NCBI GenBank assembly: GCA_903905065.1
Contig: CAIVEW010000107.1
Span: 1 to 52,468, forward strand
Direction: 5' to 3'
DNA: 52,468 nt
DNA from: an uncultured Bacteroidota bacterium
GTDB lineage: Bacteria; Bacteroidota; Bacteroidia; Chitinophagales; Chitinophagaceae
Shown here: positions 1 through 52,468 of the stretch, in pieces
Layout of the letters: each line of letters begins with the position of its first letter
How positions within the stretch are numbered: the stretch's first letter is position 1
Notes under the pieces: model-generated
Seen by the model: the letters and a program-made list of their open reading frames with translations, nothing else
Told to the model about the DNA's origin: nothing
Databases searched by the model: none
Program-made: the position numbers and the translations under genes

Positions 1-225
1 AGTCTGTGGTGCTACCGATACAATCGAACTATGCGGTATTACTAATATCTACTACTTCCTTAACAATAAACTTCCGTCAACCATATTCTTATCAGACTGA
101 GTCTGTGGTGCTACCGACACAATCGAACCATGCAGCACTAACTATACGGTACTATTAATATTTACTGCCCCCTTCAACCAATTTCTTACCAGACTGAGTC
201 TGTGTGCCACCGATACGATCGAACT
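1..225. repeat. Tandem ~98-bp repeat with tRNA-like core
   Basis: Three copies of a core beginning AGTCTGTGGTGCTACCGA lie at 1, 100 and 197 (the third has lost a few bases). Each of the last two is preceded by the palindrome-forming CAGACTG, giving CAGACT-G-AGTCTG at 93-105 and 190-202. Spacers of about 65-70 bp are also alignable. On the minus strand copy 2 reads GGTTCGATTG, four bases, then GGTAGCACCA. This resembles a tRNA T-arm plus a CCA end, or alternatively a D-arm followed by an anticodon-like CAGACTCAGTCTG. I could not fold a full cloverleaf. The array may continue left of the window. It is not a CRISPR, because the spacers are themselves related. Confidence 0.75.
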
Positions 226-327
226 CTTTATTTGGGAGTGCAATGTTAGCGCATTTTGCAAAAAAAGACAAAAAATAATTGCCTTACCGCACACTGCGCC
301 TATCTTTAATGGAATAATACGGCATAA

Positions 328-2067
328 GTGGGATCAACAGCACATACCGACAGAAGATGGTTATCGACGCATAGGTTTACGCTTATATTGATGATGCTGG
401 TGTGTGCGGCAACTATTGCACTGTCCTGCATATACCTGTTTTCGGCTTATTCAACCGTGGTAGGTTGGTACCTCGGTCTCAATAATTGCTTTTATAATAG
501 CCGGAACTGGAGTACAGATTTCTTTACGCCGGGCATCAAATCAGATGGCAACATGTATTGCATCATCGCGATAGCCGTTTCGCTTGCGGGGCTGTTCCTC
601 ATTGCAAAAAACTTCAGAAATAGCTCAAAAAAAACGCCGGGCTTCAGAATTGATCTGGCCTGGCAGGATCTTTTGTCCGTACCCATACTGCTCATAGTCG
701 CCTTTTTGCTTTGGTGTAGGGGAAACAGCACTGCTCTCCCCGCCCACGACGAAATTTTCTCCGCTTTTAATTCAGCAGGCATACACCCTTTCCAGGCCAT
801 ATCTTATTATATGTTGCCCAATAACCACATGCTCTTCAACCTGCTCAATGGGTTACTATTTCATTCATCAGCCAATAAAGTTGTCACCGGCAGGCTCATT
901 TCTCTTACAGCGTATTGCGGCCTTATTGTTTCCGTTTTTTACTGGTTTAAGCACCTGTTCAAAAACTACTGGTTGGCGTTTCTCACAATCATAGCCCTTG
1001 CGCTACAATGCCCTGTATGGGGGTTCAGCTTCCAGGCTCGTGGTTATGAACTATACCTGCTCGCCGGTTGGGGCATGAGCATTTCGCTTTTTTCCTACTT
1101 GCAATCGCCACATAGGCGCTGGCTGCTCATTAATGTCCTCTGTTGCTGCGCGGGGTATTTCTGCATGCCATCTTTCTTATATATCCATGCAGCCCAGTTG
1201 TTGTTTATGCTACTGTATGTTTTATTCAATAAAACAAGAGAGATCATGTTCTGGAAATCCCAGGCCTTAGCGCTTGCCATTACTTATTTACTGTATCTGC
1301 CTTCGCTTTGTTTTTCCGGCCTTACCGCGCTCGCCGGCAACGGCTACGTGGCACCTATGAATGGTTTCAGGCAAAAAAGCCTGGCGGCTTTCGTGCAGTG
1401 GATGTGGGGAACAGTCCAGTCCTGTATTGGCCACATATTTTCTGATATTCATTTGGGTGGCGTCTCATTTGATCTTCTTTTGTATTTCGTGCCGTTACTG
1501 CTTTTGTTCAGAAGAAATAATAAATTGAGTAGGCTCTTTGGCGCCTTTTACCTGGCGATGTGGCTGGTCTTTTTCCTTCTAGTGATCATCATGAAGCGGT
1601 TGCCTTTTGAACGTAACCTTATTGTCCATTACAGTATCACCCTTGCCGGGGTGATACTGGTACTGGAGTGGTTGACTACTGCTCTCTCGAAAAACGCAAA
1701 GCTGCAGTTGCCATTGTCCATAATTTTGGCGATACTGATAGCATGGTTTTCTTTCCATTTTTTTACCACCAACGAATCCTTTATTAAAGTCACCCTCTAC
1801 GAGCACGATGTCAATCAAACCTATAAGGAACTTAGTGAAGGGCTGGACTATATACCATCCGGCAGCACCGTGGCCTTTTCAGACGAAAGCTTTTTCTATC
1901 GCTATGTTTGTATGAAGAATGGCTGCATGATCAGCAACTGCCCTTCTGGAAATGAAATGTATTATGTGAAGGAAAACTACGAACAAATGCCGCAAACCCT
2001 CGCTGAAAAATACTCGTTGGCAAAACAACTTGGCGACCATGCCATTTATAAAAAGACGGCGAACTAA
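328..2067 (+). CDS. GT-C fold membrane protein, glycosyltransferase-like
   Basis: A 579-residue integral membrane protein with about 10-12 hydrophobic segments and a short charged N-terminus. It resembles the GT39/ArnT-like GT-C proteins that move sugars from polyprenyl phosphate carriers to acceptors on the periplasmic side. An early acidic pair (PAHDEIFSAFN, about residue 137) sits just after a membrane segment, where GT-C enzymes keep their catalytic acid. A soluble tail of about 85 residues follows the last membrane segment. The start is a GTG at 328; an ATG at codon 22 or 23 inside the first membrane segment is possible but less likely. It stands alone and converges with the next gene (23-bp gap). 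Family is fairly safe; donor and acceptor are unknown. Confidence 0.6.
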   Translation: MGSTAHTDRRWLSTHRFTLILMMLVCAATIALSCIYLFSAYSTVVGWYLGLNNCFYNSRNWSTDFFTPGIKSDGNMYCIIAIAVSLAGLFLIAKNFRNSSKKTPGFRIDLAWQDLLSVPILLIVAFLLWCRGNSTALPAHDEIFSAFNSAGIHPFQAISYYMLPNNHMLFNLLNGLLFHSSANKVVTGRLISLTAYCGLIVSVFYWFKHLFKNYWLAFLTIIALALQCPVWGFSFQARGYELYLLAGWGMSISLFSYLQSPHRRWLLINVLCCCAGYFCMPSFLYIHAAQLLFMLLYVLFNKTREIMFWKSQALALAITYLLYLPSLCFSGLTALAGNGYVAPMNGFRQKSLAAFVQWMWGTVQSCIGHIFSDIHLGGVSFDLLLYFVPLLLLFRRNNKLSRLFGAFYLAMWLVFFLLVIIMKRLPFERNLIVHYSITLAGVILVLEWLTTALSKNAKLQLPLSIILAILIAWFSFHFFTTNESFIKVTLYEHDVNQTYKELSEGLDYIPSGSTVAFSDESFFYRYVCMKNGCMISNCPSGNEMYYVKENYEQMPQTLAEKYSLAKQLGDHAIYKKTAN

Positions 2068-2090
2068 TGAAAGCTAAAGGATAGGTTGAC

Positions 2091-3236
2091 CTATTTCAAG
2101 ACACTGCTCAACGTCTCATCCAGCTGTTTCTCGCGCAGGTTTTTGGCAATTATATTGCCTCCGGTGTCAATGAGAAAATTAGACGGGATAGATTGAACAT
2201 TGTAGGCCACCGCAGCCGCAGATCGCCAGCCCTTCAGATCGCTTACCTGCGTCCAGCTAAGGCCGTCGTCCTTTATTGCCCGTTCCCAGGCATCCTTGCT
2301 GTTATCAAGCGATACGCTTAGAATAACAAAATTCTTGTTCTTGAATTTCTGATAGGCTGCAACTACATTCGGGTTTTCACCGCGGCAAGGTCCGCACCAT
2401 GACGCCCAGAAATCAAGCAGCACATACTTACCACGGTAAGAAGATAATGACACCGTCTTCCCGTTAACGTCAGGCAGCACCACCTCGGGCGCAGTAGAAG
2501 AACTGCCGGGCCCGCTAACCGCCACCGCCTTTCTCGGTTGCCCGCCCAGCTTTGCAGTAGCCCTTAGATAATATTCGGTAAAATCCCGCGACATTCTCGT
2601 GTTAGGGAATCTGCGCCCAAGGCTCTGTGTAAAGGCATCCAGATAGGGTCCTTCGCTCAGTGGGCTGAGCATTCTTACCGCAAATACTGCGTTTGGTTCA
2701 TACGCCGTAGTATCTGCAAAATGCTCTATATACCGTGTGAAGCGGGCGTTGCTGTCCTGCAGGTCTTTTCGCGCTATAGCCAGGATACTATCATTTCCCC
2801 TTGCCTTCAGCGTATCCAGTATCACGCTCATGATGCTGAAATTATTCTGGAAGGAACGAATGGCAGCAAGGTAATTTTGCAACTGTACTGAACCATTAGA
2901 ACCTGCAACCGAATATTTTTCGAGGGCGCTCCAGTCGCCGGTGATCTTCATATTTCCTTTATCCACCGACAGCAATATGTATTTTTTCTGTTGAAAATGT
3001 ATGCGGTAAAGGCCCGGCTCTGGTGAAACTCCCGATAGCTCAAAATGGCCGTCAGCGTTAGAATGAACGGAATCGATAATGGTAATGATCTCATTGGCGT
3101 TCAACTGCTCCAGCACCACCGTTTGCTCTGGGAGGCCGTTAATATTGGCAATGATCGTAAACTTCCGGTTGTTATTGCTGCAAGCAACCAACCCGGACAA
3201 CGCAATAAGAATAAAGAGTAGTTGTTTTGATCTCAT
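2091..3236 (-). CDS. TlpA-like thioredoxin lipoprotein with DUF4369-like domain
   Basis: A 381-residue lipoprotein. The signal peptide ends in the lipobox LVAC with lipidated Cys19. Residues 25-110 look like the DUF4369 domain common in Bacteroidota. A helical linker follows, and residues 245-381 form a TlpA/ResA thioredoxin domain with the redox pair W-C281-G-P-C284 and a cis-Pro segment (QSIPSNFLID). Such proteins reduce disulfides or apocytochrome haem-binding cysteines on the outer face of the inner membrane or in the periplasm. It lies 106 bp downstream of the divergent-side thioesterase on the same strand, probably transcribed separately. The fold is clear; the specific substrate is not. 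Confidence 0.88.
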   Translation of the reverse strand: MRSKQLLFILIALSGLVACSNNNRKFTIIANINGLPEQTVVLEQLNANEIITIIDSVHSNADGHFELSGVSPEPGLYRIHFQQKKYILLSVDKGNMKITGDWSALEKYSVAGSNGSVQLQNYLAAIRSFQNNFSIMSVILDTLKARGNDSILAIARKDLQDSNARFTRYIEHFADTTAYEPNAVFAVRMLSPLSEGPYLDAFTQSLGRRFPNTRMSRDFTEYYLRATAKLGGQPRKAVAVSGPGSSSTAPEVVLPDVNGKTVSLSSYRGKYVLLDFWASWCGPCRGENPNVVAAYQKFKNKNFVILSVSLDNSKDAWERAIKDDGLSWTQVSDLKGWRSAAAVAYNVQSIPSNFLIDTGGNIIAKNLREKQLDETLSSVLK

Positions 3237-3342
3237 TAAGGGCCGTTTAACCTAAGTAACCCAAAATTAATAAGTCAAACGTCAAGAAATGCCTAAAATT
3301 TGAAACACATCTAAAATTAAATCAAGTGCACTAAGCGGTAGT

Positions 3343-3897
3343 TTATTTAGAAATAACGCAACGTTCATTTTGCAGCAGCTTCGCATAGTGTTCTATTTCC
3401 ATTGGCGTTTTCAGCTCTTCCAGCTGCTTCCGTTGGTCTTTTTTTAGTGTCTTTCTCCTGATCGCATCCGCGAATCGCCGTATCTCATCCTTCGACTCCA
3501 GTATAAGGCCAGGCACCTCCACCGGGCGGTGATGTTCATCCATAGACACCATAGTGAAATAACACGTATTGGTGTGCTTAGTGGTCTGCGTCTTTACATT
3601 CTCAGCTACCACTCGTATGCCAACCACAAGCGACGAATGCCCGGTATACACCACCGAGGCTTTAAGCGACACAAGTTCCCCTACCTCAATGGGCGCCAGG
3701 AAATCCACACTGTCTATCGAGGCTGTTACACAGTAGTTACCCGCATGTTTTGCCGCACATACATAGGCCACTTTGTCCATCAGCGAGAGCAATATCCCGC
3801 CATGCACCTTCCCACCGAAATTTGCATAAGTGGGTATCATCAACTCTGTGAGTATAGTTTTAGAGTAGCCTACAGTTTTAAAATCTGAAGTATCCAT
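3343..3897 (-). CDS. Acyl-CoA thioesterase, hotdog fold
   Basis: A 184-residue cytoplasmic hotdog-fold protein of the YciA/BACH type, which hydrolyses acyl-CoA to fatty acid and CoA. The typical N-terminal block is visible: NFGGKVHGGILLSLMDKVAY, with the central helix Gly-Gly and the catalytic-type Asp, then ASIDSVDFLAPIEVGELVSL and VVYTGHSSLVVGIRVVAEN. A charged extension after residue 130 is longer than in YciA and looks helical. It starts at the ATG at 3897, 157 bp downstream of the recA stop. The recA terminator lies between them, so the two are likely separate units. Chain-length preference cannot be read from the sequence. Confidence 0.85.
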   Translation of the reverse strand: MDTSDFKTVGYSKTILTELMIPTYANFGGKVHGGILLSLMDKVAYVCAAKHAGNYCVTASIDSVDFLAPIEVGELVSLKASVVYTGHSSLVVGIRVVAENVKTQTTKHTNTCYFTMVSMDEHHRPVEVPGLILESKDEIRRFADAIRRKTLKKDQRKQLEELKTPMEIEHYAKLLQNERCVISK

Positions 3898-3982
3898 TAC
3901 TTTGTGGAAATAGGAATTAGTATTTCGGAATTGGGATTAATATCTAAGTTCAGTAAAACTCATGAACCGGCAAAGATCGGTT

Positions 3983-4028
3983 AAAAACAAAAAAGGAATC
4001 TGGATTGCCACAACACAATCCAAATTCC
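3983..4028 (-). terminator. recA rho-independent terminator
   Basis: On the minus strand a 13-bp stem (GGAATTTGGATTG with CAATCCAGATTCC, one G-T pair) closes an 8-base loop and is followed by TTTTTTGTTTTT. It lies 26 bp past the recA stop. The stem words belong to the AATTCC/GGAATT family of inverted repeats seen at several other gene ends here. Confidence 0.85.
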
Positions 4029-4053
4029 AAATCCCTAACTACCAATTCCATAA

Positions 4054-5082
4054 TTAAGCCACAACAGCCGCCACCGGCACCAGCAGCGCCTCGCGTATGC
4101 GCCCTTCCATTTCGTCCATCATTTCAGGATTATCAAAGAGGAATTGTTTTACCGCATCCCTGCCCTGCCCTACTTTGCTGTCGCCATAGCTGAACCATGA
4201 GCCACTTTTCTGGAGTATGCCCAGTTCCACGCCCATATCTATGATCTCGCCCACTTTGCTGATACCTTCACCAAAGATGATATCAAACTCTACCTGCCGG
4301 AAAGGTGGTGCTACCTTATTCTTCACCACTTTCACACGCGTACGGTTACCGCTCGCCACATCGCCATCCTTTATCTGGCTGATGCGCCTGATGTCGAGAC
4401 GAACTGATGCATAGAACTTCAGGGCGTTACCACCTGTTGTTGTTTCCGGGTTGCCAAACATCACACCAATTTTCTCACGAAGCTGGTTGATGAAGATGCA
4501 GCAGCACCCCGTGCGCGAAATAGTTGCCGTGAGCTTCCTCAATGCCTGGCTCATCAGCCTTGCCTGCAGACCCATCTTGCTTTCGCCCATTTCGCCATCC
4601 AGCTCACCCTTAGGTACCAGTGCCGCAACAGAATCTATCACCACCACGTCCACCGCGCCCGATGAGATAAGCCGGTCTGCGATCTCCAGGCCCTGCTCAC
4701 CATAGTCTGGCTGAGAGATGATCAGGTTGTCCACGTCCACACCTAGCTTACGCGCATAGCTGGCGTCAAATGCGTGCTCTGCATCTATTATGGCGCAGAT
4801 ACCGCCCTTCTTTTGCGCCTGTGCTATAGTATGTATCGCTATTGTCGTTTTACCAGAAGATTCCGGCCCGTATATCTCCACTATACGGCCGCATGGCAGG
4901 CCGCCCACACCCAGTGCCACATCCAGGCCTATAGACCCGGTGCTGATCACATCCATCTTTTCCTTTTGCTTGTCGCCGAGCATCATTACAGAGCCCTTTC
5001 CATAGTCTTTCTCGATCTTGTCGAGTGCCAGTTTCAAAACTTTTAATTTGTCGTCTGCCATATTACTTGCAATTTTAGCCAT
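4054..5082 (-). CDS. recA: Recombinase RecA
   Basis: The DNA strand-exchange and LexA-coprotease ATPase of homologous recombination. Visible blocks are Walker [10 protein letters not shown], the EHAFD segment, Walker [22 protein letters not shown], loop L1 [39 protein letters not shown] of loop L2, and the C-terminal domain. From the ATG at 5082 it is 342 residues, a normal length. The frame is open to a TTG at 5097 (adds five residues), and a further ATG at 5061 gives a start [10 protein letters not shown] that matches many RecA N-termini. I prefer 5082, with 5061 a real alternative. It is a single gene with its own terminator downstream. No LexA-type operator was recognised. Confidence 0.97.
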
Positions 5083-5472
5083 AAAACATTTTACCAAAAT
5101 TACTTTAAAAAGCTACACCATATCCAATTTACAAAAGAAGATATCCACAATTTTCAAAACGGGTTATAGCCTTAACAGGAGCAGGTTTCCGCCGATTTTA
5201 GGGTAAATTTTGTGGGTAAGTCGGGGTTATGGAATCGTGGGGAGGATTAGGAAATACCGGAATCGAAGTGAAAACGATTCGCAGAAAATACCACCTGAAC
5301 TGACGAAAATAGCTGGTGTCATGATGAGCCCCGCCGAACCATGACCTGCTCAGAACTATTTAAAGTCCAATTAGCGCCGCCATGCCTGTTTGAAAGCCTG
5401 TCTGAATGTCCCTTTTTAAGAATTAGCTTCACCAAGCCATATTATGTATATTTACGACTACAATTTGAAAAT
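5083..5472. other. Divergent intergenic region, recA / ompA-like gene
   Basis: A 390-bp spacer between divergent starts. It must hold the recA promoter and that of the OmpA-domain gene, but neither has a convincing TTTG/TAnnTTTG pair. The only recognisable element is one copy of the dispersed 29-bp repeat at 5317-5345. The open frame upstream of 5473 has no coding character and I treat it as leader. Confidence 0.5.
5317..5345 (+). repeat. Dispersed 29-bp repeat, copy 1
   Basis: The sequence runs from TGTCATGATGAGCC to CCGAACCATGAC and differs by one base from the copies at 20158, 20303 and 46740. The ends are near-complementary (GTCATGG with CCATGAC), so each copy can form a short hairpin. 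Confidence 0.85.
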
Positions 5473-6528
5473 ATGCATTTATCACTCAGGCTTATACTGC
5501 CGTTTTTCATGCTGCTGGCTTCCGGCGGAATATGCCATGCCCAAACTGCAAATACGGCCTATGAGTTTACCCCCGGCAATAAAGTGATCTTTGAAGATGA
5601 TTTCAGCCAGGATACCATAGGCGCATTTCCTTCAAAATGGCACATTTCATCCTGTAATGAATTCTATGCCCATGACACGTCTAACAGGCATCTGTGGCGG
5701 GTGGAAAAAGACAGCATTGATCACACCTTGCTGGTCATGACAAATGGCAGTTATTTAGACCCGAATGTTACAAATCAATTTTACCTGCACGATAGCTTTG
5801 CCCTCGAAGTTGATTTCCGGTTCGATTCACCAAATGGAGGCGTAGAACTCGTATTCTACCCTTATGAGAACCCGAACCCCTGCCTGAAAGAGCGCATCCA
5901 GGTATGGTCTTCAGGCCAACTGCGAAGAGACATAAGCTCCGGTAGCCGCTTCGAAAAAGCATTAGGAAAATATCCCGTTCCATTTGCAAAAAATACCTGG
6001 CACCATTTTGCCATGGCTTATAAGAAAGGAGCCGCTGATTTTTATATTGATGGCACTCTTGTTACACCGCTGCCAGATTGCGGATTTTCACCCTATGGCG
6101 TTTCCATTGGCAGCCATAATCTTGTATCTTACAAACACTTCCGGATAACCACAGGCGCAAACAGTTATGACTTTGCAAAGATACTTACAGGTAGCACCCT
6201 GGTCACACACGCCATCAACTTTGACGTAAATAAATCGGTCATCAATGCAGATGGCATGGCATTCCTCGCGCAACTGGCGCAATTTCTAAGAGCAAACCCC
6301 TTTCTGAAATTAGAGATAGATGGTCATACCGATGGCGATGGTGATGCCGATGCGAATATGAAATTATCGCAGGAGCGCGCTGATGCCGTAAAAAAACAAC
6401 TGGAATCGGTCGGCATTGATGGCAGCAGGCTCATCCCCGTAGGCTTCGGCCTCACCAAACCCAAAGTACCAAACGCCACGCCCGAAGGCAAAGCCGAAAA
6501 TCGCCGCGTGGAATTTGTGAAGCAATAA
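5473..6528 (+). CDS. Secreted OmpA-domain protein with LamG-like N-terminal region
   Basis: A 351-residue exported protein. The signal peptide runs to about residue 23 (GGICHAQ). Residues 30-235 look like a beta-sandwich of the concanavalin/LamG type: VIFEDDFSQD at the start, the typical FALEVDFRF strand, and NTWHHFAMAYKKGAADFYIDG. Residues 240-350 are an OmpA C-terminal peptidoglycan-binding domain, with INFDVNKSVI, the LEIDGHTDGDGD motif, LSQERADAVKKQLESVGI and ENRRVEFV. It is expected in the outer membrane or periplasm, anchored to peptidoglycan. The ATG at 5473 was chosen because it begins the signal peptide; an in-frame ATG at 5341 would bury it. It stands alone. Confidence 0.85.
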   Translation: MHLSLRLILPFFMLLASGGICHAQTANTAYEFTPGNKVIFEDDFSQDTIGAFPSKWHISSCNEFYAHDTSNRHLWRVEKDSIDHTLLVMTNGSYLDPNVTNQFYLHDSFALEVDFRFDSPNGGVELVFYPYENPNPCLKERIQVWSSGQLRRDISSGSRFEKALGKYPVPFAKNTWHHFAMAYKKGAADFYIDGTLVTPLPDCGFSPYGVSIGSHNLVSYKHFRITTGANSYDFAKILTGSTLVTHAINFDVNKSVINADGMAFLAQLAQFLRANPFLKLEIDGHTDGDGDADANMKLSQERADAVKKQLESVGIDGSRLIPVGFGLTKPKVPNATPEGKAENRRVEFVKQ

Positions 6529-6647
6529 GTGCCTTGCCGCGTACAAGAACTTTATGGTAGAAGCTCTACCTAACTAACACTACTTCACCAGTTCCTCGAA
6601 CTTACGGTCAGGGAAGAAACGTAGCACGCCGGGAGTGGTCTTTCGCG

Positions 6648-6710
6648 CTTGACGGTCTTAAAAACGAAATGGGTGACTTGCGCGCTTTGCGGTTTTGCGA
6701 GAAACCTTTT
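6648..6710 (+). repeat. Dispersed CTTTGCG-type repeat, copy 1
   Basis: Reads CTTGACGGTCTTAAAAACGA through GCTTTGCGGTTTTGCGAGAAACC. It is clearly related to 15889-15952 and 35969-36025 in the same base order. It abuts the 3' end of the UbiA-family gene. Confidence 0.8.
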
Positions 6711-7630
6711 CATACCACCGGCGCATGACTGATAACAAATAGGATCGTAAAGCACACTACCATACACATAGCTGACACTTTGTTCATCAGCATTACATGA
6801 GCATAATCGGCATTTTTGGGGTCCCTCAGGGTTATTAAAAACCAATACAGGAAATAAACCATAACCGGGGCAAGACAGCCCGAGAAAATGAAAAAATCTA
6901 TGATCCTGCCGTAGGTGCTGAAATAATAATACAATAGCGTTGCCGAGCCGAGAAACATCACCAGCGTAAAAATAAACGTACCCTTTATACCTAGCCTGTA
7001 GCTTATGGTGTAGTCACCCCTGCTGCTGTCCTCATCGTGCTGGTATATCTGCGTCAGCGGGTAAGACCCGCCTATAAGCAATGAAGCTATTGTCATCGCC
7101 AGTATGTTCTGAGCGTTAAACCAAGCAATTTGGGTATTATTCTCGGCCACCATTTTGGCCAGCATAAAGGTGTACCCACCCTGGAAGAACGCGATCACCA
7201 GCCAACTCACAAGTGGATATTTTTTGAGCCGTATGCCGCGCCAGCTATAAGCTTTGGAGAATGCCACATATAGTGACATCAGCAGCATATTTTGCCAACC
7301 CGTTAAAGAACAAAGCAATAAGCCCGTTGCGTCGCAAATGATACTCGCATAATACAGTTTCGGGGTTACCGGCGGTGGGTTTTTCAGCCCGCCAATGCTG
7401 CCCGTATCCTTGTCCATGTAGCTATTATAAATGTTACTGCCCGGGTATATAAAAAAATGCAGGGCTACAAAAACAATAACTGTATTACTGATGGAAACCG
7501 ACGAAGCCTGGCTGAGACCAAAACAAAATACCGGCAACAGAAAGAAAGAAAACGGGATACGCAGATGCAGTACCGTGTCCCTGTCAAAAATAGATCGGGC
7601 GCCCGGGAGATTATTAATATTTCTCAACAT
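6710..7630 (-). CDS. UbiA-family prenyltransferase
   Basis: A 306-residue polytopic membrane protein of the UbiA superfamily, which transfers prenyl groups from isoprenyl diphosphates to an aromatic or other acceptor in the membrane. The first metal-binding motif is seen as NIYNSYMDKDTGSI (the N-x-x-x-D form). A second acidic patch, YQHDEDSSRGDYTI, sits in the loop before the sixth helix. About eight or nine membrane segments are visible. No menaquinone or haem genes lie nearby, so the substrate cannot be assigned; MenA, CyoE-like and Bacteroidota-specific UbiA homologues are all possible. It starts at the ATG at 7630 and appears monocistronic. Confidence 0.8.
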   Translation of the reverse strand: MLRNINNLPGARSIFDRDTVLHLRIPFSFFLLPVFCFGLSQASSVSISNTVIVFVALHFFIYPGSNIYNSYMDKDTGSIGGLKNPPPVTPKLYYASIICDATGLLLCSLTGWQNMLLMSLYVAFSKAYSWRGIRLKKYPLVSWLVIAFFQGGYTFMLAKMVAENNTQIAWFNAQNILAMTIASLLIGGSYPLTQIYQHDEDSSRGDYTISYRLGIKGTFIFTLVMFLGSATLLYYYFSTYGRIIDFFIFSGCLAPVMVYFLYWFLITLRDPKNADYAHVMLMNKVSAMCMVVCFTILFVISHAPVV

Positions 7631-7984
7631 TCACGGAATTATAGCAGGTTGATTCTTAAAATATATCAGCATGCAGATGATAGTCGGAATGAGGTCGAGC
7701 CCATGATGGCGCCTTTTTCTGCCGTAGATACGAACAGCGGAAGCCCATAAACCGAAACCCCAGCCAAACACGCTTGAAGCTGCTAGTCAACAGCAATGGG
7801 AGGCAGAAAACCAGCGCCATACTGCCCCGTAGCGGACTGCGACAACAGCGTAGAGCCCTTTTTTTCCGGCGGAGCCTTAGGAAAAAAATCGCCTTTTCTT
7901 TTGTTACTTTTCTTTTGGCGAAGCAAAAGAAAAGTAAGGTAACGAGGGCAGGGCATTATGTTTTCTCGGTATGCTATTTAATTA
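7631..7984. other. Repeat-rich intergenic region
   Basis: A 354-bp spacer without a convincing gene. Its right half holds a perfect 14-bp inverted repeat (7904-7937) and a C/G-alternating stretch of dispersed-repeat character (about 7835-7885). Short open frames here lack coding signal in either direction. Confidence 0.55.
7904..7937. repeat. Perfect 14-bp inverted repeat, possible terminator
   Basis: TTACTTTTCTTTTG, loop GCGAAG, CAAAAGAAAAGTAA. It lies 48 bp past the stop of the response regulator gene and could end that transcript, although no clean T-run follows directly. The words occur as a dispersed element in Bacteroidota spacers, to my knowledge. Confidence 0.65.
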
Positions 7985-8389
7985 CTACAGCCACAACCTG
8001 GCGATCGAATCAGTCAGTGCCACAAGTGCCTGGTAAGAATCCGGCTTGGTTACAAAACAATTTGCTCCAAGCTTATAAGACATTTCCCGGTCCCTTGCAG
8101 ATGAGGAAGTCGTCACAACAATTACTGGTATCGGCTTAAGGTCATCATTCTTCTTTATCTCTCTCAGCACGTCCCTGCCATCCCTTCCCGGCATATTCAG
8201 GTCCAGGAGAATTAACGAAGGGTGCTTTTTTACAGTGTCACCTGCAAGATGGCCCATTAGCTGATCGCCACTCTGCATAAAAATATAGTTATGGCTATGC
8301 TTATTTTCAATAAAGGCATCACGCATCGTTACTCGGTCGTCTTCATCATCATCTACAATAAAAACGGACTGCTGTGCTGATTGAATCAT
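7985..8389 (-). CDS. Single-domain response regulator (Rcp1-like)
   Basis: A 134-residue stand-alone receiver domain. The acidic pocket is DDDEDD (residues 13-18), the phosphoacceptor is Asp63 in LILLDLNMPGRDG, the switch Thr is in VIVVTTSSS, and the conserved Lys is 115 in CFVTKPDS. The -NMPGRDG- and -KPIPVIVVTTS- wording is typical of Rcp1-type regulators, which have no output domain and work with PAS- or phytochrome-linked kinases. It lies 86 bp downstream of the multi-PAS kinase on the same strand, so the pair very likely forms a phosphorelay. Confidence 0.93.
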   Translation of the reverse strand: MIQSAQQSVFIVDDDEDDRVTMRDAFIENKHSHNYIFMQSGDQLMGHLAGDTVKKHPSLILLDLNMPGRDGRDVLREIKKNDDLKPIPVIVVTTSSSARDREMSYKLGANCFVTKPDSYQALVALTDSIARLWL

Positions 8390-8475
8390 GGTGGTATTGT
8401 TTTCTGTACGTAAAATAATAAAATAATTCCAGACTTAACAAAGTCAACCATCATTTTACACAGATATTACTAATC

Positions 8476-11400
8476 TCAAACCGGGATGATTATCGTGAAT
8501 GTCGCCCCTTCATTAAGCTTTCCTTCCGCAAAAATTGTCCCGCCGTGGTTCTCCACGATTCTCTTGCACACGGCCAGGCCTATACCCGTGCCCTCATACT
8601 CTGCCCTGCCGTGCAGCCTTTGAAATATGGCAAAGATCTTACCCGCATATTGATTGTCAAACCCGATACCATTGTCCTTGATCTCAATTTTTAAGTATTT
8701 TTTTGCCTTCGCAAGCTCCATTTGCTCCACCGCCCTGCCCGTCAGGAAACTGTGTGTTATTTCTATATGCGGCATAACGCCTTTCCGCTGAAACTTCAAC
8801 GAGTTGCCCACCATGTTTAAAAATAGCTGTCGGAACTGCGCCGGCACTACTACTACTGTCGGCAAATCATCCGAATCTATTACCGCCTTTACCTCCTCGA
8901 TCTTATGGTCAAGGGGCAGCAACGCTTCCGACAAAACAAAATTAAGGTCGCACAATTGGTATTCTTTATTGCCGGCAATGGTTGACACATAAAGCAGGTC
9001 ATTCACCATTTTCTGCATACGCCTCGAGGACTCTATTATTTTACTAAGAAACAATTTGCCTTCCTCGCCCAGTGTTGCCGATTGAGTGGTAAGCATACGG
9101 TCGCTGAATGTTACGATCTTTCTCAATGGCTCTTTCAGATCGTGGCTGGCTACGTAGGCATATTCTTCAAGACTGGTATTGGATTGCTGAAGTTGCAGGT
9201 TTTTTTGATACACCATCTGCTCTGTTTCCTCCTGCTCCGTAATGTCAATGGATATATTCAATACGCTTTCCACCAATCCATTAGCACTACGCTCGAAAAT
9301 AGTACCGAATGTATGAAACCACTTATACGCGCCATCTTTATCTTTCATACGGTACTTAAATTCCGCAACTGGTTCTTCCGCGCCCCGCGGCAGCATATTG
9401 GCCTCTTCAAGCGCCCGTGCATTCTTCTCCATCATTGCCGGGAGATCATCCGGATGTGTGATCGAAACAAAAAAAGGAACACCGCCTTCCATCACCGTTG
9501 CTTGCGTATAACCAAGTTGTTTTTCAACAGCTCCGTTGATGAACGAAATTTGCCCCGTATGAATGTTATACGCTGCAATTATAGATGGTGTCACATCAGT
9601 CACCTTCTGAATAAACTCCTGCGAATCAGCCAGCTTTTTTTCGACAAGCTTTTGTTTGGTCACATCTTGTATAGTACCTACCAGTTTATATACCTTTCCA
9701 GACTTGTCAGTCAGCGCTTCTGTTTTCGCGTATAGCATCTTCAACGTCCCATCCTTTAGCACCGCCCGGTAGTTGCTTTCCATTGGTTTGCCACTATCCA
9801 TGCAGTCCTGCAGATTTTGTTTTATGTTCTCATGGTCCTCCGGATGATTCAGGACCATAATCTTATCAAATGTTATTTCAGACCCCAATTGCCTTCCATA
9901 TATCCGGTACAGTTCATCCGACCATGTTATTTTTCCACTCACCAGGTCCCACGACCAGTTACCAATATGAGACAACTCCTGTGCCTGCTTGAACAAAAGA
10001 TCGCTTTCTTGCAATTTCTCAAACAACAATTGCCTTTCAGTTACATCCTGCACTGTTCCGTATAGCCCCACTGCCAAATTGTTTGCGCCGTAGGACACGT
10101 CGCCTTTCACATGAAGGTATTTCAGTTTTCCCGAGGGTAGTATAATACGAAATGTATAGTCGGACGCTATGTACTCGTTTCTTAATCGCTCCTCGTGCTC
10201 ATCAACCATTGCTATATCGTCGGGGTGACGATAAGTTCTTGTCAGTACGGTGTCAACTTTGTCATAAGGCGGTTCCAGCTCATAAATACGGAACAACTCT
10301 TCGGACCATGAATACTCGTTTGTTTCCAGGTTGCAATTCCAGTTGCCAATATGCGACAATTGCTGAGCCTGCTGGTAAAGCGTTCTGTTTTCCAGCAATT
10401 CCCGCACCATCTTATGCCGGTTTGTTACGTCCATAGCAGTGCCTATCATCACCTTCTTCCCGTTCCTCATGGTCACTGAGCCCCTAGACCACAATATTTT
10501 TTCTTTACCGTTGATGAGGTAGCGGTACTCGTTGTCATACATTCCTCCCTCTCTTATCGCCGCATCTCTGTTCTTATTAATTCGCTCGCGGTCGTCCGGG
10601 TGCACATGATCGATCAATTGATTAAGATCAAATCCACCGAGCTCATATATTTTTTCAAATTGAGGGGTAACGGTCATTTGCCCGGTTTCCGGTTCCAGCT
10701 CAAAACTGCCAAGGTTAGTAAGTGATTGTGCCTCCAGCAATTGTTTTTCGCGGGTTATCAGTTGATCAGAAATCTCCTTTTCTTTGTCAACATTCAGTAT
10801 GATGCCCACTATTTCCGATGGAACACCTTCTTCATTCCTTTTATAAACAGAGCAATAATTACGCATCCAGGGATACGTTCCATTTTCAGATCTGAGCCGG
10901 AATTCCCAGGATACAATGGCACCGTCAGCAGCACTAGCGCACTCCTGCAGCGAATCAACAGTCGCTTGTACGTCTTCAGGATGAACATTACTGGCTATTA
11001 TAGCGCCACCCATTTCCTGCATCTGTTCCAGAGTCTGTCCAAAAAAGTTGATCGCATTCCTGTTTGCGTATTTTATAGACTGGTTATGCAGATCAAAAAT
11101 ATAATTCAAACCCGGTGTTGTGTTTGACAACATCTCCGTAAAAAATGCCTGTTCGCTTATCCGGTCCTTAAGGAGTCTTATATATACGTTAGTAGCTGCA
11201 ATGTCATTATGCACACTCAGCTCATCAATTTCGTTTATTATTTCAATAGCCTCATACAGGTCGTTGGTATAGGACGGCAAAAATTTAGTCAATGATTTTT
11301 TTCGCACATACCCGCCATAAGTAATATCCTCAGCAGTAAGATCTTCCTTTTTCATGATCACGAGCTGATCCGATACCCATTTCTGTAAAGACTCTTCCAG

Positions 11401-11652
11401 GTGCGCCTTCAAGGTGTTGTTTTCTGCATGAGTTAGAAATAACCTGTGAGATTCGATCCCCATTGCGATCAATTGATCATCGGTTATGCCTTCCAGAAAT
11501 TTCATCATGGGCAGCTCAATCGCCCTGCATATGTTCAGCTGCTCCTTTATATACGGAATAAGGCAATTGTCACGGATGAACGCAGCATACCCAGGCAAAT
11601 ACCGAAATTCAAGACGTCCTTTCGAATGCTTTTTAGCGGATTGGTTGTTCAT
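8476..11652 (-). CDS. Multi-PAS sensor histidine kinase
   Basis: A cytoplasmic sensor kinase of 1058 residues from the ATG at 11652, chosen because GGAAG lies just upstream; the frame extends to a TTG at 11706. An unassigned helical region of about 165 residues comes first. Five PAS/PAC units follow (roughly 170-295, 305-415, 425-540, 545-665 and 670-810). The HisKA domain carries His837 in VASHDLKEPLRK, and the ATPase domain has the N box GNSLKF, DNGIGF and EGTGIGLAVCK. No membrane segment is seen, so ligands must be intracellular. PAS units 3 and 4 start with near-identical text (QAQQLSHIGNWNCNL and QAQELSHIGNWSWDL), pointing to internal duplication. It probably signals to the downstream receiver protein. 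Confidence 0.93.
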   Translation of the reverse strand: MNNQSAKKHSKGRLEFRYLPGYAAFIRDNCLIPYIKEQLNICRAIELPMMKFLEGITDDQLIAMGIESHRLFLTHAENNTLKAHLEESLQKWVSDQLVIMKKEDLTAEDITYGGYVRKKSLTKFLPSYTNDLYEAIEIINEIDELSVHNDIAATNVYIRLLKDRISEQAFFTEMLSNTTPGLNYIFDLHNQSIKYANRNAINFFGQTLEQMQEMGGAIIASNVHPEDVQATVDSLQECASAADGAIVSWEFRLRSENGTYPWMRNYCSVYKRNEEGVPSEIVGIILNVDKEKEISDQLITREKQLLEAQSLTNLGSFELEPETGQMTVTPQFEKIYELGGFDLNQLIDHVHPDDRERINKNRDAAIREGGMYDNEYRYLINGKEKILWSRGSVTMRNGKKVMIGTAMDVTNRHKMVRELLENRTLYQQAQQLSHIGNWNCNLETNEYSWSEELFRIYELEPPYDKVDTVLTRTYRHPDDIAMVDEHEERLRNEYIASDYTFRIILPSGKLKYLHVKGDVSYGANNLAVGLYGTVQDVTERQLLFEKLQESDLLFKQAQELSHIGNWSWDLVSGKITWSDELYRIYGRQLGSEITFDKIMVLNHPEDHENIKQNLQDCMDSGKPMESNYRAVLKDGTLKMLYAKTEALTDKSGKVYKLVGTIQDVTKQKLVEKKLADSQEFIQKVTDVTPSIIAAYNIHTGQISFINGAVEKQLGYTQATVMEGGVPFFVSITHPDDLPAMMEKNARALEEANMLPRGAEEPVAEFKYRMKDKDGAYKWFHTFGTIFERSANGLVESVLNISIDITEQEETEQMVYQKNLQLQQSNTSLEEYAYVASHDLKEPLRKIVTFSDRMLTTQSATLGEEGKLFLSKIIESSRRMQKMVNDLLYVSTIAGNKEYQLCDLNFVLSEALLPLDHKIEEVKAVIDSDDLPTVVVVPAQFRQLFLNMVGNSLKFQRKGVMPHIEITHSFLTGRAVEQMELAKAKKYLKIEIKDNGIGFDNQYAGKIFAIFQRLHGRAEYEGTGIGLAVCKRIVENHGGTIFAEGKLNEGATFTIIIPV

Positions 11653-11742
11653 AATAGCTTCTTCCAAAATCATCAATTTAGGCATTCCAATAAAACTAAA
11701 ACGCAATTTCTAACTATATAAAAATCATGCCAGCATCAGATT

Positions 11743-13281
11743 TTAGCGGATCTTGTAAATGCACAGAATGGTACTATTGAGGACACTAATCGAGAATTCA
11801 ACCTTATTATACGGATATTCATTGGGATGAAGTCGATAGTTCGAAATGAAATAATCCGCCCCGGCTTCATCCGTCACTATTACCCGCTTTTTTTCTTGCT
11901 CAGTGAGCATGTTTATATTATTCCTCAGCGGTGGATGTCCCGAAAGGTCTGTAGTAATTCTTATTGCCCCTTGGTTGGTAGCGAGCAGGTGCTTCAGTCC
12001 CTGGTAAAAACTGCAACCCCAGTATTCGAGGTCATACCGTTTACGCAAATACTCCTTCTCATGCCGCACAAAATTGTTGAAATAAACCTGCTGAAAAGGG
12101 TGGTTCTTCACCATAAAGTAAAACACCAGGACGGTCTGCAACAAACAAACGGCTTTGACGGTTGCTTTCCTTTTGCCAGTTACAAGTTTGTTTATTACAA
12201 ACAATGACAGCATTACAAAGGGCGCATAGATGAAATACAAGTGCCGCCAATCATCAATGTTCACTCCATGTAAAACCATCATGGCCAGCACAGGGATGAG
12301 GAACACAGCGACATAAAACAGAAAATGTCTTTCCGGAGTATCGCTGAAATATTTTACCGGGAATCTGACGGCAGCAATGATGATCCATGCACAACCCGCC
12401 AGGCCCGCAACTAACCACAACTCGGGCACAGTGATCGAAAACCAAACCGGCATATAGGTCAGCGGCAATTCATTACCCGCAAAGGAATGTCCGTCAAATA
12501 GCACTTTTCCGGTCCATACTATATTTGCGAGGTTGTGAAAAGACTCCAGAAAACGATGAACAGGGTCATTCCACAACAAAGGCCAGCACAAATACAACAT
12601 GCCGCAGAAACCGGCAACGAAACTTAAAGCACCGAAAAATAAAAGCAACACCGGCTCTTTAAGATACTTCTTCCGCAAGACATCTATGGCTAAGAAAAAA
12701 AGTACCAGCAACGCAAAAAGCACGCCCATCGCTCTGATACTTGTGGCATAGCCCGTTACTATACCAAGAAGCAAATACCACCCTCTTTTGTTCTTGTTGA
12801 AGGCTATGTAACTCACCAGCATGACGATCAGCAATGCCGACAAAAAAGGAATATCTTTTGTGTTAAAAAAAGAATGCGCATAAATACGTGGATGAAAAGC
12901 CAGTAAAACGAAAGCCAAACAGGCTGTGAACTGATTCTTAAATAGCTTGTATGCCAGTATATACCCACTAAAGACACCGAAAAGAAAAAACAAGTGCGTT
13001 GCGAGGTGCCGCGATAAATAAATGTCACGGCTAGTCTTAAAATGCCCGGCTTTCTCCAGGAAGATCAATGGCAGTTCAAATCCAGGCCCCAGGGCGCGAT
13101 CGTCATAAGTTAATAGCGACTTATCTCCATTGAAAACATAATTGTATGTCACATTACCAATACCTCGTTGATCTGGCTCGTCCCAGCTCATCCCATAGTC
13201 CTGGTAAACGCACAGGCCCACGCACAAAGTCGCTACAAAAAGTAATATACCAGGATAATAAGTGGCCAGGAATTTTTTCAT
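11743..13281 (-). CDS. GT-C membrane glycosyltransferase-like protein (GT39-type)
   Basis: A 512-residue membrane protein with about 11 hydrophobic segments. After the first segment it has YGMSWDEPDQRG, the Asp-Glu motif at which GT39/PMT-type enzymes bind the metal or catalyse transfer from a polyprenyl-phosphate sugar. A second motif, FFNTKDIPFLSALL, lies in the next periplasmic loop region. The C-terminal 110 residues are soluble. It is not similar in text to the GT-C proteins at 328 and 38004. It lies 90 bp upstream of the histidine kinase on the same strand; co-transcription is possible but unproven. Confidence 0.72.
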   Translation of the reverse strand: MKKFLATYYPGILLFVATLCVGLCVYQDYGMSWDEPDQRGIGNVTYNYVFNGDKSLLTYDDRALGPGFELPLIFLEKAGHFKTSRDIYLSRHLATHLFFLFGVFSGYILAYKLFKNQFTACLAFVLLAFHPRIYAHSFFNTKDIPFLSALLIVMLVSYIAFNKNKRGWYLLLGIVTGYATSIRAMGVLFALLVLFFLAIDVLRKKYLKEPVLLLFFGALSFVAGFCGMLYLCWPLLWNDPVHRFLESFHNLANIVWTGKVLFDGHSFAGNELPLTYMPVWFSITVPELWLVAGLAGCAWIIIAAVRFPVKYFSDTPERHFLFYVAVFLIPVLAMMVLHGVNIDDWRHLYFIYAPFVMLSLFVINKLVTGKRKATVKAVCLLQTVLVFYFMVKNHPFQQVYFNNFVRHEKEYLRKRYDLEYWGCSFYQGLKHLLATNQGAIRITTDLSGHPPLRNNINMLTEQEKKRVIVTDEAGADYFISNYRLHPNEYPYNKVEFSISVLNSTILCIYKIR

Positions 13282-13364
13282 GCGGTTTTAAAGGTAAAAA
13301 ACTAATACCCTGTGGCAAAACACTTATTGGATATCCGGTAATAATGATTTCACACTTTTTGTAG

Positions 13365-13385
13365 AGACGTTGCACCGCAACGTCT
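13365..13385. repeat. Hairpin repeat AGACGTTGC/GCAACGTCT
   Basis: A 9-bp perfect stem with a 3-base loop in the 213-bp divergent spacer between the GT-C gene and the fasciclin gene. No T-run follows. The wording GTAGAGACGTTGC is that of a dispersed repeat known from Bacteroidota and cyanobacterial spacers. Confidence 0.6.
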
Positions 13386-13494
13386 GCCCGGCATATGGCG
13401 CCATACAAAATTTTTACCATCCCCAAAACCTAAACGCAAAACCAACCGTAGATGTATTTGTAAAACAATTTCCAACGAACCAAAAAACAATTTT

Positions 13495-14049
13495 ATGAAA
13501 CGTATTCTTTTGATTCCCGTATTCGCAATTGCCATGACAGCAGGTAACGCCATAAGCTGTTTTGCACAAGGCACAGTAATGGTAGGCGGCGCAGCCATGT
13601 ATCCGCAAAAGAACATTGTGGAAAATGCCGTAAACTCCAAGGACCACACCACGCTGGTGGCGGCAGTTAAAGCCGCAGGCCTCGTTCCTACGCTGCAGAG
13701 CGACGGGCCCTTCACGGTATTTGCGCCTACCAATGAAGCATTCGCAGCACTCCCGGCCGGCACGGTTGACAACCTCCTGAAACCAGAGAACAAATCAACC
13801 CTTACCTCCGTGCTTACTTACCACGTAGTGGCAGGAAAAATGGACTCCAAAGACCTGATGGAAAAAGTAAAAGCCGGCGGTGGCATGGCTAAGCTGACCA
13901 CCGTGCAAGGCGAAGAACTAACAATCATGAAAAAGGGCAAACACCTGGAAGTAAAAGACAGCAAGGGCGGTATAGCCATGATCACTATAAAGGACGTATA
14001 CCAGAAAAATGGCGTGATACATGTGATCGACAAAGTGCTTATGCCTTAG
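13495..14049 (+). CDS. Secreted fasciclin (FAS1) domain protein
   Basis: A 184-residue exported protein. The signal peptide ends near residue 24 (SCFAQG). One FAS1 domain fills residues 38-184, with the H1 box GPFTVFAPTNEAFAAL, the central YHVVAGKM, and the H2 box NGVIHVIDKVLMP. Fasciclin domains mediate adhesion and protein-protein contacts at the cell surface or in the periplasm. It is a stand-alone gene closed by a strong hairpin 16 bp past the stop. Family assignment is secure; the partner is unknown. Confidence 0.92.
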   Translation: MKRILLIPVFAIAMTAGNAISCFAQGTVMVGGAAMYPQKNIVENAVNSKDHTTLVAAVKAAGLVPTLQSDGPFTVFAPTNEAFAALPAGTVDNLLKPENKSTLTSVLTYHVVAGKMDSKDLMEKVKAGGGMAKLTTVQGEELTIMKKGKHLEVKDSKGGIAMITIKDVYQKNGVIHVIDKVLMP

Positions 14050-14064
14050 TTGAACTTCTAAACA

Positions 14065-14106
14065 GAAAATTCCAAATTCCAGCAAGTTCCGGAGTTTGGA
14101 ATTTTC
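14065..14106 (+). terminator. Hairpin after fasciclin gene
   Basis: A 16-bp stem (GAAAATTCCAAATTCC with GGAGTTTGGAATTTTC, one G-T pair) and a 10-base loop. It belongs to the AATTCC/GGAATT inverted-repeat group. The following bases (CCTTTGG) are not a clean T-run, so termination is likely but not certain. Confidence 0.6.
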
Positions 14107-14149
14107 CCTTTGGTATTTAACAAGAAACTTTGGTATTTTCAATTTCATC

Positions 14150-14183
14150 TTTGGAATTTGGCCGAATAGCTTCCTTATCTTTG
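14150..14183 (+). promoter_or_regulatory. sdaA promoter
   Basis: TTTG at 14150-14153 and TATCTTTG at 14176-14183, 22 bp apart, fit the Bacteroidota primary sigma pattern. The GTG start of sdaA follows 25 bp after the -7 box. Confidence 0.65.
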
Positions 14184-14208
14184 CGCTAATTAATCCCAGA
14201 AAACAAAA

Positions 14209-15633
14209 GTGGCCCAGGAAAGCATTTCGGTATTTGACATTTTTAAGATAGGAATAGGTCCCAGCAGCTCACATACACTTGGCCCATGGCGTGCCGCCCA
14301 ACGATTTATTGCAACTTTAAAAACCAAAGGTATTAGCGAAGTAAGCGCCGTACGGGTATTGCTCTACGGCTCGCTGGCCAAAACTGGCAAAGGCCATGGT
14401 ACGGATGTAGCTGTACTTTTGGGGCTGTGCGGAGAAGACCCCGTAACCTTCGATGTGAACGAGATAACACCGCGTCTTGAGCAGATTACCGATCTGAAAA
14501 AACTGTTGCTGAACGGCGAAAAAGAAATTGACTTTGACCCTTTAGTTGATGTTGTTTTCCTGTTCGACGAGAGCTTACCCTACCACCCCAATGCACTTAC
14601 CTTTTTGTGTTCGTTCAATAATGGCGATGAAATAGCCGAGACTTATTATTCTATAGGTGGCGGCTTTGTTGTAAAAGAAGGCGAAGAAAATGGTCACGAT
14701 GGCCATGTGCGCCTGCCCTACCCCATCGAGATCGCCGCCGACCTGGAAGCAGCCTGCGAAAAAACCGGCCTTAATATATCCGGCGTGGTAATGGAAAATG
14801 AGAACGCCATTCGCAAACCGGAAGAAACACGGAAAGGCGTCCTACGCATATGGGAGACCATGCGCGATTGTATGTACCGTGGAGCCCATATAGGTGGCGT
14901 ATTGCCCGGTGGCTTGCAGGTACAGCGCCGCGCTGACGCCATAAATAAAAAACTGACCGGCGATAAAGTTTATAACAACTTTGATGAATGGCTGACGGTG
15001 ATTCGCAGCGGTGGCCAGTCATTTAAGTACACCCTCGACTGGGTAAGCTGTTTTGCACTTGCAGTGAATGAGGAAAATGCAGCTTTTAGCCGCGTAGTTA
15101 CCGCACCCACCAATGGCGCAGCCGGAGTAGTACCAGCCGTGCTGCTTTACTTCATTGCCTTCTGCGATGGTTATGATGAAGACAAGATCATTAAATTCCT
15201 CCTCACAGCATCTGAGATCGGCAGCATCTTTAAAAAGGGTGCTACCCTCTCCGCAGCCATGGGCGGTTGCCAGGCAGAGATAGGCGTATCCTCATCTATG
15301 GCCGCAGCAGCCCTTGCGGAATCACTTGGTGGCACTGTAGAGCAATGCCTGCAGGCCGCAGAAATAGCGATGGAGCACCACCTCGGCCTCACCTGCGACC
15401 CTGTAGGCGGCCTCGTGCAAGTGCCCTGTATAGAACGCAACACCATGGGCGCTATAAAAGCCATCACCGCCACCCAGCTCGCCCTCCAGGCCACCTCCGG
15501 CCACGCCCGTATCTCCCTCGATACCGTCGTCAACACCATGTGGGAAACCGCCCTGGACATGAACCACAAATACAAAGAAACCGCCGAAGGTGGCCTCGCC
15601 GTGCAGTTGCCGATAAGTTTGAGCGAGTGTTAA
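14209..15633 (+). CDS. sdaA: L-serine dehydratase, iron-sulfur type
   Basis: A single-chain L-serine ammonia-lyase that deaminates serine to pyruvate using a [4Fe-4S] cluster; cytoplasmic. The 474-residue protein joins the beta-type domain (residues 1-165, [20 protein letters not shown]) and the alpha-type catalytic domain. Likely cluster ligands are the Cys near 354 ([13 protein letters not shown]), 396 (LTCDPVGG) and 406 (VQVPCIERN). [13 protein letters not shown] is the usual substrate-region block. The start is GTG at 14209, supported by the promoter just upstream; no ATG fits this N-terminus. It is monocistronic. Confidence 0.95.
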
Positions 15634-15660
15634 CACACATGCTGAACAGCTCAATCAAAG

Positions 15661-15720
15661 CCGTCATTGCGAAGGGCTGCAGAGCCTTGCAACTAGCTAG
15701 CGCTGTGGCAATCTCCACAG
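15661..15720. repeat. Dispersed CGTCATTGCGAAG...GCAATCTCC repeat
   Basis: CCGTCATTGCGAAGGGC to GGCAATCTCCACAG, a hairpin-forming spacer element 28 bp after sdaA. Similar CGTCATTGCGAGG/GCAATCTC elements are widespread in bacterial spacers. It does not look like a terminator. Confidence 0.6.
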
Positions 15721-15888
15721 CAGATGTACGTAGCCAAATAGAATTACTTTTTGTAACCAGCTCACACTGGCGCGGGTCTATAGCATGGCAATGAGCAGAG
15801 CGGACTCGTGTCTAAACAATTTAACCAGTTAATAACTGGCGTATGCATGACTAAAACACCTCAGCGTACAATTCCCTTCACCCCCCCG

Positions 15889-15952
15889 CTTGGCGGCCTT
15901 AAAAACAAAATGAGAGGATAGCGAGCTTTGCGTCTTTGCGAGAAACCATTTT
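15889..15952 (+). repeat. Dispersed CTTTGCG-type repeat, copy 2
   Basis: CTTGGCGGCCTTAAAAACAA to CTTTGCGTCTTTGCGAGAAA, followed by CC. Closest to the copies at 6648 and 35969. It ends 35 bp before the kdsA start and so lies inside its promoter region. Confidence 0.8.
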
Positions 15953-15986
15953 TTGCTGCTTTGCTCGATATTTTTACTTTTACGCA

Positions 15987-16799
15987 ATGCAGCCTACGCT
16001 CTTCGTAAATAACCCCACCAACAACTTCTTCCTCATAGCAGGCCCATGCGTGGTGGAAAGCGAAACGGTGGTCTTGCAGACTGCCGAAGAAATCACCCGC
16101 ATCTGCAAGCACCTGCACATCTCGCTTATCTTCAAATCATCTTACCGCAAAGCAAACCGCAGCCGAATAGACAGCTTCACCGGAATTGGCGACGAAGCCG
16201 CATTAAAGATTCTGGTAAAAGTGCGCGAGACATTTGGGGTCCCGGTAGTTACAGACGTGCACACGGCGCAAGAAGCTACTACAGCTGCTGAATATGTAGA
16301 CGTACTCCAGATACCCGCATTCCTGTGCCGCCAAACAGACATACTTGTAGCAGCCGCACAAACAGGCAAAGTAGTGAACGTAAAGAAAGGCCAGTTCCTA
16401 TCACCAGAGGCAATGCGCTTCGCAGTAGAAAAGATTCAACAGAGCGGTAACAACAACATAATCCTCACAGACCGTGGCACTATGTTCGGTTACCAGGATC
16501 TGATTGTAGACTACCGCGCCATACCCGTCATGCAGGCCTTTAACGTGCCCGTGGTCCTCGACTGTACCCACTCCCTGCAGCAGCCCAACCAGGCCAGCGG
16601 CATCACAGGAGGCAACCCGCAGATGATAGAAACCATAGCCCGCGCAGGCATCGCGGTAGGCGCGGATGGACTCTTCCTCGAAACCCACCCGGACCCCACC
16701 AACGCCAAATCTGATGGCGCAAATATGCTTAGCCTCAATCTTCTGGAACCACTACTGGAAAAACTGGTCGCATTGCGGCAGGTAGTCAATAAATGGTAA
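15987..16799 (+). CDS. kdsA: 3-deoxy-8-phosphooctulonate synthase (KDO-8-P synthase)
   Basis: Condenses arabinose 5-phosphate with phosphoenolpyruvate to KDO-8-phosphate, the first committed step to the KDO sugar of LPS. The 270-residue TIM-barrel protein shows LIAGPCVVESE, FKSSYRKANRSR, VVTDVHT, LCRQTDILVAAAQTGKVVNVKKGQ and the ending LFLETHPDPTNAKSDGANML. The normal family length supports the ATG at 15987. A TACTTTTA box at 15975-15982 lies only 4 bp before the start, so the mRNA may have little or no leader. The frame is open to 15936, inside a repeat. It is monocistronic; kdsB is not in the window. Confidence 0.96.
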   Translation: MQPTLFVNNPTNNFFLIAGPCVVESETVVLQTAEEITRICKHLHISLIFKSSYRKANRSRIDSFTGIGDEAALKILVKVRETFGVPVVTDVHTAQEATTAAEYVDVLQIPAFLCRQTDILVAAAQTGKVVNVKKGQFLSPEAMRFAVEKIQQSGNNNIILTDRGTMFGYQDLIVDYRAIPVMQAFNVPVVLDCTHSLQQPNQASGITGGNPQMIETIARAGIAVGADGLFLETHPDPTNAKSDGANMLSLNLLEPLLEKLVALRQVVNKW

Positions 16800-16887
16800 T
16801 TAAACATCAAATTACATCGTAAAATTTCCCCTTAGTAACAATGCTGATTTTTGATGCATAATTGGTATTAATTTATTCCTATTACCC

Positions 16888-16940
16888 CCTTCGGCTTTGC
16901 GGCTCTTTGCGTTTTTCCTTCGCGGCCTTTGCGTGAAAAA
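16888..16940. repeat. Divergent CTTTGCG-type repeat
   Basis: CTTCGGCTTTGCGGCTCTTTGCG then CTTCGCGGCCTTTGCGTGAAAA in the convergent spacer between kdsA and fusA. It is related in words, not in full length, to the 6648/15889/35969 family. Confidence 0.55.
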
Positions 16941-16957
16941 TGCCCTGGCAACTTCGT

Positions 16958-16987
16958 AAAAAAAATCGCCCCGCAACATGCGGGACG
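16958..16987 (-). terminator. fusA rho-independent terminator
   Basis: On the minus strand CGTCCCGCA, loop TGT, TGCGGGGCG, then a run of eight T. The 9-bp stem has one G-T pair. It lies 49 bp past the fusA stop. Confidence 0.9.
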
Positions 16988-17007
16988 ATCCATATTTCTA
17001 CTCGCAA

Positions 17008-17032
17008 GACTTACGACTCACGACTTATGACT
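17008..17032. repeat. GACTTACGACT simple repeat next to fusA stop
   Basis: Near-tandem GACTTACGACTCACGACTTATGACT just past the fusA stop. The same words lie before tdk (27188-27210) and at the purE stop (37312-37335). Confidence 0.6.
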
Positions 17033-17035
17033 AAA

Positions 17036-19177
17036 TTACGCACTCACCTTACCCTTGGTCTTAGCAACCACCTCATCCTGTATATTACGCGGAGCGGCAG
17101 TGTAGTGGCTGAACTCCATTACTGAAGTTGCACGGCCTGAAGACAATGAACGAAGCTGAGTTACATAACCGAACATTTCGCTCAGCGGTACTTTTGCTTT
17201 TATCACCTGCAGGTTGTTGCGGCTGTCCATACCTTCCAGCATAGCGCGACGGCGGTTAAGGTCACCGGTCACATCACCCATGTACTGGTCAGGAGTGGTT
17301 ACTTCCACCTTCATGATCGGCTCCAGTATTACCGGCTTAGCTTTTTTACCAGCCTCACGGAAACCAGATTTAGCGCAAAGCTCGAATGACATACCATCGG
17401 AGTCAACCTGGTGGAACGAGCCGTCGAATATACGTACCCTCATGCTCTCTACCGGGAAGCCACCTAACGGGCCGGTGGACATAGATGCTTCAAAGCCCTT
17501 CTGTATCGGAGCGATGAACTCACGAGGAATAGAACCACCAAATATTTCGTTGATGAACTGGAAGCGGCCTTTACCTTCTGCAAGGAAAGCATCCTCAGCA
17601 GGGCCTATTTCAAAATAGATATCTGCAAACTTACCACGGCCACCCGTTTGTTTCTTATAGATCTCACGATGTTCTACCATCATGGTAAATGCTTCCTTAT
17701 AAGCAACCATCGGTGCACCCTGGTTGATCTCTACCTTGAACTCACGACGCATACGGTCAACGATAATTTCCAGGTGAAGCTCGCCCATTCCACTCAGGAT
17801 GGTCTGGCCGGTGTCCTCGTCTGTCTTTACACGCAGCGTAGGATCTTCTTCTACCAGCTTGGCGATTGCCATACCCATCTTGTCCACGTCTGCCTGGGTC
17901 TTAGGCTCTACAGATATAGAGATTACAGGCTCAGGGATGAACATGTTCTCCAGCATTATCGGGTGCTTCTCGTCGCACAGCGTATCACCGGTCTTGATTT
18001 CTTTAAATCCTACCGCAGCACCAATATCACCAGCCTCGATGAAGTCGATCGGGTTCTGCTTGTTGGCGTGCATCTGCATGATACGGCTGATACGCTCGTT
18101 CTTACCAGAACGTACGTTGAGCACATAGCTACCTGCATCCAGGTGGCCGGAATAGCACCGGAAGAACGCCAGGCGGCCTACGAACGGATCGGTCATGATC
18201 TTGAACGCAAGCGCAGCAAACGGCTCCTTAGCATTCGGGTGACGCTCAATTTCTTCGCCGGTATCAGGGTTAGTACCCTTGATCGCTTCGATATCCAAAG
18301 GACTAGGCAGGTAACGGATCACGCAGTCAAGCGCCACCTGTACACCCTTATTCTTATATGCCGATCCGCAAAGCATCGGTACAATGCTCAAGTCCAGGCA
18401 GGCTTTACGCACAGCTATATGTATTTCGTCTTCGCTGATGCTGTTCGGATCTTCGAAGAATTTTTCCATCAGCTTGTCGTCATATTCAGCTACCGCCTCT
18501 ACCAGGTGTGCGCGCCATTCGTTGGCCTCGTCCACCATATCTGCCGGTATCTCGATCTCTGTATACGTCATACCCTGGGTAGCATCATCCCAAATGATAC
18601 CCTTCATCCTGATCAGGTCCACGATACCCTTGAAACCATCTTCAGCGCCTATCGGCAACTGCAGCGGTACTGACTTAGCGCCCAGCATGTCCTTCACCTG
18701 CTGCACCACCATCAGGAAGTCAGCACCTACACGGTCCATTTTGTTTACGAAACCGATACGCGGAACCTTGTAACGGTTAGCCTGGCGCCATACAGTTTCA
18801 GACTGTGGCTCTACCCCATCCACTGCGCTGAACAATGCCACAAGGCCGTCCAGTACACGCAGAGAACGCTCCACCTCAATGGTAAAGTCCACGTGGCCGG
18901 GAGTATCAATGATGTTGAATTTGTAGTTCTTTGATTCCGGCAATTTTTTACCCTGTACAGTTGGGTAGTTCCAGAAGCAGGTAGTAGCTGCTGATGTGAT
19001 CGTGATACCACGCTCCTGTTCCTGTGCCATCCAGTCCATCGTAGCGGCGCCTTCGTGCACCTCACCAATTTTGTGGTTCACACCGGTATAATAAAGGATA
19101 CGTTCTGTCATCGTGGTCTTCCCCGCATCAATGTGGGCAGCGATCCCGAAGTTGCGCTGTAAGAGTAGATCTGCCAT
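17036..19177 (-). CDS. fusA: Elongation factor G
   Basis: The translocation GTPase of the ribosome, 713 residues, full length. G1 is AHIDAGKT (residues 14-21), the switch region has [13 protein letters not shown]3 is DTPGHVDF, and G4 is NKMD. Domains II-V follow, with GMGELHLEI and the C-terminal [16 protein letters not shown]. It starts at [12 protein letters not shown] strong Bacteroidota promoter lies upstream and a clear terminator downstream, so it is transcribed alone rather than in the str operon with rpsL, rpsG and tuf. A second EF-G elsewhere in the genome is possible. Confidence 0.97.
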
Positions 19178-19219
19178 TGTTTATGTTGTTAAAATCGTTT
19201 ATCTTTTGAATTCGAGGTG

Positions 19220-19252
19220 CAAAGGTATGGGTTTAATGTGAAAAAAGGACAA
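19220..19252 (-). promoter_or_regulatory. fusA promoter
   Basis: Minus strand TTG (19252-19250), 22 bp, then TACCTTTG (19227-19220), a perfect TAnnTTTG -7 box. The ATG follows about 42 bp downstream. Confidence 0.7.
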
Positions 19253-19338
19253 CTGTAAGATTGGCAAATTGTAAAATTTTGGGAAGATGGAGGATACATG
19301 AACGTGCCTTATAGTTCAGAAAAAACTAATCAGATGTC

Positions 19339-19674
19339 TTATTTTGTTTTGAGCAGGTATTCGGATAGTCTTTTCAGCAAGCCCCTATGCGTTTCCGAGC
19401 CTATCTCGCCAATTGCACCATTGATGTCGGACACGGATAACATACTAAGCATATTCAGTCTGCAAATACCTGGATGTTTCAAACCTGTTTTGCCAAAATC
19501 GGGATGTCGTAAATCGATCATAAGATCGAAGCCTTCAATATATTGATGCAGTTGAGAAGTGATACCGCAAACTAAAACATCACCATATTTTGGAAACTCA
19601 CGAAGCACAAGAGCAGGACGAAGTTTTTGCTGTTTATCCTGCGGAAAAACAGTAACAATTATTTTTCTTTCCAT
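19339..19674 (-). CDS. PemK/MazF-like toxin
   Basis: A 111-residue protein with the layout of PemK/MazF-family endoribonucleases. It has an N-terminal strand MERKIIVTVFPQ, the LRPALVL motif typical of the first conserved block, DVLVCGITSQ for the second, and a C-terminal helix. These toxins cleave single-stranded mRNA. It overlaps the upstream antitoxin gene by 16 bp, so the two are translationally coupled. The N-terminal block lacks the usual (G/D)E(I/V)W motif near residue 10, so activity needs testing. Family confidence is moderate. Confidence 0.72.
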   Translation of the reverse strand: MERKIIVTVFPQDKQQKLRPALVLREFPKYGDVLVCGITSQLHQYIEGFDLMIDLRHPDFGKTGLKHPGICRLNMLSMLSVSDINGAIGEIGSETHRGLLKRLSEYLLKTK

Positions 19675-19916
19675 TCCTTGTATGCTGCATTTGGTTCCTT
19701 TATATCTGCCAAAGAATACTCTGGCTCATCGGCTCCATACCCTTTCAAGAAATTCTGTGCTGAAAAATCCCTCCACATACGTTCTTCATTTTCAGGTGTT
19801 TCATCATCCGCTACCGCCTCAAGCATAGCAAATACAATTTTCACCATCCGGTCATCCGCATGGTCTATATATTGTTTCACCTTTTTCCTAAGTTCTTTAG
19901 ATTCTACTGCCGTCAT
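19659..19916 (-). CDS. Antitoxin of PemK-like pair
   Basis: An 85-residue acidic protein starting at MTAVESKELRKK (ATG at 19916; another ATG at 19928 adds four residues). A helical N-terminus (RKKVKQYIDHADDRMVKIVFAMLEAV) is followed by an acidic, probably disordered tail (DDETPENEER; DEPEYSLADIK), as in antitoxins that bind the toxin with their C-terminus. No DNA-binding fold is obvious. TATCTTTG (minus strand, 19949-19942) is a possible -7 box just upstream. The role is inferred from the overlap with the toxin-like gene. Confidence 0.68.
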   Translation of the reverse strand: MTAVESKELRKKVKQYIDHADDRMVKIVFAMLEAVADDETPENEERMWRDFSAQNFLKGYGADEPEYSLADIKEPNAAYKEWKEK

Positions 19917-20157
19917 AGAATAGCACATTGAATTACTAAATCAAAGATACCAAAAAATCAACATTTTTGGAACCTCAACTTGCTGCTACAAAACTGTGGT
20001 TTGGCGTGAATCTGGGAATTGCACACTTTTATCAAAATATTGTTGCACAGCTCGGGGTTGATAATCAATTATATAAACTCTGAAAATTGCACATTTGCAC
20101 GGCTGGGTGCAATTTTGTTTCCTTGTTCGATTCATTAAAAAATCAGAATTATAGCAG

Positions 20158-20331
20158 TGTCATGGTGAGCCCCGCCGAACCATGACTTGTTGAATTCGTT
20201 GATTGGCTTAATAGCATTTTTTTGCAAGCCGCTGGCACTCTACTCGAAGAGTATAAATTGCGAGTCGATACCCTGATAAGGCTTCAGCTTAAACCACGGC
20301 ATGTCATGGTTCGGCGGGGCTCACCATGACA
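20158..20331. repeat. Inverted pair of the 29-bp dispersed repeat
   Basis: Two exact copies, 20158-20186 (TGTCATGGTGAGCC to CCGAACCATGAC) and 20303-20331 in reverse complement, enclose 116 bp without an ORF. The pair resembles a small non-autonomous element with terminal inverted repeats, or two independent hairpin insertions. It sits in a 484-bp spacer (19917-20400) with no other gene. Confidence 0.85.
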
Positions 20332-20400
20332 GCACCTACTTTGCACAGTCGATAACAAAAAGCAAAAAAATACGTGTTTTCACCTCTTCCATAAGGCTGT

Positions 20401-21117
20401 TTAAGCTACAGCTTTGGTACGGGCGAGCTGGCGGCGCTGGGCGCGATTGAGGAATTTTTCGTTTTGGGGTCTGTTGTGGGTGGATGAAAATGGTGGTGGC
20501 TCTTTAATGGAATAACCGGTATTGGTGGGGTGTACCGTTTTTGTTTCTGTTTCCATGCCTGCTTTAATGGAGTTTTCGTTCCAGCAGGCGAGGTCTTCGA
20601 GATCAAGCCTGGCTTCTTTGTCCTCTTGTTCTGTCGCAGGTGTATGTTCTTTTGTTCTTGCAGGGATGGTTAGTTGAGGTTGACTTGCGGCACGGGAAAC
20701 GATGTAGCCATCTATGTATGATTTTATAAAATCAGCGTCTTCCGGATTTTTATCGTTTACATATTCCATGAAATGAGCGCCAAGTTCCAGTGTCTCATTG
20801 AGTGTGTTGCGCGTTTTGAGCTTGTTGATGGTAAGGGTAAGTTTATAGAGTGCATTGACTTCCTTATAAGTTGGTGCCTTTTCACTGCGTTCTTCAGATA
20901 ACATTTCATCCTGCATTTTCGCCATGATGTAGTAGCAATTCTCCGCAAGCTGCGATGGCAGGTGAGCTGCGCTTTTTTTGATATGATCCCAGTTGTAATT
21001 ACGTACCCAGTAATGGAGGGTGCGGCGGCTGATGCCGAGCATGGATGCGATCTCACTCTTGCTGAGGTCTGTCTGGAAGTACAAGTGCTGTGCTTGTTGT
21101 TGCTTTTCTTGTTTCAT
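20401..21117 (-). CDS. HTH protein, phage terminase small-subunit-like N-terminus
   Basis: A 238-residue protein from the ATG at 21117; the frame reaches a TTG at 21141. Residues 3-45 form a helix-turn-helix (LSKSEIASMLGISRRTLHYW), the type found at the N-terminus of terminase small subunits and some transposases. The middle is helical (LYKLTLTINKLKTRNTLNE). The C-terminal 80 residues are low-complexity and end in FLNRAQRRQLART, a basic tail. No other phage gene lies nearby, so it is either a domesticated phage relic or a family of its own. DNA binding is a fair inference; the role is unknown. Confidence 0.6.
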   Translation of the reverse strand: MKQEKQQQAQHLYFQTDLSKSEIASMLGISRRTLHYWVRNYNWDHIKKSAAHLPSQLAENCYYIMAKMQDEMLSEERSEKAPTYKEVNALYKLTLTINKLKTRNTLNETLELGAHFMEYVNDKNPEDADFIKSYIDGYIVSRAASQPQLTIPARTKEHTPATEQEDKEARLDLEDLACWNENSIKAGMETETKTVHPTNTGYSIKEPPPFSSTHNRPQNEKFLNRAQRRQLARTKAVA

Positions 21118-21526
21118 GTGGCTGGATTTTGTGAGAAACAAAAGTAGGACGTTGTGAATTGGTGATCTTCACAAAACGGCAATTGAAATCCGGTGGAATG
21201 TAAGCGGGGCAATAGCTTTCGGGAACAGGAAATTGTGGGTATCTTTTTTATTTACATATTATTGAGCATAGCCGTCAACTACAGTTCTATGAAGGCCGTC
21301 GGAGACGGAGCGTATTATCGCTTCCGGATGCCCTGCGGAACATCCGGAAGAACGAGTGACGTGCTGAGTGCAATGTGCCCATAAGCCACGTAAGCTATGC
21401 CCAAAATAACATACTCTTTTATTGCATGGGCCAATAACATTCATTATCATTGTATGGATATAACAGAGCACTCCATAACAAACAGATATCACCAACCGCT
21501 CAGCCAGCGGGCATAAAACACTCCAT
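21118..21526. other. Divergent spacer with hairpin
   Basis: A 409-bp spacer between the HTH gene and the DUF805 gene. It contains a perfect 10-bp inverted repeat, CTTCCGGATG (21321-21330) with CATCCGGAAG (21341-21350). No gene is supported. Confidence 0.6.
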
Positions 21527-22027
21527 ATGAAATACTACCTCGACGTTTTGAAAAAGTATGCCGTATTCACTGGTCGCGCATCCCGCCAGGAATTCTGGAT
21601 GTTTTTTCTCTTCAACATGATAATAGGCATCATACTAAGCATTGTCGACAATGTGGCAGGTTCAACCTATACATATTATGCATCAATGGGGGTGCCTGTC
21701 AGGGTGGGTTATATACAAAACTTTTATAGCCTGCTCGTGTTCATCCCCAACCTGTCGGTGAGTGTGCGGCGGCTGCATGATGTGAATAAAAGCGGTCACC
21801 TGCTTTGGTTGGTATTTGCACCGCTGGTGCTCTTGTTTTGGTCTTTCTTCGCTGGCGCGTACATGGCGATGGTGCTTTTGGCATTGGTTATGCTGGGCTT
21901 TGCCATCTGGCTGCTTGTACTCAACTGCACCGAAGGCACACGCGGGCCAAACAAATACGGCGAAGACCCTTACGGACCCGGGTTTAAATTTTCATTTGAA
22001 GAGGATGCGCCTGTAGATGAACAATAA
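21527..22027 (+). CDS. DUF805 inner-membrane protein
   Basis: A 166-residue protein of the DUF805 (YhaH-like) family. The N-terminus YLDVLKKYAVFTGRASRQEFW carries the family's FxGRASRxEFW motif. Four membrane segments follow, with VRRLHDVNKSG between the second and third (RRLHD is the second hallmark). LNCTEGTRGPNKYGEDP ends the domain. The function of the family is unknown. It is monocistronic; its 3' end faces the minus-strand GEVED gene. Confidence 0.92.
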   Translation: MKYYLDVLKKYAVFTGRASRQEFWMFFLFNMIIGIILSIVDNVAGSTYTYYASMGVPVRVGYIQNFYSLLVFIPNLSVSVRRLHDVNKSGHLLWLVFAPLVLLFWSFFAGAYMAMVLLALVMLGFAIWLLVLNCTEGTRGPNKYGEDPYGPGFKFSFEEDAPVDEQ

Positions 22028-22193
22028 TAGTAATAGTAAGCCCCAACTGCAGAGTGTAGTCTGTTATGCCGATCCCTGCCGGCAGACAAGTTTGGTTCTT
22101 TCTTTTGGCCACCCAAAAAAAGAACACACACAGCCAACCGGAAATATGAGGTATCGCAAGTGAGACGAATGAACATTTGAAAAACTATCAGAC

Positions 22194-22224
22194 AAAAAAA
22201 TTGCCAGCCTTTCAAAGCTGGCAA
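22194..22224 (-). terminator. Terminator of the GEVED gene
   Basis: Minus strand TTGCCAGC, 8-base loop, GCTGGCAA, then TTTTTTTGTC. A perfect 8-bp stem with a good T-run, 24 bp past the stop at 22248. It may also stop plus-strand transcripts weakly. Confidence 0.9.
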
Positions 22225-22247
22225 TTCAAAAATTTTCGATAACGGCT

Positions 22248-25200
22248 CTATTCCTTCGTCATCCTGATCACCCGCACATACTTACCATCCTCATACTTCA
22301 AAAGATACACACCGGCCGCCAGGCCGCCCATATCAATGTTCGTGGTATTGTTGGTCATTACCGCTTTAGTTATAACGCGGCCGGTAACATCAGTAAGCGT
22401 CACGGCAGGATTGTCTCCCGGTGTGCCGTGCGCATTTACTGTTACCATCTTTGCTGCAGGATTAGGGAATGCATTAACACTAAAATCTGTAGTGGTCGTC
22501 GTCGGCACATACGTAGCGCTGCTATCTATGGTGATCACAAAATCAGCAACCTCTCCGTATTGGATCGCTGAGCACGGCACTGAATAATTTATGTAGTCGT
22601 CAGTGGAGATGATGCGCATACCAGTCTGCCCGGTGAGGCACGATGCCGGGATAGTGACCGACCCGGTAAATGTTCCTCCATATCCGGAAGGAACCTGTGC
22701 GAACGCGGTAAACTCACTTGGATCAAACACACCATTCTGGTTGTAGTCTATCCACACACCGGCGCTATACGGATAGTAGGTGAACGAATCCATTCTTACC
22801 AGGAATGAATAAGTATCACCGATGCGCAGCGTAGCTGTGTGTGAACCAAGCGGTGCCATCTGCACATAGCCAGAGAGCGGAACAGAGAAACCGGAGGCAT
22901 TAAATGTGGTGCCGGATATCAAGGCTTGCGTCATTTCGCTCTCCCCATTGTACATTACCAGGGTTGTACCTGTATTGGGAGAGCAATAACAATTGAGGAA
23001 GGAGTTGACGGCCACGCTGAAAACCGGCGATGTGGCAGAGAGCCCGCTTCCTGCGCAGGTTACAACAGCCCTGTAGTCGGTCGCCGTAGTTATGCCCGCT
23101 GAAGAATATAATGGAGTAGTAGCTCCCGCGATATTAGTAAAACCGCCTGCACCAGACGGGCTCGACTGCCACTGAATGGTGATACCGGCAGCTACCGTGT
23201 AGCCTGATAGTGACAGCCCAAATGCATAAGAGGGGCATATATCCGCCGATCCAGAAATAGTTCCCGCAACGGGCGTACCGCTGCAAGGATAGGCAGTATC
23301 AATCGTAATATAGTAGTCTTCGGTTTCACCTGAAAAGAAATGAGTGCATGCGTCCCCTGATCCCATAAAATCGTCTGTTGGGTCTACCGTCCTTACCCGA
23401 AGGCCGGTGATCCCGGTCATAGCTGTAACCGGAACATGAAACACCGCCAATGTTGTGCCCATTGCGCTGCCCACGCTGGTCCACTCTACCGGATCGAAAG
23501 TACCGCTATGGTCATAGTCTATCCATAAAGACCGGTTAGCGAGATCGCCACTCGTGCTCGATTTCACGGCTATAGCATAATATCCGTCCTGCTGCAGCGT
23601 CGCTGTGGTGCTCCCCGACGCGGGATATGCCGAATAAGTATTTGGATTGAATGGCGTACTGTTGCTCAATGTCGTGCCCAGTATGGCTACGCTGTCTATT
23701 GTGGCATAATAAGGCGTGCCGCCCAGCGATGCCGAATCGCAGTAACAACGGCTGAATGGCAATTCGCCTATTGTGAATGCCGGGGTAGTTGCAGTGCCAC
23801 TGCTGCCCGTACACGTCACCTGGAATTCATAGTCGGTAGCGGCAGCCTGTCCGGCCACCATGTAAGAAGTATTGGTAGCGCCAGCTATCGGCGTAAACGT
23901 TCCCATTCCGGCCGGAGATGAAAACCACTGATAGGTAAGCCCGGTAGCCACTGTGTAACCGCTGGCATTGAGTGCAAACACCGATGAGGCGCAAACACTG
24001 TCTGGCCCGGAGATAGTGCCGGCGACTGGTGTGCCGGAGCAAGGATAAGTAGTATCGATGGTAACTATATAGTCCTCCGTTTCACCATCAAACATATTGG
24101 CGCATGCATCCGTGGGCATCACGGAATAGTCGTTGTTCCTTACCCGGAGTCCCGTTTGGCCGGTGTGCGCGGTAAGCGGAACTGTAAATGTTATCACCTC
24201 CAATCCGATGGCTGAAGCACCTGCCAAGGCAAATTCGGTAGGGTCGAAAGTGCCGGTGTGATCGTAGTCGATCCACAAGCCCACGTACGCCGGTTCAAAC
24301 ATGCCCGAATTGACAGCCATAGTATAAGTGGCCCCCTGCTGCAGATGCGTGGTGGTGCTTCCCGATGCCGGGAACGACGAGTAAATATGTGGATTGGAAG
24401 GTGTGTAATTATTCAGCGTGGTCCCCGCGATAGCCACGCTATCCAGTTGCACATAATAAGATGAGCCGCCCAGCAAGGTAGAATCATCACAATAACACAT
24501 CGTAGGCGGATTAGAGACTACATCCCATATCGCCGACGTGCTGGACAAGCCGCTTGCGGTGCACGTGATCACCAGTTCGTAGTCTGTTGATGCACCAAGG
24601 CTGGATACGGTATACGTCTCATTGGTCGCCCCAGCAATAGGTGAAAACGTGCCCGCTCCGGCAGGAGACGACTTCCATTGGTAAGTGAGGCCGGTAGCGA
24701 GTGTATAACCTGCCAGGCTCAAAGTAAACGGGTTGCCGGGGCATATGTTTGTTGGCCCGGTTATGCTGCCTACAGCCGGTGTGCCGGCACAAGGTAATGT
24801 CGTATCTATAGTGATGTAATAATCTTCGGTCTCCCCGGAATAGTAGTTTGTACAGGCATCATAGGCAAATACACTACCCTCGCCATTATCGCGTGTTCTT
24901 ACGCGGAAACCCGTAACGCCGGTATGTGCAGTCAGGGGCACAGTGAAGGTAGCAGTAGTAGTACCCATAATGTTCGTCCCTACGGAGAACCATTCAAAAA
25001 CATCGAACGAGCCATTCTGGTTGAAATCTATCCACATGGCTATGTTCGCAAAGTAGCCGCTGTTGGAGTTTACGGCAATAGTATACGTGCCGCCCTGCTG
25101 TAAATGGGTAGTAGTACTGCCTGTAATAGGAAAGGCTGAATAAGTGTAGGGATTACCCGGCGTACCGTTTTGCAAGGTCGTGCCCACTATGGCCACGCTA

Positions 25201-25337
25201 TCAATAGGGGCATCATAAGCTGCGCCACCGAGGCCGGCGGCGCAATAAGTAGGTTGCGCATAAACCGCGCAGGACAATAATAAAAGGCTAAAAGCAGTGA
25301 TGATCTTTTTAAAAGGGAATAGATTTACGGGGCTCAT
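22248..25337 (-). CDS. Secreted GEVED-repeat protein with T9SS sorting tail
   Basis: A 1029-residue exported surface protein. The ATG at 25337 starts a signal peptide (FPFKKIITAFSLLLLSCAVY, cut after AQ). The body is a tandem repeat of about 250 residues starting near 31, 281, 531 and 779. Each unit has a GEVED domain (WIDFNQNGSFD, HTGVTGFRVR, ending in GETEDYYITID; GEVADF in the last), and the first three also have an Ig/PKD-like half (GLTYQWKSSPAG, AGATN). The last 80 residues form a type A T9SS sorting domain (NAFPNPA, LTDVTGRV, LAAGVYLLKY). It is presumably exported by the type IX system and attached to the surface, with adhesion as a likely role. Confidence 0.92.
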   Translation of the reverse strand: MSPVNLFPFKKIITAFSLLLLSCAVYAQPTYCAAGLGGAAYDAPIDSVAIVGTTLQNGTPGNPYTYSAFPITGSTTTHLQQGGTYTIAVNSNSGYFANIAMWIDFNQNGSFDVFEWFSVGTNIMGTTTATFTVPLTAHTGVTGFRVRTRDNGEGSVFAYDACTNYYSGETEDYYITIDTTLPCAGTPAVGSITGPTNICPGNPFTLSLAGYTLATGLTYQWKSSPAGAGTFSPIAGATNETYTVSSLGASTDYELVITCTASGLSSTSAIWDVVSNPPTMCYCDDSTLLGGSSYYVQLDSVAIAGTTLNNYTPSNPHIYSSFPASGSTTTHLQQGATYTMAVNSGMFEPAYVGLWIDYDHTGTFDPTEFALAGASAIGLEVITFTVPLTAHTGQTGLRVRNNDYSVMPTDACANMFDGETEDYIVTIDTTYPCSGTPVAGTISGPDSVCASSVFALNASGYTVATGLTYQWFSSPAGMGTFTPIAGATNTSYMVAGQAAATDYEFQVTCTGSSGTATTPAFTIGELPFSRCYCDSASLGGTPYYATIDSVAILGTTLSNSTPFNPNTYSAYPASGSTTATLQQDGYYAIAVKSSTSGDLANRSLWIDYDHSGTFDPVEWTSVGSAMGTTLAVFHVPVTAMTGITGLRVRTVDPTDDFMGSGDACTHFFSGETEDYYITIDTAYPCSGTPVAGTISGSADICPSYAFGLSLSGYTVAAGITIQWQSSPSGAGGFTNIAGATTPLYSSAGITTATDYRAVVTCAGSGLSATSPVFSVAVNSFLNCYCSPNTGTTLVMYNGESEMTQALISGTTFNASGFSVPLSGYVQMAPLGSHTATLRIGDTYSFLVRMDSFTYYPYSAGVWIDYNQNGVFDPSEFTAFAQVPSGYGGTFTGSVTIPASCLTGQTGMRIISTDDYINYSVPCSAIQYGEVADFVITIDSSATYVPTTTTTDFSVNAFPNPAAKMVTVNAHGTPGDNPAVTLTDVTGRVITKAVMTNNTTNIDMGGLAAGVYLLKYEDGKYVRVIRMTKE

Positions 25338-25420
25338 AAAAAAGGTTTTTAGTGTGGTTGAAAATAAGACGCAAATATAACGGCAAAAATCCATGTTTAT
25401 TATACGCCCGCTTTCCCCAC

Positions 25421-25939
25421 TTATTTGTCCTTCTTTTTGCCAATAATGGCACCGGGAGTGTACGGCTTCAGGAAATACATGATAGATAAGCCAAAGAAAG
25501 TAACGTTGCTGGCAGACGACCTGCCGCTATAATAATATTGCCCGAAATAGATATTGAGGTGCCAGTTGGGGCTGTACGCATATTCGATTCCGGAAGTAAG
25601 CTCCGTCATAAAGTTCTCTTTCGAGTTAAAAATAAGGCCGATGCCCGGGGTAAGCGTATTAGTAAATTTACCTTCCTGGAAAATATTAAGGTTTGGCCGC
25701 ACCTCCACGTAAATGGTCGTGTCTCTGCCATCATTTTTCCCCAAGCTGGTTTTCCCTATATCCGCGCCCAGGCTGAATACATCCCACTGTCGCCCTGCCT
25801 CAAAGGAAAGATTTGCTTTTTCGGCCAATGTGCCTGCGCTGTTGGTAAGACTGGGTACAAATGACAGGTACGTTTGCGCTGAGCAGCTTGTAACAACCGA
25901 AATAAAGACTGCTAAGGAAATGATTTGCTTGATCAGCAT
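25421..25939 (-). CDS. Small outer-membrane-type protein, unknown function
   Basis: A 172-residue exported protein with signal sequence MLIKQIISLAVFISVVTSCS, either a lipoprotein (VTSC) or cleaved at SAQ. The remainder alternates polar and hydrophobic residues in beta strands (WDVFSLGADIGKTSL, TLTPGIGLIFNSK, WHLNIYFGQYYYSG, VTFFGLSIMYFLKPY), which fits a small eight-stranded outer-membrane barrel. I do not recognise a named family. It lies 83 bp upstream of the GEVED gene start on the same strand, so co-transcription is possible. Confidence 0.7.
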   Translation of the reverse strand: MLIKQIISLAVFISVVTSCSAQTYLSFVPSLTNSAGTLAEKANLSFEAGRQWDVFSLGADIGKTSLGKNDGRDTTIYVEVRPNLNIFQEGKFTNTLTPGIGLIFNSKENFMTELTSGIEYAYSPNWHLNIYFGQYYYSGRSSASNVTFFGLSIMYFLKPYTPGAIIGKKKDK

Positions 25940-26034
25940 GGGTTATTTTTAAATGTCATCTAAATATACTACAGATCAGTTCATTACAAAATAAGGCATG
26001 GTTTTTATACCCCATAAAATAAAAATCATTTCTT

Positions 26035-26247
26035 ATGAGAGTATTCGGAATAATATTGATCGTTGCCGGTATCCTGATGTTTCTATTCAATGGCTTCAGC
26101 TACAAAACCGAAAAACGGGTGGCAGATATTGGCCCTGTTAAAATAGACAAAACCGAAAATCACAGTATTGGCTGGCCGGTATATGCCGGGGCTGTCACAT
26201 TGATCGCAGGCATTGCTGTGTTACTGGTAGGCGGAAAGAAGCAATAG
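26035..26247 (+). CDS. Small two-helix membrane protein
   Basis: A 70-residue protein with two membrane segments (residues 3-20 and 48-65) around a charged loop (KTEKRVADIGPVKIDKTENH). The pattern resembles small DUF3185-like proteins, of unknown function. It starts at the ATG at 26035 and is followed 44 bp later by another envelope gene on the same strand. Confidence 0.72.
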   Translation: MRVFGIILIVAGILMFLFNGFSYKTEKRVADIGPVKIDKTENHSIGWPVYAGAVTLIAGIAVLLVGGKKQ

Positions 26248-26291
26248 CCGGTATTGGAATATTCGCTAGTTTTGCGGTTCAGTATTTCCAG

Positions 26292-27083
26292 ATGAAGTTC
26301 CGCCTTTATTTCCTTTTATTTCTTTTGATTGCCTCGTCTGTTCAAGCTCAGGATAAGGATAAACTGTTCGGTACAGAAGCGCCCAAGCCAAGGAGCGGGT
26401 TCATACTCAATGGCAACGCAGCTTTCGACATTCCGGCTGCTGACATGGCAAAACGCTTTGGCGATAGCTACAGGCTTGGCCCGGCAGTGCTTTATAAGAC
26501 GTCTTCCAACTGGCTGTTCGGTGCGAAGTTCGATTTTATCCTGGGCAGCAAGATAAAGCAGGACTCCCTGATGATAAACATAACAGACCGGTATTCGGCA
26601 AAAAGCGGCGGGCTGTATGAATTCATCAACAACAGCGGGGAAAGAGTGGGCATACCGGTGTATGAGCGGGGATATGCGGTGGGCCTTACAGTAGGTAAGA
26701 TAATCGTATTGAACAAGCTGCACCCAGACAACGGCCTGATGCTCCTGACTACGGGTGGCTTCATCCAGCACAAGCTCGACATTTATGATAAGGATAAAGC
26801 AGTACCCCAACTTCGGGGAGTGTATCTGAAAGGATACGACCGGCTTACCAACGGAGCTTTCGTAGAACAGTATGCCGGGTATACGTACTTCAGCAAATAC
26901 CAACTGGTCAATTTCACCATTGGCCTTGATGCGCTCTTTGGTTTCACCCAGGGCCGTCGCGACTACCTATACGATGTTATGCGCCCCGATAATGCAAATC
27001 GCCTGGATATTCTTTTTGGTGTACGCACGGGCTGGTTCATACCTATTTTTAAAAGGAAGTCCGAGGACTTGTTGTTTGAATAG
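26292..27083 (+). CDS. Exported outer-membrane-type protein, unknown function
   Basis: A 263-residue protein with signal peptide [19 protein letters not shown]. The mature part is rich in beta strands with aromatic girdles ([80 protein letters not shown]), and it ends near [12 protein letters not shown]. This fits an outer-membrane barrel of a Bacteroidota-restricted family. No catalytic motif was seen. It is probably co-transcribed with the small membrane protein upstream. Confidence 0.72.
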
Positions 27084-27217
27084 CCCTGGAAAATTCCAGG
27101 TCGGAAATTCCAAATTGCAACCCTATTTCGGGTATTAAAAATCGGATAAGAATAGTATCTTGTAAACTGTCCGCCAGGAAACGGCGAGACTTACGACTAT
27201 CGACTTACAACTCAATT

Positions 27218-27781
27218 ATGTTTATAGAACCATTTCGCTCAGGCGCAAAAAAAGGATGGATGGAAGTGATATGCGGCTGCATGTTCTCTGGCAAGACCGA
27301 AGAACTTATCCGCAGGCTGAAGCGGGTGCAGATTGCCGGGCAAAAGGCGGAAATCTTCAAGCCGGCTATAGATGTCCGCTATGATGCTAATGACATTGTA
27401 TCTCATGATGCGCAGAGGATCCGCTCCACTCCCGTAGACAACTACTACAATATCCTGCTGCTGGCATCTGATGTGGATGTGGTAGGCATTGATGAGGCGC
27501 AGTTTTTCGATACGGGGATAGTGGATGTGCTGGAGCAACTGATGCTGCGCGGCACACGCGTTATAGTGGCAGGGCTGGACATGGATTTTTCCGGAAAACC
27601 CTTTGGCCCTATACCCGCTTTGCTGGCACGGGCAGAGTACATAACCAAACTCCACGCCATATGTGTAAAGTGCGGCGATATAGCCAACTACTCTTACCGC
27701 AAAGCAAAGATCGATGACCAGGTGTTGCTGGGAGAGAAAGATGTTTACGAGCCGAGGTGCCGGAATTGCTATTACAATTAA
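27218..27781 (+). CDS. tdk: Thymidine kinase, type II
   Basis: Phosphorylates thymidine (and deoxyuridine) with ATP in the salvage path to dTTP; cytoplasmic tetramer. 187 residues, normal length. The P-loop is [10 protein letters not shown] (residues 20-29), Walker B is [10 protein letters not shown], the lasso-region text is [13 protein letters not shown], and the zinc ribbon uses CVKC and CRNC. The short N-terminal extension [13 protein letters not shown] is usual in Bacteroidota. A GACTTACGACT repeat runs up to 8 bp before the ATG and leaves no recognisable promoter next to the gene. Confidence 0.96.
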
Positions 27782-27880
27782 CGGAAAAACAAAACCCAAA
27801 TCTGTCCCAATTGCTCAAACATTTGGAATTTGGATTGTAGATTTTGAATTTTCTATGGATTTTTTCTGTGTTCCAATCAT

Positions 27881-27888
27881 TACTTTTG
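27881..27888 (+). promoter_or_regulatory. -7 box just before the TolC-family gene
   Basis: TACTTTTG, matching TAnnTTTG, ends 4 bp before the ATG at 27893. If used, the transcript would start at or next to the start codon, giving a leaderless mRNA. No clear TTTG at the -33 distance. Confidence 0.45.
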
Positions 27889-27892
27889 CGCT

Positions 27893-29344
27893 ATGCGCCT
27901 TTTTTTAGCTATTATCCTATGCTTATTATTAAATCCTAATGCCTATGCGCAACCCGGTGGCAATCTCGACAACGTATGGTCGCTGGAGCGCTGTGTGCAG
28001 TATGCGATAGACCATAATATTTCAATAAAGCAGGATTCGCTTAATGCCCGGCTGGCTAAGTATACACTGAAGCAAAGCCAGCTATCCCAGCTACCTACCC
28101 TAAGCGCAAACGGCAGCTATGGCCGCAGCCTTGGCCGTTCCATCAACCCCACAACCAACCAGTTCGTAGATGCAGATTACAACTTTGTAAGTGCTTCAGG
28201 TAACGGAAATTTGTTATTATTCGGTTGGATGCAGGTGCGCAATATCATTGAGAAAAACCGGTATAGCCTGGAAGCCTATCTTGCCGACCTCGACCAGCTC
28301 AAAGACGACGTCTCACTGAATGTGGCCAACAGCTTCCTCACTACCCTACTGGCCGAAGAGCAGATCAATATCAGCAAGAACCAGGTAGATCTTTCCAAAG
28401 CACAGCTTGCCCAGACCCGCGCTTTTACCGACGCAGGCCGGCTACCAGAGCTAAATGTAGCGCAATTAGAGTCGCAGCTTGCCACGGACAGTTCCAATCT
28501 CATTAATTCAATTGCCAATTACAATTCAGCTGTATTAGATCTCAAATCTTTGCTTAATCTTGATTTTTCCGTCCCCTTCAGCATTAAAATTCCCGATGTG
28601 GAAGTGGGAGAGCAAATGGTTGTCTCTCACCTGCAACCGGAAGAAGTGTACGAAAAAGCACGTACCCACTTTGGTTCCATAAAAAGCAGTCAGTTGCGGG
28701 TAACTTCGGCCGAGAAAGGGCTGGCCGCTTCGAAGGGAAACTTATATCCCCAGTTATCGCTTGGCTACCAGGTGGGGACGAACTGGGCGAACAATTACCA
28801 AACCGTTTCGGGGTATAAAACAGACACGACTACGACTAATATTGTAACCACACAAGGCGGGTTTATATCACTTCCTACGTCCCTCCCGGAGGTTAATTAC
28901 ACACCAGTTTTGTCATCCATACCGCTTGGCACGCAGTTAAACAATAACTTTCGCCAAACTGTATTTTTAAATCTTAATATCCCCATTCTCAACGGTTGGC
29001 AGTCACAATACGCTGTTCGCCAGGCCCGCATTAACCTCGAATCACAGCAGCTCAATGAATATAACGCGGAACTGACGCTGAAGCAAAACGTATACAAAGC
29101 ACATAATAACGCCCTCAATTCTATCCAGAAATATTATGCGGCCAAACGTGCTGATGAAGCCGCGAAACGCGCGCTTGATTTTGCCACCAAACGCTACGAC
29201 CTAGGGCTCACAAGCACTGTGGACCTGCTGGTAACTCAAAATTCTGCGTTTACCGCTGCGGCCAACCTGGCGCTGGCTAAGTATGACCTGATCTTCAAAC
29301 TAAAAGTAATAGACTATTATCTCGGCAAGGAACTAAAATTGTGA
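27893..29344 (+). CDS. TolC-family outer membrane efflux protein
   Basis: A 483-residue exported protein with signal peptide ending at NAYAQP. It shows the long-helix duplicated layout of TolC proteins: CVQYAIDHNISIKQDSLN starts the first repeat, LAQTRAFTDAGRLPELNVAQ is the typical helix turn, LNLNIPILNGWQSQYAVRQA starts the second beta-strand/helix block, and KRYDLGLTSTVDLLVTQNSA is the hallmark near the end. It forms a trimeric channel used by efflux pumps or type I secretion. No adaptor or pump gene is adjacent; the next gene, 3 bp away, is an inositol monophosphatase. Confidence 0.92.
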   Translation: MRLFLAIILCLLLNPNAYAQPGGNLDNVWSLERCVQYAIDHNISIKQDSLNARLAKYTLKQSQLSQLPTLSANGSYGRSLGRSINPTTNQFVDADYNFVSASGNGNLLLFGWMQVRNIIEKNRYSLEAYLADLDQLKDDVSLNVANSFLTTLLAEEQINISKNQVDLSKAQLAQTRAFTDAGRLPELNVAQLESQLATDSSNLINSIANYNSAVLDLKSLLNLDFSVPFSIKIPDVEVGEQMVVSHLQPEEVYEKARTHFGSIKSSQLRVTSAEKGLAASKGNLYPQLSLGYQVGTNWANNYQTVSGYKTDTTTTNIVTTQGGFISLPTSLPEVNYTPVLSSIPLGTQLNNNFRQTVFLNLNIPILNGWQSQYAVRQARINLESQQLNEYNAELTLKQNVYKAHNNALNSIQKYYAAKRADEAAKRALDFATKRYDLGLTSTVDLLVTQNSAFTAAANLALAKYDLIFKLKVIDYYLGKELKL

Positions 29345-29347
29345 CCT

Positions 29348-30148
29348 ATGGACGAACTTAGAGAAGTGCTGCTTGATGCAACAAGAGAAGCCGGAAAGAT
29401 AATACTCCAGCACTTCGATGGTGCGTTCAAGATAGATCATAAGGAGGGCATCAACAACCTGGTGACAGAAGTGGATAATCTTGCTGAAGATAAGATCATC
29501 GAGGTGATACGTGCCACGTTTCCCACCCACAGCATTATCAGCGAGGAAGCAGGCGAAATGATCAAAAAGTCCGACTACCAGTGGATCGTAGACCCCATAG
29601 ATGGCACCGTGAACTTCGCGCACGGTGTACCTATATGTTGTGTAAGCATCGGGCTACTGCATAATGACGAGATCATTCTCGGTGCAGTGTACAACCCCAT
29701 GATGAATGAATTATTTTTTGCGGAGAAAGGCAAAGGCGCAACCCTGAACGGGCAACCAATTAAAGTGTCAAAAAAAAGTGACTTTAAGAAAGCTTTCCTG
29801 GTCACTGGCTTCCCCTATAAATGGCCCGATGGTGCGGAACACCCCATAAAGGTATTTGAAATGCTGGTGCTGGAGGGACTCCCGGTAAGGCGTTTAGGCT
29901 CCGCGGCCATAGACCTTTGCTGGGTAGCCTGCGGCCGTTTCGATGGCTTCTGGGAATACAACCTGCAGGCATGGGACGTAGCTGCCGGCTATCTGATAGT
30001 GAAAGAAGCAGGGGGCCGTGTCTCAGATTTTAAAGGTAAGGATGCCAGCGTTTTCGAAAGGCAAACACTCGCCACCAATGGACTGATACACGAAGCGATT
30101 CTGGAGAAAATTATGAATAAAACAAGCGAAATGGGAATTGGGAATTAG
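29348..30148 (+). CDS. Inositol monophosphatase family protein (SuhB-like)
   Basis: A 266-residue Mg2+-dependent phosphatase. Metal ligands are in EVDNLAEDKI, ISEEAGE, WIVDPIDGTVNFAHG and WDVAAGYLIVKEAGG. Substrates in the family include myo-inositol-1-phosphate and histidinol phosphate, so specificity is open. It begins 3 bp after the TolC-family stop and is surely in the same transcript. Its last residues (EMGIGN) and stop are encoded inside the left arm of the AATTCC/GGAATT inverted repeat, so the repeat appears to have replaced the original 3' end. Confidence 0.93.
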   Translation: MDELREVLLDATREAGKIILQHFDGAFKIDHKEGINNLVTEVDNLAEDKIIEVIRATFPTHSIISEEAGEMIKKSDYQWIVDPIDGTVNFAHGVPICCVSIGLLHNDEIILGAVYNPMMNELFFAEKGKGATLNGQPIKVSKKSDFKKAFLVTGFPYKWPDGAEHPIKVFEMLVLEGLPVRRLGSAAIDLCWVACGRFDGFWEYNLQAWDVAAGYLIVKEAGGRVSDFKGKDASVFERQTLATNGLIHEAILEKIMNKTSEMGIGN

Positions 30149-30244
30149 TAATTAGGGAATTGGGATTGTTTCCGATACCCTAAAGAAAATTGAAACCAAA
30201 TGAGCCAAAACAATCCAAATTCCTAATCCCCATCTCCTAATTCC
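30132..30244. repeat. Long imperfect AATTCC/GGAATT inverted repeat
   Basis: Left arm 30132-30171 (GGGAATTGGGATTGTTT at its end) pairs with right arm 30206-30244 (AAACAATCCAAATTCC at its start), loop about 34 bases. It covers the 3' end of the phosphatase gene and most of the spacer to thiL. No T-run follows. Confidence 0.7.
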
Positions 30245-30258
30245 ACCAAACAAAAAAA

Positions 30259-31293
30259 ATGGATACAACAAGAACAGAAATAGCGTCGCTCGGTGAATTT
30301 GGCCTGATAGAGCATCTCACAAAAAATAATGAAACCCGCAATGCCGGTACGCTGCTCAGCGTAGGTGATGATGCCGCTGTGATCGATCAGTTCGGCCGGC
30401 AATCCGTTATCTCCACCGATCTGCTGCTGGAAGGCATACACTTCGACCTCATGTACACGCCATTGAAGCACCTCGGATATAAGGCTGTTGCGGTAAATCT
30501 CTCTGATATATACGCCATGATGGCCACGCCAACTCACATCACAATGGCGCTGGGCATCTCCAATAAGTTTTCGGTGGAGGCGCTCGATGAGTTTTATGAG
30601 GGCGTGTATGCTGCCTGTGAGGAATTTGATGTAGACCTTATTGGCGGCGATACAACCAGCTCTAAAATAGGATTTGTCATCGGCGTTACCGCCATAGGCG
30701 AAGTTGCGCCTGATAAATATGTGACCCGCGCCGGCGCAAAAGTGAATGACCTCATCTGCGTATCCGGTGACCTGGGCGCAGCGTACCTGGGTCTGCAAAT
30801 TCTGGAACGCGAAAAAAAGATATTCCTCGAAAATCCCGGCATTCAGCCCGATCTCGAGAACCAGAAATATGCTATTGGCCGGATACTAAAGCCAGAGCCA
30901 CGTGCCGATATAAAAGAATGGCTGGAAAAAACAGGCATTGTCCCTACTTCCATGATCGATGTAAGTGACGGCCTTAGCTCAGAGCTACTGCACATATGCA
31001 CCGCCAGTGATACCGGCTGTATTCTTTACGAAGAAAAAATACCGATTCACGACGATGCCCGCAAACTGGCCATGGAATTCCAGGTGGGCGCTGTGGCCTG
31101 CGCCCTGAGCGGCGGGGAAGATTATGAGCTGCTCTTTACCATAAAGCAGGAAGACTATGAAAAAGTAGCGCGCAATAACAACATAAGCGTTATCGGTTAT
31201 ATCACCGAAAAAGGAGAAGGCGCAAATCTGCTGACTAAGGGCGGCAATAAGCACAAGCTCACCGCCCAGGGCTGGAACGCATTTCATGGATAA
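30259..31293 (+). CDS. thiL: Thiamine-monophosphate kinase
   Basis: Converts thiamine monophosphate to the coenzyme thiamine pyrophosphate with ATP. 344 residues, an AIR-synthase-like fold. Motifs: SVGDDAAVID near residue 36, STDLLLEGIHFDL, YKAVAVNLSDIYAMMA, DLIGGDTTSS, ICVSGDLGAAYLGLQI, MIDVSDGLSSELLHI and ALSGGEDYELLFTI. No TPP riboswitch or other thi gene lies near. An inverted repeat separates it from the upstream phosphatase gene. Confidence 0.95.
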   Translation: MDTTRTEIASLGEFGLIEHLTKNNETRNAGTLLSVGDDAAVIDQFGRQSVISTDLLLEGIHFDLMYTPLKHLGYKAVAVNLSDIYAMMATPTHITMALGISNKFSVEALDEFYEGVYAACEEFDVDLIGGDTTSSKIGFVIGVTAIGEVAPDKYVTRAGAKVNDLICVSGDLGAAYLGLQILEREKKIFLENPGIQPDLENQKYAIGRILKPEPRADIKEWLEKTGIVPTSMIDVSDGLSSELLHICTASDTGCILYEEKIPIHDDARKLAMEFQVGAVACALSGGEDYELLFTIKQEDYEKVARNNNISVIGYITEKGEGANLLTKGGNKHKLTAQGWNAFHG

Positions 31294-31421
31294 TTTCATT
31301 GTAATCGAAAGTTAAAAAGCGGTGGTCTGCGAAGGGAATTACCTGGAGAAACGGGAAAAAATACCCCTTTTTAGCCGCTGTTAAAGTATTTTTTTGTATT
31401 TTACGCTCAAATATTCATCGC

Positions 31422-31970
31422 ATGAAGATTTGGAAAACAACCCTGCTTACCGGCATACTATTCACTGCTGTTATATCTGCCATATTTTATACATCCTGCA
31501 CGCAGGATGCCTGCAATAATGTGAATTGCCTTAACGGCGGCTCTTGCGGCAATGGTATATGCCATTGTCCCACAGGGTATGAGGGGCCTCAATGCCAAAC
31601 TTTGTCTACAACAAGATACATAGGTGGCTATGCAGGCTTTACTTCGTGCAATAATACCCAGCAGGTAATAGACAGTGCGTTCATTACTGCCGGCGATGCA
31701 ATAAATACGGTAAATATAGTTTTGAACAGCATTAAACCTAAGGTATTGCAGGGCTATATTAACAACAATGCCAGCACTTATTCCATTATTGTTACCAATA
31801 ACGATAGTACGCTGAATGGTTCCACTTTCTATGAGCGCCTGTTTACGATCACGCTGCAAAGTGACAACAGCCTTTCTATTCACGAATACGAGGAAAACAT
31901 CTTCAATACTGTTTCCGGCCCCGATACGATCATCAATAAGTGCACCTTTATCGGGCAGAAATTTAATTAA
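31422..31970 (+). CDS. Lipoprotein with one EGF-like domain
   Basis: A 182-residue exported protein. An N-terminal membrane segment ends at FYTSC, with Cys26 the likely lipidation site. Residues 31-58 form a compact EGF-like module with cysteines at 31, 36, 42, 47, 49 and 58 and the signature CHCPTGYEGPQC. The rest is beta-rich (TRYIGGYAGFTSC, INTVNIVLNSIKPKVLQGYI), with a further Cys pair that could bond. EGF modules are uncommon but known in Bacteroidota surface lipoproteins. Partner unknown. Confidence 0.8.
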   Translation: MKIWKTTLLTGILFTAVISAIFYTSCTQDACNNVNCLNGGSCGNGICHCPTGYEGPQCQTLSTTRYIGGYAGFTSCNNTQQVIDSAFITAGDAINTVNIVLNSIKPKVLQGYINNNASTYSIIVTNNDSTLNGSTFYERLFTITLQSDNSLSIHEYEENIFNTVSGPDTIINKCTFIGQKFN

Positions 31971-32048
31971 CCCAGATAATTTCCGGGGAGATAAGTACCG
32001 GGCAGGTGTTGCTCACGATTTTATTTTTTATAACGGGGGTTAGGGATC

Positions 32049-32984
32049 ATGTCAATAAAAGTTGAAGCGCTTACCAAGGTTTACGAAACGCAAAAAGCGG
32101 TCAATAACATTTCTTTCGAACTGAAAAAAGGGGAGATAGTAGGATTCCTGGGGCCTAACGGAGCGGGCAAATCAACAACCATGAAGATCATTACCGGTTA
32201 TCTGCCCGCGACATCGGGTAAGGCGACAGTATGTGGTTTTGACGTTCAGGAACGCCCGATGGACGTACGTAAACGCCTCGGCTACCTGCCGGAAGCCAAT
32301 CCGCTGTATTTCGAAATGTATGTGCGGGAGTATCTTGAATTCTCCGCCGGCATCCACAAGCTGGGCAAGGACGGCAAAAAAAGGATAGAGGAAATGATAG
32401 CCCTCACCGGGCTGGGCAAGGAAGCACATAAAAAAATAGGTGCCCTCTCTAAAGGTTATAAACAGCGCGTAGGCCTTGCACAAGCCATGCTGCACAACCC
32501 TGAGGTATTGATCCTGGATGAGCCCACATCCGGCCTTGACCCCAACCAGATAGTGGAAATACGCGACCTCATAAAAAACATAGGCAGCGAAAAGACAGTA
32601 CTGCTCTCTACCCACATCATGCAGGAAGTGCAGGCCATGTGCAGCCGCGTTATTATCATCAATAACGGCCAGATAGTGGCCGATGATTCTATAGAACACC
32701 TGCAGCAAGTAAATACAAAACAAGGCGTGCTGGCAGTAGCCTTCGAGAAAGATATTGACGCTATACTTCTTTCCGACTTAAAAAACCTGGAGCGTTACGA
32801 AAACACAGCACCGAATAAATGGATGCTCGTCACCAATGATCCCGATGGGCTGAGAAGGGAAGTAATGCAGTGGGCCGTAAAGCACGATATAAATATCAGC
32901 TCGCTCCAGGCACAAACGCAGTCACTAGAAGACGTTTTCCGTAAACTGACCAACAGTAAAGAAACCGTTGCCGTAAATTCCTAA
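32049..32984 (+). CDS. gldA: ABC transporter ATP-binding protein, GldA-like
   Basis: A 311-residue ABC ATPase. Walker A GPNGAGKS, Q-loop YLPEANPLYFEMYVREYLEF, signature LSKGYKQRV, Walker B LILDEPTSGLDPNQ, H-loop LSTHIMQEV, then a 90-residue C-terminal domain ending LEDVFRKLT. The wording YLPEANPLY with the DPNQIVEIRDLIK block fits GldA, the ATPase of the gliding-associated GldA-GldF-GldG transporter. The gldF and gldG genes are not adjacent, so the assignment rests on sequence resemblance alone. It could serve another ABC-2 permease. Confidence 0.75.
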   Translation: MSIKVEALTKVYETQKAVNNISFELKKGEIVGFLGPNGAGKSTTMKIITGYLPATSGKATVCGFDVQERPMDVRKRLGYLPEANPLYFEMYVREYLEFSAGIHKLGKDGKKRIEEMIALTGLGKEAHKKIGALSKGYKQRVGLAQAMLHNPEVLILDEPTSGLDPNQIVEIRDLIKNIGSEKTVLLSTHIMQEVQAMCSRVIIINNGQIVADDSIEHLQQVNTKQGVLAVAFEKDIDAILLSDLKNLERYENTAPNKWMLVTNDPDGLRREVMQWAVKHDINISSLQAQTQSLEDVFRKLTNSKETVAVNS

Positions 32985-33018
32985 AACGGAGCGTCAAGGA
33001 TGTACTGATTCCGGTTGG

Positions 33019-33435
33019 CTAAAAATTGTACGCAACCCCTAACTGATTTCGCTTATTGACTATTGAGAACTTCGATCTTCGATCTGCCCGAAGCCCGTAA
33101 GCAAACGTTATTACACCCGGAATAAACACCGACAATCCGCCTACACCAATCAACGCGAATAATATTTGTCGGCTTGCGTCACCCTCGTCTGCTTGCTGGT
33201 TTGTAGCAATGCCAACTGCAGATACAGTTATTAACGCTCCCCCTGCAATCATTAACCCTTCGCCTATATGGACACGGCGACCATACTTTGCTGTCTCCAT
33301 GGTCGATATTAGTAAGTTAGTCTGCTTCAACTGTGAATATTGGGCGTACAAAACATTTGTTGCAGTATATTGCCCGAAAACAATATAATGTTGAGCCAAA
33401 AAAAAGATTGAGAAAAGGATAACATGCTTCATCAT
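33019..33435 (-). CDS. Small membrane protein, unknown
   Basis: A 138-residue protein. The N-terminus MMKHVILFSIFFLAQHYIVF is a signal peptide or anchor, followed by a short coiled segment (LYAQYSQLKQTNLLISTMET). Two membrane segments follow (GEGLMIAGGALITVSAVGIA and ILFALIGVGGLSVFIPGVIT), then a basic end (RADRRSKFSIVNKRNQ). Similar helix-pair proteins of unknown role are frequent in Bacteroidota. It lies alone between the convergent gldA-like gene and the divergent MBOAT gene. Confidence 0.65.
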   Translation of the reverse strand: MMKHVILFSIFFLAQHYIVFGQYTATNVLYAQYSQLKQTNLLISTMETAKYGRRVHIGEGLMIAGGALITVSAVGIATNQQADEGDASRQILFALIGVGGLSVFIPGVITFAYGLRADRRSKFSIVNKRNQLGVAYNF

Positions 33436-33472
33436 TTAAATCTACAAATTCTTGCAGACTTATTTATACTTG

Positions 33473-33503
33473 TTTGTAAAATGCTAAACGAAATCTACTT
33501 TTG
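33473..33503 (+). promoter_or_regulatory. MBOAT promoter
   Basis: TTTG at 33473-33476, 19 bp, TACTTTTG at 33496-33503: a near-perfect Bacteroidota promoter, 25 bp before the ATG at 33528. It rules out the upstream in-frame TTG at 33501 as start. Confidence 0.78.
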
Positions 33504-33527
33504 CGTCGGCGGGATAACACATTTGCT

Positions 33528-35000
33528 ATGCTTTTTAACTCATTCGATTTCTTAATTTTCTTCCCGCTCGTTACCCTTATCTATTTCCTGTTGCCACACA
33601 AGTTCCGCTGGTTTCACCTGTTAGTGGCCAGTTGTGTGTTCTACATGTTCTTTATCCCGGTATATATCCTCATACTGCTGGCCACCATCATTATCGATTA
33701 TATTGCCGGCATAGTCATTGAGAATGCGCCGGATAACAGGCGAAAGCTCTTTCTTATCGTGAGCATTGTTACAAACGTAGGTGTGCTTGCCTTTTTTAAA
33801 TACTACAATTTTTTCGCCACCAATTTCAATGCCTTCTTTCACCTAACAAACTTACACGCCAACATTGCTTTATTAAAGATCATTCTGCCCATTGGATTGT
33901 CGTTCCATACCTTCCAGGCCATGAGCTATACCATAGAGGTATACCGTGGCAATCAAAAGGCAGAAAGACACTTCGGAATCTATGCACTCTACGTTATGTT
34001 TTATCCGCAGCTTGTGGCAGGCCCCATAGAGCGTCCGCAAAACCTGCTGCACCAATTCCATGCCCGGCATGACTTCAACTGGGACAATTGCAAAGAAGGG
34101 CTGAAACTGATGCTATGGGGCTTTTTCAAGAAAATAGTCATAGCGGAGCGGTTGGCAATGGTGGTAAACAATGTGTATGGGCATCCCGAAAAGTATCACG
34201 GAGCTGGGTTCGTCATCGCCGCAATTTTCTTTTCATTCCAGATCTATACCGATTTTTCAGGGTACTCAGATATTGCCATTGGTTCGGCAAAAGTGATGGG
34301 CTTCGACCTCATGCAGAATTTTAACCGGCCTTATTCGTCAAAGTCCATTTCGGAGTTCTGGAGAAGATGGCATATATCCCTGTCCACCTGGTTCTTCGAC
34401 TACGTCTTTAATCCCATGGTAGCATCGCTGCGCAGGTGGAGGAGGTGGGCAATTGCTATAGGTCTCGTAACGACCTTCTTTATCAGCGGCCTCTGGCACG
34501 GCGCCAGTTGGAACTTCATTATCTGGGGCCTGTTTTACGGCGTGGCGCTGGTGTACGAGTTTTTCACGCGGCCATTCAGGGAACGAGTCTTTGGGGCTAT
34601 GCCGAAGCGGCTTGCGGATTTCATCAGCCGGCTCATTACGTTCAGCTATGTTGTATTCGCATCCATTTTCTTCCGGGCAAATAATCTGCACGATGCTAAA
34701 TATATCATTTCACATTTGCTTACGGGCTGGCGCTCTGTCATGTCTTATGCCGGCATAAAGGCGCTGATCACAGCCCTTGGCGGCGGGGATACCATTTACG
34801 GGACGTTTAACATAGCGATGGGCCTCTTGCTTATCCTTCTGCTGGAATACCTGCAAAAGAAAATAGAAGGGAATAGTGTAAGCACGATAGTGAAAAATAA
34901 ACCCGTTTTCTGGAGATGGAGTTTTTATCTCCTCCTCGTTACTTCTATTTTATTTATTGGCGCCTACAACGAGCAGGCTTTTATTTATTTTCAATTTTAG
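33528..35000 (+). CDS. MBOAT family O-acyltransferase (AlgI/DltB-like)
   Basis: A 490-residue polytopic membrane acyltransferase. Family blocks are LPIGLSFHTFQAMSYTIEVY, YPQLVAGPIERPQNLL, FQIYTDFSGYSDIAIGSAK, SISEFWRRWHISLSTWF, and FISGLWHGASWNFIIWG with the catalytic His324. AlgI-type enzymes move acyl groups through the membrane to a periplasmic acceptor, usually with a partner SGNH-like protein. The next gene, 5 bp downstream, fits that partner. The acceptor is likely a surface polysaccharide or lipid, but cannot be told from this sequence. Start chosen by the promoter at 33473. Confidence 0.93.
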   Translation: MLFNSFDFLIFFPLVTLIYFLLPHKFRWFHLLVASCVFYMFFIPVYILILLATIIIDYIAGIVIENAPDNRRKLFLIVSIVTNVGVLAFFKYYNFFATNFNAFFHLTNLHANIALLKIILPIGLSFHTFQAMSYTIEVYRGNQKAERHFGIYALYVMFYPQLVAGPIERPQNLLHQFHARHDFNWDNCKEGLKLMLWGFFKKIVIAERLAMVVNNVYGHPEKYHGAGFVIAAIFFSFQIYTDFSGYSDIAIGSAKVMGFDLMQNFNRPYSSKSISEFWRRWHISLSTWFFDYVFNPMVASLRRWRRWAIAIGLVTTFFISGLWHGASWNFIIWGLFYGVALVYEFFTRPFRERVFGAMPKRLADFISRLITFSYVVFASIFFRANNLHDAKYIISHLLTGWRSVMSYAGIKALITALGGGDTIYGTFNIAMGLLLILLLEYLQKKIEGNSVSTIVKNKPVFWRWSFYLLLVTSILFIGAYNEQAFIYFQF

Positions 35001-35005
35001 CCCTG

Positions 35006-35926
35006 ATGAGAAGCGCAGTAAAATATAGCTTGTTGTTTCTGCTTATCCTGGTAGGTATCCTGCTGGGGTTGCAACACACACTCGACTATCTTTATAAAAA
35101 AAGAGCTTCGGATAAATATGCGCTCGTGCTGAATCATAAGCTGGATCCGGACATCATGATATTTGGCCCGTCCAGCACACTAAGGCATTTTAACCCAAAT
35201 ATCATAAAGGATATCACTGGCTACAGTTCCTACAATATGGGGTACGATGGCATGTTCTTCATGCAGTTCAACTCCCTGATAAAAGAACATCTTACCTACG
35301 AGAAGAACTGCAAATATGTGGTAATAGGCTGCAACACCTTTATGGGCAAGGACTGGATCATTCTGACCCCAAGCTCTTTTTTAGCATATCTCGATGAGGA
35401 CAACGTCTACAATTCTTTGGAGGAAATTGAGCCCAAGAAAATATTCCTCGCAAAATACCTGCCGGGATATAAATTGACGCTGCTCAACAAAGCGTATTAC
35501 ATGAGCATAATCTATAACGCCCACAAGCCGGATCCACTTTGCGGGCATGAACCGATACTCGACACCAGCCATAATTTTGAGACCATTACGGTACCCTTCC
35601 GCCAGCCAATTGACGATTATGTGTTTTCTACCTTCAAGTCAACAGTTGATGCGATCACGGCTAAGGGCATCAAAGTAGTACTGGTTATGTCTCCTATTTA
35701 TGAAAAAGGATTCAACCTCATCATCAACCGGGATACGATACTTGCCAAATATCGGTCGTTGGTGAATAAAGATGTCTCCTTCCTCGACTACACAAAAGAT
35801 ACCATCTGCCGCCATCCCGAATACTTCAACACCAACTCCCACCTTGGCAAGGCCGGCAGCGAAATATTTTCCAAAACATTCAGCAACGACCTGCTAAAAC
35901 TGCAAAAAGAAAAATACGGGAAGTAG
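35006..35926 (+). CDS. SGNH-like partner protein of the MBOAT
   Basis: A 306-residue protein with one N-terminal membrane anchor (YSLLFLLILVGILLGLQ) and an extracytoplasmic domain. DIMIFGPSSTLRHFNP resembles SGNH block I (nucleophile Ser), VVIGCNTF is where block III would be, and NTNSHLGKAGSEIFSKTF resembles block V with a His near the end. Such proteins complete the acyl transfer begun by AlgI/DltB-type MBOATs. The ATG at 35006 is 5 bp after the MBOAT stop; an in-frame ATG at 34916 inside that gene would give a non-standard N-terminus. The spacing makes co-expression certain in practice. Confidence 0.75.
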   Translation: MRSAVKYSLLFLLILVGILLGLQHTLDYLYKKRASDKYALVLNHKLDPDIMIFGPSSTLRHFNPNIIKDITGYSSYNMGYDGMFFMQFNSLIKEHLTYEKNCKYVVIGCNTFMGKDWIILTPSSFLAYLDEDNVYNSLEEIEPKKIFLAKYLPGYKLTLLNKAYYMSIIYNAHKPDPLCGHEPILDTSHNFETITVPFRQPIDDYVFSTFKSTVDAITAKGIKVVLVMSPIYEKGFNLIINRDTILAKYRSLVNKDVSFLDYTKDTICRHPEYFNTNSHLGKAGSEIFSKTFSNDLLKLQKEKYGK

Positions 35927-35968
35927 CACTATTTGAACATTAGACGGAGGCTTAAAATACACGCGTTT

Positions 35969-36025
35969 GCCGTCTTAAAACAAAATGAGGGAACTGCCCC
36001 TTGGCGTCTTTGCGAGATACCTTTT
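35969..36025 (+). repeat. Dispersed CTTTGCG-type repeat, copy 3
   Basis: GCCGTCTTAAAACAAAATGA to TTGGCGTCTTTGCGAGATAC, followed by CTTTT. Aligns with 6648-6710 and 15889-15952. It sits 43 bp past the SGNH-like gene. Confidence 0.8.
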
Positions 36026-36054
36026 CAGCGAGACACTTCCTAACAGGGTTGCAC

Positions 36055-36085
36055 AAAAGAAACGCCCCGTATTTCTACAGAGCGT
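36055..36085 (-). terminator. phoH rho-independent terminator
   Basis: Minus strand ACGCTCTGTA, GAAA tetraloop, TACGGGGCGT, then TTCTTTTGT. A 10-bp stem with two G-T pairs, 26 bp past the stop of the PhoH gene. Confidence 0.85.
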
Positions 36086-36110
36086 CCTATTCACAAAAAT
36101 ATTTCAATCA

Positions 36111-37127
36111 TTATCTAGCCCCGGGATCCCGCTTGGACTGATACTCGGCAACCATTTTCTGCTCCTGTTCTTCTTCTTTGGCTTGCTCGCCATCATATGC
36201 GCGGATGATCATTTTCACCAGCCTGTGGCGCACCACGTCTGCCTCATCCAGTTTTATCTGGGCTATGCCTTCTATATTCTGCAATATTTTCGTAGCCTTT
36301 ATCAACCCTGATTTCTGGTTCTTAGGCAGATCAATTTGTGTAAGGTCACCGGTGATGATCGCCTTTGCAGACGCACCTATTCGCGTTAGGAACATTTTCA
36401 ACTGAAGGTCGGTAGAGTTCTGGGCCTCATCAAGAATGATGAATGCATTATCCAGCGTACGGCCGCGCATATAAGCCAGCGGCGCTATCTCTATGATACG
36501 GTTGGCCATATAATAGTTGAGCTTGTCGCTAGGTATCATATCATCAAGCGCATCATACAGCGGGCGCAGGTATGGGTCTATTTTTTCTTTCAGATCGCCC
36601 GGCAAAAAACCGAGACTCTCCCCTGCTTCCACAGCCGGGCGTGTGAGGATAATTTTCCGCACAGCCTTGTTCTTAAGCGCCCTTACCGCAAGCGCGACAG
36701 CGGTATAGGTCTTACCGGTACCAGCCGGACCTATGGCAAAGATGATGTCATTTTTTTCGGAGGCCTGCGCCATCAGCTTCTGGTTTTGCGTTTTTGCGCG
36801 CACTACCCTTCCGTTCGGCCCAAACACCAGGATGTCGTTATTCGCAGGGTCCTCGTTGCCCGTATCGCCCTGCTCTTCATCACCCAATATTTTGGAAAAA
36901 TAGTTTTCAGACAAGTGGCCATTTCGTTCCAGGTATTGTATCACTTGTCCTATCTTAGCCTGTGCTGCTGTCACCTCGTCCGGCTGTCCGGATATCTTTA
37001 TCTGTGTTCCCCGAGACAACAGCTTTAGCAGCGGGAACCTTCGTTTGAGGATTTCGAATTTGCTGTTATTGACCCCGAAAAATTCTATCGGATTTACTGT
37101 CTCCAGGTTAATGATCGCTTCTGTCAA
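36111..37127 (-). CDS. PhoH family protein (PhoH/YbeZ-like ATPase)
   Basis: A 338-residue cytoplasmic P-loop ATPase. The N-terminal 110 residues are a small alpha/beta region (KRRFPLLKLLSRGTQIKISG, a KH-like fold). The core has Walker A IGPAGTGKTYTAVALAVRAL, the family block RPAVEAGESLGFLPGDLKEK, and Walker B FIILDEAQNSTDLQLKMFLT. YbeZ-type PhoH proteins act with YbeY in RNA and ribosome quality control; ybeY is not adjacent. It appears transcribed alone with its own terminator. Confidence 0.93.
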   Translation of the reverse strand: MTEAIINLETVNPIEFFGVNNSKFEILKRRFPLLKLLSRGTQIKISGQPDEVTAAQAKIGQVIQYLERNGHLSENYFSKILGDEEQGDTGNEDPANNDILVFGPNGRVVRAKTQNQKLMAQASEKNDIIFAIGPAGTGKTYTAVALAVRALKNKAVRKIILTRPAVEAGESLGFLPGDLKEKIDPYLRPLYDALDDMIPSDKLNYYMANRIIEIAPLAYMRGRTLDNAFIILDEAQNSTDLQLKMFLTRIGASAKAIITGDLTQIDLPKNQKSGLIKATKILQNIEGIAQIKLDEADVVRHRLVKMIIRAYDGEQAKEEEQEQKMVAEYQSKRDPGAR

Positions 37128-37335
37128 TGTGCTTCGTTTTTGAGGTTCAAAATAAAACTACAAATTCCTTGCCAATACCTGTATTAAGACCAAGTTAAGT
37201 TTCCACTGTGCAAAACCCACCTAAAAAACTTCAAATTCCAAATTCTTATTGAGCCTGGCCGAACTGCAAATCTCTTTTTTCTTAATGAGGGAAACCGAAA
37301 AACCCAATCCTTGACTTACGACTTATGACTTACGA

Positions 37336-37791
37336 CTATATCCTGTAATCCTGCGCCTTAAATTCTTCTAAACGCGTCGCAATATTTTTATCACCGAGTG
37401 CCAGTATCCGGGCTGCCATAACTGCCGCATTCCTTGCGCCGGCCTTACCTACCGCCAGTGTACCCACAGGCAGGCCCGCAGGCATCTGGACAATGCTATA
37501 CAGCGCATCTATACCACCCGGCAGCCCGCCATCAAGCGGCACGCCCAGCACAGGCAGCGATGTGTACGCAGCGCAAACACCCGGCAGTGCTGCTGCCATA
37601 CCGGCGGCAGCAATTACTACGCCATATCCATTGCCTTGTGCGTTAACAATTATATCCCTGACTTTATCGGGACTCCTGTGGGCCGATGCCACTACCATAT
37701 CATTACTGATCTGAAACCAGGTGAGCCATTTGCTGCACTCCTGCATTACGGCCTCATCTGTCTGAGACCCCATTATTATTAATACCTTCAT
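37336..37791 (-). CDS. purE: PurE, N5-carboxyaminoimidazole ribonucleotide mutase
   Basis: Interconverts N5-CAIR and CAIR in purine synthesis; cytoplasmic octamer in the family. 151 residues, normal length. Visible: IIMGSQTDEAVM (usual GSxSDW block), the catalytic-His block VASAHRSPDKV, LPVLGVPL, LYSIVQMPAGLPVGTLAVGKAGARNAAVMAARIL. Two departures: TDE instead of SDW, and AGMAAALPG where AGGAAHLPG or AGMAAHLAG is common, so an Ala replaces the usual His. purK is not in the window. Its stop is formed by the first bases of a GTCGTAAGTC repeat. Confidence 0.9.
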   Translation of the reverse strand: MKVLIIMGSQTDEAVMQECSKWLTWFQISNDMVVASAHRSPDKVRDIIVNAQGNGYGVVIAAAGMAAALPGVCAAYTSLPVLGVPLDGGLPGGIDALYSIVQMPAGLPVGTLAVGKAGARNAAVMAARILALGDKNIATRLEEFKAQDYRI

Positions 37792-38003
37792 TTTTAGAAT
37801 TTAATAATTGAAAAATCAATCGCTAAAAGTATGTAGTGAAATTAAGTCTATTACCAATTACGCCTCCCTGAACTTATCCACCTGTTCTGAATATCTTTTT
37901 CAAAAAAAAGAGCGTCGTAGTACTTCCTTTTGACACTGTCACGAAATTCAAGAGAGTTTTATGGAAATTATAAATACTTTTATCGAAGCACCGAATCTTG
38001 AAT

Positions 38004-39308
38004 ATGGAAAACAAACAGCGCGTCTCTAACCTATTGCTGCTCTCGCTGATCATCTTAGAAAATTTGTTTCTCTACATTTTTTTCAGGCACGGCTTACTTG
38101 ACCAGGGACCGAACGCTATTGGCTTGTTCCTTTCCTCTTTGTCGTTCGGCATATTACTGATCTTTAAGTTTAATAATGCGGTGGCCATCGAATGCAATGC
38201 TATACAACCAATAAAAAACATACTTTCCTATGTGATGGTGCTGGCCGCTTTGACGATAATGGTATGCATGGGTTTCCAGTTCAATTCTTTTTTTGCGATA
38301 CACCATCTCGATTACCACTACTCGGACATTATACCTAGCATACAGATAGCTTGTCACAGGCTGCTGAATGGTGAATTTCCCTACAAAGTTATTACGGACT
38401 TCGGCTATCCGCAGCAGCCAGATTATTTCCCTATGCACTGGATGCCCTACTCGATAGCAGAACTTCTGAAGATAGACCCACGATGGGTTACATACGGAGC
38501 CTGGTGCAGTGTTGCCACTTGCCTTTGTTTCAGAAGCACAAAAATCCCGTCGAAGGCGTTGCGCGCAATTACTCCCCTGCTCGTGGTTGCCTCGTTTTAT
38601 TTTCTGCAGGACAACAATATTGGACTATTTGAGATAACGGTCGAAGTGCTGATAGCGGCTTACTATATGTTCGTAGTAATCACTTTAAACAAACAAAGTG
38701 GCATTTTGCAGGGCGTAGCCATTTCTTTTTGCCTGCTATCCCGATTCAGCCTCGTGCTTTGGCTGCCGCTTTTTTGTTTCATATTATTCACTACCAACAA
38801 CCGCAAACAACTTTACACCAGCATTGTTACCGGAGCTGCAATGGTCCTTTTACTCTATGTAATCCCTTTTCTAAGTAAAGACTGGAGCATATTCTTCCGG
38901 GGGTTTCAATACTACGACACAGCGACGCTTGGAGAATGGGAGCATCTTGATGCAAAGGGGCAGCCAATTCATCTTTTTAGGGGTACGGGTATCGCATATT
39001 TTTTTTACACCCACTTCACAAATCTCGACGTTATGGGCAAAATAAAATTATTGCAGAAAACACAGTTGTTCGTTTCGCTGCTTGCGACAGCGATACTTGG
39101 CGCATGGTTTTGGCGTAGACGGAACACTATCAATACGAGAGTATTTCTCATGGCCTCCTTCAAGATATATATGGCTATCTTCCTGTTCCTGATTCAGTTG
39201 CCGTATGAATACCTGATGTGTGTTGGTAATTTTATTACAATTGCTGTTTTTTGCGAGCAGGCCAGGTACAGTTTAACCAGCAGAAAAGTTATCCCGTCCG
39301 AAGGTTAG
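38004..39308 (+). CDS. GT-C/GT87-like polytopic membrane protein
   Basis: A 434-residue membrane protein with about 10-12 segments; the ATG at 38004 is preferred over the in-frame TTG at 37998. The first loop carries HHLDYHYSDIIPSIQIACHR and LLNGEFPYKVITDFGYPQQP, the layout of GT87/DUF2029-type mannosyltransferases in which an early Asp is catalytic. The remainder is hydrophobic with a short basic C-terminus. Three unrelated-looking GT-C proteins lie in this window (328, 11743, 38004), none in a sugar gene cluster. Family moderate, function open. Confidence 0.55.
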   Translation: MENKQRVSNLLLLSLIILENLFLYIFFRHGLLDQGPNAIGLFLSSLSFGILLIFKFNNAVAIECNAIQPIKNILSYVMVLAALTIMVCMGFQFNSFFAIHHLDYHYSDIIPSIQIACHRLLNGEFPYKVITDFGYPQQPDYFPMHWMPYSIAELLKIDPRWVTYGAWCSVATCLCFRSTKIPSKALRAITPLLVVASFYFLQDNNIGLFEITVEVLIAAYYMFVVITLNKQSGILQGVAISFCLLSRFSLVLWLPLFCFILFTTNNRKQLYTSIVTGAAMVLLLYVIPFLSKDWSIFFRGFQYYDTATLGEWEHLDAKGQPIHLFRGTGIAYFFYTHFTNLDVMGKIKLLQKTQLFVSLLATAILGAWFWRRRNTINTRVFLMASFKIYMAIFLFLIQLPYEYLMCVGNFITIAVFCEQARYSLTSRKVIPSEG

Positions 39309-39321
39309 CAAACGAAAAAAA

Positions 39322-39945
39322 TCAACAATTCTGATACTTCCAGTGCCGGCTCTTGCCCTCAGCTATCCACTCAATAGCCTGTGCTAGCCGCTTCTCGCGG
39401 GTTGCGTCCGTCTTTGCCTCTTCAAACCATTCTATGTATTCTTTACGGTTGGAGTAACTAAAATCATTGAATACCTTCTCGGCCTGCTTATTTTTCTTCA
39501 ACTCCTTTTTGAGATAGTCTGGCGTCTTCAGTTCATTCTTATCCTTCGCAGTAGGCTTTGGCCGCGCCACCTTCACACCATCCTCATTCAGCTTCATCGC
39601 GGCCTTGATATACTTTTTAAGTATGGCGTCCTTGGGCAGGTCTTTCAGGCTATATAGCTTATTCAAATGCCCCATGCCGTCCTTTTCTTCACGCAGGTTC
39701 AGTATCTGGTCCGGGTCGCCCATAATCGATGCTTTCCAAAAACCAAACGCGCAATGCTGTTTAAATGCAGCCATGTTGCACAGCATAGCACCATGATACA
39801 TAAAACAGGGGAAGCTCCATTTCCAGGTTTCTTCCACATCAGGGCAGGCGGTATGGATCAGTTCCCTTAAATGCACCAGTATGGGCTTGGCAAAATCTGC
39901 CGATTTCTCTATGTATGCGTCTACGCGTGGGTCGTGTTGTGCCAT
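39322..39945 (-). CDS. DUF1801/YdeI-like protein
   Basis: A 207-residue cytoplasmic protein. Residues 15-110 match the DUF1801 fold (YIEKSADFAKPILVHLRELI, EETWKWSFPCFMYHGAMLCN, KQHCAFGFWKASIM). The C-terminal part has the YdeI/OmpD-associated type helical domain (VFNDFSYSNRKEYIEWFEEA then EKRLAQAIEWIAEGKSRHWK). Proteins of this type are linked in the literature to stress and bacteriocin protection, with no firm biochemistry. It starts 13 bp after the HEPN stop and likely shares its transcript. Confidence 0.88.
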   Translation of the reverse strand: MAQHDPRVDAYIEKSADFAKPILVHLRELIHTACPDVEETWKWSFPCFMYHGAMLCNMAAFKQHCAFGFWKASIMGDPDQILNLREEKDGMGHLNKLYSLKDLPKDAILKKYIKAAMKLNEDGVKVARPKPTAKDKNELKTPDYLKKELKKNKQAEKVFNDFSYSNRKEYIEWFEEAKTDATREKRLAQAIEWIAEGKSRHWKYQNC

Positions 39946-39958
39946 TTGAAACAGATTA

Positions 39959-40351
39959 TTATTGAGAAAGGATTTTTTCTATTTGCGCTATTAACTCTGC
40001 CGCTGGGGCAATTAAAGGCGTTGTGTCTTCCTCAATAAAATAAAGCAGGTCTTCGTAATCTCCTGACTGCCTCATATCAAAGACCTCGGTGTAAAACTTA
40101 CCGCTTTCTTTACTAACGATTCCCGGTAAGACAAAATGTAATCCGAACAGTTGTATTGTTTCCGAATGTTTCCTGGATTTAATATCCCGACTCGCCAGCA
40201 AAGCACTCACAGCGTAAAAACAAGCATAGTATATTCGGTTTATTGCGGCATTATAAAATTTATTTGCAAGAAGTAGTTCTCCTTCCTTCAACGTTGTTTT
40301 AGCCCTTTCTAATTTATACGTTATAAGGTTGGCTTTCTCCGCACTATTCAT
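39959..40351 (-). CDS. HEPN domain protein of an MNT-HEPN pair
   Basis: A 130-residue all-helical HEPN (UPF0332-type) protein. The central helices read KFYNAAINRIYYACFYAVSA, and the active-site-like motif is MRQSGDYED (R-x4-Y/D form rather than R-x4-6-H). HEPN members of such pairs are often RNases that are silenced by the nucleotidyltransferase. The start overlaps the upstream MNT stop by 4 bp. As a pair they fit a type VII-like toxin-antitoxin module; toxicity here is inferred from family knowledge only. Confidence 0.85.
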   Translation of the reverse strand: MNSAEKANLITYKLERAKTTLKEGELLLANKFYNAAINRIYYACFYAVSALLASRDIKSRKHSETIQLFGLHFVLPGIVSKESGKFYTEVFDMRQSGDYEDLLYFIEEDTTPLIAPAAELIAQIEKILSQ

Positions 40352-40665
40352 AAAACAACACCCTCTCTATTTACATTTTCATAAAAAGGAGTTACCATAT
40401 GTTTCGTTCGCCAGAAATCCTTTGAATAGACTAACGTGCTAATTATTACCCCTGTTTCAAAAAAAATATCATAAAGAGGATAGGTGATTTTGATTTTATC
40501 ATCACGAGTTACTTTCTCTTTGTCTACCAAAATCAACAGGTCAATATCTGATTCTTCATTGTAGTCGCCACGCGCATAGGAACCATACAAAATAAGGGTA
40601 GCACGCGGATCACTTGCCGTTACCGACTCTTTTATCCTCTGCAATATTTGGGGCCTATCGTGCAT
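40348..40665 (-). CDS. Minimal nucleotidyltransferase (MNT)
   Basis: A 105-residue DNA polymerase beta-like nucleotidyltransferase. The signature LILYGSYARGDYNEESDIDLLILVD carries the GS dipeptide and the two metal-binding Asp of D-I-D; it exceeds no usual length for MNT proteins. In MNT-HEPN pairs this protein is the antitoxin, which modifies the HEPN partner (AMP transfer in characterised cases). It starts 41 bp after the selD stop, so it may ride on the mnmH-selD transcript. Confidence 0.88.
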   Translation of the reverse strand: MHDRPQILQRIKESVTASDPRATLILYGSYARGDYNEESDIDLLILVDKEKVTRDDKIKITYPLYDIFFETGVIISTLVYSKDFWRTKHMVTPFYENVNREGVVL

Positions 40666-40706
40666 AGAACAAATTTACACCTTTTAATAAATATTCAGAA
40701 TAACCC

Positions 40707-41768
40707 TTACTTCACAATGATCACTTTCTCTTCCTTCTTCACCATTTTTCCAACAGGTACGATAAAAGCCCCCAACTCATGTTTTGTCAGTAATGCGATC
40801 ACCTCACTTTCCGAGCCTTTATCCACTGCTATGAGCAACCCTCCGTTCGTCTGCGGATCAGGCAACAGGCTGAAGGCTTCCATCACATCAACTCCCTGAC
40901 CAAAAGATATTTTACTGTTGTAAGCATTCCAGTTGCGGTAAGTAGCATCCGGCACTATGCGCTGCGCCAGGTATTCTTTCACGCCTTCCATTACCGGCAC
41001 CTGCGAATAATAAAGCTCGGCAGATAAACCACTTCCCTCCGCCATTTCTATCAAATGCCCCGCCAGCCCAAAACCCGTCACATCCGTCATAGCATGTACT
41101 CCCGGAATTTTCCCCAGCGCCGCGCCAACTTTATTCAACTGTATCAATTGAGCCGTAAGCATTTCGTTATGCACCTCCTTAAGCACCCCTCTTTTCTGCG
41201 CGGTAGACAATATGCCCGTACCCAAAGGCTTGGTAAGGAAAAGCAGGTCGCCCTCCTCCGCTGTATTATTCCTTTTCAAATCAGCGATGGCGCATAGTCC
41301 GTTAACAGCCAATCCAAAGATAGGCTCCGAACTATCAATGCTGTGCCCGCCTGCCAGTGGTATGCCAGCTTCCGAGCAAATAGCGCGCGCCCCTTCCAGC
41401 ACGCGCTGCGCTAATGCAGGTGATAGTTTTTCAATAGGCCACCCCAGGATCGCTATCGCCATTAAAGGTCGTCCGCCCATGGCATATACATCGCTTATAG
41501 CATTTGCTGCCGCTATCCTCCCGAAATCATAGGCATCGTCCACTATAGGCATAAAGAAATCCGTAGTGGCTATTAGCGCTGTGCCATCGCCCATGTCATA
41601 GGCCGCGGCATCGTCATTGGTATTATTGCCAACCAGTAGATTCCCATTAAATGGCTGCGGAACATTTGTCTTTAATATCTCCTCAAGTACAGCAGGTGCT
41701 ATTTTACACCCACAGCCCGCACCGCGCGAATATTGGGTAAGTTTTATCTCGTTGCTATCTGTTTCCAT
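40707..41768 (-). CDS. selD: Selenide, water dikinase (selenophosphate synthetase)
   Basis: Makes selenophosphate from selenide and ATP; cytoplasmic. 353 residues, normal length. The catalytic loop is GAGCGCKIAP, with Cys19 (equivalent to Cys17 of the E. coli enzyme) and Lys22; Cys rather than Sec, with no in-frame UGA. Other blocks: LLVGNNTNDDAAAYDMGDG, DFFMPIVDDAYDFGRIAAAN, AGGHSIDSSEPIFGLAVNG and TDVTGFGLAGHLIEMA. It directly follows mnmH (no gap), so selenophosphate made here most likely feeds tRNA selenouridine. Confidence 0.96.
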   Translation of the reverse strand: METDSNEIKLTQYSRGAGCGCKIAPAVLEEILKTNVPQPFNGNLLVGNNTNDDAAAYDMGDGTALIATTDFFMPIVDDAYDFGRIAAANAISDVYAMGGRPLMAIAILGWPIEKLSPALAQRVLEGARAICSEAGIPLAGGHSIDSSEPIFGLAVNGLCAIADLKRNNTAEEGDLLFLTKPLGTGILSTAQKRGVLKEVHNEMLTAQLIQLNKVGAALGKIPGVHAMTDVTGFGLAGHLIEMAEGSGLSAELYYSQVPVMEGVKEYLAQRIVPDATYRNWNAYNSKISFGQGVDVMEAFSLLPDPQTNGGLLIAVDKGSESEVIALLTKHELGAFIVPVGKMVKKEEKVIIVK

Positions 41769-42929
41769 CTAATTATTTTCGGCATTTATTAATTTCATGC
41801 AGTTTTCCACCGCATCTACCGCCGCACAAATTATCCTTTTCATATGGAAAGGTTCACGGACAGATATTACCCCTTGATTATTTGCGCCTGCGGGAGGATC
41901 CAAGAGTTCGCTGCGGTTCTCAATATCCTTTGCATAGAATTTATCATAGTAACAAAGCAGTATCCGGAAACAGTCTGCATAATTCCCTTCGTTCAAATAA
42001 GCGATCGCTTCTTTCGTACCTAGTCCACCAAGACGCTTCTGGATACGCAAAATACAGGCTACCAGGTCTTCTCTTTTATATTTTCCATATCCGATCGTCA
42101 GATAGTCCAGCCGCTCTTCAAAAGGTATATCGAGGAAATATAATGGCGCGTGCCTCATAGTTGCCCAAAGCGCTTCAGGAATATTTACGGAACCTATCCT
42201 CCTGCTTTCATCTTCCAGCCATATGTGGCCATCCGCCGGCACCGCTTCAGATACGGCATGCAATTTCATGGCCAGCTCGTTTTCAAACATCTCCTGCGTG
42301 GGTTGCGGTGTTTCACCAAGCGCACCAAAAGCGGAACCCTTGTGATGGGCAATTCTCTCAAGGTCTATTACTGAATGTGTATTTTTCGCAAGCTCTTTTA
42401 AGACCTCTGTCTTTCCGCTCCCCGTATAGCCCCCCAGCATCTTAAACCGATAGGGCTCTTCAAATTGCCGCAACACCCAATTGCGATAAGCCTTATACCC
42501 GCCCGCCAGTGTGTATAACTTAAAACCATATAGATCCAATAACCAGGCTACCCCCGCACTGCGCATACCACCCCTCCAGCAATGTACAAGTATAATATTA
42601 GTGCCTTTCTCAGTATTTGATGGCTTTATGGCGTTGTTTGGAGAGGTTATTTTTGTTAACGATTTGTGATTTGAAGCAATTTTTTCGGCTTCAATGACCA
42701 TATTCTTCATTTTCACGCCAAAAAAATCCAGCCCGATTTTTATCGCATCTTCCCTGCTTTGTTGTTTGTAAGCGGTGCCTACGATCTTTCGCTCTTCATC
42801 TGAAAACAGCGGCAGGCTATATGCACCTGAAATGTGCGCGTGGCAATACTCTCCGGGACTTCTAACATCTGCTACAGGCCACCGTTTCGCCAGCTCCAGG
42901 AATGCTTCAATCCCTAATTTTTCTATCAT
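41769..42929 (-). CDS. mnmH: tRNA 2-selenouridine synthase
   Basis: Replaces sulfur by selenium at the wobble uridine of some tRNAs, via a geranylated intermediate. 386 residues. An N-terminal rhodanese domain has DVRSPGEYCHAHISGAYSLP and the catalytic Cys117 in VHCWRGGMRSAG; a P-loop domain follows with GGYTGSGKTEVL (about 166-177) and LEDESRRIG. Also called selU/ybbB. The linker before the rhodanese Cys (residues 85-110, IASNHKSLTKITSPNN) is longer than in E. coli and low in complexity. It heads the run mnmH-selD-MNT-HEPN-DUF1801. Confidence 0.95.
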   Translation of the reverse strand: MIEKLGIEAFLELAKRWPVADVRSPGEYCHAHISGAYSLPLFSDEERKIVGTAYKQQSREDAIKIGLDFFGVKMKNMVIEAEKIASNHKSLTKITSPNNAIKPSNTEKGTNIILVHCWRGGMRSAGVAWLLDLYGFKLYTLAGGYKAYRNWVLRQFEEPYRFKMLGGYTGSGKTEVLKELAKNTHSVIDLERIAHHKGSAFGALGETPQPTQEMFENELAMKLHAVSEAVPADGHIWLEDESRRIGSVNIPEALWATMRHAPLYFLDIPFEERLDYLTIGYGKYKREDLVACILRIQKRLGGLGTKEAIAYLNEGNYADCFRILLCYYDKFYAKDIENRSELLDPPAGANNQGVISVREPFHMKRIICAAVDAVENCMKLINAENN

Positions 42930-43009
42930 CTATTTACTGGCTTTCAGGATTAATATTATATAAATAACAGAATTAACAAACAAATATTCGAAATTATTTC
43001 GTTAATTAG

Positions 43010-43042
43010 TTGTGAATGTCAATAAATTTTATGTACCTTTAC
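43010..43042 (+). promoter_or_regulatory. Promoter of the small-protein unit
   Basis: TTG (43010-43012) and TACCTTTA (43034-43041), 21 bp apart, near the Bacteroidota consensus. A leader of about 115 bp, almost free of G, leads to the first small ORF at 43159. Confidence 0.62.
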
Positions 43043-43158
43043 ATTAACAAGCAAACAACAACTCAATAACTAACAAACAACAAATTCAAAAAACGTGCCA
43101 AAAATTAAAACCTAAATAAAAAAAGCAAAAATCATTTCACACCCCTAAAACAAACGTT

Positions 43159-43266
43159 ATGATAACAATTGCACTCATTGCCCGCATCGTGGTTCTCTAC
43201 AACAAGAGAAAGACCGCAAAACTCGTTCCCGTTCGATCCACTTACAATCTTCAAACTAATCGTTAA
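43159..43266 (+). CDS. Small protein A (35 aa), paralogue of small protein B
   Basis: ATG at 43159 to TAA at 43266. The product starts MITIALIARIVVLY, a 14-residue hydrophobic stretch with one Arg, followed by a basic segment (NKRKTAK) and a polar tail ending LQTNR. It aligns with the next ORF over the first 18 residues: M-x-T-I-x-x-x-x-R-x-V-V-L-Y-x-K, nine identities plus six conservative changes. Four of the eight conserved non-start codons differ synonymously, which favours protein-level selection. The hydrophobic part is short for a transmembrane helix; it may be membrane-associated. The family is not recognised. Confidence 0.6.
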   Translation: MITIALIARIVVLYNKRKTAKLVPVRSTYNLQTNR

Positions 43267-43284
43267 CTGATAAAATAACATGCT

Positions 43285-43386
43285 ATGCTTACAATTTTAT
43301 TCCTTACTCGTTTTGTAGTATTGTACGTAAAGAAAAGGCAAGCTATGGCTGCCACGAAGTTAACTCCAAGTCCCATTCGCGCATAA
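43285..43386 (+). CDS. Small protein B (33 aa), paralogue of small protein A
   Basis: ATG at 43285 to TAA at 43386, 18 bp after protein A. The product starts MLTILFLTRFVVLYVKKR and continues QAMAATKLTPSPIRA. The N-terminal pattern of protein A is kept (hydrophobic stretch, Arg9, VVLY, then Lys/Arg), while the tails differ. Same transcript unit as A: one promoter upstream, one terminator downstream, no other gene between. Possible readings are a type I-like small toxin pair, small membrane-associated regulators, or signal peptides of a secretion-linked system; none can be chosen from sequence alone. Confidence 0.58.
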   Translation: MLTILFLTRFVVLYVKKRQAMAATKLTPSPIRA

Positions 43387-43464
43387 TATTAAACATATTA
43401 TTCACACACACAAAACGCCATATCATAACTATATGTAATTTCCTTTTATCGGCAACCCAACTTA

Positions 43465-43495
43465 CCCGCACTGGCCTCCAGGCGGGATTTTTATT
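43465..43495 (+). terminator. Terminator of the small-protein unit
   Basis: CCCGC, bulged A, CTGG, loop CCT, CCAG, GCGGG, then ATTTTTATTT. A 9-bp stem with a U-rich tail on the plus strand, 78 bp after small protein B. Confidence 0.85.
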
Positions 43496-43532
43496 TAGAA
43501 AGTACTTTGACCAAAAGACTCATGATGGAAAA

Positions 43533-43675
43533 TTCCCCCTTGCGCGAAGGCATGTGCGCAAGCGACCGCATGCCGCCGTAGCTTTAGCGTTGGCGCAATG
43601 GGGCTAGGGGGATGTTCAACGCGCATTATGCTACTCATTCGACCTCTCCCTCTCCCCTGCCTGCCGACAGGCAGG
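43533..43675. repeat. GC-rich repeat patch with imperfect inverted repeats
   Basis: TTCCCCCTTGCGC (43533) and GGCGCAATGGGGCTAGGGGG (from 43592) form an imperfect inverted repeat. At 43656-43675 a palindrome CCTGCCTGCC/GACAGGCAGG follows; a near copy is at 47731. No gene is supported here. Confidence 0.6.
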
Positions 43676-43723
43676 CTCGGAGTTCGCGCCAGCGAAGGAG
43701 CGCAGCTCGCGGGGTGAGCCCCC

Positions 43724-46120
43724 CTACTCCCGCATCATCTCTTCTATCACCGCCGCTATATCCTCCGCATTAGGCTTTGAAAAATAATCCCCGTCCGTTG
43801 CGTATGCCGGCCTGTGCGCTTGAGCAGTTATCGTCCTTGGTGCCACATCCAGCCATCTGAAACCACCCTGCTTCTCCATTACTTGCTGAAACATATAAGC
43901 ACTGGCGCCACCTGGCACATCCTCATCAATAAAGACAATGCGGTTGGTCTTTTTCAGCGAACCTACAATAATGTGATTAATATCGAACGGCAGCAACGTC
44001 CTTACATCTATTACCTCGCAGCTTATCCCTTCGGCGGCCAGGTAGGTGTTTATTGCATCGTCTATCACACGCAAAGTAGAGCCATAAGATACAATTGTAA
44101 CATCCGTTCCCTCCCTTACTATCTCCGGTACACCAAAGGGCACCGTGAATGTATCCAGGTTATCTGGCAGCTTCTCTTTCAGGCGGTAGCCGTTCAGGCA
44201 TTCTATCACCAGCCCCGGCTCATCGCTTTTCAGTAGGGTATTATACATACCCGCCGCCTGCACCATATTCCTCGGCACACACACATATATCCCGCGCAGG
44301 GCGTTTATGATCATCCCCATCGGCGATCCGCTATGCCATACCCCCTCCAGCCGGTGTCCTCTAGTACGCACGATCAGCGGACACTTCTGCCCTCCACGTG
44401 TGCGGTATTGCAGCGTAGCCACATCATCGCTCAGCGGTTGTAAACCATATAGCAGGTAATCCAGGTATTGTATCTCGGCTATTGGCCGCAGTCCCCGCAT
44501 AGCCAGGCCTATACCCTGCCCCATTATCGATGCTTCTCGAATGCCCGTATCGGTAATGCGCAGCGCACCATACTTCTCCTGCAGTCCGGCAAACCCCTGG
44601 TTCACATCGCCTATCTTACCCAGGTCCTCACCAAAAGCCACTACAGCCGGGTTGCTGGCGAAGATCATGTCGAAGTATTTATTCAGTATCTCATAGCCAT
44701 TCAGCACCGCCGCATCTGCATCATATTGCGCAGGCACTTCAGCCACCTTCATAGCGCTAAACCGCGACTCCGAGTGTAAATGCGAAGAGAATTTTTCTTT
44801 GTTATCAGCTTTTATATAATCATAAAATCCACGCAACGCCCTCGTTGCCTCGCCGCCTTGCGGGCTCAGTCGCAGCACCTTGCTCACCGTCATCATCACA
44901 TCCTTCCTTATCGGCTCCTTCAGGCCATTCAGTTCCTGCACCATAGCCGCTATAGCTGTGCCGTTTGCTCCTGCTTCATACACTGCCTGGTTGCAGAGCT
45001 GCGTTGCCTGCGCTATCTGCTCCTTTATTGGCACCAGGAAGTTTTCCCACGCACGCTGTTTGGCGCTGCGGGCTTCCTGCTTTGCATCTTCCTCTATGGC
45101 GGTGATTTCTTCTTCGGTAGCTATTTTATTATCCAGCACAAACTCCCGCATCTTGGCTATGCAATCCCATTCCTTCTCCCACTCCAGGCGCTCCTTGCTC
45201 TTGTACCGTTCATGCGACCCCGATGTGGAGTGCCCCTGCGGCTGCGTCATTTCCTGCACATGAAATATGGCAGGCACCTGCGTTTCGCGCACACGCGCTA
45301 TGCCCTGCTGTATAGTATCTACCAGGCTTGCATAATCCCAGCCTTTCACGGTATAAATGTTTAGACCACCTTTGCGGTCATCCCACTGCATACCCGCCAG
45401 CGCATCCGATATAGAGTTCTTGGTCGTCTGGTATTTGCGCGGTACAGAGATACCATAGCCATCGTCCCAAACAAATATGGCCAGCGGCACCTGCAGCACA
45501 CCCGCCGCATTTACGCTCTCCCAAAACAACCCCTCTGACGTAGAAGCGTCCCCTATCGTACAAAAAACAACCTCGTTTCCTTTGTCTGTAAATTTCTCAA
45601 AACCCGTATGCAGGCTCTCTATATTACGATACAGCTTGGAGGCATAAGCAAGGCCCAGCGCCCGCACCATCTGCCCCGCAGTAGGCGATATATCGCTGCT
45701 CGACTGCGGGCCCGATGTAAGGTCCTTCCATTCACCATTTTCATCCAGCCAGCGCGTGCTATAGTGCCCGTTCATCATTCGCCCTGCCGATGATGGCTCA
45801 TTCTCCGTGCTCATATCGGCATATAATTGTGCGAAGAATTTTTGTATATCGCTCATGCCCGTGGCAAACATCAGCGTCTGGTCGCGGTAGTAGCCGCTGC
45901 GTATATCCCCCGGCTTAAAACACTTGGCAGCCGCCAGTTGCGCCAGTTCCTTACCATCCCCGAAGATGCCAAACTTAGCCTTGCCTGTCAGCACTTCGCG
46001 GCGACCTATAAGGCTCGCTTCCCGGCTCGCCACCACTATCCGGTAGTCATCCAGCACCCCCTCTTTAAACTCATCAAACGATAACCTTGCAGACTTAGAA
46101 CTATTGGCTGTTAATGGCAT
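43724..46120 (-). CDS. 2-oxoacid dehydrogenase E1, fused alpha and beta subunits
   Basis: A 798-residue thiamine-diphosphate enzyme, E1 of the branched-chain or pyruvate type dehydrogenase complexes. It joins the alpha part (residues 1-400), with GDASTSEGLFWESVNAAGV as TPP-Mg site and HSTSGSHERYKSKERLEW as the phosphorylation-loop region, to the beta part, with VVAFGEDLGKIGDVNQGFAG, RGGQKCPLIVRTRG and VIDVRTLLPFD. Fused E1 chains are usual in Bacteroidota. The ATG at 46120 is preferred; another at 46144 adds eight residues. E2 and E3 genes are not adjacent. Confidence 0.9.
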   Translation of the reverse strand: MPLTANSSKSARLSFDEFKEGVLDDYRIVVASREASLIGRREVLTGKAKFGIFGDGKELAQLAAAKCFKPGDIRSGYYRDQTLMFATGMSDIQKFFAQLYADMSTENEPSSAGRMMNGHYSTRWLDENGEWKDLTSGPQSSSDISPTAGQMVRALGLAYASKLYRNIESLHTGFEKFTDKGNEVVFCTIGDASTSEGLFWESVNAAGVLQVPLAIFVWDDGYGISVPRKYQTTKNSISDALAGMQWDDRKGGLNIYTVKGWDYASLVDTIQQGIARVRETQVPAIFHVQEMTQPQGHSTSGSHERYKSKERLEWEKEWDCIAKMREFVLDNKIATEEEITAIEEDAKQEARSAKQRAWENFLVPIKEQIAQATQLCNQAVYEAGANGTAIAAMVQELNGLKEPIRKDVMMTVSKVLRLSPQGGEATRALRGFYDYIKADNKEKFSSHLHSESRFSAMKVAEVPAQYDADAAVLNGYEILNKYFDMIFASNPAVVAFGEDLGKIGDVNQGFAGLQEKYGALRITDTGIREASIMGQGIGLAMRGLRPIAEIQYLDYLLYGLQPLSDDVATLQYRTRGGQKCPLIVRTRGHRLEGVWHSGSPMGMIINALRGIYVCVPRNMVQAAGMYNTLLKSDEPGLVIECLNGYRLKEKLPDNLDTFTVPFGVPEIVREGTDVTIVSYGSTLRVIDDAINTYLAAEGISCEVIDVRTLLPFDINHIIVGSLKKTNRIVFIDEDVPGGASAYMFQQVMEKQGGFRWLDVAPRTITAQAHRPAYATDGDYFSKPNAEDIAAVIEEMMRE

Positions 46121-46305
46121 ACTCTTCGGTTTTTTTACGTACATAGATCACACATTTCACCGCTTTCATCCGTTTTCATCCGCCGCAGTTTCAACGAAGG
46201 AGGACAAACAAAAGGAAAGTAATATACAAAGATAGTTTTAAGATGGGAAATTGGGAAAAAGAGATGATTGATCACGATCCTCTTCGCAGTGCCAAATAGT
46301 AGCGG

Positions 46306-46358
46306 TGTCATGGTGAGCCTAAGCCTGCACTGAGCTTGCCGAAGTGCCGAACCATGAC
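46306..46358 (+). repeat. Dispersed 29-bp repeat, interrupted copy
   Basis: TGTCATGGTGAGCC, a 25-bp insert resembling TGAGCTTGCCGAAG elements, then TGCCGAACCATGAC. It lies 55 bp before the GIY-YIG start, in inverted orientation to the copy at 46740. Confidence 0.75.
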
Positions 46359-46412
46359 CGGCCGAGGCTAGGCACTTAGCTAAATTTGCGAACAATAGCT
46401 AACTTAGTTAGC

Positions 46413-46714
46413 ATGAAATTCCGCCATGACTACTATGTCTACATTCTACTATGCACCGACGAATCCTACTATACTGGCATGACCAACAACATGGACAAAA
46501 GGCTTGAAGAACATAACCAGGGACTTATCGAGGCATGCTATACTTTTTCGCGCAGGCCGCTAGTATTAAAGTATTGCATGCGATACCAGTATGTGGATGA
46601 TGCAATCAGAAGGGAAAAGCAAATAAAGAGCTGGACGAGAAAGAAAAAGAAGCGCTGATTAACGGTGACTATGATGAATTAATCCGGCTTTCAAACAGAC
46701 TGGGCAGCACTTAA
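46413..46714 (+). pseudogene. GIY-YIG nuclease gene with a C-terminal frameshift
   Basis: ATG at 46413. The first 80 residues form a small single-domain GIY-YIG nuclease: YYVYILLCTDESYYTGMTNN (the GIY-YIG strands) and KRLEEHNQG, then AIRREKQIKSWTRKKK. The frame then ends at TGA 46656-46658. Moving back one base after the A-rich stretch near 46645 reads EALINGDYDELIRLSNRL to a TAA at 46712-46714, the usual ending of this family. So one base was gained or lost in AAGAAAAAGAAG. Either the gene is damaged, or it is a sequencing slip. These proteins cut DNA; many copies occur in Bacteroidota. Confidence 0.7.
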
Positions 46715-46739
46715 TGGGGCTATAGAATAGTCCTCGTCA

Positions 46740-46768
46740 GTCATGGTTCGGCGGGGCTCACCATGACA
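46740..46768 (-). repeat. Dispersed 29-bp repeat, inverted exact copy
   Basis: GTCATGGTTCGGCGG to CACCATGACA: the exact reverse complement of 20158-20186. With 46306-46358 it brackets the GIY-YIG gene. Confidence 0.85.
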
Positions 46769-46822
46769 CATTCTATTTGGCAAACAGCATACTTGGCACT
46801 ATCAGCATCGTTGCCCAGCCTG

Positions 46823-46924
46823 CCCTGAGCATTGCCGAAGGGCTCGCTTGTACGTTCTGTTCTTTATTGCGCATAGGCAGAGCAGTTGATGGAAGAAGTG
46901 TCATCCTGAGCCTAGGCGAGACAC
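46823..46924. repeat. Two further short hairpin repeats
   Basis: CCCTGAGCATTGCCGAAGGG at 46823-46842 and GTGTCATCCTGAGC... ending GAGACAC at 46898-46924. They share the TGAGC core with the 29-bp repeat and extend the repeat cluster past the GIY-YIG gene. Confidence 0.65.
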
Positions 46925-46941
46925 GAAAATACATAGCCGCC

Positions 46942-47172
46942 CTAGGGCTTTGAATATGGATCTTTGTCAATAATTGATTTTCTAATTTTTGCCTTAAAAT
47001 ACTGAACTAAGTCCTTATCGTGTTCCAGAATATCTACAAATTCACCCAAATCAGTAAGTACAATATGTAAAACCAGATGCGGAAATAAATATGCCTTGCG
47101 AACTAGTTTATGATAAATTCGACCAAGATGGGCGAATATATCATCACTGCCAATTTTGTCATTTTTCCACTC
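46942..47172 (-). pseudogene. Decayed ORF without start, unknown protein
   Basis: Open for 76 codons from a TAG at 47175-47173 to a TAG at 46944-46942, no ATG or GTG near its beginning. The translation is protein-like (FAHLGRIYHKLVRKAYLFPH, VLTDLGEFVDILEHDKDLVQ, KAKIRKSIIDKDPYSK). The stretch is AT-richer than its neighbours. It reads like the C-terminal part of a gene cut by rearrangement within a repeat-dense patch. The family is not recognised. Confidence 0.4.
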
Positions 47173-47775
47173 CTAGGCATTTATCGCCAAAATATTTTAC
47201 ATCATGTCCCGCCTACGTCACATCACAGTGCGAAAAACGCACTACCATAAAACTTCGTTTTTTATCTCTCGTTTTTCCTCCCGACCTTTGTTCCAAAAAA
47301 GAAAAAAAACAACGTTCGGTACATAGCGCCGAACGGCTTCCAACCCAGGCGTTGAATATATGCTTTGCGAACTTTGCGATTTCCTTTGCTCCCGATAGCT
47401 ATCGGGATTGCGTGAAATCTGTGTACGCACAGGAAGAATTGCACATCAGCTGTATGGGTAATTTTGGGGCACGAAGCGGGACATTTATTTCTCAAACTGC
47501 AATCTGGAAACTACCAACTGCTAACTGTAAAACTGCCAACTGAAATGCCCCACCATGGGGCAAAACGGGAAATCTGAATAAATTTAATTCATCGGCTGGA
47601 ACCCATAACAGCAAAGGCTTACAAAAGATTTTACCCAAAATGCAAATGTCACATATAAACCTAATAAAAATATAAAAACAATGGGGCATTCAACTCAGCG
47701 CCATATTTCTTTATCATGAAAATCCTTTAACCTGCCTGCCGGCAGGCAGGTCAAGAAAATCCCCGTTCAGACTGA
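47173..47775. repeat. Repeat-rich non-coding stretch before the flippase
   Basis: No gene is supported. It contains a CTTTGCG-type segment (47362-47419) interrupted by the palindrome CCCGATAG/CTATCGGG (47391-47406), a GCCCC-accat-GGGGC hairpin (47547-47560), and a 20-bp palindrome of CCTGCCTGCC and its complement (47731-47750), close to one at 43656. Simple AACTGCCAACTG-type words lie at 47505-47540. Confidence 0.65.
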
Positions 47776-49101
47776 CTAGACAACCTTCCTCACCAGCAGC
47801 TTCAGTTCCACATACCCAAACCGGAGTATATCAGGCAGCGGTGGCAGCTTCAGATATTTGTTCAGCTTCATCTTCCCGAAAATTATACCCGACGACATAA
47901 CCAGGAACGATGCAAATGCCACCGCATAGAGGCTCCTGAAAATGGTGAGCCCGGCGAGGTCGCCCACCACATCAAAGGCCAGCATGATGAGCACTTTGTA
48001 TAAGTTAAAGATCGGCTTGTGAATAATGTCCAGCGTTACACCTATGAACCGGTCTATAGGGTAAGACAAGGCAAGCACCATGAGTATCCGGAAGATGTTG
48101 GCCGCATCAGTACCTACGTACTTGCCACCGCCTATCACATGTATGATGAGGTCTGAAAAGAGGAGCACGAATACAGTGAGTGGCACAAAAGCAAGGGTGA
48201 GCATGCCAGTATATTTTTTGAAGATGTATTTAGTGTGCTCAATATTGTTGTTATTGTATGCTATCGCCATACCCGACATACCGGTGCTCACAAAGCTGCG
48301 CAGTATGAACTCCACCAGCTCCATCAGCTTCAGCGGCACCGTGTAGATGGCCAGCGCAGCCGGGCCAAGAATGGAAGTGATGATGAACGAGTCGGCGCTG
48401 CTGAAAAGCTTGGATGCCGCGGTAGAGCCCAGGCTGTACTTCCCGAAATGCAACAGCTCCATAATGCATTCCCACGACCTGCTGAAGAAACTCCTGAATT
48501 TGCCGAGGCCCCACACTAGCCCCACGATACTGGCCAGGCAATTGGTAAGGAAGTTGCACCACAGCAAGGCCTCCAGCGACATCTTCTTAAGGAAGATCAG
48601 CACCATGATGTAGACGATCATAGAGCCGCTGTTGATGAGGCGCAGCCAGAGTATCTTGCCATACTTCTCCTCAGCCACCAGCACCCAGAAGATAAGGTTG
48701 AACGGCAGCGAGCTGATAAACGTGGGGCCAAACCAGCGAATAGTAGTGGTCAGCTCTATGTTGGATTTATCCCCTATGAATGGGATGAACGGAAGTGTGG
48801 CAGCGACCAATATGCCGGTCACCGCGATAGCCAGGAACCATACCGAGCCCAGCACTTCCCTGCCCCGCTCCTGCGATGTACCCGCATAGAACTTGATAGT
48901 AGCTGTACCCAGGAATCCATTGCGTACCGCATCTCCCAGGTTGTAGATAACAGCAAAGTAGAACCATATACCGGTATCCGCCAGCGAAAGCGAGCGCGCA
49001 TAAAGCATCATCAGCACAAACCCCAGTACCGCGATAACACCATTGCCCGCAAGCGAGAGAAAGTGTTTGTTATTGAGATCCGAAAGTTTAAACCGCGCCA
49101 T
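47776..49101 (-). CDS. Polysaccharide flippase-like membrane protein (Wzx/MATE-like)
   Basis: A 441-residue protein with about 12-14 membrane segments, starting MARFKLSDLNNKHFLSLAGN. The layout (FLSLAGNGVIAVLGFVLMML, YARSLSLADTGIWFYF, YSLGSTAASKLFSSADSFII at the midpoint) is that of O-antigen/teichoic flippases, which move undecaprenyl-linked glycans across the inner membrane. It lies 82 bp after the acyltransferase on the same strand. Substrate unknown. Confidence 0.85.
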   Translation of the reverse strand: MARFKLSDLNNKHFLSLAGNGVIAVLGFVLMMLYARSLSLADTGIWFYFAVIYNLGDAVRNGFLGTATIKFYAGTSQERGREVLGSVWFLAIAVTGILVAATLPFIPFIGDKSNIELTTTIRWFGPTFISSLPFNLIFWVLVAEEKYGKILWLRLINSGSMIVYIMVLIFLKKMSLEALLWCNFLTNCLASIVGLVWGLGKFRSFFSRSWECIMELLHFGKYSLGSTAASKLFSSADSFIITSILGPAALAIYTVPLKLMELVEFILRSFVSTGMSGMAIAYNNNNIEHTKYIFKKYTGMLTLAFVPLTVFVLLFSDLIIHVIGGGKYVGTDAANIFRILMVLALSYPIDRFIGVTLDIIHKPIFNLYKVLIMLAFDVVGDLAGLTIFRSLYAVAFASFLVMSSGIIFGKMKLNKYLKLPPLPDILRFGYVELKLLVRKVV

Positions 49102-49183
49102 TAAGATGTCTAAGCGTCTAAATTAACGAACTTTAGGAAGAGCCGGAAAACGATTTGAAAGGAAGGCCTGTGAATTCATTGTA

Positions 49184-49801
49184 TCAAACAACCTTCACCC
49201 ACTCCTTCGCCAGTTCATCATAACGCTTAATGACGCGCGCCGGGTTGCCTGCAGCGATGGAGAATACAGGAATATCTTTGGTAACTACTGAGCCGGCAGC
49301 AACGACGCAGTGCCTGCCAATAGTAACACCCGCTGTGATCACTACGTTGGCCGCTATCCAGCAGTCATCTTCTATTACTATGGGGGCGGTAGTTACTGGT
49401 TGGGCGTGTATGGGCGTTGTGGGATCTTTGTACTCATGGTTGAGGCCACTGGCTACGACGTTCTGGGCCAGTATCACATTGTTGCCTATCGTTACCGGCC
49501 CAATGATCACATTGCCCATGCCCACCAGGCTATGGTCGCCTATGGTCACCGCACCTACGCCATTATTGATCGTTGAGAAATCTTCTATAGTGGAGCCTGC
49601 CCCCAAATGAAATGGATTAAATGGTAACACATCCAGACGCACATAACGCCGCACTGTAGCACCTCTGCCGCGGGTATGGCAAAACCTGTTAAGGAACAGC
49701 CGCACCCAAAGTCTTGGCCGAGCTTCACCTTTCGGCACCAGCATGCGATGCACGAACTTTTTAAGGGCTGGATTACTTTTTACGGTTTGCGCAAGCGGCA
49801 T
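49184..49801 (-). CDS. Left-handed beta-helix acyltransferase (WbbJ/LacA-like)
   Basis: A 205-residue O-acyltransferase with hexapeptide repeats. The repeats run from about residue 68 (HLGAGSTIEDFSTINNGVG) through VTIGDHSLVGMGNVIIGPV, NVILAQNVVASGLNHEYKDP (with the probable catalytic His) and CWIAANVVITAGVTIGRHCV to AAGSVVTKDIP. Such enzymes put acetyl groups on sugars. A basic N-terminal region precedes the helix. It starts 18 bp after the hybrid kinase stop and is followed by the flippase, so the three may be co-transcribed. Confidence 0.88.
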   Translation of the reverse strand: MPLAQTVKSNPALKKFVHRMLVPKGEARPRLWVRLFLNRFCHTRGRGATVRRYVRLDVLPFNPFHLGAGSTIEDFSTINNGVGAVTIGDHSLVGMGNVIIGPVTIGNNVILAQNVVASGLNHEYKDPTTPIHAQPVTTAPIVIEDDCWIAANVVITAGVTIGRHCVVAAGSVVTKDIPVFSIAAGNPARVIKRYDELAKEWVKVV

Positions 49802-49819
49802 AGAATAGTCCGGGATTAC

Positions 49820-52189
49820 TTATAGTTTTAGATAACCGTCCAACTGCACAAACACCTCGTCTAAAATTCGCTTTACCTTGTCCACCAAGGTTTTCACGAC
49901 CTCGGGATCTTCCGGAATTGCATTGATTGCTTCAATATCCCTGATCGGTTTCTTCAGGGAGTTGATTCCCAGCCCGTCGATCGCAGACTTCATCTTATGT
50001 GCAGACCGCGACAACTCGTGGTATCTTTTAGCCTGCACAGAAATGATCATTTGCCGTAGCTCCGTCACCATCGACTCCTGGAAGGCTTTTATCATCTTCT
50101 TGATGAATGACGTATCCCCTTTTGCAAATTCGTTGATGAACGAGAGATCATATAGCAAACTGCTTTGCTCAATAAATTCAGTTTCCACCTCTGCCGTGTT
50201 CTCGGCCGCCTGCTCGTGGACATTGCTATGCCCGAGGGCCTTACTGATGACCCTGAACAGTTTTTCCTCGGTGTAAGGTTTGGTAACACACTCATTCATT
50301 CCCCCTTCCAGGTAATGCAAATGGTCTGTTTTTAAAGCATTGGCGGTAAGTGCAATGATCGGCACAGATGCTTTGTTGTTGTCACCCAGCTTCCTTATCT
50401 TCTTTGTAGCGGTGATGCCATCCATCTCCGGCATGTGAATATCCATCAGCACCAAGTCAAATTCTTTTGATTTCGCCATATCCAGCGCTTCCTTTCCATT
50501 GTTCACCATGGTCACCTTACATCCCCACGACTCAAGAATGTATTGCACAAGAAATTGGTTAAGTTCCCAATCTTCCGCCACGAGTACCCTGGAGTTCTGG
50601 AGGGATTTATAATCCGGAATGATGCTATTTTCCTGCTTAAGCATCCCTACATTCCCTTTTGAATATGGGATAAGAAAGGAGAAGGTGGTGCCTACGTTCA
50701 ACGCACTTTTCACCGAAATGCTCCCTCCGTGCATTTCTATCAGTTCTTTGCAAATGGATAGCCCAAGACCGGTACCCCCAAATTTACGTGAAGTATCGGC
50801 TGTAGCCTGTACAAAAGGATTGAAAATATCAGACAGCTTTTCGGATTTGATACCGATTCCGGTATCTGTTACTTCAAATTCCAGCGTCGTTGATTTGGCA
50901 TCATTGAAATAGTAGTAAACACTCACGTATATGCCGCCTGTGTTGGTAAACTTCAAAGCGTTGCTTAGCAGGTTATTCAATATCTGCCCCAGCCGCGATG
51001 GGTCTCCGATAACCACAAGATCGTCCGCTACATTGCTCTTGAAGGATAGCGTAACGTTTTTCTCCTCTGCTTTAAACTGAAAGGATTGTACCGTGGCCAT
51101 TACCTTCTCCTCCAGTTTGAAGGGAACGTGCTCCAGGTCGAATTTGCCGGAAGCTATTTTCTCAATATCCAGGATGTCGTTTACAATTGAAAGCAGGCTA
51201 TTTGCAGAAGAGTTAATGAGGTTAGTATACTTGGTTTGCTGTTCATTCAATGGCGTCTTTGACAAAAGGTTCGCGATGCCCAGCAATCCGCTTAATGGCG
51301 TCCTTATCTCATGGCTCATATTCGCAAGGAAAAACTCCTTCGCCCGTGCTGCTTCTTCAGTATTCTTCTTATTTTTTCTAAGCTCTTTTTCTATTTTGAT
51401 CCGCTCGGTAATATCCTGCGAGAAGCCTATAATATAAGGCTCAGCACCATCTTCCTCCACCTTGAAATTCTGATATAACAAGAATGATTTCTTATCTGTT
51501 TTGCCTTGCACCCGGAATATGCCTTTTGCGCTGCCCTTTTCCGTTACCGCCTCCATGTATTCAGTCCGGAAGTTCGAAAGGTCATTCCGGGGGATGAATT
51601 CCGTTATCATTCTGCCTATCAGCTCTTCTTTTGTGTACCCGAGTTTCTCACATATCGCAGGGTTAACCGAAAGTAACTTTCCCTGCAAATCGTGCGTGCA
51701 GATAAAGGCCTGGCTATAATTAAACAGGTCCCTGTACCGCTTTTCATTGATCCTTAGTTGGTGTTCTAACTGCTTTTGCTGCTCAATATCCGTGGTCGTA
51801 GTTGTGATTCGGTCGTGTTTAGCTTGATCCGGCTTGAGGTGCTTGCCATTAATTTCTTCAGTTGGCTCGACAAATGGCGTTCCGATAAACAACAATTGAT
51901 TTTGCTGGTCGAGGAATTCCAACCGTCCACGCAAACTCTTGTTGTTTGCAGCTGCAAAATCAAGTGTTATCTCCTGACCGGTCAATTCCTTCAGCGCTTG
52001 AAAATCGGCCTTTTTTATCGAAGATCTGAGGATGAAGTTATCTGCAAATGGCGTCCCCGGTTCTATGTGCAGCAGTTTGGCCACCGACTTGCCACAAGCC
52101 GCAACCTTCGAATCACTATTAATCAACAGATAGAACGGAAAAATCCTGCTGAATTGCTCTGTTCCAAACGAGATTAAGGGTTCGTGCAT
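49820..52189 (-). CDS. Hybrid histidine kinase with REC and HPt domains
   Basis: A 789-residue cytoplasmic-looking hybrid kinase. A first PAS-like region is at about 15-105, a clear PAS at 145-265, HisKA with His293 in NMSHEIRTPLSG, HATPase (LLSNALKF, DTGIGI, GGTGLGLSICK), a receiver with Asp583 in LVLMDIHMPEMDG, and a C-terminal HPt with His731 in RSAHKMKSAIDG. Thus a complete His-Asp-His relay in one chain, whose output regulator must be another protein, not seen nearby. It lies just upstream of the acyltransferase and flippase genes, so it may be linked to surface glycan genes. Confidence 0.93.
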   Translation of the reverse strand: MHEPLISFGTEQFSRIFPFYLLINSDSKVAACGKSVAKLLHIEPGTPFADNFILRSSIKKADFQALKELTGQEITLDFAAANNKSLRGRLEFLDQQNQLLFIGTPFVEPTEEINGKHLKPDQAKHDRITTTTTDIEQQKQLEHQLRINEKRYRDLFNYSQAFICTHDLQGKLLSVNPAICEKLGYTKEELIGRMITEFIPRNDLSNFRTEYMEAVTEKGSAKGIFRVQGKTDKKSFLLYQNFKVEEDGAEPYIIGFSQDITERIKIEKELRKNKKNTEEAARAKEFFLANMSHEIRTPLSGLLGIANLLSKTPLNEQQTKYTNLINSSANSLLSIVNDILDIEKIASGKFDLEHVPFKLEEKVMATVQSFQFKAEEKNVTLSFKSNVADDLVVIGDPSRLGQILNNLLSNALKFTNTGGIYVSVYYYFNDAKSTTLEFEVTDTGIGIKSEKLSDIFNPFVQATADTSRKFGGTGLGLSICKELIEMHGGSISVKSALNVGTTFSFLIPYSKGNVGMLKQENSIIPDYKSLQNSRVLVAEDWELNQFLVQYILESWGCKVTMVNNGKEALDMAKSKEFDLVLMDIHMPEMDGITATKKIRKLGDNNKASVPIIALTANALKTDHLHYLEGGMNECVTKPYTEEKLFRVISKALGHSNVHEQAAENTAEVETEFIEQSSLLYDLSFINEFAKGDTSFIKKMIKAFQESMVTELRQMIISVQAKRYHELSRSAHKMKSAIDGLGINSLKKPIRDIEAINAIPEDPEVVKTLVDKVKRILDEVFVQLDGYLKL

Positions 52190-52308
52190 AATTGATAATG
52201 TACCTTATTTTCCCCGCCTATCAGTGATCGACTGCGAGGTTTGCCATCTTACTTTATATTCTCGCAAAAATACACCAAATATGTATTCAAAAATGTAATT
52301 TTCATATA

Positions 52309-52345
52309 AAAAGGGAATGGGGGCTAACTGCCCCCATTCCCTTTT
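52309..52345. terminator. Strong bidirectional terminator
   Basis: Perfect 16-bp stem AAAAGGGAATGGGGGC / GCCCCCATTCCCTTTT with loop TAACT. T-runs occur in both directions. It lies 18 bp past the stop of the partial minus-strand gene. Confidence 0.93.
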
Positions 52346-52362
52346 ATAAACCAATCATGTTA

Positions 52363-52468
52363 CTATTTCTCTATCACAAAGTGGAACACCTTGTTTTCAC
52401 TGCCGCTGTGTACGGTGAGCATATACATACCGTTTGCAGAAGTATTGTCCAGCGATACTTTCTCGCTG
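52363..52468 (-). CDS. C-terminus of a T9SS type A substrate (partial)
   Basis: Only the last 34 codons lie in the window; the rest is beyond its right edge. The visible end is SEKVSLDNTSANGMYMLTVH followed by SGSENKVFHFVIEK. The pattern of NGMYML and a charged end after two beta strands is that of the Por/T9SS C-terminal sorting domain. The full protein and its function are out of view. Confidence 0.75.
   Translation of the reverse strand, partial: SEKVSLDNTSANGMYMLTVHSGSENKVFHFVIEK

Follow-up and report, generated by a model that had tools for sequence, protein, structure and literature searches.

The window, i.e. the whole 52,468-nucleotide stretch of DNA analysed here, belongs to contig 107 of the 4.68-Mb genome of an uncultured Chitinophagaceae bacterium (Bacteroidota), referred to below as G000. 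On its plus strand, between two minus-strand genes, lies a compact unit composed of, in this order, a promoter, a leader of about 115 nt, a first open reading frame (ORF1), an 18-nt spacer, a second one (ORF2), a short 3’UTR and a terminator (Table 1). A first-pass annotation had described these elements as a Bacteroidota-type promoter, a G-poor leader, two ORFs of 35 and 33 residues and a terminator with no other gene in between. All are found where it had placed them, and no further gene is evident between the selU-like and E1 neighbours. The nine identities which it had counted over residues 1-18 of the two peptides (M, T, I, R, V, V, L, Y and K) are exact. Domain matches firmly identify the convergent neighbour as the E1 component of a 2-oxo acid dehydrogenase. 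The head-to-head neighbour is presumably selU, a name that we take from the pairing of Rhodanese and AAA domains and from a selD-like neighbour with AIRS domains.

Table 1 The peptide unit and its flanking genes, in window coordinates
Feature	Position	Strand	Basis
selU/mnmH-like gene, head-to-head flank	41769-42929	-	Rhodanese domain and sub-threshold AAA domain
Conserved element GTTAATNANTTGTGAA, spanning the -33 TTG and sequence upstream of it	43001-43016	+	Read in 6 carrier loci including G015
Promoter TTG-N21-TACCTTTA, Bacteroidota type	43010-43041	+	42996-43045: 40/50 positions shared by three genomes
G-poor leader, conserved blocks 43076-43104 and 43130-43158	43044-43158	+	Inferred transcription start
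ORF1, I-type microprotein, 35 aa	43159-43266	+	ORF reading, orthologues, Ka/Ks, paralogue tree
ORF2, L-type microprotein, 33 aa	43285-43386	+	ORF reading, orthologues, Ka/Ks, tree; predicted helix residues 2-26
Conserved 3’UTR block	43416-43438	.	21/23 positions identical in three genomes; minus strand carries promoter-like TAGTTATG
Intrinsic terminator CCCGCACTGGCCTCCAGGCGGGATTTTT	43465-43495	+	Predicted stem; stem kept in G031, loop differs
Convergent flank: E1 of a 2-oxo acid dehydrogenase, with E1_dh fused to transketolase-type domains	43724-46144	-	E1_dh, Transket_pyr, Transketolase_C

The -7 consensus of Bacteroidota promoters is TAnnTTTG, from which the window element TACCTTTA departs at one position. 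The same -7 element recurs in front of the unit in G022, G026 and G033, and the promoter of G031 shows an exact TAnnTTTG with a 19-base spacer. The upstream element GTTAATNANTTGTGAA has one exact copy in its own genome and seven places at one mismatch or fewer, versus one for the reversed control; of the six other near-copies, three are not inside any frame of at least 100 aa. The leader motif at 43135-43150 recurs at four other places with 2 mismatches, versus one for the control. At a separate locus (L155 1350-1520, minus strand), the leader of a gene for what we take, from the start of the protein, to be an HU-like DNA-binding protein ends like the conserved block that precedes ORF1. Even when up to 3 mismatches are allowed, the terminator CCCGCACTGGCCTCCAGGCGGGATTTTT has no second copy in its genome. 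On its minus strand, the 3’UTR block carries a promoter-like site, TAGTTATG. This site scores in the window and in G022 and G026, although its -33 partners differ; the same scan, which also lists several other chance-like matches, gives it no score in G033 or G031. Such a site could drive an antisense RNA or selU.

The window leader has a G fraction of 0.044 (4%); four of the five carriers tested, the window included, fall between 4 and 7%, and G031 reaches 12.5%. Together with about 40 nt of the ORF, the window leader folds no better than its shuffles (MFE -6.2 vs -6.1), and none of the leaders tested, from five of the seven carriers, is clearly more folded than its own shuffles, including that of G031, which reaches -20.0 kcal/mol vs -19.6. 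The fold of the whole window transcript has a z of -1.17. A published study reports that in Bacteroidetes weak mRNA structure favours translation, that an A at position -3 is favourable and that AUG is under-represented near start codons (PMC6847099). Leaders that are weakly folded and poor in G would thus suit steady translation. The start codons of the peptides, on the other hand, look restrained by their own surroundings: a G occupies position -3 in 11 of the 13 peptide genes, an A being present only in the two single-copy genomes, G015 and G024, and in 7/13 an AUG in another frame starts at position -5 (43280-43290 in the window, with equivalents in G022, G026, G033 and G031).

Codon-level comparisons indicate that the unit is a conserved coding sequence under purifying selection, as had been proposed for the tandem pair. 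Ka/Ks is 0.07-0.43 in six orthologue pairs of three close genomes, and five of these pairs, which share sequences and are not independent of each other, show a synonymous excess over randomised substitutions (p 0.0005 to 0.03). Ten of all 13 pairs run are significant, the others being G022_2 v G026_2 (p 0.21), which is the sixth of these orthologue pairs, G033_1 v G000_1 (p 0.07) and ORF1 v ORF2 (p 0.05). The synonymous differences between ORF1 and ORF2, which the first-pass annotation had read as a sign of selection, are borderline by themselves. Related ORFs are present in six other genomes, and no frameshifting indel separates the orthologues of the three close genomes: their one length difference, 9 nt in ORF1 of G026, keeps the frame. 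That the two frames are chance ORFs in an AT-rich intergenic stretch is hardly conceivable: ORFs of this length are not rare in shuffles of the stretch (about 0.36 ATG ORFs of 30-40 aa per 500 nt), but chance would not account for conservation in seven genomes, the synonymous excess and the frame-preserving length change. Among 1455 shuffled ORFs of 30-40 aa, 10 reach the hydrophobicity and charge of the peptides.

The peptides are 32-38 aa long. M1, T3, I4, R9 and Y14 are invariant in an alignment of 22 rows, as they are in one of 19 rows together with a proline in the tail. Each of the 13 contains a 15-residue stretch with a mean Kyte-Doolittle value of 1.65-2.29, has a single positive residue among its first 15 and carries a net charge of +4 to +6 thereafter, for an overall charge of +5 to +7; a Lys/Arg-rich tail thus follows a hydrophobic N-terminal stretch that includes Arg9. 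AlphaFold2, run on the 19 rows, predicts a single helix over residues 2-26, with pLDDT values of 86 for the first block, 81 for the second and below 60 for the tail, and a pTM of 0.34; single-helix models of this kind are easily over-called. The helical hydrophobic moment is low in the nine peptides for which it was calculated. At about 14 residues the hydrophobic stretch is short, and it holds an Arg, so that the helix may bind to the surface of a membrane rather than span it.

We found the unit in seven of 35 genomes of the genus, with 13 peptide genes in total: three copies in tandem in G033, two in G000, G022, G026 and G031, and one in G015 and G024. A DNA search of the 35 genomes gave clear matches in the window, G022, G026, G033 and G031; G015 (9.3e-4) and G024 (0.028) were weak DNA matches among many chance ones and were added by a profile search, in which the next best match scored E 0.017 and has an internal stop. 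E1 adjoins the unit in all seven carriers and selU lies on its other side in five. Of the remaining two, G015 has a contig that begins just before the unit, and G024 shows, in the place of selU, an open frame truncated by the end of the contig, selU being on a different contig. In G024, matches to the upstream element were also seen before selU (L127 1-238, contig 167) and near the peptide gene on contig 193 (L070 1700-1800), the latter pointing away from the gene. A second G024 unit may be cut by contig ends.

In ten other members of the genus, E1 and selU overlap by a single base, TAATG, the stop and the start being readable in all ten. The unit has therefore probably split a coupled gene pair. 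E1 was found in 33 of the 35 genomes, and the E1 tree has 29 rows, with G017, G023, G025 and G021 left out. In this tree a branch separates the ten TAATG genomes from all other rows (100/99), and the seven carriers make up a single clade (99/95); being midpoint-rooted, it cannot prove that the overlapping arrangement is the older one. A selU tree (30 rows, six carriers) agrees with it only in part: G000, G022, G026, G033 and G031 group with G020 (91/94), and the carrier G024 pairs with the non-carrier G001 (87/87). The absence of the unit from G020 is uninformative, since only 48 nt of contig precede the selU start in that genome and its E1 was not found. The simplest history that the trees and gene order suggest is that the ancestor of the carriers gained the unit once, between E1 and selU, and inheritance since then looks vertical on the E1 tree. 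The unit would thus be a well-bounded, young bacterial gene family, apparently gained once inside a genus, between genes that overlap in sister lineages.

The peptide genes fall into two subtypes. In a paralogue tree of their first 54 nt, in which one of ten inner branches is starred, I-type and L-type genes separate at 95/94. ORF1 of G000, G022 and G026 and two genes of G033 are I-type, and each of these four genomes, i.e. all that have an I-type gene, also has the L-type. The two I-type genes of G033 pair with each other (88/92), the two L-type genes of G031 are 91% identical, with a leader block copied along with the gene, and G015 and G024 have one L-type gene each. Together, the tree groupings and the single L-type genes suggest at least three tandem duplications, one at the origin of the I-type, one in G033 and one in G031, although gene conversion could mimic duplication in the G031 pair. 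The history of the family, duplication followed by a split into two subtypes that were both retained, is thus apparently still legible in the DNA.

Samples of the family (294 genomes) and the order (396 genomes), drawn evenly and including some members of the genus, yielded no credible relative outside the genus. Six weak family matches and L056 were rejected, as none has M1, T3, I4, R9 and Y14. The match in G116/G192 is a 31-aa ATG ORF with the T8-R9 part, in another frame of an apparently longer gene. In one relative search, 70 of the 72 genomes matched were not true carriers, the weak ones being judged from the listing, as were 14 non-window matches at E 0.003-0.05, which are not credible. 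Three of the 13 peptides were scanned against family collections: Pfam and PADLOC gave no match to them, NCBIfam gave PepG1 at chance level (11.9 bits vs a cut-off of 70, E 0.13) and PHROGs one chance-level match (E 0.12). There was no relative in the PDB, none of 24 pattern matches in viral contigs was confirmed, and one peptide used as query found no relative in plasmids or phages. These searches agree with the initial view of a separate transcription unit encoding no named family, and no paper on the peptides was found among the literature matches listed. A catalogue of 5.8 billion proteins, by contrast, holds 17 close relatives (16 in the first search), all of 32-38 aa and all lacking a name or domain. 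Seven of them have exactly the sequence of a carrier peptide, and eight match none of the genomes examined; P0001 and P0014 are marked as window proteins, with slightly different letters. Relatives of the family thus sit nameless in protein catalogues.

Our leading explanation, which we put forward tentatively, is that the unit encodes clade-restricted, cationic membrane microproteins, present in 1 to 3 tandem copies, whose two subtypes act together on a membrane partner. The predicted N-terminal helix would have a hydrophobic part, residues 2-15 with Arg9 inside, that ends at a Lys/Arg cluster at about residues 16-18; beyond this comes a variable, proline-containing tail. According to the positive-inside rule, positively charged segments stay in the cytoplasm; the helix would then lie in the inner membrane with its cationic tail cytoplasmic. 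Several known bacterial single-helix microproteins act on an integral membrane partner, and the I and L subtypes may jointly do the same rather than be free toxins or secreted peptides. Against this explanation, no partner gene is linked to the unit and both neighbours are housekeeping enzymes. Of the functions initially envisaged, the sequence favours the two membrane readings, a type I-like toxin or a micro-regulator, over secretion.

In Enterobacteriaceae, hydrophobic microproteins that are confined to a lineage and evolve under purifying selection are described as common in one study (PMC11188072). Like the Entero67K set of that study, the peptides are intergenic, within 15-70 codons, hydrophobic, under purifying selection and, as most of the set are, specific to a lineage, no homologue having been detected beyond a narrow taxon; almost none of the set has a Pfam domain. 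Unlike that set, they come from Bacteroidota, have an apparent promoter and terminator of their own and were repeatedly duplicated into two subtypes (PMC11188072). By these sequence features, the unit belongs to the lineage-restricted kind of microprotein known in Enterobacteriaceae.

Tandem copies and a cationic C-terminus are equally compatible with a toxin, and the strongest alternative, though we consider it unlikely, is a type I-like toxin, in which the peptides, once made, would depolarise the membrane and would be kept silent by an RNA or by restrained initiation. The silencing RNA would perhaps be an antisense transcript from the minus strand of the 3’UTR, or read-through from E1 towards selU. 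By prediction, the peptides have the features that passages of a 2021 review list for such toxins, i.e. fewer than 60 aa, hydrophobic, alpha-helical, with a cationic C-terminal part, and the search rule that led to ZorO, tandemly duplicated small hydrophobic proteins, describes them as well (PMC8309996). In size, predicted helix, cationic C-terminal half and tandem copies they resemble ZorO, Ibs, Ldr, Fst, AapA1 and SprG1 as presented there (PMC8309996). The seemingly restrained start codons and the minus-strand promoter-like site in the conserved 3’UTR block also speak for this reading. On the other side, that site is one of several chance-like matches and fails to score in two carriers; the leaders tested, from five of the seven carriers, are not folded beyond shuffles, unlike the structured mRNAs of these toxins; no family match was obtained with the three peptides scanned, PepG1 being at chance level; no mobile context was found, and inheritance looks vertical on the E1 tree. 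According to the same passages, membrane type I toxins had been described only in Proteobacteria and Firmicutes (PMC8309996), so that a positive toxicity test would be new relative to that review. In a fuller version of the toxin reading, which we regard as doubtful, Bacteroidota would have here their first family of membrane-associated toxins of type I-like kind, with two co-retained subtypes restrained by poor starts, G at -3 and a decoy AUG at -5, and by antisense RNA from the 3’UTR or from the split E1-selU pair. Whichever membrane reading holds, the unit offers a concrete Bacteroidota microprotein for membrane or toxicity study in a phylum for which those passages report no membrane type I toxin (PMC8309996).

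It is improbable that RNA is the main product, i.e. that the transcript has two functions, its conserved untranslated blocks pairing with targets while the peptides come second. Among three genomes, the leader blocks (26/29 and 28/29 identical) and the 3’UTR block (21/23) do exceed the ORFs (76/108 and 83/102) in conservation. By eye, however, these blocks are not kept in G031, G015 and G024, where the peptides are, the coding signal is strong, and Rfam gave no match at gathering scores, a single match at E up to 1 being chance. More improbable still is a bacteriocin-like role, in which the peptides, secreted or leaderless, would act on neighbours. In length, charge and tandem order they recall garvicin KS and aureocin A70, leaderless bacteriocins made of several cationic peptides of about 30-35 aa (PMC6131525). 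The host here, however, is a Bacteroidota; the genes immediately next to the unit are E1 in 7/7 carriers and selU as well in 5/7, with no transport or immunity gene adjoining; by eye the peptides show no cleavage pattern like that of a signal peptide; and no sequence relation was found.

Two further features of the window were noted. Between the terminator and E1, at 43560-43720, lies a low-complexity palindromic stretch, similar by eye to stretches in G033 and G026, which looks like a dispersed intergenic repeat. Further away, a HEPN gene (39959-40351) and a nucleotidyltransferase gene (40348-40665) are adjacent with a 4-nt overlap, an arrangement over 39959-40665 that we take to be that of an MNT-HEPN toxin-antitoxin pair.
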